Source of the DNA: Rubripirellula tenax
Lineage (GTDB): Bacteria; Planctomycetota; Planctomycetia; Pirellulales; Pirellulaceae
Assembly: GCF_007860125.1 (NCBI RefSeq)
Contig: NZ_SJPW01000008.1
Location: 62,001-126,000, forward strand
Length of the DNA: 64,000 nt
Direction of reading: 5' to 3'
A program made the translations under genes and the position numbers. A model generated the notes under the pieces. The model saw only the letters and a list, made by a program, of their open reading frames with translations, made no database searches and was not told the DNA's origin. Of this stretch, positions 1 to 64,000 are shown one piece after another. Within the stretch, counting starts at the first letter, position 1. Each line of letters opens with the position of its first letter.

Positions 1-864
1 CATGCCGGCAAGACGTACAACGGCAAATCAGAAGTGCGATTGATTTTGGTGTCACCCATTGCGTGCGAAGATATGGGAAAGCTGACGCCGGGACGGGACG
101 AGCGGAATCGAGATTTGGCATCGTACACTCGAGCGATGCAAGATGTAGCGACAGATGCCGATGTCCCCTTTGTCAATCTGCTTGATGTGTCGCGTTATCT
201 GATGGATGAACCGAAGGGACCGCAACTGACCACCAACGGGATTCACCTCAATGCCTTTGGGTACTGGGCGATCAGCCATACGTTCTTCGATCAATTGAGA
301 TCCGACGATCGTTTCTCAGGTCGTCAGTCTTGGCTGCTACGAATAGATGCGGCGACGAAGGCGAGTGATGGACGCGGCGTTGACATCTCGGAACTGGCAA
401 CCGGGCCGTCGGGTCTCAGCTTTCAGGTCACAGAGAAGTCCGCACCAACACTGCGTCCCCCAATCGACCAACAGTTGCCTCCACAACTTGAATTCGTTCG
501 AGACACGCTGGTCGTCGAAAACCTCAAGCCTGGGAAATACCAGTTGACCGTTGATGGGGAGCTTGTCGCAACGGCCACCGCGGAAGCTTGGGCAGCGGGA
601 TTGGCGATTGATGATTCACCCGTTCACAAAGCGGCCGAGGCGTTTCACGCAGTCGTAAACGATAAGAACCTGCAGTTCACCTATAGCTGGAAGGCACTGA
701 ACCAGGTTCACATTGTCGGCGAGCGCCGCAAGTCTCCGAGTGGCAAGAATCTGCCTGCGGAGGTGATTGAGTTCAACCGACTTGCAAACGAACTTGACTC
801 TTCGCTTGGTAAACCGATCGAACTTAAGACGCGGCGATGGCGAGTCTCTCTCACTTCGCAGTAA
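1..864 (+). CDS. SGNH/GDSL-family hydrolase, C-terminal part (5' end outside window)
   Basis: The reading frame is open from base 1, so the GTG at 34 is probably internal and the N-terminus with the nucleophile serine lies outside the window. The visible part starts with a beta-strand of SGNH type (RLILVSPIA). It carries the block V signature NGIHLNAFGYWAIS, in which the asparagine/glycine-isoleucine-histidine supplies the catalytic Asp/His region of GDSL esterases. About 180 residues follow after it, as in planctomycete SGNH proteins that sit beside PVC cytochrome fusions. Such enzymes commonly deacylate carbohydrates (family knowledge); the substrate cannot be read here. The next gene starts about 60 bases downstream on the same strand, which suggests co-transcription. 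Confidence 0.75.
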   Translation, partial: HAGKTYNGKSEVRLILVSPIACEDMGKLTPGRDERNRDLASYTRAMQDVATDADVPFVNLLDVSRYLMDEPKGPQLTTNGIHLNAFGYWAISHTFFDQLRSDDRFSGRQSWLLRIDAATKASDGRGVDISELATGPSGLSFQVTEKSAPTLRPPIDQQLPPQLEFVRDTLVVENLKPGKYQLTVDGELVATATAEAWAAGLAIDDSPVHKAAEAFHAVVNDKNLQFTYSWKALNQVHIVGERRKSPSGKNLPAEVIEFNRLANELDSSLGKPIELKTRRWRVSLTSQ

Positions 865-923
865 ACACGCCGGGAAACGACGTGCATGGCAAGAATCGCA
901 TCTTGAAATTGACGATAACACTT

Positions 924-3900
924 ATGAATCAAAGACTTCACGCTTTCAATGGGATCGGCTTGTTGCTGATTGGATTCTCGCTTGCGCAAACGACCTCTGC
1001 CGATGATGTTGGAGGCATCAAAATAGCGAACCTTCAAGGCGCCGACGTGGCGTTGATGGACAATCACGATCCGGATTCGCAGTTGGAAAATTTCGACCTG
1101 CTGCCGGGGTACCAGGCTAACCTTTTCGCCGCCGACCCGATGTTCGCCAACCCGGTTCATATGCACTGGGACTCGGCGGGACGGCTGTGGGTCGCTTGCT
1201 CGTGGGCTTACCCACAGCTCAAGCCCGGCGAAGTTGCCAACGACAAGATCGTCATCCTGGAAGACACTGATGATGACGGAGTCGCCGACAAGTCGACTGT
1301 TTTCGCGGAGGGTCTCTATCTGCCAACGGGCATCGAACTGGCCAACGGGGGTTGTTATGTCGGGCAATCACCTGACATCTTTTTCCTCAAAGATACCGAC
1401 GGGGACGACGTTGCGGATGTGAAGGAGCTGGTGCTGACCGGCTTTGGTATCGAGGACAGTCACCATTCCATCAGTGCTTGGCGTCGCGGTCCGGGCGGCT
1501 GGCTCTACTTTCAGGAAGGAATCTTTCTGCACGCTCAAGTGGAAACGCAATATGGAGTCTTGCGGAATTTCAACGGTGGCGTTTATCAGTTCAATCCTCG
1601 CACGCAGGAACTGCGAATGTTCTGCCGAGGGACGGGTGGCAATCCCTGGGGACACGTGTTCGATCGTTGGGGACAGTCCTTCATGGTGAACAATCCCCGA
1701 ATCATGTATCTGTCGCCGGCGACCGGGAACAGCGGCGAAGCGGTTCGGGTCAAGCCTCTCATCAGCACCGAGAAACAATGCGGCGGTGACTTGGCGACGG
1801 GGACTCATGTGGGAGATGACATTCGTGGACAGTTGCTGACGGGGCGGTTCAAGAGCCGCACGGTCGTTCGCTATGAGTTTATCGAGGACGGTGCCGGCTT
1901 CCGCGCCAACGTGCTCGAGCCACTGATTAGTTCCAGACACCCGAACTTTCGTCCGGTCGATGTGAAGACCGGACCGGATGGAGCGGTTTATGTGGCCGAC
2001 TGGTACAACTCCATCATCAACCATGCGCAACATGACTTCCGCGATCCGCGTCGCGATCACGAGCATGGTAGGATCTGGCGGATCACTCACAAGGAACGAC
2101 CGCTTGCCAAGAAGCCGCAGCTTGTGGGTGTGTCGATCGACGCACTGATTGAACACCTCAAGAGCCCGGAAGCCTGGACTCGACATCAAGCACGCAAAGA
2201 GTTGAGCGAACGGGAACCGGACAGAGTTCTGGCCGCACTTGAAAACTGGGTCGCGTCGCTCGATACCGATGCGCCAGACTACGATCATTATCTCGTCGAA
2301 GCGATGTGGGCTTGCCAAAACGTCGAGCGCGTCAGCGAGGACATCCTGACGCGAGTGATGGCGGCAAAGGACGGCCATGCCCGCAGCGCCGGCGCACGAA
2401 TCATTCGGTATTGGCACGACCAGCTATCCGATCCGGTCGGCATGATCGCTCGAGCGTCTGCCGATCCGTTCCCTCGCACGCGGATGGAAGCCGTCCTTTC
2501 CGCGGGATATATCCCGAGTGCGGAATTGTTCGCCGCAGCGCTGCACTCTTTGGATCATCCCGGCGACGCGACGCTAGACCAGGCACTGCCTCAGACGACA
2601 AAGGCATTGGAACAGTACTGGCGCCCCGCGCTGGAGGCCGGGACTTTGCAGTTCGCGAAACCGTCTCATCGTGAGTTCGCCGAACAGGGCGCGGGGATCG
2701 GCCTGGAACGTCGCCTGGCGGAATTCTTGAAAAAGAAATCGCCAACAGAAATCGACATCGCAACCATCCGAACTCAATTAATTCAAGTCGGCACGGACGC
2801 CGAAGTACGGACGATCGTTGCCGCCGTTAGCAAGGGCGAAGGGCTTGAGTCACCGGCGGCCACAATCGCGATGCTTGAGACGCTACAGCAAATGGCTAGA
2901 CCAGATTCACCGAGGTCTCTTCAACGCAGCTTGAAGGATCTGAAGCAGCTGGTCGGTCATAAGAACGATACGATTGCGGTTCTCGCGGCGAGCAATCTTG
3001 GCGTCTGGGGAATGGCTGGGGCCGATGAACTTGCCGCTCTACAGGGCGATTCCGTTGGTGCGGCGGTCAAGCAAGCTCTTGCTGTGGCGCTCGCCACAAC
3101 TAGCGGCGCAAGCTATGAACAAGCACTCGCAAAACTTGCGGCTCAAGGTGACCTGGAAACTCGCTACGCCGCCGCCGCAGGACTGGCTCAAGCCAATCTG
3201 AATCAAGGCGTCAAAGCGGCAGCCAGATTATTGCGCGAAGACCCGCAGGGTTCCGATCCAGTTCCCCTTGTCCAATCTCTTTTGCAGCATCACAAGGGCG
3301 GACGACTGCTGGGCGATCAGCTTCACAAAGATCAGATACACCCTGCGGTGATGGTGAGTGTCAGTGGGTTTCATCGCGACACCGGAATGCTTCCCGATTC
3401 TCTTGCCGACATGTTCCGACCGTCGATGGCAAATAAGTCTCTGAGTGCCGATTTGTTGGAAGAGGACATCGATGCGCTCTCCACGGATGTTGAGAAGCTT
3501 GGAGACCCGGCGCGAGGCGAGATGATCTATCGCCGCAACAGCGTCGCCTGCACACGATGCCATGCGATCGGTCCGGCCGGTCCGGAGATTGGTCCGAATC
3601 TGGTAGCGGTTGGAGCCGCGGCGAAGACGAAGTACTTCGTTCAGTCGATCCTTGAACCGAATGCGGCGATCGCAGAACACTACGAGACCCGGACGTTTCT
3701 GCTCGCCAGTGGCAAAATCCGTACGGGCATCGTGACGTTTCGAAACGAAAAGGAAGTTCTTGTCAGTGACTCGTCGCAAATCGGAAAAGAGATCAGAATC
3801 GATGTGGAGGATATTGAAGCGGAAAAATCTGCAAAGTCACTGATGCCGACGGGACTTGCGGACCAACTGCAAGACCGCGGCGAGTTTCTCGACCTCGTCA

Positions 3901-4334
3901 AATTCATCTCCGTGTTGGGCAAGCCAGGCGAATACAAGAACGACGAGCGCCCCGTCATTCGCAAATGGCGAGTGATCGCGGCCTCGGAAAGCGACGATGT
4001 GCCGGCCGACAGTGCCCAATGGCTGCCCGCCTACAGCAAAGTCAGCGGAGAGTTGCCTCCCGAGAATTTCCCCACCGGCGAATCAGCGTTCGTCCGCGGA
4101 TTCGTCGATGTACTAGCGGCCGGTATGGCTCGACTGGAGATAAACTCGATCGACGGTTTGACGCTTTGGTTGGATGGCAAACACGTCAATGACGTCGCCG
4201 CTCCGATCAGGCTAGAGAAAGGACGCCGCACGTTGACATTCGGCTTCAATCCAGAACAACGGCAAAGGGGACTGCGCGTCGAGCTAAAATCGATGGATGG
4301 CGAGGTCAAGTTGCAACCGGAAGGTGGGCTCTAA
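924..4334 (+). CDS. PVC-type membrane-bound dehydrogenase: propeller / HEAT repeats / cytochrome c fusion
   Basis: The frame opens at 837, but ATG 924 gives a clean signal peptide (MNQRLHAFNGIGLLLIGFSL...) and is chosen. After export the protein (about 1136 residues) has an NHL-like beta-propeller dehydrogenase domain (roughly 40-410, starting at FDLLPGYQANLFAADP). An alpha-helical HEAT-like section follows (about 420-850), then a c-type cytochrome domain with heme motif CTRCH at about residue 876 and distal GPEIGPNL. A C-terminal beta domain (about 990-1136) may bind ligand. This architecture is typical of Planctomycetes and is thought to oxidise sugars or alcohols in the periplasm and pass electrons to heme. 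No substrate can be assigned. The neighbours are an SGNH hydrolase and two carbohydrate-active proteins. Confidence 0.88.
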   Translation: MNQRLHAFNGIGLLLIGFSLAQTTSADDVGGIKIANLQGADVALMDNHDPDSQLENFDLLPGYQANLFAADPMFANPVHMHWDSAGRLWVACSWAYPQLKPGEVANDKIVILEDTDDDGVADKSTVFAEGLYLPTGIELANGGCYVGQSPDIFFLKDTDGDDVADVKELVLTGFGIEDSHHSISAWRRGPGGWLYFQEGIFLHAQVETQYGVLRNFNGGVYQFNPRTQELRMFCRGTGGNPWGHVFDRWGQSFMVNNPRIMYLSPATGNSGEAVRVKPLISTEKQCGGDLATGTHVGDDIRGQLLTGRFKSRTVVRYEFIEDGAGFRANVLEPLISSRHPNFRPVDVKTGPDGAVYVADWYNSIINHAQHDFRDPRRDHEHGRIWRITHKERPLAKKPQLVGVSIDALIEHLKSPEAWTRHQARKELSEREPDRVLAALENWVASLDTDAPDYDHYLVEAMWACQNVERVSEDILTRVMAAKDGHARSAGARIIRYWHDQLSDPVGMIARASADPFPRTRMEAVLSAGYIPSAELFAAALHSLDHPGDATLDQALPQTTKALEQYWRPALEAGTLQFAKPSHREFAEQGAGIGLERRLAEFLKKKSPTEIDIATIRTQLIQVGTDAEVRTIVAAVSKGEGLESPAATIAMLETLQQMARPDSPRSLQRSLKDLKQLVGHKNDTIAVLAASNLGVWGMAGADELAALQGDSVGAAVKQALAVALATTSGASYEQALAKLAAQGDLETRYAAAAGLAQANLNQGVKAAARLLREDPQGSDPVPLVQSLLQHHKGGRLLGDQLHKDQIHPAVMVSVSGFHRDTGMLPDSLADMFRPSMANKSLSADLLEEDIDALSTDVEKLGDPARGEMIYRRNSVACTRCHAIGPAGPEIGPNLVAVGAAAKTKYFVQSILEPNAAIAEHYETRTFLLASGKIRTGIVTFRNEKEVLVSDSSQIGKEIRIDVEDIEAEKSAKSLMPTGLADQLQDRGEFLDLVKFISVLGKPGEYKNDERPVIRKWRVIAASESDDVPADSAQWLPAYSKVSGELPPENFPTGESAFVRGFVDVLAAGMARLEINSIDGLTLWLDGKHVNDVAAPIRLEKGRRTLTFGFNPEQRQRGLRVELKSMDGEVKLQPEGGL

Positions 4335-4456
4335 GAATCTCTTGGCGTCGTTTGCTGCGATGAAAAGAACGCGACGGCAATCGAAAGCTTACCGACGCGG
4401 AAAAGCGTTCTATGAAGAAGAAACAGGTTCATCACGAGCGAAACGGAACGAGAACC

Positions 4457-5524
4457 ATGAGACAGAGAATGATCAACGCGTTGCGGCTGGTGTCCGTGAT
4501 CGCCGGTCTGGCTACTCTCATTCCCGGGATGCTCCATGCGCAGCCGGCCGGGCCGGGCGATTGGTCGAAGGTGCGTCTATTCGGACATGCCTTTCGCAAT
4601 GACGATTACACACCCGAACAGTACGATTTCATCCGGGATCACTTCGCAATTTTCACGATCGAAAAGCGGCATGCAAAGAACGTTTACGGCGCGACCAGCA
4701 CTGAAAAGGCAGCGGCCGAAACTGCAAAGAAACTGCTAAAGAAAAACCCCGACATACGCGTGCTATTCTACTGGAGCACCAACACAGCCTACAGTCGGTA
4801 CTATACCACCGTCCGAGATGTGGTTGCACAGCACCCGGACTGGGTCCAGGAAGTGCGTGACGGAACCGTTCGCTGGACCTATCCCAACGACACCGCCCGA
4901 AACTGGTGGGCCAACATGGCCGATCAGTTGGTCATGGACAGCGACTTGAACGGCGTCTTCGGCGACGGCGCGCCGGGAGCCAACGCGCGTGGTCAATTAA
5001 AAAGTGTCGAAAGTTGCCTGAAGCGGCTATCCAGTTTCGTCATCTATAATGGCTACCGCGTTCAGTCCTCAACCAAGTGCGCAGCTGGGGCAAGTACACT
5101 CGCAAATGCAGACGGCGTTTTCTGCGAAGCCTTCTTTCGATCTTCGGTAGAGACCGCTGATGAAGGCGTAAAGCTGATGGACGAGCTTTTAGCCATTCCC
5201 TCTGACAAATACATCCTTTGCCGCGGAGCCGGGGACGGCGACTTTGGAACCACGCACGACTTTACACTCGCGTGCTACTTGATCATCGCCAACGACTATT
5301 CGTTTTATAGTTGGGGCGGCGTTAACAACTCCTACGCCGCCGACGATTCACTGATGTACTGGTCCAATGACTTTGATCAAGAGATCGGCAAACCCTTGGG
5401 CAAGGCCACCAAAGACGGCTACGCATACCATAGGGAATTCGAGCATTGCCGCGTCGATGTAAACTTGGAAACAAAAACCTCGTCCATCTTTTGGAACCCG
5501 GTAGATCGCAAAACCACTCCGTGA
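4457..5524 (+). CDS. Secreted putative glycoside hydrolase (GHL15-like)
   Basis: The frame opens at 4412, but ATG 4457 starts a good signal peptide (MRQRMINALRLVSVIAGLATL, cleavage near HAQ), giving about 355 residues. The mature protein resembles the hypothetical glycosyl hydrolase family 15 fold (TIM-barrel-like): DIRVLFYWSTNTAYSRYY, DWVQEVRDGTVRWTYPNDT, and an acidic strand end DSDLNGVFGDGAP that could carry a catalytic acid. Later segments (GVFCEAFFRSS, KYILCRGAGDGDFG) follow the same pattern of strands ending in charged residues. The family match is from memory of motifs and is moderate. It lies 122 bases after the cytochrome fusion and 41 bases before the beta-helix gene, so the three probably form one secreted-enzyme operon. 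Confidence 0.6.
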   Translation: MRQRMINALRLVSVIAGLATLIPGMLHAQPAGPGDWSKVRLFGHAFRNDDYTPEQYDFIRDHFAIFTIEKRHAKNVYGATSTEKAAAETAKKLLKKNPDIRVLFYWSTNTAYSRYYTTVRDVVAQHPDWVQEVRDGTVRWTYPNDTARNWWANMADQLVMDSDLNGVFGDGAPGANARGQLKSVESCLKRLSSFVIYNGYRVQSSTKCAAGASTLANADGVFCEAFFRSSVETADEGVKLMDELLAIPSDKYILCRGAGDGDFGTTHDFTLACYLIIANDYSFYSWGGVNNSYAADDSLMYWSNDFDQEIGKPLGKATKDGYAYHREFEHCRVDVNLETKTSSIFWNPVDRKTTP

Positions 5525-5565
5525 AAAGTTGGAATCGAAAAGTACGCTTACCGGGAAAAGCAAAC

Positions 5566-7821
5566 ATGAACACGCAGCCTCGATCCTTCTGGTTTTCGCG
5601 TATTCTTCAATGGATTCTCACGTTGATGGTTTTTGCCCTGCCGGGCGAAGGTTTTGCTATGGACATCTTTGTGTCCGTCGACGGGCATGCCCAGGCCGAT
5701 GGCAGTCTGGCGAAACCCTATGGATCGATAGTTGATGCGGTGGAGGCCGTTCGATCTATGCGTCGGGGCGGTTACGATGAACCGGTGGTGATCGCGCTGC
5801 GTGAGGGACGTCATCCTTTGAATCAAACCCTGGTTCTTGGCCACGGTGACGGTTCGCCATCGGTGGCGGACGATGCGACGTTACCGCAGCATGGCGCTGG
5901 CGACACGACGCGTCCCGCGTTTTTAACCTTCGCTGCGTATCGGGGAGAAAACCCCATTGTCAGTGCGGGTGCGGCGATTTCCGGATGGAAACGTTTGGAT
6001 GCGGCGCCATCAACTCTCCCAGCGATGGCGAACGGCAAAGTTTGGGTAGCCGACATGCCCCCTGGGATGGACCGGTTCTATACTCTGTACGACAACCATG
6101 GTCGCTTAAGGCGGGCCCGAAACTCTGGATTTGCATACGCCAAACCGGGTGATAAACGAACGCTTCATTTCCCAAGCGGTGCTTTGAAGAACTGGGACAA
6201 CTTAGCGGACGTCGAGATTCACCTGCGGCCAGGTCGAGCGTGGGTGACCAACATGCTTCCGCTTGCCTCCGTCGATGAAGCCGCTGGTGTCGCCAAGACG
6301 TCGGTTTCGGCAACGTATGACATGTCACCTTTGCCCGGGTACCTGCACAATCCCGACGATTCAACCGTGTGGATTGAGAATGTTTTGGAAGCCTTGGACG
6401 AGCCCGGCGAATGGGTGCTCAACACAAAGACGCGTCAGATCTATTTGTGGCCCTCAGATCCTGCCACAGACGGATCACCACGTGGGATCTTGGCTCCGAC
6501 GACAACCGAATTGATCCGTGTCGAAGGGATCGTCGACTACGACGGCCCTACCGATACTCCGGTTCAAAGCATTGCTTTTTCGGGGCTAACTTTTTCGCAT
6601 GCAGACCGTTGGGCTTGGAAAAGTGATCAAGATCGCTTGGGTTGGGGAATGCAGCACGATTGGGACATGTTCGATCGACCCACGGCGCTCGTCCGTTTTC
6701 GCGGCGCGGAAGACTGCCGAGTATCGGACTGTCGCTTTCTCCATTCCGGTGGAACAGGATTGCGAATGGACCTGCACGCTCAACGGAACCTCATTGCTGA
6801 TTGCGAATTTGCACACTTGGGTGAAGCCGGAATCTTGCTGGCGGGATACGGTCCGGGGACGAAAGATGTCAACCATCACAACGAGATTGTGAACAACCAC
6901 ATCCACCATTTCAGTGAAATCACTTGGCACTCACCTGGCTTGTGGGCGTGGCAAAGCGGCCACAATCGAATGGTCCATAACGAACTGCACCACAGTGGCT
7001 ATGCCGCGGTGCTGATCACCACTCGAGTCACTCCGGATCGAAGTTTGAATGGCGAAGGCGGCAGGACAGTGCGTCTGCACGAGATCAAGCAAGCGGATAA
7101 AAACCGAGCACGAGGTGGCTACGAAAGTTGGCGTCGTCGCGAAAAGTACAACCATGCCCGCCACAACCTCTTTGAATCGAACGAGATTTCACATTCCGTT
7201 CAATTGCTCTCCGATGGAAATGCCATTTATGTTTCCGGAACGGGCACGGGAAACATCATTCGATACAACTTTATCCACGACAATCTGGCACCTTCGCTTC
7301 CGGCAGCCATCCGCTGCGACGACGACCAACATGAGACGCTGATCTATGGAAACGTTCTGTATCACAACGCGGGTTTTGCAGCCGGAATCGCCTCGAAGGG
7401 AGTCAACGACATCATCAATAACTTCATCGTGGACCCGGTCGTCGTACCGCGCTGGGGTTACGTCAGCTTCGAGTGGGTGCCGGTTCCGGGATCGAAAGTT
7501 CATCACAACATCATCATGTCGCATCCTGACGGCGGACACATCTACGCGGAAAGGCCGCGAGGCGACGGCCCACCGCCCCGACTCGTGGACACGGACATGG
7601 ACATGAATCTCTACTTTCACCCAACCGACCCGCACTGGGCAGACGATCACCTACAGAAAATGGTTGCGGTCGGCAAAGAGAAAAGCAGCCGCTTTGGCGA
7701 CCCAATGCTGATAGATCCTGCGGGAGGAAATTTTGGCTTTCGACAAGAAAGCGTTGCTCCAGGCTTGGGGATCGAATCACTGGACGTTTCAAAGATGGGG
7801 CGTCAAAAAAGAGAACCTTGA
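5566..7821 (+). CDS. Secreted right-handed parallel beta-helix protein, candidate glycoside hydrolase (GH141-like)
   Basis: ATG 5566 is preferred over the upstream frame opening at 5446 because it begins a signal peptide (MNTQPRSFWFSRILQWILTL, cleavage near GFAMD). The N-terminal part has the phrase IFVSVDGHAQADGSLAKPYG followed by AVRSM and ALREGRHPL, the usual entry into pectate-lyase-like beta-helices of GH141 and related families. A beta-sandwich insertion (ISGWKRLD ... VWVADMPPG) precedes the helix coils, which run from about residue 340 to 690 and are rich in His/Asn ladders (NHIHHFSEITWHS, NLFESNEISHS). About 751 residues. The substrate is unknown; fucosylated or sulfated algal glycan would fit the downstream sulfatase, but that is inference. 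Confidence 0.7.
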   Translation: MNTQPRSFWFSRILQWILTLMVFALPGEGFAMDIFVSVDGHAQADGSLAKPYGSIVDAVEAVRSMRRGGYDEPVVIALREGRHPLNQTLVLGHGDGSPSVADDATLPQHGAGDTTRPAFLTFAAYRGENPIVSAGAAISGWKRLDAAPSTLPAMANGKVWVADMPPGMDRFYTLYDNHGRLRRARNSGFAYAKPGDKRTLHFPSGALKNWDNLADVEIHLRPGRAWVTNMLPLASVDEAAGVAKTSVSATYDMSPLPGYLHNPDDSTVWIENVLEALDEPGEWVLNTKTRQIYLWPSDPATDGSPRGILAPTTTELIRVEGIVDYDGPTDTPVQSIAFSGLTFSHADRWAWKSDQDRLGWGMQHDWDMFDRPTALVRFRGAEDCRVSDCRFLHSGGTGLRMDLHAQRNLIADCEFAHLGEAGILLAGYGPGTKDVNHHNEIVNNHIHHFSEITWHSPGLWAWQSGHNRMVHNELHHSGYAAVLITTRVTPDRSLNGEGGRTVRLHEIKQADKNRARGGYESWRRREKYNHARHNLFESNEISHSVQLLSDGNAIYVSGTGTGNIIRYNFIHDNLAPSLPAAIRCDDDQHETLIYGNVLYHNAGFAAGIASKGVNDIINNFIVDPVVVPRWGYVSFEWVPVPGSKVHHNIIMSHPDGGHIYAERPRGDGPPPRLVDTDMDMNLYFHPTDPHWADDHLQKMVAVGKEKSSRFGDPMLIDPAGGNFGFRQESVAPGLGIESLDVSKMGRQKREP

Positions 7822-8205
7822 CGAACATTGATCGAAGCCGAACTAGATCGACTCCGCGAGAGAAACCGATTCCGCAACTTACCTTCGCGTTGCGATGGGG
7901 CCGACATCAACTTTTTGTGGGTCGTTCCCTCAACGGAACACACCCGTGATTTGCTCTGGACTTCGATTGAAGTTGCGTGTTGCAAGCCTCGCGCCGGTGT
8001 ATGATGGAATGTACGACTGGAAGCACGCGATGCAGTAACGCAATCCATTGCAGTTCTGACGCGATCGATCAGTGAATCGGTTCAAAACGAACCGTCAAAA
8101 GCGTGCATCTCAGATCGTCAGCAACGGAAACGGTGCTCAACGCGACAAAAATCGCTGCTTGGCGAATGGCATTCTCGCAGGCGGCGGTCCAAACTGGCTC
8201 ACGCG
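7822..8205. other. Intergenic region before the hybrid kinase
   Basis: No gene is supported in these 384 bases; open frames on both strands have no recognisable protein features. A small hairpin (CGGTTC/GAACCG around AAAAC, 8078-8094) lies between the beta-helix gene and the kinase. It lacks a T-run, so it is not a classic terminator. Confidence 0.5.
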
Positions 8206-10173
8206 ATGACCGACTCTAAACAACCACGCGAATCAATCGTTGCATTGTCCCCTGGATTCCCAGAGTGGTTACGTGATTCCTTTGTCGAAGAACTGCCGCT
8301 ATACGTGATCCTGAAGGACCTGGAAGGAAAATTCACTTACGTCAACAAACAAACAGCTCGATTGTTAGACCTTCCGATCCAAGACATCATTGGCAAGACT
8401 GATTTTGATTTGTTTGCGGCAGAGCTGGCCCAGAAGTTTTGGGATGATGACCGCGACGTGATCCGGACAGGTCTCGCCGTCGAGCACATTGAGCACAACT
8501 GCACGACTCCGGTCAGTCGACTCGTCAAAGTACGCAAGACGCCGATCCGTACCGAAGACGGCAAGATCATCGGAATCGAAGTCGTGTTTTGGGACGTGAC
8601 CGCGCATCAAGAAGCCGAAGCCAATCTGGAACAAGAACGCTTCCTGCTTCAATCGCTTTTAAACAACTTGCCCGACTTCATCTATTTCAAGGACTTGCAA
8701 AGTCGCTTTCTTCGCGTCAGCCAAGCGCACGCCCAGCGACTCGGATTGTCGGACGCTGCCGAAGCGGTTGGCACAACCGACAGTGACTACTTTCCCGAAG
8801 AGTACGCAGAAGCCGCTCGGACGGACGAGTTGCAACTGATCCGGTCGGGTCAGGATGTAATCGGACGTGAGGAACATGCCGTTTGGCCCGACGGCAGCGA
8901 AACCTGGGTGGCAACGAGCAAGCTTCCGCTTCGTAATGAAGACGGTCGAATCGTCGGAACGTTCGGTATCTCACGTGATATCACGGAACTCAAGGCAGCG
9001 GTCGAGGCGATCGAACGTGCAAAGCAAGTAGCGGAGGCGGCAAGCCGCGCGAAGAGCGAATTCGTCGCCAATTTGAGCCATGAAATTCGCACACCGATGA
9101 ATGCAATCATCGGAATGGCAGATCTTTTGGTCAACGGTGGTCTTGACCAAGTCCGTTCCGAACAAGCCAAAACCATTCTCGAATCGGGTGAATGTCTGCT
9201 TGCCCTGCTCAACGAGATTCTCGATTTCTCGCGTATCGAATCCGGACGCCTGGAACTGGATCCGATACAGGGTGACGTGCGAGAGCTAGTCAACGGCGTG
9301 GTTCGTATGCTTGCAGTTCGAGTGAATGAGAAGTCGATTGAAATCACGTCTCACGTCACTCCCGAGACGCCTCGCTATGTCGTAGCAGATTTCGTTCGTT
9401 TGCGCCAAATCCTCATCAATCTCGTTGGCAATGCAATCAAGTTCACTGCACAGGGTTCCGTTTCCCTTCGCGTCGAGCTCGTGAAACAGAATGATAGAGA
9501 CGTCACGCTGCGATTTTCCGTTTCGGATACAGGAATAGGAATTCCGAGCGAGAAGCTGGAAGTGATATTTGAGGAATTCGAGCAAGCAGACAAATCGACG
9601 ACTCGGCGTTACGGCGGGACCGGACTTGGACTTGCCATCTCCTCGCGCCTTGTCAAATTGATGGGTGGAACGGTCCAGGTTGAAAGCCAAGCGGGGCAAG
9701 GCAGTACGTTCTCCTTCTCGCTATCGTTTCCTGTCGCCGACGATGCAGAAGTGAAGGACGCCGATGCAGAAACGCGGGCGGCCGCCGATTCGTCGCATGC
9801 CCCACTGCGTATCCTGGTGGCCGAAGACGGTGCCACCAATCAATTGGTCGCGAAGATGATGCTTACCCGTCGCGGTCACACGGTCGTGATCGCAAACGAT
9901 GGCCGTGAAGCACTGGACCTCTCCGCCGATTCGGAATTCGACGCGATTTTGATGGATCTCGAGATGCCTGAGATGGATGGGCTAGAGGCGACCCGACAGA
10001 TTCGCGATCGCGAACGCGGCACCGGTTTACACATTCCGATTATCGCCATGACCGCGCACGCAATGGAAACCGACGTGCAACGTTGTCTCGATGCCGGCAT
10101 GGACGCCTACATCGCAAAACCCATTCGACAGAACACGGTGATCGACACGATCGAGCGTCTGGTTGACCCGTGA
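8206..10173 (+). CDS. PAS-PAS hybrid sensor histidine kinase with C-terminal receiver
   Basis: The 655-residue protein has two PAS domains (about 20-140 and 145-265; YVILKDLEGKFTYVNKQTARL and FIYFKDLQSRFLRVSQAHAQRL). Then come a HisKA helix pair with phospho-acceptor His292 in NLSHEIRTP, an HATPase domain with N box LVGNAIKF, G1 DTGIGI and G2 GGTGLGLAIS, and a receiver domain (about 535-655) with phospho-acceptor Asp584 in LMDLEMPEMDG and the lysine in IAKP. No membrane segment is visible, so it probably senses a cytoplasmic signal, and its output must pass through a phosphotransfer partner not present nearby. It ends at TGA 10171-10173, 60 bases before the sulfatase ATG. Confidence 0.93.
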   Translation: MTDSKQPRESIVALSPGFPEWLRDSFVEELPLYVILKDLEGKFTYVNKQTARLLDLPIQDIIGKTDFDLFAAELAQKFWDDDRDVIRTGLAVEHIEHNCTTPVSRLVKVRKTPIRTEDGKIIGIEVVFWDVTAHQEAEANLEQERFLLQSLLNNLPDFIYFKDLQSRFLRVSQAHAQRLGLSDAAEAVGTTDSDYFPEEYAEAARTDELQLIRSGQDVIGREEHAVWPDGSETWVATSKLPLRNEDGRIVGTFGISRDITELKAAVEAIERAKQVAEAASRAKSEFVANLSHEIRTPMNAIIGMADLLVNGGLDQVRSEQAKTILESGECLLALLNEILDFSRIESGRLELDPIQGDVRELVNGVVRMLAVRVNEKSIEITSHVTPETPRYVVADFVRLRQILINLVGNAIKFTAQGSVSLRVELVKQNDRDVTLRFSVSDTGIGIPSEKLEVIFEEFEQADKSTTRRYGGTGLGLAISSRLVKLMGGTVQVESQAGQGSTFSFSLSFPVADDAEVKDADAETRAAADSSHAPLRILVAEDGATNQLVAKMMLTRRGHTVVIANDGREALDLSADSEFDAILMDLEMPEMDGLEATRQIRDRERGTGLHIPIIAMTAHAMETDVQRCLDAGMDAYIAKPIRQNTVIDTIERLVDP

Positions 10174-10232
10174 GAAACACAAAGACGTTACGTCCTGTTC
10201 ACAACACGGCTTCGTTGAAACCCATTTCGAGT

Positions 10233-11753
10233 ATGAATTTGAATATGCAAAAATACGTCCTTGGACTCGTTCTATCCCTCGGGCTCTCTTCCGCTTGCGC
10301 TGCCGATCAACCGAATATTGTCTACATACTTGCCGACGACCTCGGTTACGGCGATGTGCAGTGCCTAAATCCAGAGCGAGGCAAAATCGAGACGCCAAGA
10401 ATGGATCGATTGGCCGCGCAGGGAATGGTGTTCACCGATGCCCATTCCAGTTCAGCGGTCTGCACGCCGACCCGCTATGGCATCCTAACCGGGCGCTACA
10501 ATTGGCGGACGCACCTGCAAACTTTTGTGCTCTTGGGCTATAGCAAGCCGTTGATTGACAGACGTCGCGTCACAATCGCGGATTATTTGAAATCGCAGGG
10601 CTATAACACGGCCGCAATCGGGAAGTGGCATCTGGGATTGGACCTGCCCACCAGCGATGGAATGCCTGCGGAGGCGAGCGGATCGAATGTCGATTGGAAT
10701 GGCATCATTGCCGACAGCCCGATCCATCATGGCTTCGACTACTTTTACGGTATCTCGGCATCGCTGGACATGCCGCCGTATATCTACATTGAAAATGACC
10801 GCTTTGTCGGTGAGTGTACGGTTCAGAAGAGCTTTTGGAAAAACCGAATGGGGTTCGCCCACGCGGACTTCGAGGCCGTAGATGTGTTGCCGGAAATTGG
10901 GCGAAAGACAACTGATTATATTGCGCGGCAAAAAGCCGACAATCCGTTCTTTGTTTATGTTCCGCTCACGTCGCCTCACTCACCCATTTCGGTTGCCGCC
11001 CAGTGGCAGGGGAAAAGTGGGATGGGGGAATATGGTGACTTCGTCATGCAGACCGACCATGTGATCGGTGAAATTGCTGATGCAATCGATGCCGCCGGGC
11101 TTGCTAAGAACACCATCTTTGTAGTCACGAGTGATAACGGATGTTCGGCGAATCCCTCGGGAGCAGATGCCCTTCAAGCGAAGGGGCACTTTTCCAGCGC
11201 CCAGTATCGGGGTTTTAAATCTGACCTTTGGGAAGGCGGACACCGCGTACCGTTTATCGTTCGCTGGCCGAACGTGGTTGAACCAGGAACGCAGAGCGAT
11301 CAGACGATCTGCCTGACCGACCTGATGGCGACCTGTTCGGATATCGTTGGCGTTGACTATCCACAAACCGAGGGCGTAGACAGCGTCAGTTTTCTACCGG
11401 CCTTGAAAGGAATGTCGATCTCATCCACTCGAAATGGCGTTGTTCACCATTCGATCAGTGGACATTTCTCTTATCGTCAGGGGAAGTGGAAGCTTTTGCT
11501 CGCGAAGGCATCCGGGGGCTGGAGTTCTCCGAGAGAGAATCAAGCGGCTAAACTGGACGCGCCGGTCGCCCAGTTGTACGACATGGAAAACGATCCCGAA
11601 GAAACGAACAACCTGTATGCGAGCCGTCCGGAAGTTGGGGCGCGTTTGCTTGAGCTACTGGAGGCTGACGTTGCGCGAGGGCGCAGCACCGAGGGAGCAT
11701 CTGAGAGCAACGACGTGGATCAGATCAAGCTTTGGAAATCGGGAGCGAAGTAG
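10233..11753 (+). CDS. Secreted sulfatase (arylsulfatase type, formylglycine-dependent)
   Basis: The start at ATG 10233 gives a signal peptide (MNLNMQKYVLGLVLSLGLSSACA); ATG 10245 is a possible alternative. The mature N-terminus has the calcium-binding strand NIVYILADDLGYGDV. The S1-family signature CTPTR (Cys at about residue 77, converted to formylglycine) follows in SSAVCTPTRYGILTGRY. Metal and sulfate ligands follow in AAIGKWHLG and FVVTSDNGCS, and the C-terminal part has the usual LYDMENDPEETNNLY. Length (about 506 residues) is normal. It would remove sulfate esters from algal polysaccharides outside the cytoplasm. The subfamily and the anaerobic/aerobic maturation partner cannot be told here. 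It is convergent with the PL7 gene. Confidence 0.93.
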   Translation: MNLNMQKYVLGLVLSLGLSSACAADQPNIVYILADDLGYGDVQCLNPERGKIETPRMDRLAAQGMVFTDAHSSSAVCTPTRYGILTGRYNWRTHLQTFVLLGYSKPLIDRRRVTIADYLKSQGYNTAAIGKWHLGLDLPTSDGMPAEASGSNVDWNGIIADSPIHHGFDYFYGISASLDMPPYIYIENDRFVGECTVQKSFWKNRMGFAHADFEAVDVLPEIGRKTTDYIARQKADNPFFVYVPLTSPHSPISVAAQWQGKSGMGEYGDFVMQTDHVIGEIADAIDAAGLAKNTIFVVTSDNGCSANPSGADALQAKGHFSSAQYRGFKSDLWEGGHRVPFIVRWPNVVEPGTQSDQTICLTDLMATCSDIVGVDYPQTEGVDSVSFLPALKGMSISSTRNGVVHHSISGHFSYRQGKWKLLLAKASGGWSSPRENQAAKLDAPVAQLYDMENDPEETNNLYASRPEVGARLLELLEADVARGRSTEGASESNDVDQIKLWKSGAK

Positions 11754-11828
11754 CGACCGAGCATTAGGTGACGCAGCCGGTATTGCCGAGGCCATTATCC
11801 AAAGCGTCAGTTGATGATCCATCGGTAT

Positions 11829-12569
11829 TTATTGATCGGCGTACCGGATCTGCAACTGCTTGATAACGACTTCGCCGAAGGACTCGGCTTTGTCGCCCTT
11901 CTTTTCACTGGATTGAGTGTAACAACCCGCCTTGAAGTAACAGCCGTCCGTGGAATGTTTCCAGTTCATCGCCTGTTTGCCGTTGTACCAGACGCTAATG
12001 TTCCCTTGGCCGGCCTGGATCTTTAGATCGAACATCGTTCCGAGCTTGTATTTGCGATCAAGCATGACTTCTTCCGACTTGTTCCGCTCGACAAAAAGCT
12101 TCTCACCCTCCAGGCGAACCATCAACACGTCGTCTTCCGCGTCGTGAATCTGTGCGCACACCACGTGCTTCTTGACGGGTGGCGTTTTCGTGATCTTTAG
12201 CTTGAGTGTCATTTCGTGAGTTCCCGCATCGCCGGAACTCCACTCCGCCCGTTCGCCTTCGCCGTTCTTCATTTCTCGCAATTCGCAGCGTGGATAGCTG
12301 GATCCCTTGGTCGTCGCACCTCCGCATGTCGCCCGAAATACGACGCCGTCGCCGTCTGGATCAACGAAGAATAGCCGATCATTCACATAGGTTTGCAGTT
12401 CCTCCCCATCGATTTCATCTGCCTTGCCACTCTTCTGCTGGTCGGTCGGCAAAGTCAATTTGAAATGCGATAGATCCAAAACGCTGGCCGGAACCTGCGC
12501 GTAGAGATCGGTATGCGACAAACCTTGAAACGAAAGGAATGATAGTGTTAGCAACAGGAAAAATCGCAT
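11829..12569 (-). CDS. Secreted alginate lyase, polysaccharide lyase family 7
   Basis: ATG 12569 starts a signal peptide (MRFFLLLTLSFLSFQGLSHT, cleavage near YAQ); the frame extends upstream to 12635 without features. All three PL7 signatures are present: R(S/T)E(L/V)R as RCELR (residues 94-98), QIH at 140-142 with the catalytic His, and YFKAGCY at 211-217 with the catalytic Tyr. The 246-residue length fits a single jelly-roll PL7 domain. The enzyme cleaves alginate by beta-elimination, giving 4,5-unsaturated ends. The Ile in QIH is usually linked to polyG/MG preference rather than polyM (family knowledge). It is the last gene of the minus-strand lyase cluster, 107 bases downstream of the heparinase-fold lyase. 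Confidence 0.93.
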   Translation of the reverse strand: MRFFLLLTLSFLSFQGLSHTDLYAQVPASVLDLSHFKLTLPTDQQKSGKADEIDGEELQTYVNDRLFFVDPDGDGVVFRATCGGATTKGSSYPRCELREMKNGEGERAEWSSGDAGTHEMTLKLKITKTPPVKKHVVCAQIHDAEDDVLMVRLEGEKLFVERNKSEEVMLDRKYKLGTMFDLKIQAGQGNISVWYNGKQAMNWKHSTDGCYFKAGCYTQSSEKKGDKAESFGEVVIKQLQIRYADQ

Positions 12570-12676
12570 GCTGAGAGACTTTCGTTGAAGTTGTTTTGAG
12601 TGCGTTATGGGGCATTGTGGGACTGATCTTTTCAAACTCTCTGTTTGACGGAAACAGAAACGTCACGCTTGTGAAC

Positions 12677-14848
12677 TCATCGCTCTTTCGCTTCTGTTCG
12701 CGGCTCTTTCGACTGCACCAGAACCGTTCCGTTCGCCGTTAGGTTCGTGGCTTCGCGAACCGCGAACTTTGAAATCTCTGCACCTTCCTTACGAATCCAA
12801 GCAAACGTGGCGTCGGTTTCAAAATCTTGAAAAATCGCTGGAGCGTTCGTAGGTTGCACCAGGAACGTGTCGGTCGTGTTTCCGTCCTGAACGGTTACCA
12901 CCATCTGAACGCCGTTCTTGACGGATGAAACCTGCGGACCGCTGGCTCCTTTCGCCGATGGAACGAGCACTTGAAGAAAGACTTGTTGCGTTCCAGTTCC
13001 CGTCGTCTTGGTATACGGGAACTCAGCGTAGTCACCCTTCAGATACGTGAGTTCGCCCATGTCGTTTTCGATCTGGAAGTCTTCAGCCGAACCATAGGTC
13101 CACGCATGCAGACGCGAGGCCGGACCATACGTATCGTCTTGATAGTTCCAGACTCGATAGTTTCCGTCACCTTCCAATTGACCGCGACCGCCATGCAGCA
13201 ATGCGGCAGCTTCGGCCGCGACCGGCGAACTGACGATGTCAGCGACAACAAAATACGACTCGCCGGGAAACGCAATCGCGCGACGCAACTTGCCGCCCGA
13301 CGCGTAGGGTGCCTCTTTCTCTTCAAAGTCGAAGAACGAAGTGTCGATACGGTAGCGCGAAACCGGGGTAACGTTTTCAACAACGTCGACTGGCGGTTTG
13401 CCTTTGAGTGTGACCACGTTGTGGGCGACCGCTTGGTTGTACCAATCGGTGCGGGCGCCGTCGGAGTAACTGCCGCGGCTGTAGCCGGCATCCGAGGCCA
13501 TCATCTGATTTTCGGCGGTGATGCTAAAGCTGAGGTGTTCGTAATGATGATGGTTGTCGGCCTCGGCGACACCCTGGAATAGCAGATACCGTCCGGCCGG
13601 ATCGCTGGTGGTCCAAGTGTTACGAAACATGCTTTGCCCGCCATCAAGGAAAACCGTGGGCGATACATCTGGCGGTGTGGATTTGATCGATGGATCGTAA
13701 GTCAGATACTCGTCGAGCTCGAGCGAGTAGTCCCAACTGGCGCCCGTCCAATTGAAACCGGTCTCTTTCAAGCTGATGTCGAACGGCTTCATGTCGGTCG
13801 TATTCCAGGCCCACATCATGACTTCGGCAAGCGGTGCCGAGCTGTGCAGGAACGTGGAGCTGTCTTTGTACATCGACGCCGCCATGTGCGCCGGGAACGG
13901 CCGAATGTAGGCGTCTTCGACGTTTGGCAACCAGCCCATGTTGTTGCGGACCGCCACGCCCCATTCCATCAGCGGCTGGAACTCTTTGAATTGGTTGACG
14001 CCCGAGACGTTGTTGTAGTGGACCATGAAGGGCAGAAAGTTGGTCCAGCTGAAGATCATGTAGTGAGAGCCTTCGCGGTAGATGCCGTCGCCGCTGAAGA
14101 AATAGCGTGTGTTGTCGTTGCTTGCCGCCAACGCGACGCCAAGCCAATTGTGCGCGTCCTTTTCTTCACAGAGAGTGAGCGCCCCGGTGCCGAGACCCCA
14201 GGCCGGTTTGGACAAGTGATTGTGCGGGCGATCTGCCCATTCGTAGATATTCTCACCCATCCAACTGGCTTGCTTGATCAACCGATCGCGGATCGCTTGA
14301 TCTTGCTGCGCGCTCAGGAACGGCTGCACCCAGTCGTACGCAGACGCGTAGTTCTGCAACCACGATCCGAGATAGATTTCGTCGGTCGGTCCACTCTTTA
14401 CCTTCGGATCCAGCATGTAGATTGGACCGTCGTAGGCGCGCTCAAGTGTGGCGACGGTGCGATCGATCCATTTCTGTTTCTGGGTTTCACCCTCGGTCAT
14501 CCAGATCATGAAGCCGGCGTACTTGGCGATCTGAGACATGAATCCATAGTACTGGTGGATCGTATTCTTCTCGTCATCCGCCGACGGTTCCGGTTGAAGT
14601 TCCATCGTCAGGTATTCGCTCTGCGCGACCTGTTTCCAGAGTCGCGCGGCCTGTTCGTCCTGATCCTTCTTAGCTCGCATTGCCCCCACATCTTCGGCGC
14701 GGAACCAAAGCGACGGATGCGTCTCTTTGGCCGGCAGCTTGGGAACCGAATCGCAAGTGAAACCATTGTAGGTTTGATAGTTTGCTTTTTCTTCGGCGTG
14801 TGCCGTGACGACCGTTAGCAAGCAGGCGACAAATATGAGCGTCTTCAT
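12677..14848 (-). CDS. Heparinase II/III-fold polysaccharide lyase, candidate (oligo)alginate lyase
   Basis: A 723-residue exported protein (signal peptide MKTLIFVACLLTVVTAHAEE). The N-terminal half is an (alpha/alpha) toroid with PHNHLSKPAWGLG (Asn210/His211 region) and GDGIYREGSHY (Tyr257, His262, Tyr263), which supply the catalytic Asn/His/Tyr in this fold. The C-terminal half is the heparinase II/III-type beta-sandwich (VAEADNHHHYEHLSFSI, where the His cluster could bind metal). The fold covers PL12, PL15, PL17, PL21 and PL39. Between a PL7 and an alginate_lyase-domain enzyme, an exolytic alginate or oligoalginate lyase is the best guess, but the exact PL family needs a profile search. 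The large open frame on the opposite strand is a shadow. Confidence 0.82.
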   Translation of the reverse strand: MKTLIFVACLLTVVTAHAEEKANYQTYNGFTCDSVPKLPAKETHPSLWFRAEDVGAMRAKKDQDEQAARLWKQVAQSEYLTMELQPEPSADDEKNTIHQYYGFMSQIAKYAGFMIWMTEGETQKQKWIDRTVATLERAYDGPIYMLDPKVKSGPTDEIYLGSWLQNYASAYDWVQPFLSAQQDQAIRDRLIKQASWMGENIYEWADRPHNHLSKPAWGLGTGALTLCEEKDAHNWLGVALAASNDNTRYFFSGDGIYREGSHYMIFSWTNFLPFMVHYNNVSGVNQFKEFQPLMEWGVAVRNNMGWLPNVEDAYIRPFPAHMAASMYKDSSTFLHSSAPLAEVMMWAWNTTDMKPFDISLKETGFNWTGASWDYSLELDEYLTYDPSIKSTPPDVSPTVFLDGGQSMFRNTWTTSDPAGRYLLFQGVAEADNHHHYEHLSFSITAENQMMASDAGYSRGSYSDGARTDWYNQAVAHNVVTLKGKPPVDVVENVTPVSRYRIDTSFFDFEEKEAPYASGGKLRRAIAFPGESYFVVADIVSSPVAAEAAALLHGGRGQLEGDGNYRVWNYQDDTYGPASRLHAWTYGSAEDFQIENDMGELTYLKGDYAEFPYTKTTGTGTQQVFLQVLVPSAKGASGPQVSSVKNGVQMVVTVQDGNTTDTFLVQPTNAPAIFQDFETDATFAWIRKEGAEISKFAVREATNLTANGTVLVQSKEPRTEAKER

Positions 14849-14971
14849 TCGCAGGTGACTCTTAGGTTAGTTTTAGAAGTCGATCTCGAAACAAATTCAT
14901 CAAACAACTTGGCCGGAGTGGCCTTGCTGCGAGCAAAGCGTCGTTGGAAGTTCAGACGACGCTAAATGCGA

Positions 14972-16222
14972 TCATCGCATCAGCGGAAACACCAAGTTTT
15001 CGCGTCGAACGTCCCGTTGATCCTGAGGCAGTGTTTCCATCATTTGCCGATAGCCTCGGCCGGGGTAAGCTCGGTCGCCCATCAAAAGGACGGGAAATAA
15101 GTCCATCCGGTCGGCTTCGTCAATTGACGGATACGGCCACAACACGCTGGGATCGGCATAAGGGACCAAGAAGTCGAGGCCAAGCCGCAATCGCGAATCA
15201 CTGGCATTCCAAACGTCGACGCCGACCTCTTGGGCAAGATTCGCAACGACGAACAAGGCATGCAGGTTGTAATTGCTGTAGAACAGCGGACGTGTGCGGG
15301 CCAGCTCTTCCGGCATGGAACCGTCGGGCTTGATTTGCGGAAGAATGCGATTTTGAACGACTGCATTCGCAATCTTCTTGGCTCCATCCCGATTGCCACA
15401 ATACAGGGCAAAGTACATGGCCTGCGCATCGTAAAACGTGCCGTGATTGTTCTCCGAGGCTGCCTCGGCCAGCGCCAACTCATCGGTCGTCAACCAGTGA
15501 AAGTAATCACCAGCCCAAGTTTTCAACCCGTCCCGCTCATCATCGCTTAGCGCCGACGAGCCAGCAATCAGATGTGATCCTTCCAAGGCTCGAGCCATCA
15601 TGCGACCATCCAGGACGCCGGACTTGCTGCCGCCAGCATGTCCGGGTCGCCACTGGGCATAATCCATGTTGGGATTCATGCGGGTTTCTGGATCCAGGAA
15701 CCAAACGCGAAGCAACTCGGCTGCTTTCTCTGCGTATGCTTGTTTGCCAGTCAAGAAATAGGCCAGTCCTAGCGTCTCGGTGTGCATGCCCAAGGCTTCG
15801 ATTCTAGGTCGGTCGGACTCCGCAGGACTCTGGCTATCCGGATTGGTTTCGCCGTCGCGTTGGATATAGGGCAACCCGTCCGCTTTTTTGGGATCCGGCC
15901 ACCAGTATCGGCCGTAGCTGGCATAGTCGTGAGGGTCGCCGCTGGGTGGAATCTTTCGTTTGTCGGTCACTGAATAGGGACCACCCTTCAGTGCTTTGTC
16001 CGCTTCCGCAATCAGTACATCCAACGCCGATTTCAGTTCCGGATCACCTTTCTCGATTCGCAGTTTTGTTTTCGCCAGCATCTCGCCATCCATCAGGACG
16101 GGCGTCACAATGCCGTCGTCGCCAGTTGCCGTCGAACCATTGGCGGCAAGAGCAAATCCCGCGACGCAAAAGGCAACCAGCGTTGTCTGATACCAAAGAC
16201 CGACATTTTTGAATGACCTCAT
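14972..16222 (-). CDS. Secreted polysaccharide lyase with alginate_lyase domain (PL38/PL5 type)
   Basis: ATG 16222 is chosen because it forms a 4-base ATGA overlap with the stop of the upstream SDR gene (translational coupling); an in-frame TTG lies at 16228. A signal peptide precedes the domain. Diagnostic stretches are DYASYGRYWWPDP and IQRDGETNPDS near residues 98-130. The catalytic NNH motif is at about 258-260 followed by Tyr264 (SENNHGTFYDAQAMY), and RPLFYSNYNLHAL comes later. About 416 residues, all-helical toroid. PL38 members cleave alginate or glucuronan (family knowledge), so the substrate could be polymannuronate or beta-glucuronan. It is the fourth gene of the minus-strand operon starting with the phosphomannose isomerase-like gene. 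Confidence 0.87.
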   Translation of the reverse strand: MRSFKNVGLWYQTTLVAFCVAGFALAANGSTATGDDGIVTPVLMDGEMLAKTKLRIEKGDPELKSALDVLIAEADKALKGGPYSVTDKRKIPPSGDPHDYASYGRYWWPDPKKADGLPYIQRDGETNPDSQSPAESDRPRIEALGMHTETLGLAYFLTGKQAYAEKAAELLRVWFLDPETRMNPNMDYAQWRPGHAGGSKSGVLDGRMMARALEGSHLIAGSSALSDDERDGLKTWAGDYFHWLTTDELALAEAASENNHGTFYDAQAMYFALYCGNRDGAKKIANAVVQNRILPQIKPDGSMPEELARTRPLFYSNYNLHALFVVANLAQEVGVDVWNASDSRLRLGLDFLVPYADPSVLWPYPSIDEADRMDLFPVLLMGDRAYPGRGYRQMMETLPQDQRDVRRENLVFPLMR

Positions 16223-16974
16223 GCGCAATAAACTCCACCGTTGATGTCGAGCGTTGATCCGGTAACAAAACCGTCGAATTGCTCGGCCAAGAAGACTGCT
16301 GCATGAGCGACGTCGTTGGCCGTTCCCGCCCGCCCGAGCGGAATTTGCGCGATAGTGGCGTCGGCTGATGCCTTCGTCGTATGGGTGTTATGAAAACTGG
16401 TGTCCAGAATCAGTCCCGGTGCCAGCGCGTTGACGCGGACGCCGCTGGGGCCAAGTTCGCCCGACAATGCGCGAGTCATCGTGAGTACCGCGCCTTTGGC
16501 GGTCGAGTAGATCAGCGACCCGGAATGCCCACCCTTGCGACCCGCCAGCGAAGCGAGATTGACGACGCTCGCGCCGTTCGCTTTTCGCAATGCAGGTGCG
16601 GCGAACCTTGTGACATTCATCATCGATGTCACGTTCACGTCAATGACCGTCTGCCAGAAGTCCATGTCGACTTCGTCAAGCAATCGGCGCTCCACTAGCG
16701 AGCCGGCGTTATTGACAAGAATCTCGAGTCCGCCCATTGCGTCGACTGCCTGATCAACCATCTGCTTGGCTTGAGCTGGATCGGTCAGGTCGGCTTGAAA
16801 AGCCTTTACCCGTTCGCCGAATTCCGCTTTAAGCCCGTTCGCGGCTTCGGCTGACGAAAAGTAATGCACCGCGACGATGCAACCTTCGGCCAACAGTGCG
16901 CGACTGATCGCCATTCCGATTCCCTGAACGCCAGCGGTAACCAGCGCACGTTTTCCGTCTAGCTTGTTGCTCAT
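16219..16974 (-). CDS. Short-chain dehydrogenase/reductase, candidate DEH (uronate) reductase
   Basis: ATG 16974 begins MSNKLDGKRALVTAG; the longer frame to 17052 overlaps the symporter gene and is not used. The classical SDR fold is clear: nucleotide motif TAGVQGIG, NNAG, catalytic Ser in NLASLAGRKGG, and YSTAK with the catalytic Tyr/Lys. About 251 residues. In alginate loci an SDR of this type reduces 4-deoxy-L-erythro-5-hexoseulose uronate to 2-keto-3-deoxygluconate. The position between a symporter and a lyase supports that role, but the sequence alone only shows an NAD(P)H-dependent oxidoreductase. Translation is coupled to the downstream lyase through the ATGA overlap. Confidence 0.85.
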   Translation of the reverse strand: MSNKLDGKRALVTAGVQGIGMAISRALLAEGCIVAVHYFSSAEAANGLKAEFGERVKAFQADLTDPAQAKQMVDQAVDAMGGLEILVNNAGSLVERRLLDEVDMDFWQTVIDVNVTSMMNVTRFAAPALRKANGASVVNLASLAGRKGGHSGSLIYSTAKGAVLTMTRALSGELGPSGVRVNALAPGLILDTSFHNTHTTKASADATIAQIPLGRAGTANDVAHAAVFLAEQFDGFVTGSTLDINGGVYCA

Positions 16975-17005
16975 GTTGAAACTTTCTTTATACGGTTGTG
17001 CTATT

Positions 17006-18757
17006 TCATGAATCGTTCTTGGACTTCGATGCTCGGTAGAGCAGGAAGCCAACGCCGCCGATCAGGCCGCCGCAAAACAGGAAGGCGATACGCCCACTTG
17101 GCAGATTCGGCACCAACGCCATCAGTCCGACAAAGCCGCCATAGATGAAGCAGAGAACCGCTAACGTCCTCGATTGAACTTCATCCTTGGCTTCGCCAAC
17201 TTCTTTTTGAAAGTCGATCGGCGTGCGCATCGCGACGAAGAACTTGTCCACGCGTTCAACGTGTTCCCGACTGGACGTTTTGTTGAACAGCGATGTGAAC
17301 AAAAACCAACCGCTGCATATCACGGCGTTGGCGAAGATGCCGAAGAAGTAATAGTAGTCATTCAGCTCTCGTGAACTCATTTCGCTGTCAAAGCTGCACA
17401 TCTCACCGAACCAGACCGGGTCGATGAAGTTCTTGATTGCCAACGACACGGTCAATCCGATCACCACGGTACTCCAGCCTGACCAAGGCGGCGTGTTCTT
17501 GATGATCATGCCCCACACCAGCGGAATGACATAGGGAATCGCAATCAGACCGCTGAACAGCAGCATCGCGTTGAACAGGTCCAAGTCTTCGAGTTTGCTG
17601 ATGTAGATCGCAATGAAGATGATCATTACACCAAACAGTCCCGAAACGATCTGTCCAACGACCATCAGTTGTTTTGATGAAGTGTTGGGTCGGACGCGCT
17701 GGTAAAAACATCGGACGAAGATGCCTGCGTTGCGATTGAGCCCGCTGTCCATGGACGAAATGGTCGCCGCGAACAAACCGCACACGAGCAGCCCCATCAT
17801 TCCAACGGGCAGCACCTTCATCGCCGCAAAGATGTACGATGCTTCGGCAGGGTTCTTCAACGTCGGGAAATCGACCGACAAATCAGGGCTAAGTACGCGT
17901 GCGGCCATCGGCGGAATGAACCAAATCAGCGGCCCGACAAGCATCAGCACCGATGCAAGCAGTGCTGCTTTACGCGCCTGGTTTTCATTCTTGACGCCGA
18001 GGTATCGGTACGAGTCTTGCATATTATTGAGGATCAAGAATTGCTTCAGGAACGTAGCGATGATCCAAAACCAGATGATCTGGGGTCGGGCGGCTTGCGT
18101 CCAATGGAAGTGATGGCTCGGCACCTTCTCAATCAATCCCGAAACGCCACCGATATCAGCATGACCCAGCACCATGACTGCGGTGACGATGGACACGGCC
18201 ATCAAAATCAACAACTGCACGAAGTCGCCTGCGACGATGGCCCAAGAACCGCCCGCCACCGACAACACAATGACCACGATCCCAACCACCCAAATCGTTT
18301 GCGTCATATCAAACCCGAACACGGCAGCCGCAAAAACGGCCAACCCGTTCAACCAGATGGCCGCGTAGACCAGGCTCATCGGAATCTGCAACCACGTAAA
18401 GACTTGCTCGTTCACCGGTCCGAAACGCTCGCGAACCGACTCGATCGGCGAAACGATTCGCATGCGGCGGAACCGCGGCGCGAACCAAACATAGTTGATG
18501 AAAAAACCGACTGCATTGGCGAAGAAAATCAACGCAACCAGCGCCCCGTCCTCATAGGCTTTGCTGGCGGCACCGGTAAAGGTCCACGCGCTAAACTGAG
18601 TCATGAAGGCTGATCCACCGACCATCCACCAAAGCATCTGTCCGCCGCCACGGAAGTAGTCGCTGTCGTCCTTGCTGTAATGTTTGAAGATCGGTCCAAG
18701 CGCCAACATGAACAGAAAGAAGAACGCGATTACCACATAGTCATAGACGGTCAGCAT
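17006..18757 (-). CDS. Sodium:solute symporter (SSS family)
   Basis: A 583-residue integral membrane protein with about 13-14 hydrophobic segments. It starts MLTVYDYVVIAFFFLFMLALG and then carries the typical SSS loops DYFRGGGQMLWWMVGGSAFMTQFSAW and GLNRNAGIFVRCFYQ. The sodium-site serines lie in the segment GLFAATISSMDSGLN. It probably imports uronate mono- or oligosaccharides released by the neighbouring lyases, as the ToaA/SSS transporters do in other alginate degraders (inference from context). It lies 9 bases after the isomerase-like gene and 31 bases before the SDR, so it belongs to the same minus-strand operon. Confidence 0.92.
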   Translation of the reverse strand: MLTVYDYVVIAFFFLFMLALGPIFKHYSKDDSDYFRGGGQMLWWMVGGSAFMTQFSAWTFTGAASKAYEDGALVALIFFANAVGFFINYVWFAPRFRRMRIVSPIESVRERFGPVNEQVFTWLQIPMSLVYAAIWLNGLAVFAAAVFGFDMTQTIWVVGIVVIVLSVAGGSWAIVAGDFVQLLILMAVSIVTAVMVLGHADIGGVSGLIEKVPSHHFHWTQAARPQIIWFWIIATFLKQFLILNNMQDSYRYLGVKNENQARKAALLASVLMLVGPLIWFIPPMAARVLSPDLSVDFPTLKNPAEASYIFAAMKVLPVGMMGLLVCGLFAATISSMDSGLNRNAGIFVRCFYQRVRPNTSSKQLMVVGQIVSGLFGVMIIFIAIYISKLEDLDLFNAMLLFSGLIAIPYVIPLVWGMIIKNTPPWSGWSTVVIGLTVSLAIKNFIDPVWFGEMCSFDSEMSSRELNDYYYFFGIFANAVICSGWFLFTSLFNKTSSREHVERVDKFFVAMRTPIDFQKEVGEAKDEVQSRTLAVLCFIYGGFVGLMALVPNLPSGRIAFLFCGGLIGGVGFLLYRASKSKNDS

Positions 18758-18766
18758 GAGCGTTTC

Positions 18767-19852
18767 CTAACGTGTTGATCGCACAGGCGGTTGAGCCAGC
18801 AAGAAGGTCCATTCATCGTCGCGAGTCGTCGCGGACGGAATCCAATCCCACTGGGCGGCCGCACCCGGCAACAGCCAGGTTTCACCGGCAGCAATCGGTT
18901 CACCATTGAGTTGCCCCGACCCCGCCAGCATGATCAATACCATCGGTTCATCGCCTCCGAAATCGGCTGGACCGTTGCCGGAAAGACGCCGTAGTCGGAA
19001 AAACTCTTGGTGCTTTGAATCAATGATCCGTTCGTCGGTGAACGCATCGGATGTCTTCAAAACATGCGGCGATTGGATGAACGAGTCCCCGAGAGATTCG
19101 AGCGGATGTTCGCTGTAGTCGAAAACCGAAAGCACATCTTCCAGTTCCAGGCCCATGAATCGTGCGTTGTGTTCTAGCACGTGTCCGCCTGCACTGAACT
19201 CACATCGTACGACCCAGTCGGTCGGCTCCTGCAGTTCGATCATGAAGATTCCTTCACCGATCGCGTGCGGCGTGCCCGATGGCACCATCAGACAGTCGCC
19301 CGGCTTCACCGGAATTCTCTCAAAGCAGGCGCGCATGCCGCCAAGATCTTGGTCGCGCACCATCTGGGCCCACTTCTGCTGAGTCGGCGGATATTGGAAC
19401 CCAATGTATACGTAGGCGTCTTGTTCGCGAACCGACAAAATGTACCAGCACTCGGTCTTACCCGCGTTGCCGCCGAAACGTTGCTTCACATATTCGCGAT
19501 TGGGGTGTGCCTGCAAATGCAATCGGACTCCGGCATCGAGCAGTTTGATCAAAACGCCGATCTGTCCAGGCTCGTCGACCGGCGGCACCTGTTTTCCCCA
19601 GAACCATTCCGGTTGCCCCGCGATCAGATCGGTCAGCGCGATGTCGCGTCCATCCACGATCAGGTGCGAAATACCCTCGTCAGCGCGCTGTTGGTTGTCG
19701 CCGTTTCGCGCCCGAGAAGTGGACGCGAGCCAGTCCTCGGGGAAATGGTCGTCGACGGCGGGTGATTCGTTGCGGAAAGCGCGCAAACGGGATCCACCCA
19801 GGTAGCTGCGCCACGCGTAATTCGAAGTCAGCCGAAGCGGTGAATGGATCAA
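18767..19852 (-). CDS. Type I phosphomannose isomerase-like cupin protein
   Basis: Class I mannose-6-phosphate isomerase signatures are present: LIKLLDAGVRLHLQAHP with the Gln/His zinc ligands, KTECWYIL with the Glu ligand, and PSGTPHAIGEGIFMIELQEP with the last His. The start is TTG 19852, strongly suggested by a GGGAGG Shine-Dalgarno 7 bases upstream and by alignment of SNYAWRSYLGG with family N-termini. The TTG overlaps the TGA stop of a 39-codon upstream open frame (19968 to 19851). About 361 residues. Mannose-6-phosphate to fructose-6-phosphate is the textbook reaction; in a uronate locus it may instead isomerise another sugar. It is the first gene of the operon running to the PL38-type lyase. 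Confidence 0.85.
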   Translation of the reverse strand: MIHSPLRLTSNYAWRSYLGGSRLRAFRNESPAVDDHFPEDWLASTSRARNGDNQQRADEGISHLIVDGRDIALTDLIAGQPEWFWGKQVPPVDEPGQIGVLIKLLDAGVRLHLQAHPNREYVKQRFGGNAGKTECWYILSVREQDAYVYIGFQYPPTQQKWAQMVRDQDLGGMRACFERIPVKPGDCLMVPSGTPHAIGEGIFMIELQEPTDWVVRCEFSAGGHVLEHNARFMGLELEDVLSVFDYSEHPLESLGDSFIQSPHVLKTSDAFTDERIIDSKHQEFFRLRRLSGNGPADFGGDEPMVLIMLAGSGQLNGEPIAAGETWLLPGAAAQWDWIPSATTRDDEWTFLLAQPPVRSTR

Positions 19853-20353
19853 CGGCCACCTCCCACATCAACCCGTCGCACGACCTCGACACGTTTTCGA
19901 ACTTGCAACAGCCGATCCAAACCGAATCCCGGTAGAGCAAACGTCGGCTGCGGAATCTTGAAATTCATTTTGCGATTTCGCCAAGGACCATGAACGACAC
20001 AGCAACGCCAAAGACCGGGAAAACAAATCGGCGGCCAGGACTAGACGAGTAATAAATATTACATCATCCTGGTAAAGAGCACGGTTTGCAAGTGGATGTC
20101 GTCGACATTCTTGGAAAACGACCTTCGAGCCACGTACCGGTACGGTTTTCGTTTTCCGATGACACGGATGTCGCTATGAAATTGAGCATTATGAGTGATT
20201 GCCGAAACTCTTGACGGATTCCGGTGCCCCCACCATAACAGCGGAGCCCTGCAGAAACTCGGCTCGTGACGATGTTTCCACCTCCGCCCCGCTGGTTCAT
20301 TTTTATAGAAAACTTGACCAGAACTCGCCCGCAACAGCATGAGATGACGATCG
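19853..20353. promoter_or_regulatory. Divergent intergenic control region of the uronate locus
   Basis: These 500 bases separate the minus-strand isomerase/symporter/SDR/lyase operon from the plus-strand GH88 operon and must hold both promoters. An AT-rich patch (20050-20062) and the palindromic site at 20113-20157 are the visible signals. A short open frame (19968 to 19851, minus, 39 codons, start MNFKIPQPTFALPGFG) ends on the TTG start of the isomerase gene and may act as a leader peptide. No other gene is supported. Confidence 0.5.
20113..20157. promoter_or_regulatory. Nested palindrome, candidate operator for the divergent uronate operons
   Basis: A perfect 12-bp palindrome CGTACCGGTACG (20133-20144) lies between 9-bp inverted arms GGAAAACGA (20113-20121) and TCGTTTTCC (20149-20157). 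The central CpG of the inner palindrome is typical of LacI-family operators, and a LacI regulator is encoded at 30985-32034. The binding partner is inferred only. Confidence 0.4.
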
Positions 20354-21706
20354 ATGAAACTCAACCCTGCCATCAAGCCTAGTGATCTGAAGCCGAGCCT
20401 CGAACGGTTCTGGAAGGTCTCTGCCCAGAAAATTGAGCTGATCAACAGCGAGTACGACACATCGCAGGGATCGCCGGTCTTCACGGTCGAGGGCAAATAC
20501 GTCACTCGTGGCTGGACCGAATGGACACAGGGCTTTCAATACGGGTCCGAGATCCTGCAATTCGATGCGACCGGCGATAAAAAATTCCTTGAAATGGGGA
20601 AACGAAACACCGTCGAAAAGATGGCACCGCACATCACTCACTTCGGCGTGCATGACCACGGATTCAACAACGTTAGCACTTACGGCAACCTGCTGCGATT
20701 GATGAACGAAGGGCGGATTCCCGAAGACGAATGGGAACGAAATTTCTATGTGATGGCGTTGCAGGCCTCTAGCGCCGTGCAAGCCAAACGTTGGACTTCG
20801 CTGCCCGGTGGCGGATACATCCACTCCTTCAACGGTCCGCACTCGCTGTTCGCCGACACGATGCGTTCGCTGCGCATCCTGGCGGTCGGGCACCAATTGG
20901 GGCATTCGCTGATGGGTGAGAACGACAAGAAGACCAGCCTGCTTGAGCGACTGGTCCAACATGCCAAAACGACGGCCGACTATGCGGTTTTCTATGGCGA
21001 GGGCCGCGACTTCTATGACGTCTGGGGCCGCACGGCTCACGAAAGCATCTTTAACGTCAACGACGGGAACTATCGCTGTCCCAATACGCTGCAGGGTTTT
21101 TCGCCGTTCACGACTTGGACGCGCGGCCTTTCTTGGGTCATGACCGGTGCACCGGAACAGTTGGAGTTTTTAAAAACCGTCGACGATGCCGAGCTTGAAC
21201 CTCTGGGTGGGCGCGAGGTGATTGAGGGGTTCTTTTTGAAGATGGCCAAAGCAACTTGCGACTTCTTCATTGACAACACCGCAACCGACGGCATCCCTTA
21301 CTGGGACACGGGGGCGTTGGACATGCACAAACTTGGCCCGGACGTTTACCAACGTGAATCCGAGCCGTTCAATGATGCCGAGCCGGTGGATTCATCTGCC
21401 GCGGCCATCGGTGCACAGGGCCTGTTGCGACTGGGGCGTTACTTGAACGATTCCAAATACACCACTGCCGGGCTGACCGTGATGCAGACCCTGCTGAGTG
21501 ATAAGTACCTCAGCCTCGACCCGTCTCATCAAGGTCTGATCCTGCACTCGATCTATCATCGCCCCAACGGTTGGGATCACATCCCAGAAGGCCAGACCGT
21601 GCCGTGCGGCGAATCGAGCATGTGGGGCGATTACCACGCACGCGAAACAGCGCTCTATGTCCAGCGACTCGCCAACGACGAGCCGTATTACAAGTTTTAT
21701 CTGTAA
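20354..21706 (+). CDS. Glycoside hydrolase family 88, unsaturated glucuronyl hydrolase
   Basis: A 450-residue protein without a signal peptide, so it acts in the cytoplasm. The (alpha/alpha)6 barrel signatures of GH88 are present: FGVHDHGFNNVSTYGNLLRL with the conserved aspartate, QGFSPFTTWTRGLSW, GIPYWDTGA, EPVDSSAAAI with the second acid, and CGESSMWGDYHARETAL near the C-terminus. Such enzymes hydrate the 4,5 double bond of lyase-made oligouronides and release the terminal residue. That it is intracellular and next to a KdgF-like cupin implies oligosaccharides are imported rather than fully degraded outside. It is the first gene of a plus-strand operon (19 bases to the cupin gene). Confidence 0.9.
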   Translation: MKLNPAIKPSDLKPSLERFWKVSAQKIELINSEYDTSQGSPVFTVEGKYVTRGWTEWTQGFQYGSEILQFDATGDKKFLEMGKRNTVEKMAPHITHFGVHDHGFNNVSTYGNLLRLMNEGRIPEDEWERNFYVMALQASSAVQAKRWTSLPGGGYIHSFNGPHSLFADTMRSLRILAVGHQLGHSLMGENDKKTSLLERLVQHAKTTADYAVFYGEGRDFYDVWGRTAHESIFNVNDGNYRCPNTLQGFSPFTTWTRGLSWVMTGAPEQLEFLKTVDDAELEPLGGREVIEGFFLKMAKATCDFFIDNTATDGIPYWDTGALDMHKLGPDVYQRESEPFNDAEPVDSSAAAIGAQGLLRLGRYLNDSKYTTAGLTVMQTLLSDKYLSLDPSHQGLILHSIYHRPNGWDHIPEGQTVPCGESSMWGDYHARETALYVQRLANDEPYYKFYL

Positions 21707-21725
21707 CCCACTGCGGGCATGAAAC

Positions 21726-22190
21726 ATGATCATTGGCGATCTGAAAGAAATCAGCGGTCGAACTTACCCAGCTCGGCGGCTGACCCAGAACCTTGTCGGC
21801 GGCGCATCGCCGGTACAGTGCGAAAACTTTGCGATGGGCTTCGTGACTCTTGAACCCAATGGCGGCCAAGTTCCTTGGCACAACCAGGATCAGGAAGAGG
21901 TCTACTTTGTCGTTTCGGGAAGAACCGAAATGTGTTTGGGCGAGGAACGTCGCGAGATGGAAGCGGGACAAATTGTTCACATCCCGTCGGGTGTTTTTCA
22001 CCAGATGACCAACATCGGCGATGAACCAGCAACTTTCGTTTACTGCTACGGTCCGGCGGGCGACGTCGCTCACTGGAAACAGGAATTGGCCGGAAACCTT
22101 CCGAAAGCCGGCGTCGATGTTCCCAAGCTGCCCGAGGGTGCGCGTCCGCAGTGTACCGACATGCCCGAAGGCGGACCCATCATCATTTGA
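21726..22190 (+). CDS. KdgF-like cupin protein
   Basis: A 154-residue single cupin: motif 1 PWHNQDQEEVYFVVSGRTEM with His/Gln/Glu metal ligands, motif 2 GQIVHIPSGVFHQMTNIG with the last His. KdgF proteins bind a metal and convert 4,5-unsaturated monouronates to the linear keto form, the step between lyases/GH88 and the DEH reductase. The position right after GH88 fits exactly. The protein is longer than typical KdgF (about 110 residues) by a C-terminal tail of about 35 residues, so another cupin function (isomerase, sensor) is possible. Confidence 0.75.
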   Translation: MIIGDLKEISGRTYPARRLTQNLVGGASPVQCENFAMGFVTLEPNGGQVPWHNQDQEEVYFVVSGRTEMCLGEERREMEAGQIVHIPSGVFHQMTNIGDEPATFVYCYGPAGDVAHWKQELAGNLPKAGVDVPKLPEGARPQCTDMPEGGPIII

Positions 22191-22265
22191 GAGACGGTAT
22201 TTGCGGAACGGCACACCGCCAAGAACAAACGATCAACCTTCAACAACCAAGCAAGAGACGCAACC

Positions 22266-23444
22266 GTGGAAACGAAACGAATCGGAATCATCATGAATGG
22301 TGTGACCGGACGCATGGGCACAAACCAGCACCTCGCCCGTTCCATCACCGCCATCATCAAACAGGACGGCATCAAGGTCAGCAACGACTTGACCATCATG
22401 CCCGACCCGATTTTGACCGGGCGTCGTGACCACGCGTTGAAGTCCTTGGCCGAAAAGTACGGCAAGGAAGCTCGCGGCGAGGCCTATAAGTACACCACCG
22501 ATTTACAGGGCGCGCTTGATGGCAAGTTTGGCGACTACGAAATCTTCTTTGACGCATCCGGGACGCTGCAGCGCGCCGGTTTCATCGAAATGGCGGTAAA
22601 GGCGGGCAAGGCGATCTACTGTGAAAAGCCGACCGCCGTTGAAACCAAGGAAGCCGTTCGTCTGGCCAAATTGGTTGAGAAGGCGGGGCTGAAAAACGGC
22701 GTCGTTCAAGACAAGTTGTGGCTACCCGGATTCCGCAAAATCAAGATGCTGAAGGAACTCGGTTTCTTCGGGAAAATTCTGTCCGTCAAAGGCGACTTTG
22801 GCTATTGGGTTTTCAGCGGTATGGATTACGACCAGCCGACGCAGCGTCCATCGTGGAACTACCGCGCCGAAGACGGCGGCGGCATGATGATCGACATGTT
22901 CTGTCACTGGCGATACGTCATCGACCATGTGTTCGGACCGGTGAAGAGTCTGGTGGCCTACGGCTCGATCGACCTAGACGAGCGCCGCGCCGAAGACGGC
23001 ACAACATTCAAGTGCACCGCCGACGACTCTGCTTATGCGATGTTCGTGCTCGAAGACGGAACAATGGTCCAGTTCAACAGTTCGTGGTGCACGCGCGTCC
23101 GCCGCGACGACCTGCTGACCGTTCACGTTGACGGGATCAAGGGTTCGGCCGTTGCCGGTCTGCGCGAGGTGAAGACTCAATCGGCGGCCAACACGCCCAA
23201 ACCGATCTGGAACCCTGACATCCCACAGCCGATCGATCTGTTGGCCGGCTGGGAAGATGTGCCGAACAATATCGAGTACGACAACGCCTTCAAGATCCAG
23301 TGGGAAATGTTCATCCGTCACGTCGTCCTCGGCGAATCATGGACCTACTCGCTGATGGAAGGCGCCAAGGGCGTTCAGTTGGCCGAGCTAGGTATGCAGA
23401 GCTGGAAAGAACGCAAATGGATCGACGTTCCTGAACTCGTGTAA
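22266..23444 (+). CDS. Gfo/Idh/MocA family oxidoreductase
   Basis: A 392-residue cytoplasmic protein with an N-terminal Rossmann start RIGIIMNGVTGRMGTNQHLA. The EKP motif is in YCEKPTAVETKEAVRLAK, and the C-terminal beta-sheet substrate domain includes EDGGGMMIDMFCHWRYVID, where the Asp/His are usual catalytic residues. It is probably an NAD(P)-dependent sugar or uronate dehydrogenase. The family is too broad for a substrate call. The Rossmann motif is unusual in having NGVTGRMG in place of the common GxGxxG. It lies between the KdgF-like cupin and an SDR, so it likely acts on the same uronate pool. Confidence 0.85.
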   Translation: METKRIGIIMNGVTGRMGTNQHLARSITAIIKQDGIKVSNDLTIMPDPILTGRRDHALKSLAEKYGKEARGEAYKYTTDLQGALDGKFGDYEIFFDASGTLQRAGFIEMAVKAGKAIYCEKPTAVETKEAVRLAKLVEKAGLKNGVVQDKLWLPGFRKIKMLKELGFFGKILSVKGDFGYWVFSGMDYDQPTQRPSWNYRAEDGGGMMIDMFCHWRYVIDHVFGPVKSLVAYGSIDLDERRAEDGTTFKCTADDSAYAMFVLEDGTMVQFNSSWCTRVRRDDLLTVHVDGIKGSAVAGLREVKTQSAANTPKPIWNPDIPQPIDLLAGWEDVPNNIEYDNAFKIQWEMFIRHVVLGESWTYSLMEGAKGVQLAELGMQSWKERKWIDVPELV

Positions 23445-23537
23445 GTAACGCCGACAGAGCGCTTGCCCACACAATCAGGCGAAACCGACAAACCGTTGAC
23501 GACTTCCGCCACATAAAACTTATTCAGGGATCTTTTG

Positions 23538-24314
23538 GTGAACAAGAAAGTAGCACTCGTGACCGGCGGCGGCCGGGGCATTGGTTTTGGGATTTGCGAA
23601 AAACTAGCCGCGGACGGCTTCAACTTGGTTCTGAGCGGACGCTCGGATGCGTCGAAAGTCGCGGACGCTGTCGAGAAGCTCGAAGGTCTGGGAGCGGAGG
23701 TGCTTTATTGTGCTGGCGATGTGGCATCGGCCGAAGACCGTGCGGCCATGCTGGCGGAAGTCAAAGAGCGATTCGGGCGGCTGGATGTATTGGTAAATAA
23801 CGCCGGGGTTGCGCCGAGAGTTCGAGCGGACATCCTAGAAGCGACCGAAGACAGCTTTGAGTGGATCATGAGGATCAATTTGCAGGGGCCGTACTTCTTA
23901 TCGCAGGCCTGCGCCAACTGGATGATCCAACAGAAGCGTGCCGACGATTCTTTCACGGGCTGCATTATCAATGTCGGTTCCATTTCCGCGACAGTCGTTT
24001 CACCGAACCGCGGTGACTACTGCATTTCAAAAGCGGGCTTAGGCATGATGAACTCGCTGTTTGCCGCTCGCTTGGGCGAGTTTGCCATTCCGGTCTATGA
24101 GATTCGTCCGGGGCTGATCAAAACCGATATGACGGCGGGCGTGACGGAAAAGTACGACAATCTGATCTACAACACCGAACGGCTGGTCGAGAAACGTTGG
24201 GGAATGCCCGAAGACATCGGCAAGCTAGCCGCCGCGATGGCGCGCGGCGACATGCCGTACGCATCCGGACAAGTGATTTATGTGGATGGCGGACTGACGA
24301 TGAACCGGCTGTAA
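23538..24314 (+). CDS. Short-chain dehydrogenase/reductase (3-ketoacyl-ACP reductase-like)
   Basis: GTG 23538 is chosen (TTG 23535 is one codon upstream) because the AGGGA ribosome site at 23526-23530 is 7 bases away and the protein then starts NKKVALVTGGGRGIGFG. SDR motifs: TGGGRGIG, NNAG, Ser in NVGSISATVVS, and YCISK with catalytic Tyr/Lys. About 258 residues. As the last gene of the GH88/KdgF/Gfo operon it is a second candidate for reduction of the linearised uronate. Two SDRs in one locus may split NADH/NADPH use, as described for alginate degraders. A hairpin terminator follows. Confidence 0.85.
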   Translation: MNKKVALVTGGGRGIGFGICEKLAADGFNLVLSGRSDASKVADAVEKLEGLGAEVLYCAGDVASAEDRAAMLAEVKERFGRLDVLVNNAGVAPRVRADILEATEDSFEWIMRINLQGPYFLSQACANWMIQQKRADDSFTGCIINVGSISATVVSPNRGDYCISKAGLGMMNSLFAARLGEFAIPVYEIRPGLIKTDMTAGVTEKYDNLIYNTERLVEKRWGMPEDIGKLAAAMARGDMPYASGQVIYVDGGLTMNRL

Positions 24315-24317
24315 CGT

Positions 24318-24336
24318 AGCGGAATGCGATTCCGCT
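24318..24336. terminator. Hairpin between convergent genes
   Basis: AGCGGAA (24318-24324) pairs with TTCCGCT (24330-24336) around a 5-base loop, in the 34-base gap between two convergent genes. A weak T-rich stretch follows on the + strand, so it may terminate both operons. Confidence 0.5.
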
Positions 24337-24348
24337 TCTTGCCCGTTT

Positions 24349-25983
24349 TCAGCGGACTGCAGGAAGCAGTCCTTCTCGCTTGAATTGTTCGATCATCTTC
24401 TCGCGGACCTTCATTTTCCAGTCAGGAAATTCACTGGAAAACCCGTGTCCGCCCTGTGGAACGGTAATCAGTTCGCACGCATTGCCGGTTGAAGTCAACT
24501 TGTGATAGAGGGTAACCGCCGTGCTGTATTGAACCAGTTTATCGTTCGCGGCATGAAACATTACGACCGGCGGCATCTTTTCAGAAAGCTGATGCACCGG
24601 AGAAAGCGAGATGGCATCATCGCCGAACCGCGACGGAGTGTAACCGGTGTCTGGTGATGTGTCGGTGACGGCCGAACTGAGGAATACGGCGGCAGGTTTT
24701 ACATTCGACTGCGTCGCCGGTTCGGAGCCCGGAGGTGATTTGTCGATGGCAGTCCACATTGCGACGTGCCCGCCAGCGGACGTACCGCCGACGGCAATGC
24801 GCGTCGGGTCGATGCCGAGTTCGTCCGCATGCTCGACCGCCCAGGCAAATGCGGCGCGGCCGTCGGCGACCGAAGCCAGGGGGCTGGTGCCGAAGCGGTT
24901 CTTGGTACGGTAATCAGGCGCGATGCCGACCATGCCGTTTTCCGCGGCCCAGGCAGCTACGGAGGCAGATCTCAGTGGCGTACCGCTGGTCCAACCGCCG
25001 CCGAAGAAATAGATGAACGCAGAACGCTTGTCGTCGGCCTGCCATCCGTCGGGCTTGAAGACGAACAGGTTCATCGCGTTATCGCCCTCGCGATACGCCT
25101 TGGTTTCGGCGCCGGGCATACTCGCTGGAGTAACCTCTTCCGCCTCGGAAACAGCTTTCGGTTTCGGAGCGGCCACTTGCGATTGGCCCAACGGGTCCTC
25201 CATGTGCAAATTGTCGATCAAAAAGTCGGACACCTTGGTCGAAGCGGAACTGAATCCGACACGACCAACCGCTGTGTCCCCTTTCGTGATCTCTCGATTC
25301 ATCGGGCATCCGGAGGGCGGCAATTCGTCGATCAGCGAATTGTTGACCCAGACGACGACCGAATCCGGATCCAGCAGCGACGTGTCGCCGGTATCGGGAC
25401 GCTTGTACGACAACGTGTTCGTGTCGTTATCGTTCACCCAGATTTTGACGTTCAACCCGGTCGCAGGATCGTAGTGCATGGATGCAGTGGTTTTGTCGCC
25501 AACTCGCAGCTTCAGGTACTTCTGCTGGTACATTTCGAACCCGAAGGCCCGCGTCGACTTCGCATGCAGCACCAGGCCTTTGCCCGTGTCCCAAGTGCCG
25601 ACTCCGAAAATCATCGAAGATGAACCATCGCCCTTCAACGGCGCATGATTCAGGGCGTCAAATTCCAAGTACAGCCTGCCCGGACCGGACGCGCCCACGT
25701 TGTACTCCATCGCTCCGCTGAGCTTAGTGTCGGAATCGTCAAAGTGCGCTACGTTTCCCGATCCAACTTGCCCTTGCCCTTCGACGACATTCACCAGCTC
25801 GGCGCGCCGAAGCGTCGGAGTCTGTGGCACACTGCCAGCCGCATAGCTGTCGAATGTCTCATGCAGGAAGACCGTACCGCCGAGTCCTTGTGCCGTGGTC
25901 GACGCCGATTGAGCGGCCAAGTTACTGACTTGAAGAATCCATGAAAACAGAATGCATAACGCAATGGTTGATCGGGTGATCAT
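24349..25983 (-). CDS. Secreted alpha/beta hydrolase (carbohydrate-esterase-like) with N-terminal beta-sandwich
   Basis: ATG 25983 begins a signal peptide (MITRSTIALCILFSWILQ); the frame extends upstream into the GH30 gap without features. Residues about 35-265 form a LamG-like/concanavalin beta-sandwich (VFLHETFDSYAAGSVP ... FLIDNLHMEDP), possibly carbohydrate-binding. After a Pro/Ala linker the esterase domain has oxyanion loop FFGGGWTSG (about 328), nucleophile Ser402 in GGTSAGGH, and C-terminal catalytic His in GGHGFSSEFP. It probably removes acetyl or other acyl groups from algal polysaccharide. It lies 65 bases after the GH30 gene on the same strand, likely co-transcribed. Confidence 0.82.
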   Translation of the reverse strand: MITRSTIALCILFSWILQVSNLAAQSASTTAQGLGGTVFLHETFDSYAAGSVPQTPTLRRAELVNVVEGQGQVGSGNVAHFDDSDTKLSGAMEYNVGASGPGRLYLEFDALNHAPLKGDGSSSMIFGVGTWDTGKGLVLHAKSTRAFGFEMYQQKYLKLRVGDKTTASMHYDPATGLNVKIWVNDNDTNTLSYKRPDTGDTSLLDPDSVVVWVNNSLIDELPPSGCPMNREITKGDTAVGRVGFSSASTKVSDFLIDNLHMEDPLGQSQVAAPKPKAVSEAEEVTPASMPGAETKAYREGDNAMNLFVFKPDGWQADDKRSAFIYFFGGGWTSGTPLRSASVAAWAAENGMVGIAPDYRTKNRFGTSPLASVADGRAAFAWAVEHADELGIDPTRIAVGGTSAGGHVAMWTAIDKSPPGSEPATQSNVKPAAVFLSSAVTDTSPDTGYTPSRFGDDAISLSPVHQLSEKMPPVVMFHAANDKLVQYSTAVTLYHKLTSTGNACELITVPQGGHGFSSEFPDWKMKVREKMIEQFKREGLLPAVR

Positions 25984-26047
25984 CAAACGCACCAAAGTTG
26001 TGAATACGGCTTGCGATATAATGTTGAATCGAAACCCAGCGTGCGAC

Positions 26048-28867
26048 TCAGGACTTTGGTTGCGGATTCGATACCGTTCGCTTGCGATTCCGATAATAAA
26101 AAGCAAACGCACCGGCTGTGAGCAGTAATACGGATGTCGGTTCGGGTACCGCGATCACTCCCGCGGTCAGTCGGCTGGTTCCGTAATTCACGTCCCAAGC
26201 GAGGCCTTCCGAGAGCGTAGGAAGAAACAGATCGTCAAACGAATCGTTCAGAGTTGAATACGCTGCCAGTTCAAAGCTGTCGCCGATACGTAGCATTTGG
26301 CCGGGCGCGATCAGCAACTCGTAGTCACCGTCGAGGAGCGCATCGGAGCCAAAGAAAATACTGGCATTCGAAGCCGCATACGCAGACAACAGGCCGCCAT
26401 TCATCCTGAATCCCGAGTTGAATTCGACATCGCCAGCGCCCAGCTTCATCAGGTGATGCCCATCCAGGTCGAAGCCTGATTCGAATCCAATTTTCGCGCC
26501 GGGAAGAACCTGCAAGACAGCATCATCCATCAACTCGGTATTTACCGAAACAAGGTGGCTGCCCACACGCACATCGATCAAAGCGTCTGCCACAGAACTT
26601 GGATCCCCCACTTCCAACGTACCGGCGCCCACCAGGTTGTACTGATGCTCGCTGAAGAACGTTAATCCAGTGACCGCTTGCGTGCTATCGATCGTGATGT
26701 TGCTGTCTTGCTCGATCGCGTTTCCGAAGTAAGCGTGTCGATTGTTTTCGACCAGCGAGTGATTGAGCCAACTGGTGTTGTCGTTCCAGTTGCCACCGCC
26801 TTCTGCATTCCATTCGCGAGCCGCCGCTTCGGGGTGAACCTCCTGCAAACGGACGTTATCCAGATACACCGGACTGTTGCTGCCGTTTTGAACGCCGTCA
26901 TAGCGAATGACTGGCCGCACATATCGCGTGCCCGCAGGGGCCACGAAACGCCCGCTGACGTAGGTGCGATAGACGCTGTCGTTGGGGTCACTCCCGATGA
27001 CACTGCTTTCGCTACCGGCGGCTTTCACGGCGAACGCCGGGTCGATTTCTGTCTCGTAAGCATCCAGTGCAACCGACGCAAGTGTCGCGTCATCGGCTCC
27101 GTAAAACTCCAACGCCAAAAACGTGTCCGCGTCGTAATTGTTACCACCCTGGTTTCGGAACTGCACATCCAACGACAACTGGTAACCGATGCCCGTCAAA
27201 TCAGTGTCGGTGTCGCCGATGCCGGTTTGAAAGATCTTTCCGGTGTTGCCGGCCTCGTTGCTAAGCAACAGCCCCGATCCGGTTCCGTCGCCGCTGTTGT
27301 CACGCCCACTATCGAACACCGCGGAACCTTCAGAGTTCCAGCGAGTGATCTCCGAAGAACCATGGCGGAAGCCACTGATGTCAAAATTGGGGTTGTCGAT
27401 CAGGTTGGGTCGGTGGTGGATGACCAGCGTGGTGATGGCATTACCCTCGGCGTCAAAGCTGACGTTGTTGCCGCCGATGACCGTTGCCGGCCCCAGCGAC
27501 TGGTATGCGTTGGTCAAGCTGGCGTTGTTTTCGTCGGTTGTACGGATCAGACGAGTGGACACCACTTGGCGGTCCTGCAGGTCGAAGCTGTAGTTCTGCG
27601 AAGTGCCGTCGGCCCCGTCGTTGGTGACCACCAATGCGGTGGTGCCGGTCCGTGGGTCGTAGGCTGCGGTGATGTTGTCTTGACCTTCGAGTTCAAGGAT
27701 TTCCGCTCCCGGCCGGATGTGCGCCGAGAACTGCTTCAACCCAAAATACTGGTCCTGAACGTCGAAACGCGGATTCGTCCCGTTAAAGTTTTGGATCGCC
27801 AAGCCCCAGCCGCTGCCGTTGTTGTCTTCAACCGCTTGCCAGTAAGTCCAACCGGCCGCGTCGAGGTGGCGGATGTCTAGGTTGATCTGAGTTGCTAGCC
27901 GGACCGCTCCTTGCCCCGTCCCATATTCCGTCGCGTAGATCTTTTTGCCATCGGCACTGACCATGTCAAAGAGACGCTGCGAATCCGAGGCGGTGCTGCC
28001 GCCGTTGAAGGGATAGGTGTGCGTGTTGACCTGATCGATATGTGACTTGGTGGTGTCGCTGTAAACCAGCCAAGTGTCGCCGCTCTGGTCCGTCGATGTT
28101 TCTTCGGGGCCGACAAGGTGCATTCGCGAGTTGCGGGCATCCAATGCCTCACCAAACGTCGTGATCAGGCTGCGCTGTCGGATCGAGGTAATGTTCATGC
28201 CCTCCTGGCCGCTGCCGCCCGTCCAAAAACCCGAGCCCGGTTCATTCACGGGAGTGATGGTGTTGAACTGGATGCCGAGATTCTGTTCAAAGTGGTCGGC
28301 CACTTCGAGCATGTAGTGGGCAAAAACGCCCTGGTTGGCGGTCGAAAGATTGTTGCTGTCGGTTGATGAACCCGATGAGCTGAGCGAGTTGGTCATCCAC
28401 CAGGGTGCGGAGTTCGCGAAGGCTTCGACTTGAGTGACACCCCGAGCAATGGCCATATCCAGCACCGACCGCTGCGTCGCGTCGGCGTTCCAATTCCAAT
28501 CCCACGTGTTGGTATTGGAAACACTCGTCGGTGCGTCCGGAACCCAACCCTCCATCTTCGCACCCGGCCGCGTGATGTTCTGTACGGAAGTATCTGGATT
28601 CGACCCGGCACCGATGTTGTAGCGAACAAAGTTCAGCCCCAGACCGTTGTTTTGGTCGAACAGGATATCCATCAGGTCTTCGCGGCCCTGGGCGTTGGAC
28701 TGACCACCGATCTCGTTACCCATCCAGGCGAGCGATGTTCCCCATGCTTCGAACCGGTGGTTGCGCGCGCTCGTGTCGACACTGATGTTCTGAGCCGAGG
28801 CCTCGCGAGATTCGTTGATCACGAGAGCATGCAGTAAAACCAGAAATGCGATGCGACGGACTGTCAT
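26048..28867 (-). CDS. GH30-family glycosidase (beta-1,6-galactanase-like) with PEP-CTERM anchor
   Basis: A 939-residue exported enzyme. The TIM barrel (about 27-400) starts HRFEAWGTSLAWMGNEIGG. It has the acid/base Glu209 in TPVNEPGSG and the nucleophile Glu314 in YATEYGTG, as in GH30 endo-beta-1,6-galactanases. A beta-sandwich follows (about 400-490), then a carbohydrate-binding-like section (about 495-685) and a beta-helix/autotransporter-repeat-like stretch. The C-terminus is a PEP-CTERM sorting signal: VPEPTSVLLL, a hydrophobic segment, then RNRKR. Surface attachment or sorting by an exosortase is expected. The substrate may be galactan side chains of algal or plant glycan. The long open frame on the other strand is a shadow. 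Confidence 0.87.
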   Translation of the reverse strand: MTVRRIAFLVLLHALVINESREASAQNISVDTSARNHRFEAWGTSLAWMGNEIGGQSNAQGREDLMDILFDQNNGLGLNFVRYNIGAGSNPDTSVQNITRPGAKMEGWVPDAPTSVSNTNTWDWNWNADATQRSVLDMAIARGVTQVEAFANSAPWWMTNSLSSSGSSTDSNNLSTANQGVFAHYMLEVADHFEQNLGIQFNTITPVNEPGSGFWTGGSGQEGMNITSIRQRSLITTFGEALDARNSRMHLVGPEETSTDQSGDTWLVYSDTTKSHIDQVNTHTYPFNGGSTASDSQRLFDMVSADGKKIYATEYGTGQGAVRLATQINLDIRHLDAAGWTYWQAVEDNNGSGWGLAIQNFNGTNPRFDVQDQYFGLKQFSAHIRPGAEILELEGQDNITAAYDPRTGTTALVVTNDGADGTSQNYSFDLQDRQVVSTRLIRTTDENNASLTNAYQSLGPATVIGGNNVSFDAEGNAITTLVIHHRPNLIDNPNFDISGFRHGSSEITRWNSEGSAVFDSGRDNSGDGTGSGLLLSNEAGNTGKIFQTGIGDTDTDLTGIGYQLSLDVQFRNQGGNNYDADTFLALEFYGADDATLASVALDAYETEIDPAFAVKAAGSESSVIGSDPNDSVYRTYVSGRFVAPAGTRYVRPVIRYDGVQNGSNSPVYLDNVRLQEVHPEAAAREWNAEGGGNWNDNTSWLNHSLVENNRHAYFGNAIEQDSNITIDSTQAVTGLTFFSEHQYNLVGAGTLEVGDPSSVADALIDVRVGSHLVSVNTELMDDAVLQVLPGAKIGFESGFDLDGHHLMKLGAGDVEFNSGFRMNGGLLSAYAASNASIFFGSDALLDGDYELLIAPGQMLRIGDSFELAAYSTLNDSFDDLFLPTLSEGLAWDVNYGTSRLTAGVIAVPEPTSVLLLTAGAFAFYYRNRKRTVSNPQPKS

Positions 28868-29028
28868 GATTTCCTCAATGACGCGGACGTTAGAGAACTG
28901 TTTTGGTGGACAAAGAGAGTCCTCCGCGGGAACTAAGTTTCAAAGGCTATCCCAAGCACGACTTCGAAGAAACACAAAAAGTGATACTTATGAATGCTTT
29001 TGCACGTTTTCTTCCCGCGATTCCCTGG

Positions 29029-30402
29029 CTACTCGCCAGCGGAGAACAGGTTGGGACCATTGGATGCCGCGAACATCTGCTCGAACATCTCGGCATCCTT
29101 CGGGTTCCCGGTCGCACGTTTGAGTTTGCCAAGGAAATAGAGCGTGTCCCGCGATGGCTTGCCCAACTTCAGCGACTGCAACAGGCTGGTTTCGGCCGTC
29201 ACGGTGTCGCCAAGCCTTAGCTGGACCCATCCGAGCGTCGCCCATCCGTCAGCCGATTTCGGAGCATTGCGAACTGTACTTTCGGCGATCTGCAGTGCTC
29301 GGGCCCGCATGGCTTCGTTCTCTTCCTCGACCAGAATCGCGGCTAAGTGATTGGCTGCGTCGATCGACTCGGGGTGATCACGATGGATCTTGGAAAACAA
29401 CAATCGGGCGTCTTCCCTGCGACCCTGCATCCGCGCCAGAACGGCTTGCAAAATGATTCGATCGTTCTGCTGATCGGTTGAATCCGATTCCGCCAAAAGT
29501 GGCTCGGCTTTCTGGGGTTCGTTGTTATAAAGCAGGAAGCTCGCATACGCCAATTTCGCATTCGCATCTGCATCAACGCCGACCTCGGAAAGGTTCAGTT
29601 GATAAGTTTGATCGGCTTGATCGATCATGCCATTTTGTGCGTACATTTGCGCCAAAAGCTGGCGAGGCGGACTGAGCCTGGGATCATGCTCGTGCAATAT
29701 CGCCAGCGCGGCGAAGGCGGCTTCCCCGTCGCCCAGTTGAACACAAGCACGGGCCAATCCGACCAAAACCTCCCGGCGCGACGAATCACTGTCGTTGCCA
29801 ATGTCGGCGACCAACGATTCATATGCACCGCGAGCGCCGCTCCAGTCCGATCGCCCTTCGTTGCAAACGGCCAACAGAAACGTCAATCGACGTTTGACTC
29901 GACGCGTCAAAGCGTCGGACCAGTGTTCAGGCGCCTTGATGCGCGAGCCCGTTTGCGACAGATTCCAACCATCGAACCACCGTTTTTGACGAACGGCGAT
30001 TTCACAAAATGAAAGATAGATGGCCATCCGCTTTGGGTTCCGTGCAGTTGCCTGTTCAAGCCATTGCAGTCCCTCGCGTTGACGCCCCGCCGCGAAAAAC
30101 ATATCCGCCATGACAACGTCGACGTCGGAAACTTCCGGATTGGTTGCCAGAGGTTTTAATTGTTCGATTGCGGCGTCAACGTTGCCCGCGGCGATCGATT
30201 GTGATGCCTGTCTTAGCAGTTCGGCCAGCGTCGAATCGGGCGTGTCGGGAGTCGCGCCAAGAGACCCGCCGGATTCGATTTCCGTAACGACGTCGCACCA
30301 ACCGGGATCACTGCAACAACAAATCCCCATCAGCATGACGGCAACGGAAGCCGCTCTTAGAAACGCCGCTGCATTGAGGTCGCTCAATTTCGTCCTAGTC
30401 AT
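29029..30402 (-). CDS. TPR-repeat protein, exported
   Basis: A 457-residue protein. The N-terminus has a hydrophobic segment AASVAVMLMGICCCSD that looks like a signal peptide, with a cysteine cluster that might be lipidated although it is not a clean lipobox. The rest is tetratricopeptide-like helical repeats (IEQLKPLATNPEVSDVDVVMADMF; ANAKLAYASFLLYNNEPQKAEPLL; WATLGWVQLRLGDTVTAETSLL). Such proteins act as scaffolds; no partner can be read. It is upstream of the GH30 and esterase genes on the same strand, 161 bases apart, so it may be part of the same transcription unit. Confidence 0.75.
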   Translation of the reverse strand: MTRTKLSDLNAAAFLRAASVAVMLMGICCCSDPGWCDVVTEIESGGSLGATPDTPDSTLAELLRQASQSIAAGNVDAAIEQLKPLATNPEVSDVDVVMADMFFAAGRQREGLQWLEQATARNPKRMAIYLSFCEIAVRQKRWFDGWNLSQTGSRIKAPEHWSDALTRRVKRRLTFLLAVCNEGRSDWSGARGAYESLVADIGNDSDSSRREVLVGLARACVQLGDGEAAFAALAILHEHDPRLSPPRQLLAQMYAQNGMIDQADQTYQLNLSEVGVDADANAKLAYASFLLYNNEPQKAEPLLAESDSTDQQNDRIILQAVLARMQGRREDARLLFSKIHRDHPESIDAANHLAAILVEEENEAMRARALQIAESTVRNAPKSADGWATLGWVQLRLGDTVTAETSLLQSLKLGKPSRDTLYFLGKLKRATGNPKDAEMFEQMFAASNGPNLFSAGE

Positions 30403-30984
30403 GTGCTAATCTGCCGCTCGTTGGTATTAGGCTGCCACTTGGTTGTCGACTTTCGAAACGCGTCAAAAGCATCGACTTGAACCGACCAGTTCAATGCCGA
30501 AGTTTTGACGACTTTCGCTGCGATTTCCATCCCGGAAAACGAACCGTCGTAGACTGTGTCGTGTATCTCAAAACGCTCATTTTTCTTGGACAACCGAGTC
30601 TAATCCGTGCGCGGAATTTTAACACCACAACTCGTTGTGTCAGATGGTTGTCGCAGCGTCGCATCACTGCCCGGCCGACACGAAACGGATTCGCAAACTC
30701 GCTGAATTCGTAGTCGCCATCACACCGTCGACACCGCTCATCGAACCCGCTTGTCTGGCATTGGCAGTCCAGAAACAAACCGGCTCGATCATGAACCGTA
30801 ATGAACGAACCCGCAATCATACTTATGAAGTTTCCAAGCAGGAAAAATCATAAATAACCGGTGCGGCAACGTGGTTTGGACGGGGCAAGCGCCGGGCGGG
30901 CGGCAAAAATGGTGGCAGCGTGTCATGCGGTGGGTGTAATCAGGGCTTCGCTCGGCAACGGCACGTCGCTATCCGAATCCTGGG
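30403..30984. other. Intergenic region, no gene supported
   Basis: About 580 bases between two minus-strand genes (LacI regulator upstream, TPR protein downstream). Short open frames on both strands have no signal peptide, motif or ribosome site that supports them. The promoter of the TPR/GH30/esterase genes is expected here, but no clear element was recognised. Confidence 0.4.
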
Positions 30985-32034
30985 CTATCCAGATACTGGA
31001 CCGCTTGTTTCGCCAGCAAAAAACTCCGATGGGATCACAAGATCGACGAAAATACGGTTCTCGCCCGGTTCGTCGGTTTTGCAAAGCAGCTTGGCCGCCT
31101 CTTCGCCAATCACCTCCGGATTGCTGCCGGCGCTGGTCAGATACGGATGAATTTCGGTACAGATCCGGGTCCGGTCCACCGCCACGATGCTGACATCCGT
31201 CGGAATACGGATGCCGCGTTGCAACGCGAATTGGTAGGCCCCGCGCGCCATCAGCCCGTTGTGACAAACCCATGCGGTCGGCGCGTCGGAGCAATCGTCG
31301 CCCAACCGAGTGATCAACTGTTCGGCGCAATCGAGACCTTCCTGGCGATCTCCCTTTTCAACGCTGACGACGAAACGGTCGTCCAACTCCAATTCGTGGG
31401 TCTTCAAACACTCACGCAACGCGCCCAGGCGTGCATGGTGGCGTCCGAGTTGGGAATTTCCGCCCAACCACGCGAACCGTTTGTGTCCCAATTTTACCAG
31501 ATGTTCCACCAACTGATCGAGCGACTGCTTTTCATTGGGGGCGACCGAATGGCAAAGCCCCGGGGTGCTGGCATAAACGCTCAGCAGCGTCACTCGCAGA
31601 GCCCCGAGCGCCCGCAGGAACGGCTCGCTGACTTCCCCGAAAACGACGATCCCTTGTAGCGGATCGCGCTGGCCAAGCAGTTCGAACAGCTTTGTCTCGT
31701 CCAGATCTCGTTCGCCACCCAGAAATGTGGTGCTGATGCGCGACTTTTGCAGCACCTTGAAAAGCCCTTGCTGTACGTGGCTAAACGTGTTGCTGGGTCG
31801 ATCGAGTTTCAAGCCGCTGCGAAGCACGATCCCCACATAGCTGCGGCGTGCCTCCGGCGCGTGTACGGGCTGCATTCCGCGCGGCACGTACCCGTTGGCC
31901 ACGGCCACTCGCCAGATCTTGCTATACGATTCGTCGGAAATGCCATCGCGACGCCCGTTTAGAACCAGCGACACCAAGGATTGAGATACGCCCAATTCCT
32001 TCGCAATCTGGGTCTGAGAAATACGTTTCGCCAT
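30985..32034 (-). CDS. LacI-family transcriptional regulator
   Basis: ATG 32034 gives MAKRISQTQIAKELGVSQSL, the usual LacI helix-turn-helix at the very N-terminus (TQIAKELGVSQSLVSLVLNGR), followed by the hinge region (about residues 45-60). The C-terminal two-thirds is a periplasmic-binding-protein-like sensor (YVGIVLRSGLKLDRPSN ... AVDRTRICTEIHPYLTS). About 349 residues. It is divergent from a D-2-hydroxyacid dehydrogenase gene and close to the uronate locus. It is therefore the likely sugar-responsive regulator of one or both, probably sensing a uronate or its catabolite (inference). The hinge lacks an obvious insertion or break. Confidence 0.9.
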   Translation of the reverse strand: MAKRISQTQIAKELGVSQSLVSLVLNGRRDGISDESYSKIWRVAVANGYVPRGMQPVHAPEARRSYVGIVLRSGLKLDRPSNTFSHVQQGLFKVLQKSRISTTFLGGERDLDETKLFELLGQRDPLQGIVVFGEVSEPFLRALGALRVTLLSVYASTPGLCHSVAPNEKQSLDQLVEHLVKLGHKRFAWLGGNSQLGRHHARLGALRECLKTHELELDDRFVVSVEKGDRQEGLDCAEQLITRLGDDCSDAPTAWVCHNGLMARGAYQFALQRGIRIPTDVSIVAVDRTRICTEIHPYLTSAGSNPEVIGEEAAKLLCKTDEPGENRIFVDLVIPSEFFAGETSGPVSG

Positions 32035-32042
32035 GGTTAACA

Positions 32043-32139
32043 ATCCTGGTTGCCGCTAGAACACCCTTGTTTCATAATCAAGACTATAGATTTCATAGAA
32101 TTATCGGCAAGTCGATTGTGTTGATCAAACAACCAGGAT
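32043..32139. promoter_or_regulatory. Inverted repeat in the lacI / dehydrogenase divergent promoter region
   Basis: ATCCTGGTTG (32043-32052) and CAACCAGGAT (32130-32139) are exact inverse copies placed symmetrically next to the two divergent start codons. The core ATCCTGGT recurs at 20066-20073 in the uronate divergent region. They could be operator half-sites of the LacI protein; no footprint-like palindrome is seen at either site alone. Confidence 0.35.
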
Positions 32140-32152
32140 ACGCTTAATAAAC

Positions 32153-33169
32153 ATGAACATGAAATCGCGTTCCCATCCGCCTGTTCTGGTCGTCATGACC
32201 CAACAGGAGAAGCATGAATTCATGCCGCCGGACCTGGAGGCTCGGTTGCGCGCGTTGTTCCCCGAACTCGTTTGGGCCGACGCCCCGTTGCGGGATGACC
32301 AGTGGCGTGAACTGTTGAGTGAGCAGCGACCGGAAATCATTCTCTGTGCTTGGGAAACGCCTTCGCTGCCCCCCGAAGCCGCCGAGCATTTGAAATATCT
32401 CTGTTTCCTGTGTGGCTCGATCCGCTCGCTTGTTCCCCGTGAATTGATCGAAAGCGGTTTGAAGGTCACCAACTGGGGATCGAGTGTCAGCAACACGGTG
32501 GCCGAGTGCACACTGCTGCTGATCCTGGCGGCGCTGCGGCGCGTCGGCAATTGGAGCGTCGCGATGCGAACCAAGGGCGAATGGAAAAAGGGCCGTCACC
32601 CCGACACGCTTAGCCTGTTTGGTCGGCGTGTCGGCCTGCACGGTCTTGGCGCAATCAGCTGCGAATTGGTCCGACTGCTTGAACCGTTTCGCGTTCAGAT
32701 CTCGGCCTATTCCCCCAGCGTTCCCGACGAAACTTACAAGACGCTCAACGTCCGTCGCGCCGAATCGCTCGAGGATCTATTTTCGACCTCGGATGTTCTG
32801 GTCGAGCTTGCGCCTGGCAAACCTGACAACTATCACATCGTGGGCGATGATCTGATCAATCTGCTACCTGAAAACGCCGTCTTTGTGAATGTCGGTCGTG
32901 GTATGGTGGTCGACGAACAGGCTTTGGTCCGCGCCAGTCGCGAACGCGGACTGCACATCGCGCTGGATGTCTACGAAGTCGAACCGCTTCCCGTCGACTC
33001 GCCGCTGCGAAGCTTGGACAACATCACCCTGCTGCCCCACCTCGGTGGTCCGACGCCGGATCGTCGTCGCGACTGTGGCAAACTTGCTCTCCAGAACCTT
33101 GAAAACTATGTCAGCGACAAACCACTGATCAACCTCATCGACTTGAATACCTATGACCGTGCTACCTGA
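32153..33169 (+). CDS. D-isomer-specific 2-hydroxyacid dehydrogenase family protein
   Basis: A 338-residue protein with the family's NAD-binding core GLHGLGAIS (a GxGxxG variant). Catalytic Arg is in NVGRGMVVDEQAL, Glu in LDVYEVEPLP and His in LLPHLGGPT. It would reduce a 2-keto acid or oxidise a D-2-hydroxyacid; glyoxylate/hydroxypyruvate or a sugar acid are possible. It overlaps the next gene by 17 bases, so translation is coupled to a sugar isomerase/epimerase, which points to sugar-acid metabolism. It is divergent from the LacI gene and probably controlled by it. Confidence 0.85.
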   Translation: MNMKSRSHPPVLVVMTQQEKHEFMPPDLEARLRALFPELVWADAPLRDDQWRELLSEQRPEIILCAWETPSLPPEAAEHLKYLCFLCGSIRSLVPRELIESGLKVTNWGSSVSNTVAECTLLLILAALRRVGNWSVAMRTKGEWKKGRHPDTLSLFGRRVGLHGLGAISCELVRLLEPFRVQISAYSPSVPDETYKTLNVRRAESLEDLFSTSDVLVELAPGKPDNYHIVGDDLINLLPENAVFVNVGRGMVVDEQALVRASRERGLHIALDVYEVEPLPVDSPLRSLDNITLLPHLGGPTPDRRRDCGKLALQNLENYVSDKPLINLIDLNTYDRAT

Positions 33170-34007
33170 TATCAAGTGGGGCATCTCCACGCTGGGATGC
33201 CACGAACTGGATCTGCCCGAGACTTGTAAGCTTGCCGAACAACACGGAATCCATCACTTGGAGATCCGCAGTTTGGCCGACTGCCTGGACCTGCCCGAGT
33301 ATCTGGACAAAACCTATCCCGGTGATCCCGCCGCGGTCGCTCGGATCCTTGAACAGCATCGCCAGTCCGTCATCGCGCTCAACAGCGGTTTCAAACTGAT
33401 CGGTGCAGACGACGACGCTCGCGAGGAACTGTCGGCGTTCGCTCGCTGGGCCGATCTGCTTGAGATTCCTTTGATCCGAATTTTTGGCGGCGGCAGCATG
33501 AGCGAGCCACTTTCAAAGGATGACTTGGCTACCGCTGTCGAGAACTTGCGATGGTGGAAACAACAGCGCGAAGAAAACCAGTGGAAGACCCACGTGGCTT
33601 TGGAAACTCACGACGGATTCAGCAGTTCCCAGCGCTGTCTGCAGCTTCAAGATGCGTTCGGCGGCCACGTGGATGTGATCTGGGATACGCATCACACCTG
33701 GAAAATGGGCGACGAGAGTGCGTTGCAGACTTGGGAAAAGATGTCGTCAATGATCCAGCACGTTCACATCAAAGACAGCGTTTCGATCCCTTCCGCCCGT
33801 CACCCTTACACCTATGTGTTGCCCGGCAGAGGCGAATTCCCAGCCGGCGATGTTTACAGCGTGCTGCGCGACAACAACTACAGCGGCATCATCAGTCTTG
33901 AATGGGAACGCAAGTGGCACCCCTATTTGCCCGATCTTGGCACCGCACTAACCGCGCTAACCGAAAGCGGATGGCGAGCGGGCACACCCGCTTGCATCGC
34001 CCCCTAG
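33153..34007 (+). CDS. Sugar phosphate isomerase/epimerase family TIM-barrel protein
   Basis: A 284-residue AP-endonuclease-2-fold protein. Metal-ligand positions are recognisable in HHLEIRSL (Glu), VALETHDGF (Glu/His), VIWDTHHTW (Asp/His), HVHIKDS (His) and ISLEWERKW (Glu), the pattern of xylose-isomerase-like TIM barrels. It starts inside the end of the dehydrogenase gene (17-base overlap). Substrate unknown; hydroxypyruvate isomerase, myo-inosose or keto-sugar epimerase activities all occur in this family. The pair probably processes a sugar acid from the polysaccharide locus. Confidence 0.85.
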   Translation: MTVLPDIKWGISTLGCHELDLPETCKLAEQHGIHHLEIRSLADCLDLPEYLDKTYPGDPAAVARILEQHRQSVIALNSGFKLIGADDDAREELSAFARWADLLEIPLIRIFGGGSMSEPLSKDDLATAVENLRWWKQQREENQWKTHVALETHDGFSSSQRCLQLQDAFGGHVDVIWDTHHTWKMGDESALQTWEKMSSMIQHVHIKDSVSIPSARHPYTYVLPGRGEFPAGDVYSVLRDNNYSGIISLEWERKWHPYLPDLGTALTALTESGWRAGTPACIAP

Positions 34008-34100
34008 GCCCGACGTTTTCTTCCGCATAGCGATCGATGCGCTTGTTGCATCCACTGCGAAACAACGACTGCGACTCCCGAAGTTTCTTGCTGCACGTTG

Positions 34101-34130
34101 GGAACAACCGCAGGGGGAACAACCGCAGGG
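34101..34130. repeat. Tandem 15-bp repeat, two copies
   Basis: GGAACAACCGCAGGG occurs twice head to tail in the 138-base gap between the convergent isomerase and universal stress genes. It is non-coding and no function is evident. Confidence 0.7.
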
Positions 34131-34145
34131 TAGGCCGTCCAGGTT

Positions 34146-35066
34146 TCAGCTTGCAGCGACGGCGTTGCCGGACTTTTGCTCCGTTTCGTCCGACTTATAG
34201 TGATGCCGTGAAATCCAAACGCTACACGGGGCATGACGTAGGACGTAATTCGATGTGCTGCCGAGAATCAATTCGCCAAGCAGACTGTGACCAGTATCGC
34301 CGACGATTACCAAGTCGGCATTTTTTCCCTCAGCAGCGTGAACAATAGCCTCGCCGATGTGGTCGGCGACCGGGATGTGCGCGTCGGTATGGGGAAACAT
34401 TTCGGAGATTTGGCTAGCCATCCTTTCGGCTGTCTCTTTCACTGATGTGATAAGTTCAGGCTGCAATGTAACGGGCGCGGGAATGTATCCTTCGCCAACA
34501 TAGATGTATGGATTTTGAACAACGCTGACGACGTCGACACTTGTTTCGCGATTGAGTTTCCATTCCATCAACTCCGCTGCCGCTTCGCGCGATGCGATCG
34601 ACTTGTCGTATCCCAGCACGATTTTTCGTGGCTGATGCGTTTCGTTCTTGGTTGGTCGAACGACGACGACCGAGCACTCTGCTCGGGTCGCAATGCTGTC
34701 GGATACACTGCCCAGAAGAACGCGGTGGATTGCCGAATGCCCCTTTGCACCGAGCACGATCAGGTCCACCTTGTCCTTTTTTGCCCGGCCCAAGATGCAC
34801 GGAACGACGGCCCCCGTTTCTTGGGCAATCGTCACCTTATCGCAATTTGCATCCAGGACTTGCTTCGCCTTCGCGAGGATGCTTCCCGTACGAACTTTTT
34901 CTTGTTCGGTCCATTCCGGCACCCAAGGCTGAAACGAATACTCAGTCGGCTTGTAGTAAGCGATCAAGATCGTGACATCCACTGAGTTTTCCATCGCCAA
35001 CGAACGAACAAACTCGACCGCTTCGTTCGCGGCATCAGAACCATCAATCGGCAGCAAAATCTTCAT
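34146..35066 (-). CDS. Tandem universal stress protein (USP 1)
   Basis: ATG 35066 is preceded by GGAG at 9 bases (CTGGAGTCACTTCG), and lies about 45 bases downstream of a sigma-54 element; the longer frame to 35165 would start upstream of that promoter. About 306 residues with two UspA domains. The first (MKILLPIDGSDAANEAV) ends with GAKGHSAIHRVLLGSVSDSI, the second with GDTGHSLLGELILGSTSNYV. Both match the ATP-binding G-x2-G-x9-G(S/T) pattern, so nucleotide binding is expected. One of three tandem USPs in the island. Probably expressed under energy or oxygen limitation by the sigma-54 system. Confidence 0.9.
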   Translation of the reverse strand: MKILLPIDGSDAANEAVEFVRSLAMENSVDVTILIAYYKPTEYSFQPWVPEWTEQEKVRTGSILAKAKQVLDANCDKVTIAQETGAVVPCILGRAKKDKVDLIVLGAKGHSAIHRVLLGSVSDSIATRAECSVVVVRPTKNETHQPRKIVLGYDKSIASREAAAELMEWKLNRETSVDVVSVVQNPYIYVGEGYIPAPVTLQPELITSVKETAERMASQISEMFPHTDAHIPVADHIGEAIVHAAEGKNADLVIVGDTGHSLLGELILGSTSNYVLRHAPCSVWISRHHYKSDETEQKSGNAVAAS

Positions 35067-35120
35067 CGAAGTGACTCCAGTTTGGATATCGATTTGGGAA
35101 GCGGAATACCTAGGTGGTAT

Positions 35121-35136
35121 CGCAGATGTCGTACCA
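35121..35136 (-). promoter_or_regulatory. Sigma-54 (-24/-12) promoter of USP 1
   Basis: On the minus strand: TGGTACGACATCTGCG, with invariant GG and GC 10 bases apart; three deviations from TGGCACGNNNNTTGCW. It is about 55 bases upstream of ATG 35066. The GTGC-N6-GCAC site at 35169-35182 is 32 bases upstream. Confidence 0.6.
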
Positions 35137-35168
35137 TCAACCATTCGCCCAACTCGCATGCCCATTTC

Positions 35169-35182
35169 GTGCGTTTCGGCAC
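35169..35182. promoter_or_regulatory. Candidate enhancer (UAS) GTGC-N6-GCAC for USP 1
   Basis: GTGCGTTTCGGCAC with perfect 4-base arms, 32 bases upstream of the -24 element of USP 1. It shares its form with sites before four other sigma-54 promoters in this window. Confidence 0.6.
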
Positions 35183-35300
35183 AATCAGTCGCTCACGCGT
35201 GCGGATCGGAGCAAATGTGGAGCATCGAGTTAGCAAACTTGGGTTTCAACCCGTCGTATAGAAACACCCCAATGAGGGAGCCGCCCAACGTTCTCGATCT

Positions 35301-36521
35301 TCATCGTCGAGAGTGCTGTTGGTAGCTAACTTTCCGCCCCGTCACGATTTCATCACTGGGATGAAGGATCAACCGATCATCGAGCTTGATTCCAGACTGA
35401 ATTTCCGTTTCGCGTCCGTCGGAACGACCGACTTCGACGTCCAGAAGTTCGGCCTGTTCGTTGACGATGCGATACGCGTGCCATTTATCACCATCGCGGA
35501 AAAGAACGCCGGTTGGAATCTTGATGGAGTCGTTGGGAGTCTGGTCGACGACGATCCTGGCTTCGATCCGGAAGCCGTCACCAAGATTTGCGCGGACTTC
35601 AAACGGGTCGACGAGGTCCGCGATCACGTTGACTCGTTTTTCCTCGACGCCCAATGCGGAAATTTTTAGAAATGCGGATGGCTCGACGACTCGCACGGTG
35701 GCTTTCAATGGTATCTCGCCGCCCCAATGCTCAACGAAAACTCGGTCGCCAATGCTGACTTTCACCGCATCGGACGACAGAACGTCGACAACCAGTTCCA
35801 GGTCGGACGGGTCGCCGATGCAAGCGATCGGGGTTCCGGGTTCAACGACACCCGAGTCTTCGCGATAGACCGAAAGCAATTTTCCAGTGATGGGAGAGAT
35901 CAGCGTAAAGAAGTTTTCGTCGTTGGGATCAAACGTCGTTTTGATGTACCGAACAGTTGCTTCGGCTTGGTCAATTTCGTATTGAGCGACACGTTGGGCA
36001 GACTCGGCCGAGCGAACATCGGCAAGTGCAAGCCGCAATAGGTTTTCGGCCGCGTCGTAGTCAGCCTGGGACGTTGCTTGGTTTCTGATTAGCTTCTTTG
36101 CACGTTCAAAGTCCTTCTCGGCCAATTTCAATGCTTCACGGGCCCGGTCCACCGTGCTGGATGCCTGAGCATACGCAGCGACGGCGACTCTCACGCGCGC
36201 CTGCGATTCCGCTCTCGTGCGAGCATCCAGCAGTGACGGATCGGATGGCTGAATCCGTGCGATCTCGGTTTCGTTGGCTGTCACTGAGTCGCCAGCGTGC
36301 ATTTCGAGTCGCAGCAACTTTCCACCGACGGGAGCCGAGAGGACGTACTTCTCCCTGATCCGTGTTTCACCGTCGTCGTCGATTGTTATGGCAAGGGAAC
36401 CGACGCTGGCCATCGTGGTTTCAACATCAATCGGTTGTGGCATGAGCCCGTAAATCAGAAATCCGGAAAGAACCGTGATGACAATGATCCAGATGAGCTT
36501 GCTGACGTGACGACGCATCAT
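35301..36521 (-). CDS. Periplasmic adaptor / membrane fusion protein (HlyD family)
   Basis: A 406-residue protein with an N-terminal membrane anchor (LIWIIVITVLSGFLIYGLMP). The first lipoyl half is MEMHAGDSVTANETEIARI (via KLLRLEMHAGD), followed by a long coiled-coil hairpin (ARTRAESQARVRVAVAAYAQ through QYEIDQAEATV). The second lipoyl half (VYREDSGVVEPGTPIACIGD) and a beta-barrel/MP domain come next. It is the adaptor of a MacAB-like tripartite system; it overlaps the permease stop by 4 bases (ATGA). No outer-membrane TolC partner is in the window. Substrate unknown; a role in envelope stress or export is inferred from the regulon context. Confidence 0.88.
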   Translation of the reverse strand: MMRRHVSKLIWIIVITVLSGFLIYGLMPQPIDVETTMASVGSLAITIDDDGETRIREKYVLSAPVGGKLLRLEMHAGDSVTANETEIARIQPSDPSLLDARTRAESQARVRVAVAAYAQASSTVDRAREALKLAEKDFERAKKLIRNQATSQADYDAAENLLRLALADVRSAESAQRVAQYEIDQAEATVRYIKTTFDPNDENFFTLISPITGKLLSVYREDSGVVEPGTPIACIGDPSDLELVVDVLSSDAVKVSIGDRVFVEHWGGEIPLKATVRVVEPSAFLKISALGVEEKRVNVIADLVDPFEVRANLGDGFRIEARIVVDQTPNDSIKIPTGVLFRDGDKWHAYRIVNEQAELLDVEVGRSDGRETEIQSGIKLDDRLILHPSDEIVTGRKVSYQQHSRR

Positions 36522-38875
36522 TCCTTCACTTTCAAGACAGCGACCAAATCAAGAGACGAAAGCATTCGCCGTACGTAAATCGCAGATAGACTGGCGGCTC
36601 CCAAGACAACAATAGCTGCATAGGCATAGGTGAAACGTTGAATGACGAGCGGGAAGCGGTGGGTTTCCGTATCGAGAGCAATCGTTGTCAGATAAGCAAA
36701 CGCGTAGCCAATGGGTAGGCCTACGGGAATCGACAGGACTGTGATGATGGCCAGTTCCCCGAACAAAACCATCGACACCTCGATGCGTCGAAAACCCATC
36801 ACACGGAGCGTGGCGAGATCACGAGCACGTTCGGCCAGGATGATGACGGCGCAGTTGTAGATCACGCCAAACGCGATCACGAGCGAGAATGCTGCATTGA
36901 CGATTCGCATCAGCGAAGTGCTCTCGCTGATCGTTTCATTGAAGCTGGCTTCGGCTGCATGCTTGTCCAGAACGCCCGCGATCGAAGGTGTTTTCTTGAC
37001 TTCGTCGTAAAGCGAAGCAATGGAATCGGCGTCGACCGATAAGAAAGCTCCGGAAAGCTGCTCGACTTCTCGCAAGACTTTGTGAAGCGATTGACGATTC
37101 ATGTATGCCGAGGGTTCGGTGTAGTTGGGGAAGACCCTCGCGACTGGCAATCGTATCGTTCGCTGCTCTCGATCGAGAATTTCAACCGTCAGCAACTCGC
37201 CAGCCTTCACGTCCATTACCTCGGCTAGCTTATCCGAAATGGTCAATCCATCGATTGGCGGTAGCGTGACCTGTTGCTGAGCATCATCCAGGATTCGGTA
37301 GAGGCTGGGATTCTCGCTCATGCCCATCAACGACAAACGATGGGTGCGGTTGCCGTTGCGCATTCTTACTGGCACGCTACGAAATGGTTCGACTCGTGTT
37401 ACGCCCGGTAAGTGGGCGACGTCGTGTATCGATGCGGCCGACAGCGTTTCTGCAAAGGTCAGCATGACATCTTGGCGTTGCGTCTTTTTGAACTGCAAAT
37501 CCATCACATAGTCGATCGTGTCTTGAAAGAACGAACCAAGAACTAGGATCGCGACCGCTAGCGACATGCCCAGTACCGATAAAGTCGTGGCCATCCGGTT
37601 GGTTTCCAAGCGACGAACGATCATGCGTCCGACCGGAGATAGCAATTTTGAGAACCCCGTTCGCTCGGCGATCAGTCCGCGATAGTCTCGGGGCGCAGCG
37701 GGACGCATGGCTTCGGCGGGTTGCAACGACATCGCTTTGCGAATCGAGGCGAGCGTACCCAAGATTGCGGCAGCTGCTCCGATGGCGATCGCCAAAATCG
37801 CGTGGTGTGTGGCAAATTCGTACTCCATCGTTGGAAAACGAAAGAACCGCAAATACTGTGACGTCATCCACCATGACAGTCGCAATCCGCCCAAGCATCC
37901 CATCGCAGATCCTAGGATCACCCAAAACAGAACCATCTTGACGTAATGCCAGCCGATCTCACGCGAGCGATAGCCAAATGCTCGCAACGTCGCGATCTGT
38001 TCGGCCTGACCATTCACCAATCGTGTGAACACGATATTGAAAAGGAATGCAGACACGGCAAGGAAAATCGACGGCATGACCAGAGCCATCGTCCTTTGCT
38101 GAGACATTTCGTCCGCGACTCGGTGGTGCGAAACTTGGTCCCCGCGGTCGTAAGCGCCGGTGCCGCCATAGGGGCGTGTTAGCTGATCGACTTGGGCAAT
38201 CACGGCGGCAATACTGGCGTGCGGTTGCATCGCAATCGACAAACTATTGAAAGCTCCTTCCATGTTGAATGCGGCTTCCATTTGTCGCCTAGGCATCCAA
38301 ACCACGCCGTAGCGGCGATTGTCGGTCACCATCAAACCGGGCTGAACGACATAGACGTATTCCGGCGACAATCCGATGCCGACGATGCGCAATCGTTGTT
38401 TGCGTCCCCCAATGATGCAATCCAGTTCGCCACCCGGTTGTAAACCGTGAGCCTCTGCGAAGAGTTCGCTGATGACCGTCTCGCAACGTTGATCGTCGTT
38501 TGGAAACCGACCCTGCGTCAAATGAATCGCGTTCATCGGAAAAGGATCTTCCACATTGATGGAAACCAGCAAACACGAAGCAGGCTCGGCCATTTCAGGT
38601 AGATCCACCAACACGCTGCGGACGATGCGAGACTGAACACGGCTGACACCGTCGACCTCCGCAACGCGATCGGCAATTCCATTGGGAGCGCGGACAAGCG
38701 TCGCAAACACGTCCCCAAAACGGTACTGGCTGTAGTACGACTCTCTCGCTTCTTCCAGCGATACCATGCTGCTGTTCGCCATCACGAACAGTGCGATGCC
38801 ACAGCCAAGCAACGTGCTAATGGCGACGCCTTGTCGCCACATGCGTTTCAGGTCCGAAAGCAACAGTCGGTTCAC
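36518..38875 (-). CDS. ABC transporter permease, duplicated FtsX/MacB type
   Basis: A 785-residue permease with two FtsX-type units. One transmembrane helix lies near the N-terminus ([15 protein letters not shown]) followed by a large periplasmic MacB core domain. Three helices are around residues 270-390 ([18 protein letters not shown]). A second N-helix is near 430 ([21 protein letters not shown]), with another periplasmic domain and a final three-helix block ([22 protein letters not shown] ... [14 protein letters not shown]). That is the topology of long-type LolCE/MacB-like permeases carrying two modules in one chain. It overlaps both neighbours by 4 bases, so the three genes are translationally coupled. 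Confidence 0.9.
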
Positions 38876-39594
38876 CAGACCAATTCCTCCGCTGCTTTGC
38901 GCTGCTTGTTCACACGGATGTCAGAGATCGACCCATCCGAGAGTGAAATGACTCGGTCTGCCATTTCCCCGATCGCGGCGTTGTGCGTGATGATGGCCGT
39001 CAGCGTTCCCAGGTCACGATTGATTCGCGCGATCGCCTCGAGCACGATGATGCCTGTTTTGACGTCCAGTGCCCCGGTGGGTTCATCGCACAACAGAACA
39101 TCGGGTCGTTTGCCGATCGCCCTTGCTATCGCAACGCGTTGCTGTTCGCCACCGGAAAGCTGTGACGGATAGTGGTCACGTCGATCGTAGAGGCCCACCA
39201 GACGCAACGCCTCGGCGGGCTGAAGTGGATCGCGAGCAATATCCGCGACCAGGGCCACGTTCTCCTTCGCGGTTAAACTGGAAATCAGATTGTAGAATTG
39301 AAACACGAACCCAACATGTTCACGTCGATATTCAGTCAATTCGTCTTCATCCGCGCCAGTCAATCTTTGCTCACGAAAGAACACCTGGCCGTCGGTCGGC
39401 ACATCGAGTCCACCGAGGATGTTCAGGAGTGTCGATTTTCCGCTGCCAGACGCTCCCAAGATGACAACAAACTCGCCTGCGTACATCTCGACATCAACAC
39501 CGCGCAGTGCATGCACGTCGACTTCACCCATTCGGTAAACCTTGGTTACCGATCGGGCGATGAAGACCGGCCTTCCGGATTCGTCGGCGATCAT
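38872..39594 (-). CDS. ABC transporter ATP-binding protein (LolD/MacB class)
   Basis: ATPase with Walker [11 protein letters not shown]-loop FVFQFYNL, signature [15 protein letters not shown], Walker [12 protein letters not shown] and switch His in IITHNAA. The start is set at ATG 39594: GTG 39711 and ATG 39651 are also in frame, but a sigma-54 element at 39640-39655 and its upstream palindrome at 39698-39711 lie over those codons. About 240 residues, normal for this class. First gene of the ATPase-permease-adaptor operon, with 4-base overlap to the permease. It would power mechanotransmission-type export, not import. Confidence 0.9.
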
Positions 39595-39639
39595 GTTCAC
39601 GACACTATTCCAATGCTGTTCTTTCTTCGAGCTTGCGAC

Positions 39640-39655
39640 TGCATCCGCCATACCG
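39640..39655 (-). promoter_or_regulatory. Sigma-54 (-24/-12) promoter of the efflux operon
   Basis: On the minus strand: CGGTATGGCGGATGCA. GG and GC are 10 bases apart and the -12 part GGATGCA is identical to that of the phosphoketolase promoter; the -24 part is weak. It lies 46 bases upstream of ATG 39594 and 42 bases downstream of a perfect GTGC-N6-GCAC site. Confidence 0.5.
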
Positions 39656-39697
39656 CTGCGAAATTCGAGTCGGGCGTCAAGGATTCGGAATGCCAGC

Positions 39698-39711
39698 GTG
39701 CGTTGATGCAC
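39698..39711. promoter_or_regulatory. Candidate enhancer (UAS) GTGC-N6-GCAC for the efflux operon
   Basis: GTGCGTTGATGCAC, perfect arms extended to CGTGC/GCACG, 42 bases upstream of the -24 element, the same gap as for USP 3. Confidence 0.6.
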
Positions 39712-40035
39712 GTTTGCGAGCGTGAACGCCCACCTTTAGATCGCCCGTATTCTCGTTTCCACGCGTCGGAACCGAAAGGAAAATCAATAAGTAAGGTGAC
39801 TGCCGTTGAAGCTAGCGACTCGCTTTCGTCGTCCGCAGTAGGAGCGTCGAATTGGATCGGCCCCCGAAACAATGTTCCGATGGTGATTGGGACGCAAATC
39901 GTTAGCATCGGAGCCTCCCACGGATGGGTGAATGGCTTACCGACGAAACTTTGTTATCGTATTGACGGCGTCAGATCGCATCCGGCGTGCCGCCTAAAAC
40001 TCTCGCAAAGCACCTTTCGGCGGTAAACCAACACT

Positions 40036-41526
40036 ATGGCTGACGAGTTCGAGATACTGCTCGTCGAGGACGACCCCGATACGCAAGCCAATCTGGCCGA
40101 CATCCTGGCGATGGATGGATACCGCATTCGCGTAGCCGGCACTTTTTCCGAAGTGCTTGATGCTGGGCCACAAGCAATGACGGGCTTGGTTATTTTGGAC
40201 CGAAAACTTCCCGATGGTGAAGCGGAGGACTATTTGCCAAGGTTAAAAAAACTGCTTCCCAACGCCGAGTTTATCGTCGCGACCGGACATGCCGACTTAG
40301 AGCACACCATTACGGCGTTCAAGCTCGGCATCGTCGACTACATCATCAAGCCAGTGCATCCCGAGGTGATCCGTTCCAGCGCGGCCCGGATCGCGCGTCA
40401 GCAACAAATCGAGCGAGAGTTACACCAAGAACAACAGTTCGCGAACAAGGTGCTTTCGACCGCCGAGGCAATCATCCTTGTGCTTGACCTAGCGGGAAAA
40501 GTGGTGCGATTCAATTCGTACTTCACGTCGATCACTGGATGGCAATTGGATGATCTCCGTGGACGGGACTGGTTTGATCATTGCATTCCGGAGCGAAACC
40601 GTGAAAAAACACGCGAGGTTTTCTATCGTACGGCACACGACGGACAAACTTCTGGCATCCTCAACTCAATCCTTACCACAAAAGGCCGCGAACGTGAAAT
40701 ACGTTGGTCAAACACGACGCTAAAGGACGATGTGGGCGACACAGGCTTTGTGCTCGCCGTAGGAGTTGACGTCACCGACTTGATCGCTGCGCAAGAAGCA
40801 ACCATGCAGTCCCAGCGACTGGCTGCGATCGGCCAAACGGTTGCGGGACTGGCGCACGAAAGCCGTAACGCATTGCATCGGATTCAAACGAACGTTGAGA
40901 TTCTGCAATTAGATATCTTGCCTGGTGCCGATTTGCGGGATGAAGTCGACTCAATCCACAGGGCGGCATTGGAATTGACGAACACACTGGAAGAAGTCCG
41001 GCAATACGCAGCCCCCATTCAGCTTCAACGCGAGTCGGTCATGTTGTCGGAAGTTTGGCAGCGCGTGTGGGGTTACCTGAAATCGTCACGCGATGGTCGC
41101 GATGCCTTGCTCGTTGAATCCAACGGTGGTTGTGATTGCCCGGTTGATGTGGACGTGATCCGAATGGAACAGGTCTTTCGCAACCTGTTTGAAAATTCGC
41201 TAGCCGCTTGCCAGGATCCAATCCGCATTCACCTGCACTGCCGTTGCGACAGTCCGGGGGCGATTCTATTGGACATCGAAGACAACGGTCCCGGATTGAA
41301 TTTTGAGCAACGCGAGAAATTGTTTGAACCCTTTTACACTACGAAGACTCGCGGTACGGGTTTGGGATTGTCGATTGTTCAGCGAATCGTCGAGGCGCAC
41401 GGTGGACAAATTCAAATCGCGGAGCCGAGCAGCTGCGGTGCTCGATTCTTGATTCGATTGGACAAGCACGAATCCGCTTTTGGCAATTCTTGCGAGGACA
41501 AAGGAGTGATAGGCAGCGATGCTTGA
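40036..41526 (+). CDS. Receiver-PAS-histidine kinase
   Basis: A 496-residue cytoplasmic protein: N-terminal receiver (1-120) with phospho-acceptor Asp55 in VILDRKLPDG and Lys in IIKP, a PAS domain (about 135-260), a HisKA with His274 in GLAHESRNALHRIQ, and an HATPase domain with N box LFENSLAACQD, DNGPGL and GTGLGLSI. It resembles kinases that modulate NtrC-type regulators. The ATPase half carries two cysteine pairs (GCDCP near 360; HCRCD near 394), which have counterparts in the kinase at 44151. It overlaps the next kinase gene by 8 bases; three signalling genes form one operon. Confidence 0.92.
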   Translation: MADEFEILLVEDDPDTQANLADILAMDGYRIRVAGTFSEVLDAGPQAMTGLVILDRKLPDGEAEDYLPRLKKLLPNAEFIVATGHADLEHTITAFKLGIVDYIIKPVHPEVIRSSAARIARQQQIERELHQEQQFANKVLSTAEAIILVLDLAGKVVRFNSYFTSITGWQLDDLRGRDWFDHCIPERNREKTREVFYRTAHDGQTSGILNSILTTKGREREIRWSNTTLKDDVGDTGFVLAVGVDVTDLIAAQEATMQSQRLAAIGQTVAGLAHESRNALHRIQTNVEILQLDILPGADLRDEVDSIHRAALELTNTLEEVRQYAAPIQLQRESVMLSEVWQRVWGYLKSSRDGRDALLVESNGGCDCPVDVDVIRMEQVFRNLFENSLAACQDPIRIHLHCRCDSPGAILLDIEDNGPGLNFEQREKLFEPFYTTKTRGTGLGLSIVQRIVEAHGGQIQIAEPSSCGARFLIRLDKHESAFGNSCEDKGVIGSDA

Positions 41527-42673
41527 ACACGAGCAACTGGCGATCTTGGCATCCGTCTTGGAAACCGCCGTTGACGCGATCGTCATCATTGATGACGTCG
41601 GCACGATCGTTTCCGTGAATCCGTCAACCGAACGATTGTTCGGTTATTCCGCCGACGAGATGTTGAAACAAAACGTGAAGATGTTGATGCCGTCGCCGTA
41701 CCATGGGGAACACGATGGATACCTCAAACGCTATCACGAAACGCATGAACCTCGCATCATCGGGATTGGCCGCGAAGTCGTCGGAAAGCGAAAAGATGAT
41801 ACGACATTTCCGCTTCATTTGGCGGTCAGTGAGACCAAGACGGTCGGCCGAAGACTGTTCACGGGCATCATGCGTGATATCAGCGAATTGAAGGCCGCCG
41901 AAGTCGAACTAAAACAGCTCAACGCGTCGCTCGACCAGCGAGTCCAACTGCAAGCCGATGCGATTTTGCAAACACAGGCAGAATTGGTTGAGAAGGAGAA
42001 GTTCGCGGCACTCGGTCGTATCAGCGGCGGAATCTCGCATGAAATCCGCAATCCACTCAATGCCATCAAGACGTCGGCCTACTACCTGCTCCATGCCCAA
42101 TCGCCTACCGAAGAAAAAACTCGGGAACACCTGACGCGAATTGATCGCCAAGTTGCAATCATCGACAGCGTCGTTACGGCGCTGACCGATCTGGCTCGAT
42201 TGCCCGCACCCAAGATGGATCGTTTCAACATCGAAATGGTGCTACGGGACATTGTTCAGAGGAAGGGTCTATCAAGCAATGTGTCGGTCCAGTTCGAGTT
42301 TGCACCGGATGCTCCCGATGTGATCGCGGACGAGCGACAAATTCCGATCGTGTTCGCAAACCTCATTCGCAATGCACGCGATGCCATGCCCGATGGTGGA
42401 ACGTTGACCTTATCCGGTCGAATCGACGACGAGCAAATGATCGTTCGCGTCAGCGATACTGGTACAGGGATCACGCCTGAAGTATTAACAAGAATGAACG
42501 AGCCGTTTTTTTCCACGAAGGCACATGGGATGGGACTGGGGATGGCCATCACCAAATCAATCGTGGAGAAGAATCGCGGCACGATTCGAGTCGAGACGAA
42601 GTTGGGCGAGGGAACGACGTTCTTCGTGTCGCTTCCCAGTAGTGCAGCCAAGCAGAACCGAGTCGACCCATGA
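41519..42673 (+). CDS. FixL-like PAS sensor histidine kinase
   Basis: A 384-residue cytoplasmic kinase. The PAS domain (1-125) is very close to FixL in its second half (HGEHDGYLKRYHETHEPRI then IGIGREVVGKRKDDTTFPLHL). The position where heme-binding FixL has its proximal His appears to be Arg here (EPRIIGIG), so heme binding is doubtful. A coiled linker follows, then HisKA His174 in ISHEIRNPLNAI, N box LIRNARDAM, DTGTGI and GMGLGMAI. It starts 8 bases inside the preceding kinase gene and its end overlaps the receiver gene by 4 bases. A partner NtrC-type regulator is encoded at 45681. Confidence 0.92.
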   Translation: MLEHEQLAILASVLETAVDAIVIIDDVGTIVSVNPSTERLFGYSADEMLKQNVKMLMPSPYHGEHDGYLKRYHETHEPRIIGIGREVVGKRKDDTTFPLHLAVSETKTVGRRLFTGIMRDISELKAAEVELKQLNASLDQRVQLQADAILQTQAELVEKEKFAALGRISGGISHEIRNPLNAIKTSAYYLLHAQSPTEEKTREHLTRIDRQVAIIDSVVTALTDLARLPAPKMDRFNIEMVLRDIVQRKGLSSNVSVQFEFAPDAPDVIADERQIPIVFANLIRNARDAMPDGGTLTLSGRIDDEQMIVRVSDTGTGITPEVLTRMNEPFFSTKAHGMGLGMAITKSIVEKNRGTIRVETKLGEGTTFFVSLPSSAAKQNRVDP

Positions 42674-43032
42674 CCGGTAAACGCGTGTTGATTGTGGACG
42701 ACGACCATGACATTTGCGTTAATTTGAAGGACATTCTTGACGATCTCGGATACGTTGCGGACACCGCTTGCGACAGCACATCTGCACTCCGACTCGTTTC
42801 AGCCGGCACCTATGACGTAGCTTTGCTGGACTACCATATCCCTGGAATGAACGGCGTAGATCTGCATCAGGAAATCGTCAAGAACCTCCCACAGATCGCC
42901 TCCATCATGATGACGGCATACGCCCACGATTTCGGTTGCGAACACGCCAAGGATGGCGGCATCCGCCAAGTGCTTCGCAAGCCCGTCGATATCGTAGAGC
43001 TGTTGTCGCTAGTCAAGAAGTTCTCCAACTGA
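42670..43032 (+). CDS. Single-domain response regulator (receiver only)
   Basis: A 120-residue receiver: acidic pair in VLIVDDDHD, phospho-acceptor Asp54 in ALLDYHIPGMNG, Thr/Ser in MMTAY and Lys in VLRKPVD. No output domain, so it works as a phosphate relay, sink or protein-protein switch. The ATGA overlap with the FixL-like kinase and the operon with the receiver-kinase suggest a phosphorelay among the three. Its 3' end overlaps the end of the convergent flavodoxin gene by 24 bases. Confidence 0.93.
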   Translation: MTGKRVLIVDDDHDICVNLKDILDDLGYVADTACDSTSALRLVSAGTYDVALLDYHIPGMNGVDLHQEIVKNLPQIASIMMTAYAHDFGCEHAKDGGIRQVLRKPVDIVELLSLVKKFSN

Positions 43033-43653
43033 CTGCCGCAGGCGTGCCGAGTACTGGCGGTGCGGTTTATCCACAGGGTTGAACCGCGGTCCGCTCGGGT
43101 CTGGTTGTCGGCAACTGTGGATAAGACTGGCAAAATCGCTGGCGAACGCTTCAATTGCAGGCCAGTCGGTGTAGTCGTAGTCTCGGTCTGTGTCTGTATC
43201 GCTGCCGGACTTCTTCGCGATCCAGTGCATCAAGTGCTTGGTGACACTTCCGTACTGAGAGTATCGGAGAGCACCAGCAAAACACGCTTTCCTTGACGGC
43301 GTGAAATCCTCCTGTCGCAGAAACTCGTCGGCCAGCCAAGCGGCCTCGCGTCGATCCTTGTGGTTTTTGCTGATGATTCCAAGACTAACCGAGAAGAACG
43401 CGGAAGGCGCATCGCGCAGCCATGACCGGTAGTTGCGAATGCACCAAGCGATGCGTGAGTCGTGCTCCGCAAAGTGAAGCGAGGATCCAAACACAACGGC
43501 TTGATAAGAATCAACCGCCAATCCGGTAACGTCATGCTTGGTCACATCGAAGGTGTCGGTGGGCACGCCATGTTCGGCCATGGTCTTAGCAATCCGATCC
43601 GCAATTCTTTGTGTCTGCCCCTCTCAGGTTGCATAAACGACAATCGCACGCAT
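43009..43653 (-). pseudogene. Flavodoxin-domain protein (HemG-like) interrupted by in-frame TGA
   Basis: An intact frame runs from 43581, but it lacks the FMN-binding N-terminus. Reading upstream in the same frame from ATG 43653 gives MRAIVVYAT-stop-EGQTQRIADRIAKT and then joins the open frame. This is the flavodoxin phosphate-loop (YATxEGQT) with a TGA at 43624-43626 in the x position, where relatives have Arg, Ser or Thr. One C-to-T change in CGA would explain it. The rest matches protoporphyrinogen/flavodoxin proteins (VFGSSLHFAEHDSRI; HWIAKKSG). It is 30 bases downstream of the BON gene, in the same sigma-54 unit. It could be a dead gene, an assembly error, or (less likely) recoded as selenocysteine. 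Confidence 0.8.
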
Positions 43654-43683
43654 TTCATTTTCCCCGGCGTGTGTTTTGAGATG

Positions 43684-43965
43684 TCAGTTGACCGTCAGTT
43701 CGTTCTTGATTTTCATCCCAATCGCAATCGGTCGAATCGTTTCTTGCGCCAATTGCTTGATGTAGTAGGTCGCGACATTGCCTCGAAGCACAACCGTGCC
43801 GTCTTCCACGAGCACGTGAACGTGAGTCAACTCGCGATAACCGCTCGTTTTGAGATGGTCTTCAAAGGCGATCGCTTTTTCATTTCTAGTGATCCCGGCC
43901 GAAGTCCGGATCGCAGCCTGGAATTGCTTTGCATCGAAAATTTCGGAGATCGAGGCGGTCGACAT
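43684..43965 (-). CDS. BON-domain protein
   Basis: ATG 43965 starts MSTASISEIFDAKQ; the frame to 44013 has no extra features. A 93-residue protein whose C-terminal half is a BON domain (VLVEDGTVVLRGNVATYYIK, then QLAQETIRPIAIGMKIKNEL). No signal peptide is visible, so it may be cytoplasmic; BON domains bind phospholipid or partner proteins. BON proteins are often found with universal stress genes in anaerobic-stress clusters. It is the first gene of a two-gene unit with the broken flavodoxin, behind a sigma-54 element at 44023-44038. Confidence 0.85.
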   Translation of the reverse strand: MSTASISEIFDAKQFQAAIRTSAGITRNEKAIAFEDHLKTSGYRELTHVHVLVEDGTVVLRGNVATYYIKQLAQETIRPIAIGMKIKNELTVN

Positions 43966-44022
43966 TGGGTTGCCCTTAGCGATTTGATATGGAACGTGTC
44001 GCGATCCGTGCAATCGCTACAA

Positions 44023-44038
44023 CGCAATCTGCGGGCCA
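44023..44038 (-). promoter_or_regulatory. Sigma-54 (-24/-12) promoter of the BON/flavodoxin unit
   Basis: On the minus strand: TGGCCCGCAGATTGCG; only two differences from TGGCACGNNNNTTGCW. It is 58 bases upstream of ATG 43965. No perfect GTGC-N6-GCAC site was found near it. Confidence 0.75.
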
Positions 44039-44068
44039 GAGTTGCTTGAAACTCGGCATGCTCCTGAT

Positions 44069-44084
44069 TGGCACTTGAATTGCG
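44069..44084 (+). promoter_or_regulatory. Sigma-54 (-24/-12) promoter of the PAS kinase at 44151
   Basis: TGGCACTTGAATTGCG on the + strand, near-consensus, 66 bases upstream of the kinase ATG. It is divergent from and only 30 bases away from the BON promoter. A clear upstream palindrome was not found. Confidence 0.8.
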
Positions 44085-44150
44085 GCGTACGAGAAAAAAT
44101 ACAAGAACGGGGCGGATTGGTAGAAACGACGAACTTTCGCAAATGACGCC

Positions 44151-45245
44151 ATGCAGATACCGGACATCCCTTTACGACGAAATCGACTTGCCAATCTGCT
44201 GATGGAAGCTTCCCCAGTGGCAATCATCGTGACTGATCTCGGCGGTACGATTCAGCTCGTCAATCATGTTGCTGAGTCCTGGTTCGGATACAAAGAATCG
44301 GAACTTCTTGGAAAACCAAGTTCGGTTTTATTTCAGCGAAATCCGACCGGTGACGATGTGTCACACGATTCGTGCGTTCTGTCACGAGCGGGCGACAACG
44401 GCCAGGGTGACGCTTTGGATCGCTACGGTCGCCCGAGAAAGGGGGTGCCGTTCGCAGTGAAGGTGACATTGCATCCGCTATCGTTGACAACGGGCGAGAT
44501 GGTCCTGGCCAACGTTGTGAACTTGTCCCAGAACGAGCCGGAATATGAAAAGCGAATTCAGGGGGAACGACTTGCCGCTGTCTTGGAGATGGTTTCCGGA
44601 TTGGCTCACGAAAGCCGCAACGCACTTCAGCGTGCGCAGTCGTGCCTCGACCTGCTGGAGCTTGAAATTACGGACCAGTCGGATTTATTGCATCTGACCG
44701 ATCGGATTCGCGGTGCCCTGACCGATTTGCATCAAAACTATGAGGAAGTAAAACGATACGCCGCTCCCATCATCCTCAAGATCACTGCGGTCGATTTTAG
44801 GCGGTTATGTGAGAAATCTTTCGCTGCCTTGGTCTTGGATTCCTCCAACGCTACACCACGTTTGCGGATCGACGAATGTCGCGGATGCTCTCGCCTCCAA
44901 GTCGATCAGCTTCAAATGGCGGAAGTGCTTCGCAACGTATTCGAAAACGCAATCCAAGCGAGTCTATCGGATAGCGAGATTGACTGCAGTTGTCGAATGC
45001 TTGAACACGAGTGGGTTGAAATTTGCATTCGCGACCACGGTGTTGGATTGACCGAGGAAGTGTCCCGTCGGATGTTCGAGCCGTTCTTCACAACCAAACA
45101 AAAAGGTACCGGCCTGGGACTGGCCGTATGCCAACGAATCATCGCGGCCCATCAAGGCCAAATGAGCGCTCGCAATCATCCCGATGGCGGAGTCGAAGTA
45201 CGCATTTTGTTGCCGATGGCTAAGTCCACATCCAGCGGCAAATGA
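44151..45245 (+). CDS. PAS sensor histidine kinase
   Basis: A 364-residue cytoplasmic kinase. PAS domain (about 12-125: EASPVAIIVTDLGGTIQLVN), HisKA with His153 in GLAHESRNALQRAQS, HATPase with VFENAIQASL, DHGVGL and GTGLGLAV. Its transmitter is clearly related to that of the kinase at 40036 (GLAHESRNAL, YEEVKRYAAPI, LQMAEVLRNVFENA). It shares two cysteine pairs in similar places (CRGC near 245; DCSC near 281), which could make it redox- or metal-responsive. It is the only kinase gene with its own strong sigma-54 promoter, so it may form a positive loop with the NtrC-type activator. Confidence 0.92.
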   Translation: MQIPDIPLRRNRLANLLMEASPVAIIVTDLGGTIQLVNHVAESWFGYKESELLGKPSSVLFQRNPTGDDVSHDSCVLSRAGDNGQGDALDRYGRPRKGVPFAVKVTLHPLSLTTGEMVLANVVNLSQNEPEYEKRIQGERLAAVLEMVSGLAHESRNALQRAQSCLDLLELEITDQSDLLHLTDRIRGALTDLHQNYEEVKRYAAPIILKITAVDFRRLCEKSFAALVLDSSNATPRLRIDECRGCSRLQVDQLQMAEVLRNVFENAIQASLSDSEIDCSCRMLEHEWVEICIRDHGVGLTEEVSRRMFEPFFTTKQKGTGLGLAVCQRIIAAHQGQMSARNHPDGGVEVRILLPMAKSTSSGK

Positions 45246-45680
45246 TTGGACGCAATCCTGGCTTGTGTCGTGTCCATGCCCCGCGTACCAGTTCGGATGC
45301 GTACTGAGCACGTGAATCGGTACGCCCGCTCAGTCAACCTCAACCTCAATCGCACCGCGTCGGTCGCCAAGTCATGAGCAAATCGTGTGATCGTTGGGCA
45401 CCATTTTCGACGAGTGCAAGTCGTCAGAGAAACATCGTAGTCCATTGTTTCTGTCCCTCCCGAAGCCGTCCGAAAATGCGGGCGATATCGCACGAGCGCG
45501 CGGATGAGCACGCATGATAGAAGGTCAATTGTGCCCGCAGCGATCGCGAATCACCGCATTCATCCTGGAAATTCTTGTTTGCGGTGATTCAGAGAGCCAA
45601 CCACGGCAAAGGAACAAGCTTCGCAGTAACCGATGCAATGAGACGAATCAACGACGAACCGTAATTCCGGATAACGCAAG
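45246..45680. other. Intergenic region before the NtrC-type regulator
   Basis: 435 bases with no supported gene. An imperfect palindrome GCGC-GGATGA-GCAC (45498-45511) and a weak GG-N10-GC match (45610-45625, AGGAACAAGCTTCGCA) occur, but they are too poor to call a sigma-54 promoter. The regulator may be made from a housekeeping promoter not recognised here. Confidence 0.4.
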
Positions 45681-47123
45681 ATGACCGAAACGCCCATCAG
45701 ATTGCTGTTGGTTGACGACGAAGAAGACTCCCGTCGATCCTGTGCGAAGTGGATGACGCGCAAAGGTCACGAAGTGATGGACGTTGAGAGTGCGGCGGAA
45801 GCGCTGGGTCTGCTGGAGCGTGAATCGTTCGACGTTGGAGTATTCGACATGAACATGCCAGGCATGTCGGGATTGGAGCTCCTGCAACGAGTTCACCAAG
45901 ACAACATTGATATCGAAGTTATCATGTTGACGGGACAGGGAACTGTCGAAACGGCTGTTTCAGCGATGAAAATGGGTGCTTGCGACTTTCTGAGCAAGCC
46001 TTGCTCGCTTGGCGACTTGGAGCATCACTGTTACCGGGCAAGCGAGCGCCGCGAACTCAAGAAAGAGAACAAGCAACTCAAGGCAGTCATTTCTCGCAGT
46101 CGGCCTGCGGCAAAATTGATCGGCCAGTCGAAGTCACTGCGCGACGTCGCAAATATGATTGGAAAAGTTGCGCCGACAAACAAACCCGTCTTGATCCAGG
46201 GCGAGAGTGGGACTGGCAAAGAAGTGGTTGCTCAAGCGATCCAACAGGCCAGCCGGGTCGCGGACAAGCCGTTCGTGACCGTTAACTGTGCCGCCCTGCC
46301 CGAAAACTTGGTGGAGAGTGAATTATTCGGTCATCAAAAAGGATCATTCACCGGCGCAACGGCGGAAAAGCCAGGACTGTTCGAAATTGCTGATGGAGGC
46401 ACGTTGTTCATTGACGAGATTGGCGAATTGCCACTCGCACTGCAACCTAAGCTGCTACGCGTTTTGGAAGATGGCTCGTTGCGTAGGGTCGGTTGCCATC
46501 GCGAACGGAAGGTAAAGGTTCGGATCATCGCGGCGACGAATCGTGATCTACAAACCGAAGTGAACGCCGGTAATTTCCGCGAAGACCTATTCTACCGAAT
46601 CAATGTACTCTCCGTCCAACTTCCCCCGTTACGCGAACGAGAGGGAGACATTGACTGTTTGATCGACCATTTTTTGCCAAAGTCGTACCACGTTGATGAC
46701 TGCGTGCGAGAAAAACTGATTCGCTATCCGTGGCCAGGAAACATCCGACAACTGATCAACGTGATCGAACGAGCCACCATTCTGGCCGATGAGTTCGAAA
46801 TCACACTTGATGACTTACCGGCTGAAATAGCGGACTTCGGACACGCGACTCAAAAGTCTTCCGGGAATACCGTCGAACCAGCGATGCGGGGCGAGCAGCC
46901 GAAAGCTCACCCCGACATGCTTGGCGATACCAATTACAAGCTCGATGATGTCGCACGTGTTCATGTGATGGAAGTTCTGAGTAAGGAAAACGGGAACAAG
47001 GCCAGCGCAGCTAGGAAGCTAGGAATTCATCGGCGGAAACTATACCGACTGCTTGAACGTTTCAACGTGCGATCGAAAGACGCTTCCACTGATTTGGAAT
47101 CCATCTGCGATTCGGTCCTTTGA
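45681..47123 (+). CDS. NtrC-family sigma-54-dependent response regulator
   Basis: A 480-residue three-domain activator. Receiver (1-125) with Asp56 in [14 protein letters not shown]+ domain (about 140-380) with Walker A GESGTGKE (174-181), the sigma-54 contact loop GSFTGA (221-226), Walker [13 protein letters not shown] and the arginine-finger region [10 protein letters not shown]-like ([10 protein letters not shown]). C-terminal Fis-type helix-turn-helix [20 protein letters not shown]. All parts needed to bind an enhancer and remodel sigma-54 RNA polymerase are intact. It is the obvious activator for the ten -24/-12 promoters around it, and the four kinase/receiver proteins upstream are likely inputs. 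It is followed after 16 bases by a K+ channel gene. Confidence 0.95.
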
Positions 47124-47139
47124 AAGGATCGGTAAGACG

Positions 47140-48204
47140 GTGAATTTGCAAAAACCCAAGTCGCCGCTGACTCGAATCGCCAGGGGCGGCATGTTGTTGT
47201 TGGCGGTTTTTGTGGCTGCGGTCATCGGCTATCGGGTGTTCGGTGACTATGGCTGGCTCGAATCCGTGTGGATGGTCGTTGTCACGATCTCTACGGTTGG
47301 ATACAGCGAGTCAAGCACGCTGTCGCCTGGGCTGCAGGTGCTAACGATCATTGTCATCCTTGTGGGCATGTCGGCCGCTGCGTACACGTTTGGCGGGCTG
47401 ATTCAATTACTTCTAGAGGGCGAAATTGATCGCCTGATCGGGCTACGACGAATGACCGCAGAAATCGCCAACATGAAGGACCACGTCATCATCTGCGGCT
47501 ACGGGCGGATGGGCCAATGCTTGGCGTCGGAACTAAAATCACAAGATCGTCAAATCGTGATCATCGAGAACGACCCCGATCGGCTTCGTGAAGCAAGTAC
47601 GTTGGATTTAGCTTGCTTGACCGGTGACGCCACGGAAGAGGCCACGTTGCAGTCGGTCGGTATCGACCGAGCAAAGACGTTAGTGGCTGCCTTATCCGAC
47701 GATGCCAAGAATGTCTTTTTGACGCTGACGGCTCGCAACTTGAACGAGCATATCCAGATCGTCGCCCGGGCGGATCAAGTCAGCACCGAAAAGAAGCTGC
47801 GTCAGGCTGGCGCGAACCGAGTTGTCATGCCAACGGTCGTTGGTTCACGACAGATGGCTCGCGTGATCACACGCCCGACCACCGCGGATTTGATCGAACT
47901 ACTTTCGCAACAAGAGTTTGCGGACCTGGAGTTGGAGGAGGTGCTGATCGGTTCGGGAAGCCAACTTGAGGGCATGTCGGTTGGGTCGACGTATGCGCAC
48001 CGCGACCATGATCTTCTGTTTGTTGCGATTCAATCCGTGGAAGGCACGCTCCGATTCAACCCCAGCGCGGGCCAAGTGTTTCAGAAGGGCGAAGTCCTGA
48101 TCTTGATGGGCCACCGTAGCGACATCAGAGCCTTCCGATCGAAATTCGGCGATTCGGATACGGTCGCAAAATCTAAAGGGAGAAGCCCCGATGGTTGTTC
48201 TTAA
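47140..48204 (+). CDS. Two-helix potassium channel with RCK (TrkA-N/TrkA-C) domains
   Basis: GTG 47140 is chosen, as it follows the NtrC-type gene by 16 bases and leads into MNLQKPKSPLTRIARGG; the frame runs further back inside the regulator gene. About 354 residues: first helix GGMLLLAVFVAAVIGYRVFG, pore loop with filter TISTVGYSE, second helix LTIIVILVGMSAAAYTFGGL, then a Rossmann RCK domain (VIICGYGRMGQCLASEL) and a C-terminal TrkA-C domain (LEEVLIGSGSQLEGMSV). The filter reads TVGYS where most K+ channels have TVGYG, as in some prokaryotic channels. It may adjust membrane potential or turgor under energy limitation. Its last 14 bases overlap the PolX-like gene. Confidence 0.88.
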   Translation: MNLQKPKSPLTRIARGGMLLLAVFVAAVIGYRVFGDYGWLESVWMVVVTISTVGYSESSTLSPGLQVLTIIVILVGMSAAAYTFGGLIQLLLEGEIDRLIGLRRMTAEIANMKDHVIICGYGRMGQCLASELKSQDRQIVIIENDPDRLREASTLDLACLTGDATEEATLQSVGIDRAKTLVAALSDDAKNVFLTLTARNLNEHIQIVARADQVSTEKKLRQAGANRVVMPTVVGSRQMARVITRPTTADLIELLSQQEFADLELEEVLIGSGSQLEGMSVGSTYAHRDHDLLFVAIQSVEGTLRFNPSAGQVFQKGEVLILMGHRSDIRAFRSKFGDSDTVAKSKGRSPDGCS

Positions 48205-48784
48205 ATCTTCTGACCCAATCCATGCAGCTGCGGAAGTCGACGGTTTACAAGAGAACAAGACAACCGCTCGTCTTCTCAAAGAGATCGCTGTTTTGCAAGA
48301 ACAGCAGCAAGCAAACGCGTTCCGTGTCAAAGCCTATCGCGCGGCGGTGAAAACAATCGAAGAATTGCCGACGTCGATACGCGACCTTCTACAGCACGAC
48401 GGAATCGACGGATTGATAGCGTTGCCGACGATCGGAAAGTCGATTGCCAACTTGATCGACTCCAACATTCGATTGGGTCGGCTGCCGCTACTTGATCGCT
48501 TGCGCGGAGAGTCAAACGCTGAGACCTACTTCACCAAGCTGCCGGGAATTGGGCCTGAGCTTTCGCGGCGGATCTATGACCACTTGCACATCGAGACGTT
48601 GCCCGAATTGTACGCCGCCGCGCAACAGGGCCGACTTGCTGAAGTGCCGGGATTGGGACGCAAACGCGTGCGTGCCATTCAGGAGAGTCTGGAGACTCGG
48701 ATCGGAAATACAAGCGATGTCAGCGCATTCCTGGAAACAGACCGCTCGATCCCTGTAGACGACCTGTTGGCGATCGACGAATAG
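48191..48784 (+). CDS. PolX-like helix-hairpin-helix protein, N-terminal part, truncated by in-frame TAG
   Basis: 197 residues: an 8-kDa polymerase-beta-like lyase domain (LLKEIAVLQEQQQANAFRVK, AYRAAVKTIEEL) and helix-hairpin-helix motifs (LPTIGKSIANLID; LPGIGPELSRRIYDHL; VPGLGRKRVRAIQE), as at the N-terminus of PolX-type DNA repair proteins. The frame ends at TAG 48782-48784, but it continues open with conserved sequence for another 132 codons (see next entry). A single GAG-to-TAG change would explain this. Likely DNA-binding, possibly with dRP-lyase-type activity. Start overlaps the channel gene by 14 bases, so the operon is NtrC-type regulator, K+ channel, PolX-like. Confidence 0.8.
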   Translation: MVVLKSSDPIHAAAEVDGLQENKTTARLLKEIAVLQEQQQANAFRVKAYRAAVKTIEELPTSIRDLLQHDGIDGLIALPTIGKSIANLIDSNIRLGRLPLLDRLRGESNAETYFTKLPGIGPELSRRIYDHLHIETLPELYAAAQQGRLAEVPGLGRKRVRAIQESLETRIGNTSDVSAFLETDRSIPVDDLLAIDE

Positions 48785-49183
48785 TACCGCAACGGGTCGA
48801 AACATGGAAAGCTTCCCAGAATCGCTCCAACCAAGTTCAATCCAGGGAAGGTTGCTTGGCTTCCCGTCTTGCACACGCATCGTGACAACCAGCACTACAC
48901 GGTGATGTTCTCGAACACGGCGAGGGCGCACGAGCAAAACACTACTGACGATTGGACGGCCATCTATCGTGACGACAATCATTCGCACGGTCGCTGGACG
49001 GTCATCACGTCTCAATTCGGTAGACTTAAGGGCCACCGAATCGTCCGCGGCCGAGAAGACGAGTGCCGGTGCTACTATCGGCTCGGCGAAGCCGTGGTGA
49101 CTCGCGATTCCGCCCACCCACCACATGCCGAACATGCGGATCGCTGGGACGACGACGCTGGGCGATGTGGTGTATGTGGTTGA
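48785..49183 (+). pseudogene. C-terminal remainder of the PolX-like protein beyond the TAG stop
   Basis: In the same frame as the preceding gene, immediately after TAG 48782-48784, the translation reads YRNGSKHGKLPRIAPTKFNP then AWLPVLHTHRDNQHYTVMFS, NTARAHEQNTTDDW, RWTVITSQFGRLKGHRIVRG and RGREDECRCYY. This is the conserved C-terminal domain that follows the helix-hairpin-helix domain in intact relatives (recognised from memory of that family). After ECRCYY the last ~34 residues look unrelated, which suggests a frameshifted tail. The protein is either split, read through, or dead; an assembly error is the alternative. Confidence 0.7.
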
Positions 49184-49207
49184 ATCGACGGTATGCTGTT
49201 TTCGTTG

Positions 49208-49783
49208 CTACCTTTGCCGTTGCATTGCAGTGACGATCTGATCAATGACTGCTTGCTCTTTCTTCGAAACTTTGCCAAACCCTAGATGACCGCCGGAAGC
49301 TTTTGCGATCGAAGTCATCTGACGCTGTGTCAGCTCGATGATTCGTTTCTGAGCAACGTCTGACATGTCTGCAAAGATGCTATGGACGTAGCGTCGCCAT
49401 GCATCCACCCCTAAACCCGGTGGTCGCCGATCGAGCCATTGGTCCAGCAGAATCCACGCCGCCGATCCATCGGTGATACCAAGCTGAATGGCTTCCGCCA
49501 TGACCGCCTGGCGTTCGCGAACGTCGGCGGATCCTTCGGCCCAAGCGACCAGCGCAAGAGGAAACACTCGCAGCGCCAAAATTCCGTCGGAGGTGATGCC
49601 GAGACGCCCAAGTTCTTCGATCAACTTCTGGTCGCGGATTCCGGTATCTCGCAATAGGACATCGCGACCTTCCTGGCTGCCTGCTTCCGCCTTCAGCCTT
49701 CGAACGATCTGCCCTTCCAGCTCCGCAAAGAAGTGTCCCTCGTCGAGCTGCCGAGGCTTTGATTTTGCTTTGTCGTTGGGCAT
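49208..49783 (-). CDS. TerB-like helical protein, paralogue 1
   Basis: ATG 49783 (MPNDKAKSKPRQLDEG) is chosen; the frame goes on upstream to 49873 but that part lies over the sigma-54 element. About 191 residues, mostly helical, with a TerB-like core ALRVFPLALVAWAEGSADVR and ERQAVMAEAI, and a conserved C-terminus ASGGHLGFGKVSKKEQAVID. It is clearly related to the product of 55241-55825 (ASGGHFGRGKTSAKEKVML). TerB folds bind metal in some proteins; the acidic ligands are not obvious here. Function unknown; regulation by sigma-54 and placement beside a universal stress gene suggest a stress role. Confidence 0.75.
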   Translation of the reverse strand: MPNDKAKSKPRQLDEGHFFAELEGQIVRRLKAEAGSQEGRDVLLRDTGIRDQKLIEELGRLGITSDGILALRVFPLALVAWAEGSADVRERQAVMAEAIQLGITDGSAAWILLDQWLDRRPPGLGVDAWRRYVHSIFADMSDVAQKRIIELTQRQMTSIAKASGGHLGFGKVSKKEQAVIDQIVTAMQRQR

Positions 49784-49829
49784 CCTCGCGTAGTCCCCTT
49801 GAGTGACGGATTGGCTGTTCCGCCAAGGT

Positions 49830-49845
49830 TGCAAACAAGGGGCCA
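49830..49845 (-). promoter_or_regulatory. Sigma-54 (-24/-12) promoter of TerB-like paralogue 1
   Basis: On the minus strand: TGGCCCCTTGTTTGCA with perfect TTGCA and GG/GC spacing. It is 47 bases upstream of ATG 49783, 62 bases from the imperfect palindrome it may share with the USP 2 promoter. Confidence 0.75.
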
Positions 49846-49907
49846 ACGAAAAAATCCGGCATGCATGCGACATTCACATACACCAGGAGGTTCGAAATAG
49901 CGCGCCT

Positions 49908-49921
49908 GCGCGATGCTGCAC
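49908..49921. promoter_or_regulatory. Imperfect GTGC-N6-GCAC-like site between two divergent sigma-54 promoters
   Basis: GCGCGATGCTGCAC; one arm mismatch (GCGC for GTGC). It lies 33 bases upstream of the USP 2 promoter and 62 bases upstream of the TerB-like paralogue 1 promoter. Confidence 0.4.
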
Positions 49922-49954
49922 ACCTTACGGAGCAAAAATCCCGTCCATCACGGT

Positions 49955-49970
49955 TGGCACTGCGAATGCA
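49955..49970 (+). promoter_or_regulatory. Sigma-54 (-24/-12) promoter of the USP 2 operon
   Basis: TGGCACTGCGAATGCA on the + strand: consensus -24 TGGCAC, GG/GC 10 bases apart, -12 ATGCA. ATG 50001 follows 30 bases later with an AAGGGAG ribosome site in between. Confidence 0.8.
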
Positions 49971-50000
49971 TGAGGTGCTTCAACATCAAGGGAGACGCTG

Positions 50001-50903
50001 ATGAAAAAGATATTGATAGCCACTGACGGTTCACAATCGGCTGATGACGCGGTCAAGTTCCTGTCGCACCTGCCTCACGATGAAACGATCGAACTAACCG
50101 TCTTGACCGTTTTGCACGTGCCTGGACAGGGCAAGGCGTACCTAGTCGGTGACTGGATGGAGTCTTGTTTGGCCCAAGAACGCATGGTCGCGAGCGAATC
50201 GTTCGCAAGTGTAGAATCTGCTTTCGCGGGCGCCAACGTTCGGCTTAGCCACGTGACCCGCGAAGGGCATCCCGGCGAGACGATTGTCGCCATCGCAAAT
50301 GAGCTTCAACCAGATCTGCTAGTTGTCGGTGCGACAGGTCGATCCGCAGTCGCCCGAGTATTGCTGGGAAGCATCAGCGACTACGTGGCCACTCACGCAC
50401 CGTGCAGCGTGCTTATCGTGCGGTCGACGGGTGCGCTCGAGAAAAAGCGTCCGCTGCGAGTCGTTATCTGTTACCAACCCACCGGACCCTCCCAGGCAGC
50501 GGTTGAAGAGTTTGCCGAGTTTGACTGGGGATCGAAGACCGAAGTGGATTTGGTGACGGTCCATTCCGGACAAGGGTTTTACCAAGAACCAGACGCTGAC
50601 AAGTCACTCCAGAACGCGCGTGCGGCGGCCGAACAACTTCACAATGTCGCTCCTCGCGCAAACGGACGGGTCATCGACAGCGAACACTTCGGCGAGTCAC
50701 TGGTACGGTTCATCGAGGCTAACGACACCGATCTGGTTGTCCTTGGGGAAACGCCGAGGACGCGACTCAGCCGAATCCTGATGGGCAGCATGACACGGTT
50801 CGTACTGCGCCAAGCGCCTTGCAGCGTCTGGATCACTCGCAATCGAATGATTCATGGAACCGCAAAGGCAGACAGTTCAAAAACCGGTTCAGTCACAGCG
50901 TGA
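50001..50903 (+). CDS. Tandem universal stress protein (USP 2)
   Basis: A 300-residue protein of two UspA domains. Domain 1 (MKKILIATDGSQSADDAV) ends with GATGRSAVARVLLGSISDYV, domain 2 (about 150-285) ends with GETPRTRLSRILMGSMTRFV. The first has the full ATP-binding G-x2-G-x9-G(S/T); the second has ETPR in place of the GxxG glycine, so it may not bind nucleotide. Ribosome site AAGGGAG is 6 bases upstream. It heads a likely operon with a cytochrome c, a kinase-like fusion and a dihydroorotate dehydrogenase-like gene. Confidence 0.92.
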   Translation: MKKILIATDGSQSADDAVKFLSHLPHDETIELTVLTVLHVPGQGKAYLVGDWMESCLAQERMVASESFASVESAFAGANVRLSHVTREGHPGETIVAIANELQPDLLVVGATGRSAVARVLLGSISDYVATHAPCSVLIVRSTGALEKKRPLRVVICYQPTGPSQAAVEEFAEFDWGSKTEVDLVTVHSGQGFYQEPDADKSLQNARAAAEQLHNVAPRANGRVIDSEHFGESLVRFIEANDTDLVVLGETPRTRLSRILMGSMTRFVLRQAPCSVWITRNRMIHGTAKADSSKTGSVTA

Positions 50904-51053
50904 GAGGACTCCAGCGTGCCCCGCTTCCGGCTGATCAAAAACGAACGTTGTTGGCCCTTAAGCCAGACGCATTCACTACTTCCGTTCAGTTTGCAAATGC
51001 AATAGATGCGAACGTAAACGCACTACCTCTCTAACGCTCGAAGGAGCCCTCGG

Positions 51054-51473
51054 ATGAAACGTATTGTTTGCTTGTCGGTTGTGGTATGCCTAACGTCCAT
51101 AAATTGGCTACTTGCCACCGAGCCACAAGAAAATTCGCCAACAAACGTCACTCCGTTGATGCGAATGAAGCTCGATAAGTCAAAAGCTATCTTGGAAGGA
51201 CTGACGCTGGAGGACTATGACACGATAAAGTCGAATGCCCGATCCTTGAAATTGCTCAGCACGGAAGCGGGATGGAACGTGATTCAATCGAAAGAATACG
51301 CCGCCCAAAGCAGTGACTTTCGCCGCGCCGCCGATATGGTTGTCCAAGCCGCCGAGGACAAAGACATCCACCGTGCGGCGCTCGGTTACGTCGCGCTGAC
51401 CGTACGTTGCATCGAATGCCATTCTTACATGCGAAAGCACCGTGTGGAATTGATGAACTTGGATGTCGAGTAA
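51054..51473 (+). CDS. Small monoheme cytochrome c (cytochrome c'-like), paralogue 1
   Basis: A 139-residue exported protein (signal peptide MKRIVCLSVVVCLTSINWLL). The mature part is helical: LDKSKAILEGLTLEDYDTIK, FRRAADMVVQAAEDKDIHRA. It ends with one heme site CIECH in VRCIECHSYMRK, close to the C-terminus as in class II (c'-type) four-helix cytochromes. It is homologous to the product of 54444-54896. Such proteins may bind NO/O2 or carry electrons in the periplasm. AAGGAG ribosome site is 9 bases before ATG 51054. Confidence 0.85.
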   Translation: MKRIVCLSVVVCLTSINWLLATEPQENSPTNVTPLMRMKLDKSKAILEGLTLEDYDTIKSNARSLKLLSTEAGWNVIQSKEYAAQSSDFRRAADMVVQAAEDKDIHRAALGYVALTVRCIECHSYMRKHRVELMNLDVE

Positions 51474-51515
51474 TCGCGAAAATCGATCGTTGCTCCTCCA
51501 TCTAGGAACCGAGCT

Positions 51516-53075
51516 ATGTCAACCCAAGCGACTGAGTCCATCTCCGTCGAAGAACTGATCGATGGATTGTCTGATCCAGACGCCTACCCCCATCCTGTTG
51601 ATGGAGGCGTGGTCGTTCATGAAACGCATATCTCGGTCGTCTTCTTGGCCGGCGAGTTCGCGTACAAGGTCAAGAAGCCGATAAAGACCGACTTTCTGGA
51701 CTACAGTACAAGGGCGCTGAGAAAGCATTTTTGTGCGGAGGAATTGCGTCTGGATAGTCGATACGCAGGCCAGCTCTACATCGGCGTTGTACCGATCGTC
51801 GACGATGATGGGCGACTTCGTCTCGACGCGCCTGGCAAGCCAATTGAGCACGCCGTCAAGATGAAGCGTTTTCCCGAACGCGCACTGTTGAGCGAACGAA
51901 TTGTTGACGAAGATTTTTCAATTCGCGAAGTGCTTCAACTGGCCGACACCATTGCCAACTTTCATCAACAAGCAGTTGCTTGTGATCCGCAGTTTGCCGC
52001 CGGATGGCCTGACTATCTGGTCAAAAACATGCATCAAATCGTTCGCCAAGTCGAGAAGCACGTCGATATCGAGACGGCATCGACTTTAGAATTCCTTCAT
52101 CGATGGTCGGACGAATTCTTCAGCGGACACCTGGCGGTATTTTCCCAGCGTGTGGACGATGGATTTATTCGCGAATGTCATGGCGACTTGCACTTAGGGA
52201 ACGTGGTTCTTTGGAATGGCTCGTTCGTGCCCTTTGATGGCATTGAATTCAACGAGCGTCTGCGCTGGATCGACGTGCTCAGCGATGCTGCGTTCTTGGC
52301 GATGGATTTCGCGGCCTGCGGGCACCAGGATTTGTCGCGTTCGTTTATCAATGCCTACTTGGAGCGAACCGGCGACTACGACTCGCTGATCCTGCTGCGA
52401 TGGTTCTTGGTCTATCGATCGCTCGTGCGGGCACTCGCCGCGTCCATGCGTAGTGACTCAAGCCATCTGACGAGCACGCAGCGAGAAGAAGCGATTTCGG
52501 ATGCCCGCCAACACGTCAGTCTCGCGTACCGTTTTACGCAGAAAGAATCGCCTCGCCTGTGGATCACTCATGGAGTCAGCGGAAGCGGGAAAACGACCAT
52601 CAGCGAGGCGATCGTTCAGCGTAACCAGGCATTCCGACTGCGAAGCGATATCGAACGTAAACGCTTATTTGGCTTGTCGCCAACTCAGCGTCCCGACACA
52701 GAAATGCAAGCGAAAATGTATAGCGAAACATCTAACCAAGAAACATACGATCGACTTTTGAAATTGGCAGGCAAGATTTTGTGTGCGGGTTACAGCGTGA
52801 TCGTGGACGCGACGTTCCTGAAGCAATCGGATCGAAATCGGTTCCGCGAACTTGCGATGGGCGAGGGTGTTCCTTTCGCCATTCTTGCCTGCCACTGCGA
52901 CGAACAGTCACTTCGCGATCGCGTAGCCAAGCGAGCCGCCACAAATACTGACGCGTCCGACGCGAACCTGAAAGTTTTAGAACATCAACTTGCGACTCGC
53001 CAACCGCTTTCAAAGGTTGAGCGAAGTCACATCGTTGATGCTCCCGAAATCACTGAACCGACCGACCATGCGTAG
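51516..53075 (+). CDS. Bifunctional aminoglycoside-phosphotransferase-like / P-loop kinase protein
   Basis: A 519-residue two-domain protein. Residues about 20-330 are an APH/choline-kinase-like domain with the catalytic loop HGDLHLGNVVLW and metal Asp in FDGIEFNERLRWIDVLSD. Residues about 345-510 are an AAA_33/Zeta-toxin-like P-loop domain (THGVSGSGKTTISEAI; VIVDATFLKQSDRNRFRELA; lid DRVAKRA). The fusion is widespread, and its substrate is unknown; antibiotic resistance is not implied. It lies 42 bases downstream of the cytochrome gene and 33 bases before the dehydrogenase-like gene, so it is likely part of the USP 2 operon. Confidence 0.88.
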   Translation: MSTQATESISVEELIDGLSDPDAYPHPVDGGVVVHETHISVVFLAGEFAYKVKKPIKTDFLDYSTRALRKHFCAEELRLDSRYAGQLYIGVVPIVDDDGRLRLDAPGKPIEHAVKMKRFPERALLSERIVDEDFSIREVLQLADTIANFHQQAVACDPQFAAGWPDYLVKNMHQIVRQVEKHVDIETASTLEFLHRWSDEFFSGHLAVFSQRVDDGFIRECHGDLHLGNVVLWNGSFVPFDGIEFNERLRWIDVLSDAAFLAMDFAACGHQDLSRSFINAYLERTGDYDSLILLRWFLVYRSLVRALAASMRSDSSHLTSTQREEAISDARQHVSLAYRFTQKESPRLWITHGVSGSGKTTISEAIVQRNQAFRLRSDIERKRLFGLSPTQRPDTEMQAKMYSETSNQETYDRLLKLAGKILCAGYSVIVDATFLKQSDRNRFRELAMGEGVPFAILACHCDEQSLRDRVAKRAATNTDASDANLKVLEHQLATRQPLSKVERSHIVDAPEITEPTDHA

Positions 53076-53108
53076 TCGACCATTCTGTTTTCCAATCTGG
53101 GTATCCTT

Positions 53109-54116
53109 ATGCAACTTCAATTAAAGACAAGCTTTGGTGGTCTTTCCCTCGCCTCGCCGGTGATCGTTGGTGCTTGTCCGATGTCTTTGAACGAGCAGGC
53201 CAGATTGTCGATGCAGAACGCCGGCGCGGGGGCGATCGTGCTACCGTCGCTTTTCGAAGAACAGGTCATCCAGTGGAGTCGCAAGACCGGTCGCGTGATT
53301 CCCGCAAGGGAAGCCAACATACTCGCACGTGCCCAGCGAACTCAACACAACTGGGCCTGTCCCGATGCGGAAACCTATTTGGCGTGCGTCAATCGCGCCA
53401 GTTCGCTGCAAGAGATCCCGATCATCGCTAGTCTGAACGGATTCACCGCAGGAGGTTGGACAGACTTTGCCGGCGAATTACAAGAGGCCGGCGCAGCGGC
53501 GATTGAGCTAAACGTGCATCCTCTGCGGTCAAGCGAATATGAAAGCTCAGCGAACATCGAAACGACTATCTTGGATGCCGTCCGAGACATCAACGCTGCG
53601 ATAAGCATTCCGTTGTTCGTGAAGCTAGGTCGAAACTTTACCAGCATTCCCCATCTTGCTCGCCAATTGCTGTCCGGTGCTCAAGGAATGGTTCTTTACG
53701 GCCGAACCCCGACGGTGGATATCTGTTTGGACAACATAAAAGCCGCCACTCGATGGAAGTTGACGTCGGCGTCGAGTGAACCGGAATCGCTTGACATATT
53801 GATGCAGGTTCATGGCTACTGTCCCGCGATGCCGTTGGCCGCCAGTGGCGGGATCAGCCATGCCGACCACTTGATCAAGGCGTTGTTGGCTGGCGCTGAC
53901 GTGGCAATGGTCACATCGGCAATATACCGAGAAGGACCCGATATCATTCGAAGCATGATCGATGGGCTAAATCGTTTCATGGAAACTCATCGGATTCAAA
54001 CCCTCGCCGAGCTGCAAACACAACGTCCAATCGAATTCAACAGCCACGAAGACCGTGCGTGTTACATCTCTGCACTCGCGGCGAGACTGAAGCCCGGTGA
54101 CAGAATCGTTCCTTAG
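53109..54116 (+). CDS. Dihydroorotate dehydrogenase-like flavoprotein
   Basis: A 335-residue FMN-binding TIM barrel: LASPVIVGACPMSLNEQARL (substrate/FMN start), PIIASLNGFTAGGW, AAIELNVHPLRSS, PLFVKLGRNF (FMN lysine), PLAASGGISHADHLIKALL and DVAMVTSAIYREGP (phosphate binding). The NPxxP catalytic loop of true dihydroorotate dehydrogenases is changed (NVHPLRSS). So it belongs to the DHOD-like subgroup seen in stress and fermentation clusters rather than PyrD proper. It may use an electron donor such as a pyruvate:ferredoxin partner. Last gene of the USP 2 operon. Confidence 0.88.
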   Translation: MQLQLKTSFGGLSLASPVIVGACPMSLNEQARLSMQNAGAGAIVLPSLFEEQVIQWSRKTGRVIPAREANILARAQRTQHNWACPDAETYLACVNRASSLQEIPIIASLNGFTAGGWTDFAGELQEAGAAAIELNVHPLRSSEYESSANIETTILDAVRDINAAISIPLFVKLGRNFTSIPHLARQLLSGAQGMVLYGRTPTVDICLDNIKAATRWKLTSASSEPESLDILMQVHGYCPAMPLAASGGISHADHLIKALLAGADVAMVTSAIYREGPDIIRSMIDGLNRFMETHRIQTLAELQTQRPIEFNSHEDRACYISALAARLKPGDRIVP

Positions 54117-54307
54117 CATGCTTTCCACGCAGATCGATGTGGGGGATCGTCGATCGGACTCGGGAAAACTTTTGCCCCGTTTGATCTCATTCAGGATTCG
54201 TTTGATCATGGATCGGTTTATACCCAGTCCCTCTGCCTTACCGAGGAGCAGTCGCCGTTCCAACCACACGCCATCCAGCGAAACGGTCCATTCGGATTCA
54301 TTCCCGC

Positions 54308-54321
54308 GTGCAATTATGCAC
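54308..54321. promoter_or_regulatory. Candidate enhancer (UAS) GTGC-N6-GCAC for cytochrome paralogue 2
   Basis: GTGCAATTATGCAC; the arms extend to CGTGCA/TGCACG. It lies 51 bases upstream of the -24 element. Confidence 0.6.
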
Positions 54322-54372
54322 GTCGCGACACCCTGCACACACCAAAGTGGCGATCCAATGCAAAAAACAGCA

Positions 54373-54388
54373 TGGCATAAGCTTTGCC
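54373..54388 (+). promoter_or_regulatory. Sigma-54 (-24/-12) promoter of cytochrome paralogue 2
   Basis: TGGCATAAGCTTTGCC: -24 TGGCAT, -12 TTGCC, GG/GC 10 bases apart. It is 55 bases before ATG 54444. Confidence 0.75.
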
Positions 54389-54443
54389 TTGTTCACTGCG
54401 TCATGTTGCCTGATCTAGTTCAACCTCCTTCGGAGCTGGTGTG

Positions 54444-54896
54444 ATGCGATTGAATGCCCTAATTCTACTATTCTGCGTCACCTGTTCGACGCTGCTTGCA
54501 CAGGAACCCAAGCCAATCCCACCTGAATCTGAGTTGGCGATGGCATCCGACGATAGGCCACTCAGTTTTTGGATGGAGAAGAAGTTTGAATACTCGACCG
54601 CCATCTTGAAGGGGCTGTCGCAAGCCGACTTCCAGTCAATTGAAGAGAACGCCCGGCGGATGCGGTTGCTGAGCAAAGTCGAGGGATTCGTCCGAAGTCG
54701 CACATTGGGATATCGCGCGAACCTTCACACCTTCGAAAGGGTTGCGGATGATGTCATCATTCAGGCCAAAAAGAAAAACATCGACGGTGTGACACTGGCA
54801 TATCACCAATTGACCGTAAGTTGCGTGCGTTGCCACCAGACGCTGAGAGAGGCGAATAGTACGCCCACGCCTCCGTCGTCGCCAAAAACCAAGTAG
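54444..54896 (+). CDS. Small monoheme cytochrome c (cytochrome c'-like), paralogue 2
   Basis: ATG 54444 is preferred over GTG 54441: GGAG lies 8 bases upstream. About 150 residues; signal peptide MRLNALILLFCVTCSTLLAQ. The helical segments parallel those of paralogue 1 (SDDRPLSFWMEKKFEYSTAI; FERVADDVIIQAKKKNIDGV; YHQLTVSCVRCH). A single heme site CVRCH is close to the C-terminus. The two paralogues align throughout, both in their AILKGL/AILEGL and RxLxLLS stretches. It stands alone under its own sigma-54 promoter. Role in periplasmic electron transfer or gas binding is inferred. Confidence 0.85.
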   Translation: MRLNALILLFCVTCSTLLAQEPKPIPPESELAMASDDRPLSFWMEKKFEYSTAILKGLSQADFQSIEENARRMRLLSKVEGFVRSRTLGYRANLHTFERVADDVIIQAKKKNIDGVTLAYHQLTVSCVRCHQTLREANSTPTPPSSPKTK

Positions 54897-55240
54897 GAAT
54901 CAACGGTAACCGGAAAGAAGCCGGCGTTGCCGCGTCGCGAGTTGCTGTTCTGGATCACAGGCCTGTTTCTCGCGATCGCCATACAATGATGCAAGCGGTC
55001 GCGATGGACGTGGCGTTTGTCCTCGCGAGGAGCGAAGCGAGGTTAGATTTTGAGTCGCCTCATCGCGGTTGAGGGCTTGGGGGGAATTGCCCGTTGGTTC
55101 CCCGGACAAGACCGTCGCGCGGGACGCCGCAGCAGGCACTTCGGGTCCGTCGTCTTGCATCCAATCCAAAGTGCAGGCTATCACCAGCTTGGTGCTAGCA
55201 CCGTTCTTTGTTATGCGTAAACGAAAATCGAGCCAACAAC
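54897..55240. other. Intergenic region, no gene supported
   Basis: About 340 bases between convergent genes. A minus-strand open frame (54900-55364) is long but overlaps the end of the TerB-like gene and has no recognisable features. The segment 55010-55160 looks like drifting non-coding sequence. No promoter or hairpin terminator was recognised. Confidence 0.4.
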
Positions 55241-55825
55241 CTATCGCTCGCTGACGGAGCACTGCCTCAGTTGCTTTTCGATGCGTTCCAGCATGACTTT
55301 TTCCTTCGCTGATGTCTTTCCCCTTCCGAAATGTCCACCCGAAGCCTCGGCGACGACATTGCACGACCTGACGATTTGGTCTCGCAGCGTTTCACGACGT
55401 TCGAGCGGCAAGACATGGAAGACAGCCAACGAATATTCAGCCCAGTGACTCCACAGCTCATCACCCGGTGGATTCTTGAGCCAGGTCTTAAGCAACGCGC
55501 GGGCATCCGGCTGCCGAACTTGCAGATGCAAAGCGTCGCTCAGGATAGCTTGTTGCTCAGCCGAATCGACTTTACCGTCGGCCCAAGCGACAAACACCAT
55601 CGGGACCAACGCCAAGGCGGTGATGGACGATGGTTTGAAACCAGCGTCCACAAGGTGCTCCAAGATCGTAGACTCTTCAAAACCCGTTGCCGCCTTCAGT
55701 CGTTCGATCGCGTCTTCCCGCTCCATTCTTGACCGCAATTCCATACCAAGCCGCTGATCGACTTGATAGAAGAATTCATCTTCTAGTGCTTTCCCTCGAC
55801 GGTGAATTTCATCTTGTTCGAACAC
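55241..55825 (-). CDS. TerB-like helical protein, paralogue 2
   Basis: The open frame extends to 56062, but GTG 55825 is chosen. It has a GGGAGAG ribosome site 4 bases upstream, begins where homology to paralogue 1 begins, and lies about 65 bases downstream of a perfect sigma-54 promoter. About 194 residues: VFEQDEIHRRGKALEDEFFY, helical core ALALVPMVFVAWADGKVDSA then EQQAILSDAL (TerB-like), C-terminus ASGGHFGRGKTSAKEKVML. Function unknown. It and paralogue 1 are likely co-induced members of the regulon. Confidence 0.75.
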   Translation of the reverse strand: MFEQDEIHRRGKALEDEFFYQVDQRLGMELRSRMEREDAIERLKAATGFEESTILEHLVDAGFKPSSITALALVPMVFVAWADGKVDSAEQQAILSDALHLQVRQPDARALLKTWLKNPPGDELWSHWAEYSLAVFHVLPLERRETLRDQIVRSCNVVAEASGGHFGRGKTSAKEKVMLERIEKQLRQCSVSER

Positions 55826-55889
55826 TAGTCTCTCCCGAAAGGTGGCACATTCAGAAAGACGAAACAACCGTTTCGTCAATAGATCCAGT

Positions 55890-55905
55890 TGCAAGACACG
55901 TGCCA
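55890..55905 (-). promoter_or_regulatory. Sigma-54 (-24/-12) promoter of TerB-like paralogue 2
   Basis: On the minus strand: TGGCACGTGTCTTGCA, a full match to TGGCACGNNNNTTGCW. It settles the GTG 55825 start. A perfect 16-bp palindrome CCTTGGCATGCCAAGG (55918-55933) lies 12 bases upstream and a GTGC-N6-GCAC site 85 bases upstream. Confidence 0.88.
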
Positions 55906-55917
55906 TCGTCGCGTTCG

Positions 55918-55933
55918 CCTTGGCATGCCAAGG
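55918..55933. promoter_or_regulatory. Perfect 16-bp palindrome next to the TerB-like paralogue 2 promoter
   Basis: CCTTGGCATGCCAAGG is fully self-complementary and sits 12 bases upstream of the -24 element. It is too close for a normal NtrC-type enhancer, so it could be a site for a second regulator. It was not seen elsewhere in the window. Confidence 0.45.
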
Positions 55934-55990
55934 GAACATGCATATTCGGCTGTTATTCGGCGATACATCTCGTGAGAAATTCACTTGTGC

Positions 55991-56004
55991 GTGCGAGTTT
56001 GCAC
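55991..56004. promoter_or_regulatory. Candidate enhancer (UAS) GTGC-N6-GCAC for TerB-like paralogue 2
   Basis: GTGCGAGTTTGCAC; on the other strand GTGCAAACTCGCAC, which differs from the USP 3 site (GTGCAAACCCGCAC) at one position. It is 85 bases upstream of the -24 element. Confidence 0.65.
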
Positions 56005-56063
56005 ACAGCAACGGGCTCAATATGCGCGATGAATTGTTGAGATCGTGACGCCACGGTGCCATT

Positions 56064-56381
56064 TCATCTGGCTTTCGTTCTGGAACAGAGTCTGCAAACG
56101 AGTGAAACGGATGGCTTGATCAGAGAGAGCACACGAGTAATCGTGTCGTGCGACGGAATGCCAGCACTGAAATCAGCGAGATTCATCAGCCAGTCGAGCT
56201 TCTCATGTCCGAAGCATTCGATCTTCTCTGGACCATCTGCATCAGCAATCGCGGCGGCGACGATCAGCAGCAAAGTCGAATTGAGTAGATGCACCACCCG
56301 GCTTTGCGCGTAAGGATCTTCGACTGGATCAAAGCAATCGTGACGCATGTCAATCTGCGAACTCATTGCCATCTCCATCAC
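56064..56381 (-). pseudogene. ISAs1-family transposase, N-terminal fragment
   Basis: The translation from about 56366 (MSSQIDMRHDCFDPVEDPYA) matches the N-terminal transposase-associated domain of ISAs1 elements: DPVEDPYAQSRVVHLL, VAAAIADADGPEKIECFGHE, GIPSHDTITRVLSLI. The similarity stops after LIKPS and the frame shifts into unrelated sequence; the catalytic DDE part is missing. It is an insertion-sequence remnant between the TerB-like gene and the phosphoketolase promoter. No terminal repeats were recognised. Confidence 0.7.
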
Positions 56382-56544
56382 AGGGCAAACGAAAAGTATC
56401 CGCAGACATCATTCGCAAGAGAGGGTTCACTCGGGCACCCCAACCAGGAAGACGTTCTCTAGTGTTTGGTGCGAGCGTCGTGACTTCGAAGTTCCGCGAA
56501 AAGTGTGCGTATTGGATCAGCCTGATGGCCTGCAAGACGCAGTT

Positions 56545-56558
56545 GTGCGAATGAGCGC
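56545..56558. promoter_or_regulatory. Imperfect GTGC-N6-GCAC-like site upstream of phosphoketolase
   Basis: GTGCGAATGAGCGC; one arm mismatch (GCGC for GCAC). It lies 54 bases upstream of the -24 element. Confidence 0.4.
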
Positions 56559-56612
56559 TGAATTTGTAGTCGCCACGTCTTCATTTTCGCGATTCGAATG
56601 AAATTGGATGTC

Positions 56613-56628
56613 TGGCACATCGGATGCA
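56613..56628 (+). promoter_or_regulatory. Sigma-54 (-24/-12) promoter of phosphoketolase
   Basis: TGGCACATCGGATGCA on the + strand: consensus -24, -12 ATGCA, GG/GC 10 bases apart. Transcription would start near 56640, about 100 bases before GTG 56741. Confidence 0.8.
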
Positions 56629-56740
56629 TTCGATGTCCGATGTACCAATTGTCCATACGCTTCATTGGTTTGCCTGGATTGCACGGGGTAGCGATGCAAT
56701 GAGGCGTAGCACCGCTTACATTTTTCCTGGAGTCACTACC

Positions 56741-59173
56741 GTGTCGATTTCCGCAGATTCGAGTTTAAGAACCGATGATGTAGAGAGGTTGGACAGCCCG
56801 AATGCTGAAGAACTACGCCTCATCGACGCCTATTGGAGAGCAGCAAACTATTTGTCCGTCGGTCAAATCTACCTATTCGACAATCCGTTGCTCACAAAGC
56901 CGCTGTCCGCCGAGCACATCAAGCCGCGATTGCTTGGTCACTGGGGGACCACGCCGGGATTGAATTTTCTTTACGCTCATCTCAATCGCATCATCAAGCG
57001 GCGCGACCGGAGCGTGCTGTTTGTCACCGGTCCCGGACACGGTGGGCCGGCTTTGGTGGCGAACACATACTTGGAAGGGACATACACAGAACTTTATCCG
57101 AATGTGACCCAAGATACGGAAGGGATGAAGCGGCTTTTCAAACAGTTCAGTTTTCCTGGAGGTATCCCAAGCCACGTCGCGCCGGAAACGCCCGGCAGCA
57201 TTCACGAAGGGGGGGAACTGGGCTACGCATTGTCGCATGCGTTCGGCGCAGCATTTGACAATCCAGACTTGATCGTCGCGTGTGTTGTCGGCGATGGAGA
57301 GGCAGAGACGGGACCGCTGGCGACGAGCTGGCACTCCAACAAATTCTTGAATCCCATCCGTGACGGAGCCGTACTGCCGATACTGCACTTGAACGGATAC
57401 AAGATCGCCAATCCCACGGTTTTGGCGAGAATCAGTCATGATGAACTGGACCACCTGCTACGCGGATATGGCTATGAGCCTTTCTATGTGGAGGGAAACG
57501 ATCCGGCGAAGCTGCATGCGATGATGGCTGAAACCTTGGATCGTGTGATGGACGAAATTCAACGCATTCAACAAGTCGCACGACAGAACATTGATCCAAC
57601 GCGTCCCCGTTGGCCAATGATCGTGTTGCGTACGCCCAAGGGTTGGACATGTCCCCACGAAGTCGATGGTGTTCAAGTGGAGGATAGCTGGCGAAGCCAT
57701 CAAGTGCCGCTTAGTTCTCTACACGGAAACGCCGACCACATCCGACTGTTGCAGAAGTGGATGAAGAGCTACCGGCCGGAGGAGCTCTTTGATGCGGACG
57801 GTCGCCTGAACGTTGAAATCGCCGATCTCGCACCTGTTGGTGATAGACGCATGGGAGCCAATCCCCACGGCAACGGCGGTTTGTTGTTAAAGAGCCTGCG
57901 AATGCCTGACTTCCGCAAATATGCGGTTGACGTGCCAAGTCCAGGTGCGGTGAATGCGGAGGCGACTCGCGTTCAGGGCAAGTTCATTCGTGACGTGATG
58001 AGGAAGAACGAGTTCCATCAAAATTTTCGCGTCTTTAGTCCTGACGAAAACGCTTCCAACAGGTGGGGAGATGTTTTCGATGCGACGGATCGCGGTTTCG
58101 TTGGCGAAATCCTTCCAAGCGACGATCACATTTCGCCCAACGGACGCGTGATGGAAATGCTGTCGGAGCACCAATGCCAAGGTTGGTTGGAGGGCTATCT
58201 GCTTACCGGTCGCCACGGATTCTTCAATTGCTACGAAGCTTTCATTCACATCATCGACTCGATGCTGAATCAGCACGCCAAGTGGTTGAAGGTGTGCGAG
58301 GACATTCCTTGGCGGCGTCCGATTGCATCGCTGAACTACCTGTTGTCATCGCACGTCTGGCGACAAGACCACAACGGATTCAGTCACCAAGATCCTGGCT
58401 TCATCGACCATGTGGTGAACAAGAAGTCCGAGATCATTCGTGTTTATCTTCCACCCGACGCGAACTGTTTGCTGTCGGTAACAGACCACTGCCTGCGCAG
58501 CCGCAACGATGTCAACGTCATTGTCGCCGGGAAACAGTCCTCTCCGCAGTGGCTGACGATGGACGAAGCAATCAAGCACTGCACGGCCGGAATTAGCATT
58601 TGGCCATGGGCCAGCAATGACCAGGGTGCCGAACCCGACGTTGTGATGGCCTGTTGCGGTGACGTGCCGACGCTCGAAACGCTCGCGGCCGTCGAACTGT
58701 TGCGACGATACCTTCCCAACCTAAAGGTACGAGTGATCAACGTGGTCAACCTGATGAAATTGCAGACTCCCAGCGAGCATCCGCTCGGGCTGTCCGATCG
58801 TGACTTCGACATTCTATTCACCACGAACAAACCAATCATCTTTGCTTTTCACGGCTATCCATGGTTGATTCATCGACTGACCTACCGTCGCACCAATCAC
58901 CACAACCTGCATGTACGCGGATACAAGGAAGAAGGAACCACGACGACACCGTTCGACATGGTGGTTCTGAACGATCTTGATCGCTTTCACTTGGTTGAAG
59001 ACGTCATCAATCGGGTTCCCGCTTTGGGTGCCAAAGACGCCTACGTCAAACAAGCCGTGCGCGACAAACTGATCGATCACAAGCAGTACATCGCGGAACA
59101 CGGCGAGGACATGCCCGAGGTGCGCGAGTGGGTATGGTCCGGCAAGCGCTCAAACGACTCGACGGGGAACTAG
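56741..59173 (+). CDS. xfp: Phosphoketolase (xylulose-5-phosphate/fructose-6-phosphate)
   Basis: GTG 56741 is chosen: GGAG lies 9 bases upstream and the length (810 residues) matches the family; the frame opening at 56624 lies in the promoter. Diagnostic motifs: [56 protein letters not shown] with [15 protein letters not shown], the thiamine diphosphate motif [10 protein letters not shown], and [16 protein letters not shown]. The enzyme cleaves ketose phosphates to acetyl phosphate plus an aldose phosphate without oxidation. Acetyl phosphate would normally give ATP through acetate kinase; the kinase gene that follows is only a remnant. Regulation by sigma-54 suggests use under oxygen or energy limitation. 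Confidence 0.96.
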
Positions 59174-59290
59174 GTCGATCAACCTACTGGTTTTCTAAAC
59201 GAGGCATCGCCGGACGTTGCTCATGCGAATCCACTCTACGGCGGATTGATTCGATCTGGCGAGATGGTGCGGCGTAGCGAATCAAACGTT

Positions 59291-59467
59291 TCAGCAGTCC
59301 GGGGCATGTGTCCGGCCCCAACATCCACGGGATTCACTCCGATGGATGCCGTGATGATGGGCAACCGCTACGGCTCAATCGACTTTCGAATTCTATCCTA
59401 CTTAACATCTCAGCCTGGCGTTTCTGCGGCCGATTCGGTCCGCTCGAGAAACGTTCTTGCCGGACAA
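59291..59467 (+). pseudogene. Acetate kinase remnant (ackA fragment)
   Basis: Translation in the frame from 59246 contains STGFTPMDAVMMGNRYGSID then FRILSYLTSQPGVSAADS. It matches the acetate kinase segment [20 protein letters not shown] and the following helix, with AVRG before it matching AIRNG. Upstream and downstream frames are lost, and only about 60 of the 400 residues remain. It directly follows phosphoketolase, the usual xfp-ackA gene order, so it is a decayed partner gene. The remainder of 59174-59522 shows nothing else. Confidence 0.65.
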
Positions 59468-59522
59468 CGGGTGACCTTGGGAGGAATGACCTTTGAATCG
59501 CAAGGGCGAAGCAAAAAAGAGT

Positions 59523-59969
59523 CTACTTGCCCCGACTTGCAAATGGCAAACGGGGAACCAATCGACCGACCTTGGATTGATAGTCGCGGTACTCTTCAAA
59601 ACGCTTCACCATCGCCAATTCTTCCACGCTTGCCTTACTAGCCAGAACGATTGACAAGCCGATCCAAGCGGCCAATCGCCACCACGCAAATCCACTCAAT
59701 AGCAACGCCGCAGTAAACCACATCAGCCCTGCGTACATCGGATGGCGGACGACAGCATATGGCCCACTTCGGATTAGCCGAGTGTCTTCATTCGTTGTTG
59801 GATGCACGCGAAGCTTGAACAAACCCATCGTCAACCACGCAGACATCGCTAGAACAATGCCCGGCAAAGCGATCAGCATGATCGCCCAAGGAAAGGGAAG
59901 CCAGGTTGCCGATAGAACTAAGATCGCGGCAAGAGCAAATTGCGCGACAATTAAGAAGACGTGATACAT
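59523..59969 (-). CDS. Isoprenylcysteine methyltransferase-family membrane protein
   Basis: A 148-residue protein with about four hydrophobic segments (HVFLIVAQFALAAILVLSA; WAIMLIALPGIVLAMSAWLT). The methyltransferase signature is SGPYAVVRHPMYAGL with the EE...F..Y..Y pattern (EELAMVKRFEEYRDYQSKVG) at the C-terminus. It belongs to the ICMT/PEMT-like group of bacterial S-adenosylmethionine-dependent membrane methyltransferases. Substrate unknown. Its upstream region was replaced by the IS4-type element, which begins 27 bases before the ATG, so its original promoter may be lost. Confidence 0.85.
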   Translation of the reverse strand: MYHVFLIVAQFALAAILVLSATWLPFPWAIMLIALPGIVLAMSAWLTMGLFKLRVHPTTNEDTRLIRSGPYAVVRHPMYAGLMWFTAALLLSGFAWWRLAAWIGLSIVLASKASVEELAMVKRFEEYRDYQSKVGRLVPRLPFASRGK

Positions 59970-59995
59970 AAAACGATCAGATCAAGACTGTCTAT

Positions 59996-60040
59996 CAGCC
60001 TGTTGAAAAAGGGGGCTGACCCGAATGGCACTTAATCGGC
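59996..60040 (+). repeat. Left terminal inverted repeat of the IS4-family element
   Basis: Starts CAGCCTGTTGAAAAAGGGGG. It matches the inverse of 61173-61217 with mismatches only at positions 10 and 20. Confidence 0.88.
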
Positions 60041-60209
60041 GGCAAGCTATTGCTGGTTCAGGAGTTAGCAGCGATTGACAGCAAGGGGCTTCACTTGCGA
60101 TGAGTTTGGGTATCTCACCACCTAAACACGCCAAGCATGGAAGCCCCCCGTGTGCTGTCAATCGTTTGATTCGTTTCGTTGTCGAGTCCATCGCGCTCGC
60201 CAAAACGGT

Positions 60210-61165
60210 GACCTCTACTTCGCGTCTTTGATTTCCAGAGAGACTATCGAGTCGGTCTTCGGCGAGGCAACCTCCATTCTCGGCGCGGCCAGAGTCTACA
60301 ACAACGAATCGGACATCCCCCGGTGACATTGTGGGTGTTCTTGTCGCAGGTCATGAGCATCCACCACGGCTGTGTCTGGCCAGTCGCCAAACTGATCACC
60401 TATCGAGTCGCCAATGGGCTGTCAGCGTGCTCGGCTCAAACCGGTGCCTACTGTATCGCCCGCGACAAACTTGACGAGCGGGCCATGCATCGCTTGGTCA
60501 CCGCGAGCGGTCAAGCCATCGAAGCCACCGCTCCCGATCATTGGCGGTGGTTGGGACACCGAGTCATCACCGCCGATGGTGCGACCGTGACGATGGCCGA
60601 CACGATCGAAAACCAAGATGCGTATCCGCACCTAACGAGCCAAGCTCCAGGCTGCGGATTCCCGATTGTGCGTGTTGTGGTTCTGTTCGCGTTATCCACC
60701 GCAGTCGTGCCCGACATGGCGCTGGGACGGTACAAGGGCAAACTCACTCACGAGGTAAGTCTGTTCAGACAGATTGATGAAATCATCGAAGAAACCGATG
60801 TGTTTCTCGCTGATCGTGCGTACGCGGGTTGGTTTGAAATAGCTCGCATGATGCAGCGTGGTGCGCATGAGTGATTTTCGGACCGGTATTCGGTACGGAA
60901 AAGACGATCACTCGATCCAGATCGACAAGCCGTCATGCCCGACGTGGATGAGCAAAGAAGAGTACGAAGGCTACCCCGACTTCATCATGATTCGGGAGAT
61001 CAAGATCCATGTCACCAATCAAGATTTCCGGACTCGCGAGATCATCGTCCACACGTCGTTGGAAACTGACCGGACCGCTACGAACCCAGAGTGCTCAAGC
61101 GGCGACCGAAGAAGTGCAAACTCATGCTGAAGTTCAGACGCGAATACAAACCCGGTGAAGCATGA
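60210..61165 (+). pseudogene. IS4-family transposase, frameshifted and deleted
   Basis: Three frames must be joined. The N-part (60210-60322) reads DLYFASLISRETIESVFGEA; the main open frame (60323-60874) reads LWVFLSQVMS, CSAQTGAYCIARDKL, GHRVITADGATVTMADT and VFLADRAYAGWFEIARMMQR with two catalytic Asp. After a frameshift, SDFRTGIRYGKDDHSIQIDK and REIIVHTSLET follow. The segment with the catalytic Glu is missing and the sequence jumps to the C-terminal end PRVLKRRPKKCKL (stop at 61163-61165). It cannot make an active enzyme. Confidence 0.8.
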
Positions 61166-61172
61166 GACTTAC

Positions 61173-61217
61173 GCCGATTAAGTGCCATTCGGGTCAGACC
61201 CCTTTTTTAACAGGCTG
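61173..61217 (-). repeat. Right terminal inverted repeat of the IS4-family element
   Basis: Inverse copy of 59996-60040 with two mismatches; directly followed by the USP 3 stop codon (61218-61220 on the minus strand). Confidence 0.88.
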
Positions 61218-62186
61218 CTATCCCTCTACCTCAACCTGTTGCCTTAGACGTTGCGCGGCATCAAGCTTTGCATTCTGACGATCGACCTTATCGCGCACGA
61301 TCAAAACACTGCACATCGCGTGACGCAGAACGTAACGTGATGTGCTGCCCATGAACAACCGCGTCAGCAAACCACTGTCGCTGTCTCCGGTCAGAATAAG
61401 ATCGCAACCGTGCGTCTCGGCGTATTCGATCAATGCGTCGCCGACGTGACCGCTTTCGACTAAATGAGTTTCGGTATTTAGTCCCATGGCTTGCAACTGT
61501 GTCTCAAAATCGAGAATTTGTTGCTGTGCTTCTCTACGAAAGGCCTGCCAATACTTGGACGCCGTTTGTCGAATGTCTTGGCGATAGAGCGTTTCCAGAC
61601 GAAGCACGCGGACCAGGTGAACTTCGACGTTCGGACGCAACTCAAGTTGCTTCAGCCAATCGATCATTCGGTGATCCTCCGCCGCACCCGATAGCGCAAT
61701 GATGACCTTGGTTAGCGATGGCGGACGCTCCGAGTCCCGTTTTGGACGAACGATCAAGATGGAGGCGTCGGCATGAGTGGCAACGTAATCGGAGACGCTT
61801 CCCAGCAGAACGCGATCGAGTGCAGAGTGCCCAACCGCGCCCAACACGATCAGTTCGGTGTCGGTGCTTTCGGCTACTTTTAGTAACTCCGTCGCTGGTG
61901 GACCGACCGGGATGCGCGTGCGAACGCCATGTAGAAAATTCCTGCGAGCAGACTTGCGGATTTCATCTGCCTCGTGTTCGATCCGCTCTTTCACGCAGTT
62001 GCGTTCTTCGTCAAGGAACGCACCCAAGTCAGCCGGCATATCGGAAATTCCACTGGACATGAACATGAGCGGCATCACGGCAGACACGATCTCGACATCA
62101 ATGGGCTTACGAAAAGGGATCGCCATCAGGTACGCAGCAGCCGCTTGGGAATGTGGCGAAGCGTCGTTGGCTAGCAGAACACGCAT
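61218..62186 (-). CDS. Tandem universal stress protein (USP 3)
   Basis: ATG 62186 is chosen because AAGGAG lies 7-8 bases upstream; ATG 62207 would place that ribosome site inside the gene. About 322 residues, two UspA domains. Domain 1 (MRVLLANDASPHSQAAAAYL) has GAVGHSALDRVLLGSVSDYV; domain 2 has GDSDSGLLTRLFMGSTSRYV. Domain 1 keeps the full ATP-binding glycines, domain 2 has GDSDS in the first part and may be altered. The stop codon TAG is immediately next to the IS4-type element. Expressed from the sigma-54 promoter at 62261. Confidence 0.92.
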   Translation of the reverse strand: MRVLLANDASPHSQAAAAYLMAIPFRKPIDVEIVSAVMPLMFMSSGISDMPADLGAFLDEERNCVKERIEHEADEIRKSARRNFLHGVRTRIPVGPPATELLKVAESTDTELIVLGAVGHSALDRVLLGSVSDYVATHADASILIVRPKRDSERPPSLTKVIIALSGAAEDHRMIDWLKQLELRPNVEVHLVRVLRLETLYRQDIRQTASKYWQAFRREAQQQILDFETQLQAMGLNTETHLVESGHVGDALIEYAETHGCDLILTGDSDSGLLTRLFMGSTSRYVLRHAMCSVLIVRDKVDRQNAKLDAAQRLRQQVEVEG

Positions 62187-62260
62187 GATGGGCTCCTTGG
62201 TTGGCATTGAACTTGATTCGTGGTCTGCAGTTCAACCACTTCTAACGATGTCATCAAATT

Positions 62261-62276
62261 CGCAAAGCGGATGCCA
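62261..62276 (-). promoter_or_regulatory. Sigma-54 (-24/-12) promoter of USP 3
   Basis: On the minus strand: TGGCATCCGCTTTGCG: -24 TGGCAT, -12 TTGC, GG/GC 10 bases apart. It is 74 bases before ATG 62186 and 42 bases downstream of a perfect GTGC-N6-GCAC site. Confidence 0.8.
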
Positions 62277-62318
62277 ACCGAGAAATACCGAATTTAAGTT
62301 CCTTGGATCATCCATGCT

Positions 62319-62332
62319 GTGCAAACCCGCAC
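62319..62332. promoter_or_regulatory. Candidate enhancer (UAS) GTGC-N6-GCAC for USP 3
   Basis: GTGCAAACCCGCAC, perfect arms, 42 bases upstream of the -24 element. It differs at one base from the inverse of the site upstream of TerB-like paralogue 2. Confidence 0.65.
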
Positions 62333-63473
62333 ATCTAGTCGTGCATCAACGCATCATCAAAAGCGGCAATGTAGTTGCTCCTAGCTTTAGTAACTCGGCA
62401 TGTAGGGATTGGGCTGATACGCCTTGACCTTGAAGTGCGACTGCAGGAGTACCGCTGACTTCTACTGTGAGCAAGCACTCACGAAAATGACTTGCCATCT
62501 TGCTCACCAGCGCAAGAACCGAGCGTTGTTTCGCCAGCATGTTCGAGCGCAAGAGCTCGCTAAACCATTCAAGGGCAAGGGATCGAGAGTGAACCAACTG
62601 GGCGCATCGCCTGCGAAGCCTTTCGGATCGCATCCGGTTTCCCGGTTGAGTCATCATTGGCTGCATTCGTTCGCTACGGGAATTGATTGCAGATCGAACG
62701 TCGAACCACCGACGATCTCAAAAAGACTCAAGTCGCTTCGTTACCCGTTTTCGATCACTTGCTCTATTTAGATTCTGTTTTCCTCGGGCGTGCGAACCCG
62801 AGCAGGGACTTCGATCCACTCGGCTTGCTTCGACGCGGTAAACCGACATTAGCCCATGATGAAGCGAAAGCCATCCATCTTCGTGACGGACCGCAATCTG
62901 CTTGGCGTTAAGAACGCCACGCAGTTTGATGGACGCTGTTGATTCGACAATGTGCTGGATGTCGAATTGCGTACGTGGCCTAACCCGTCGAATCTGTTGC
63001 ATCGAAGCCTGCTCGACGAGAATTTAGTGATTGCCATCTGGCCACGCGGTCGTCGCATTTTTGGGTGTTCGATGCCTTTGTAGATCAAGGGCTGAAACTG
63101 GAGGGACTAGTTCACGTTGACGTCCATCCGTATTACTGCCCAGATTCGGATGACGTTCCGACAAATGGCTTGAGATCCGAGCTGATCAACTTTGTTGAAG
63201 TTGTGCTTTGTGAGAATGTCAGATGTGGGGAGTTGGTCAGCACCGGCTAAACGATGCCGAGCGATCGACGGGCCCACTTGCCCGACGCACGCATTGACCA
63301 AAACTACAGGTTCATCCCTGGCTTGCACGTCGTTCCCCGTATAGTTCGACGTGAATCCGAACCGATATTGAATCGTTGGTTGACGAAATCGTCCACAGCC
63401 CCTCGAATCTCGTTACCCGAGAATAGGGTTGGATCAGGCTACAGTTTGCCCAACGATTAACAGGTTGAGTCCG
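62333..63473. other. Non-coding region with possible gene debris
   Basis: About 1.1 kb without a supported gene. Open frames on both strands lack recognisable domains. One minus-strand stretch (about 62849-63002; KLRGVLNAKQIAVRHEDGWL) loosely resembles a BON domain and could be debris of such a gene, but the match is weak. The plus-strand frame 63065-63250 has no recognised relative. Confidence 0.4.
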
Positions 63474-64000
63474 ATGAAGAATCATTCCGGAACGGATCGT
63501 CGCCGATTCAATGGCATCGGTTTACTGATTGGGTCACTGATCGGCGCGTTGTTGGCCATTGTTTGGTTCGCTGTTTCGCTTCAGTCCGAAACTGGTCCCG
63601 GACGTTCGGACGTAACGGGTTTCAGCGACGTCGAATCGATCGCACCCTGGGCCGTCGATGGATTCGATCCGACGCTTGCACGTCCCGACTACAGCCCAGT
63701 CGACGTGGTTCGGTTGCAGTTGGCGTCGATCCGTGATTCGGAAAAGAATCCGGAGCGATTGGTTGTGTGCTACAGCCTGGCATCACCCGATAACCGGCGA
63801 GTCACAGGGCCTTTAAACCGATTTGCCAAACTCTTTGACGACGAACGTTATCGTCCTTTGCTGGGGCACCGATCCGCGATGATCGGACGAGCCCAAATCC
63901 GTGATGGCGTTGCTGCGGTGATGACCACTGTCATCGCTGGCGACGGAAACGCCTATGCCTTCCATTTTTTACTGTCGCGTCATTCACCATTCGAGATAGG
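63474..64000 (+). CDS. DUF4864-like membrane-anchored protein, N-terminal part (3' end outside window)
   Basis: ATG 63474 opens a frame that runs off the window end (about 175 residues visible). The N-terminus has one transmembrane segment (GIGLLIGSLIGALLAIVWFA) followed by an outside or periplasmic domain. In that domain VVRLQLASIRDSEKNPERLV, CYSLASPDNRRVTGPLNRFA and YRPLLGHRSAMIGRAQIRDG resemble DUF4864 proteins (recognised from memory). Function unknown. No operon partner is visible. Confidence 0.7.
   Translation, partial: MKNHSGTDRRRFNGIGLLIGSLIGALLAIVWFAVSLQSETGPGRSDVTGFSDVESIAPWAVDGFDPTLARPDYSPVDVVRLQLASIRDSEKNPERLVVCYSLASPDNRRVTGPLNRFAKLFDDERYRPLLGHRSAMIGRAQIRDGVAAVMTTVIAGDGNAYAFHFLLSRHSPFEI

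Follow-up and report, generated by a model that had tools for sequence, protein, structure and literature searches.

An in-frame TGA facing cysteine codons in a planctomycete HemG-like flavodoxin gene: probably a recent nonsense mutation rather than a selenocysteine codon

The stretch of DNA analysed here (the window, 64,000 nucleotides, corresponding to bases 62001-126000 of contig C8 of Rubripirellula tenax) carries on its minus strand (43009..43653) a gene of 215 codons, including the final stop, for a HemG-like flavodoxin of the Flavodoxin_5 family, whose frame is interrupted at codon 10 by an in-frame TGA (43624..43626, minus strand). Re-reading of the assembly from 43653 to 43009 gave MRAIVVYAT-TGA-EGQTQRIADR and so on to a terminal LLD and stop, with neither a frameshift nor a second stop after the TGA. 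Thus, the initial annotation was accurate both in placing the TGA in this frame and in describing the rest of the gene as intact. The TGA falls in the phosphate-binding loop (AT-x-EGQT), at a position where the paralogue in the same genome and the other copies more than 50% identical to it have a Cys codon. This raises the question of whether it is read as selenocysteine (Sec), is a genuine stop, or is an error in the sequence.

Sequence profile analysis of the read-through protein recovered the Pfam Flavodoxin_5 domain (PF12724) over residues 4-156 with 92.7 bits (gathering cut-off 27). It also aligns nearly end to end with the model for HemG, the menaquinone-dependent protoporphyrinogen IX dehydrogenase with a Flavodoxin_5 domain (NCBIfam NF008316; profile positions 1-174 of 177, protein residues 1-177 of 214), but differs from HemG in a score of 120.3 bits that falls short of the cut-off of 142, in about 37 residues that extend past the match, and in the stop at codon 10. 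Since the paralogue and the gene of a congener, G193, both of them intact, also remain below this cut-off with 121 bits each, the name goes no further than 'HemG-like'. A search of solved structures by sequence recovered a single weak flavodoxin hit (4heq, E 0.00038); a designed repeat protein that surfaced in the same search was taken as chance. The gene is 63-65% identical over 186-210 residues to the paralogue and to intact counterparts in two further genomes, and hence its frame is not open by chance. The start is likewise plausible, because a GGGGA sequence lies 7 bases 5' of the ATG and close relatives share the same N-terminus, MRAI(V/I)(I/V)YATCEGQT or a near variant; for these relatives the alignment excludes an N-terminus that lies elsewhere, which had been named at the outset as grounds for refutation.

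Relatives of the flavodoxin were collected from overlapping sets of genomes, with matches in 28 of 241 genomes of the family (25 of 199 when this family was first sampled), 14 of 396 of the order and 39 of 392 of the phylum, many of the last being weak. A separate scan of genome contigs contributed 15 relative loci that overlap the other sets and include Rhodopirellula, Aporhodopirellula and Stieleria; a first pattern scan of such contigs had returned 23 pattern matches, none of them a relative of the flavodoxin. The 79 matched pieces from the window genome, the family, the order and the contig scan reduce to 38 distinct rows covering codon 10. The residues in these rows are Cys (10), His (6), Thr (6), Asp (4), Ser (4), Lys (2), Arg (2), Leu (2) and Ile (1), the remaining row being the TGA of the window, though the letter is uncertain in some rows as the matches are remote (two lie barely under E 1e-6, at 33-35% identity). 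None of the other 37 rows has TGA, and among the phylum matches listed only the window copy has an internal stop. Judging from this alignment, codon 10 is loosely constrained across the wider family, in agreement with the initial description of a variable residue, and the acceptance of nine different residues means that there is no conserved redox Cys at this position. Two of the relatives show lesions of their own. A weak match in G082 from the order search (E 3.5e-4, residues 63-178) has an internal TGA and TAA and ends short of codon 10, while the flavodoxin of G036 (L035:1264-1725) has an in-frame loss of 22 residues, including the conserved AFFSVSLGI stretch, and is perhaps another copy being lost.

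Closer to the window gene the picture is uniform: the seven copies more than 50% identical to it (L002, L011, L012, L013, L014, L018 and L035), one of which is the same-genome paralogue, all have Cys at exactly codon 10, encoded six times by TGC and once by TGT (TGC in eight and TGT in two of all ten Cys rows). The ancestral codon was therefore very probably a Cys codon, as far as the aligned copies can tell, and a single third-position change to TGA provides a simple account of the present state. The initial annotation had instead derived the stop from CGA by one base change; this finds no support in the close copies and appears unlikely, the two Arg codons in the alignment (one CGT and one CGA) both belonging to distant copies. 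Comparison of orthologues, as then suggested, accordingly bears out the uniqueness of the TGA and points to a Cys codon in place of the CGA ancestor.

A TGA that stands opposite Cys in homologues (here the paralogue and the six other close copies, and 10 of the 38 distinct rows overall) is a hallmark by which selenoproteins are sought. Under this reading the TGA would be recoded and a Cys-to-Sec swap would have taken place in the FMN loop; the otherwise open frame, under purifying selection (see below), and the Sec-insertion machinery encoded by most of the 21 genomes of the genus are in its favor. We therefore looked for this machinery in the window genome itself (7.99 Mb in 42 contigs, 99.91% complete). 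The best match to SelA reached 89.3 bits against a cut-off of 267.9, and that to SelB 151.5 bits against 242.25; the latter covers only the first 263 positions of the model, in a 401-residue frame that we take to be EF-Tu. For SelD, which was searched in the window genome and in named controls, the best score was 45.9 bits against a cut-off of 125. The best candidate for tRNA-Sec (selC) scored 44.2 bits against a gathering cut-off of 47 and is read by ARAGORN as tRNA-Ser, the first look having scored a part of the candidates (150 of 1274 in the run on this genome and 123 of 1274 in that on the genus). The selA, selB and selC genes whose presence had been proposed as a check thus yield no match over cut-off, and neither does SelD; the joint absence of all four components over cut-off is the decisive point against Sec.

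The same searches across the 21 genus genomes, including the window genome, placed SelA over the cut-off in 14, SelB in 15 and tRNA-Sec in 15, with tRNA-Sec scores of 66.8-76.1 bits in 14 of the 21. As controls some of these genomes are imperfect: in G200 and G167 the cut-off is passed by SelA and SelB but a strong tRNA-Sec match is lacking, and in fragmented assemblies SelA (G199, G203) or SelB (G175) is missing. SelA, SelB and tRNA-Sec all fall below the cut-off in four genomes besides that of the window, namely G193, G181 and G151, each at least 99% complete, and G202, which is 77% complete. The machinery is hence patchily distributed within the genus, being below cut-off in four near-complete genomes, that of the window (G000), G193, G181 and G151, and found in the majority of the remaining 17. 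The flavodoxin itself was found in just two of the 21 genomes, that of the window and G193, neither of which has SelA, SelB or tRNA-Sec over the cut-off; with the gene confined to these two, no Sec-equipped member of the genus was seen to carry it.

The neighborhood of the TGA offers no sign of a recoding element either. Folds around and behind it were no better than those of shuffled sequences (z-scores +1.30, +0.39 and +1.04), and a scan for SECIS-like hairpins behind it, run without a known SECIS as positive control, returned one 4-pair stem lacking a G-C pair, which was equalled or beaten by 641 of 1000 shuffles. Both results agree with the initial remark that no hairpin was evident. Cys/Sec replacement in bacterial selenoproteins is described in PMC1794560; the window gene resembles such cases in having TGA where close homologues have Cys and in belonging to a genus in which most of the searched genomes are Sec-equipped, but differs in the lack of machinery over cut-off, in the lack of a SECIS-like fold, and in that the Cys is not conserved in the family. 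Among Planctomycetes that include a Rhodopirellula isolate, the corresponding passages of PMC4807772 describe full sets of Sec-insertion genes in isolates P1 and P2 and no evidence of them in P3, the window genome being comparable to the latter; the selenoprotein named in those passages is fmdB and not a HemG-like flavodoxin. A literature search combining HemG with selenoprotein and flavodoxin found no paper.

Taken together, the sub-threshold machinery, the lack of a SECIS-like hairpin, the lack of TGA in the other 37 rows, and the variability of codon 10 lead us to reject recoding as Sec, which we regard as almost certainly wrong. Of the three options with which the analysis began, a nonsense mutation and a sequence error are retained, whereas Sec is strongly opposed. 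A related scenario is that of a fossil codon, in which the TGA was once read as Sec in a Sec-equipped ancestor and was stranded when the machinery was later lost. Such an order of events is conceivable, given that most of the 21 genus genomes carry the machinery and the window genome does not; as neither a TGA-bearing relative nor a SECIS-like remnant was found, we consider it extremely improbable.

A stop that is read through by other means would also leave the frame under selection. In this reading a near-cognate tRNA, such as tRNA-Trp, decodes the TGA with low efficiency and a little full-length flavodoxin is made; consistent with it, 171 of the 181 codons used in the selection analysis below lie past the stop, and many residues are tolerated at codon 10. 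However, the selection signal spans a branch far longer than the necessary age of the stop, and the TGA is shared by none of the other 37 distinct rows. Furthermore, the base after the TGA is G, and UGA followed by G is not known as a leaky context. A dedicated suppressor was not found: ARAGORN, run on loci covering the 95 tRNA matches of the window genome, called no tRNA with a TCA anticodon, the underlying first look having scored 150 of 300 candidates. Functional readthrough appears very improbable. ARAGORN did report one 'tRNA-Stop (tta)' at 18490-18564 in a tRNA array on contig C13. Its similarity to two neighboring tRNA-Leu genes (72% over 65 and 74% over 58 aligned bases) and to a stretch of an array on contig C4 that has no ARAGORN tRNA call (79% over 85) makes it likelier to be a tRNA-Leu with a mis-placed anticodon; it was rejected as a UGA suppressor, since a tta anticodon would at best read UAA. 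The genome has three such dense arrays of partly similar order, with 29, 27 and 17 ARAGORN calls respectively (L086:16127-19732 with L087:69-140 on C13; L084:6331-11230 on C4; L085:8598-10311 on C9). An ORF at L086:13747-14931 has, by eye, the look of a serine recombinase.

The age of the stop was approached with a branch codon model (seven sequences and 181 codons, on a fixed tree close to a weakly supported topology, with one sequence having a 22-residue gap), as saturation of synonymous sites in many of the pairs made pairwise dN/dS of little use. The window branch has an omega of 0.063, with an upper 95% bound of approximately 0.145 by profile interpolation, against 0.112 for the other branches; a common omega is only 0.73 log units worse, which is not significant, while fixing omega at 1 on the window branch is 18.5 log units worse. 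Individual branches of intact copies range from 0.049 to 0.208. Purifying selection has therefore acted on the gene throughout almost its entire history, which makes the stop either young or not real. At columns invariant in ten relatives the window copy differs at three of 41 (W136S, K138T and V167I), as compared to 1 of 39, 1 of 39 and 0 of 38 for three intact copies; where the three intact copies agree it differs at 13 of 114 positions, including the stop itself, the corresponding counts in the other copies being 6 of 107, 9 of 110 and 5 of 106. These excess changes may faintly hint at relaxed selection on the window copy. As no other lesion is present, the stop either arose very recently or reflects an error in the assembly.

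This lack of decay besides the stop counts against a nonsense mutation; it would suit a very young one, but just as well an error in the assembly or readthrough of the stop. Should the base be an error, the true codon would specify an amino acid, most likely Cys, and the gene would be intact, which would accord with the low omega over a long branch, with the otherwise open frame and with the place that the gene keeps between two kinase genes. Against this, the error would have to be a substitution in a 42-contig assembly, whereas length errors in single-base runs are the commoner kind, and the changes W136S and K138T, in columns that are otherwise invariant, hint at real relaxation. We consider an error to be the less likely, though a serious, alternative, and the TGA base to be probably real.

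The genomic context was compared in six chosen loci, namely the C5 copy and those of five other genomes. In each of the six, matches to the RR-PAS-kinase and to the PAS-kinase flank the flavodoxin. In the window these are an RR-PAS-HK kinase gene (40036-41526, plus strand) on one side and a PAS histidine kinase gene (44151..45245, plus strand) on the other, the match to the latter being shortened in one locus (C5). A second kinase gene, PAS-HK (41519-42673, plus strand), is a gene of its own in three of the six loci, as is a response regulator gene (42670..43032, plus strand) that converges on the flavodoxin, the two sharing 24 bases at their 3' ends (43009-43032). Directly upstream of the flavodoxin, on the same strand and after a gap of 30 bp, is a BON-domain gene (43684..44013, minus strand) found beside it in four of the six loci, and the two are likely to be co-transcribed. 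A scan for sigma-70 types found no promoter-like site in 42600-44300, a stretch in which shuffles averaged only 1.0. The HemG-like flavodoxin is thus lodged among the kinase genes of a two-component cassette (40036-45245).

The paralogue on contig C5, 63-65% identical to the window copy, is intact, and the genome also encodes a HemY-type protoporphyrinogen oxidase (292.2 bits, cut-off 97.85). With these two, which would cover for the window copy, its loss looks tolerable. In the phylogenetic tree neither the window copy nor that on C5 emerged clearly as the direct orthologue of the G193 gene, with supports of 35-59 at the inner nodes concerned; gene order speaks for the window copy, as on C5 neither the second kinase nor the response regulator stands between kinase and flavodoxin. 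At L104:9665-10153, in the C5 cassette, the PAS histidine kinase breaks off after a match to its first 153 residues while the flavodoxin is intact, the reverse of the window cassette, in which the kinase is intact and the flavodoxin stopped.

In conclusion, as no Sec-reading machinery was found in the genome, the TGA is most likely an ordinary nonsense mutation (or else an assembly base error); we place the probability of a recent single-stop mutation in a redundant gene at about two in three. On this account a single-base change, recent on the scale of the gene's branch, would have turned what was very probably a Cys codon at position 10 into TGA, and translation would end after nine residues. 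Restart might occur at Met25, the first in-frame ATG, GTG or TTG past the stop (ATG at 43581), to give a residual protein of 190 aa (43009..43581, minus strand) that is predicted to be without the first strand and without the loop that binds the FMN phosphate. No working flavodoxin is expected from such a product, and the full-length one is presumably not made. That the open frame from Met25 might itself constitute a new, shorter protein with its own function appears very improbable, each of the 13 other aligned rows retaining the missing elements. The nonsense-mutated copy as we interpret it is akin to other recent single-stop pseudogenes in having one nonsense codon near the start, a frame that is otherwise intact, intact relatives and a paralogue elsewhere; it differs in being, if real, so young as to be inseparable from an assembly error. 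Whether the copy is broken or has been misread, the gene is a redundant one and the wider picture stays unchanged. The locus nevertheless serves as a caution, in that a TGA opposite Cys in homologues, within a genus most of whose members use Sec, mimics a new selenoprotein until the organism's own genome is checked for the machinery.
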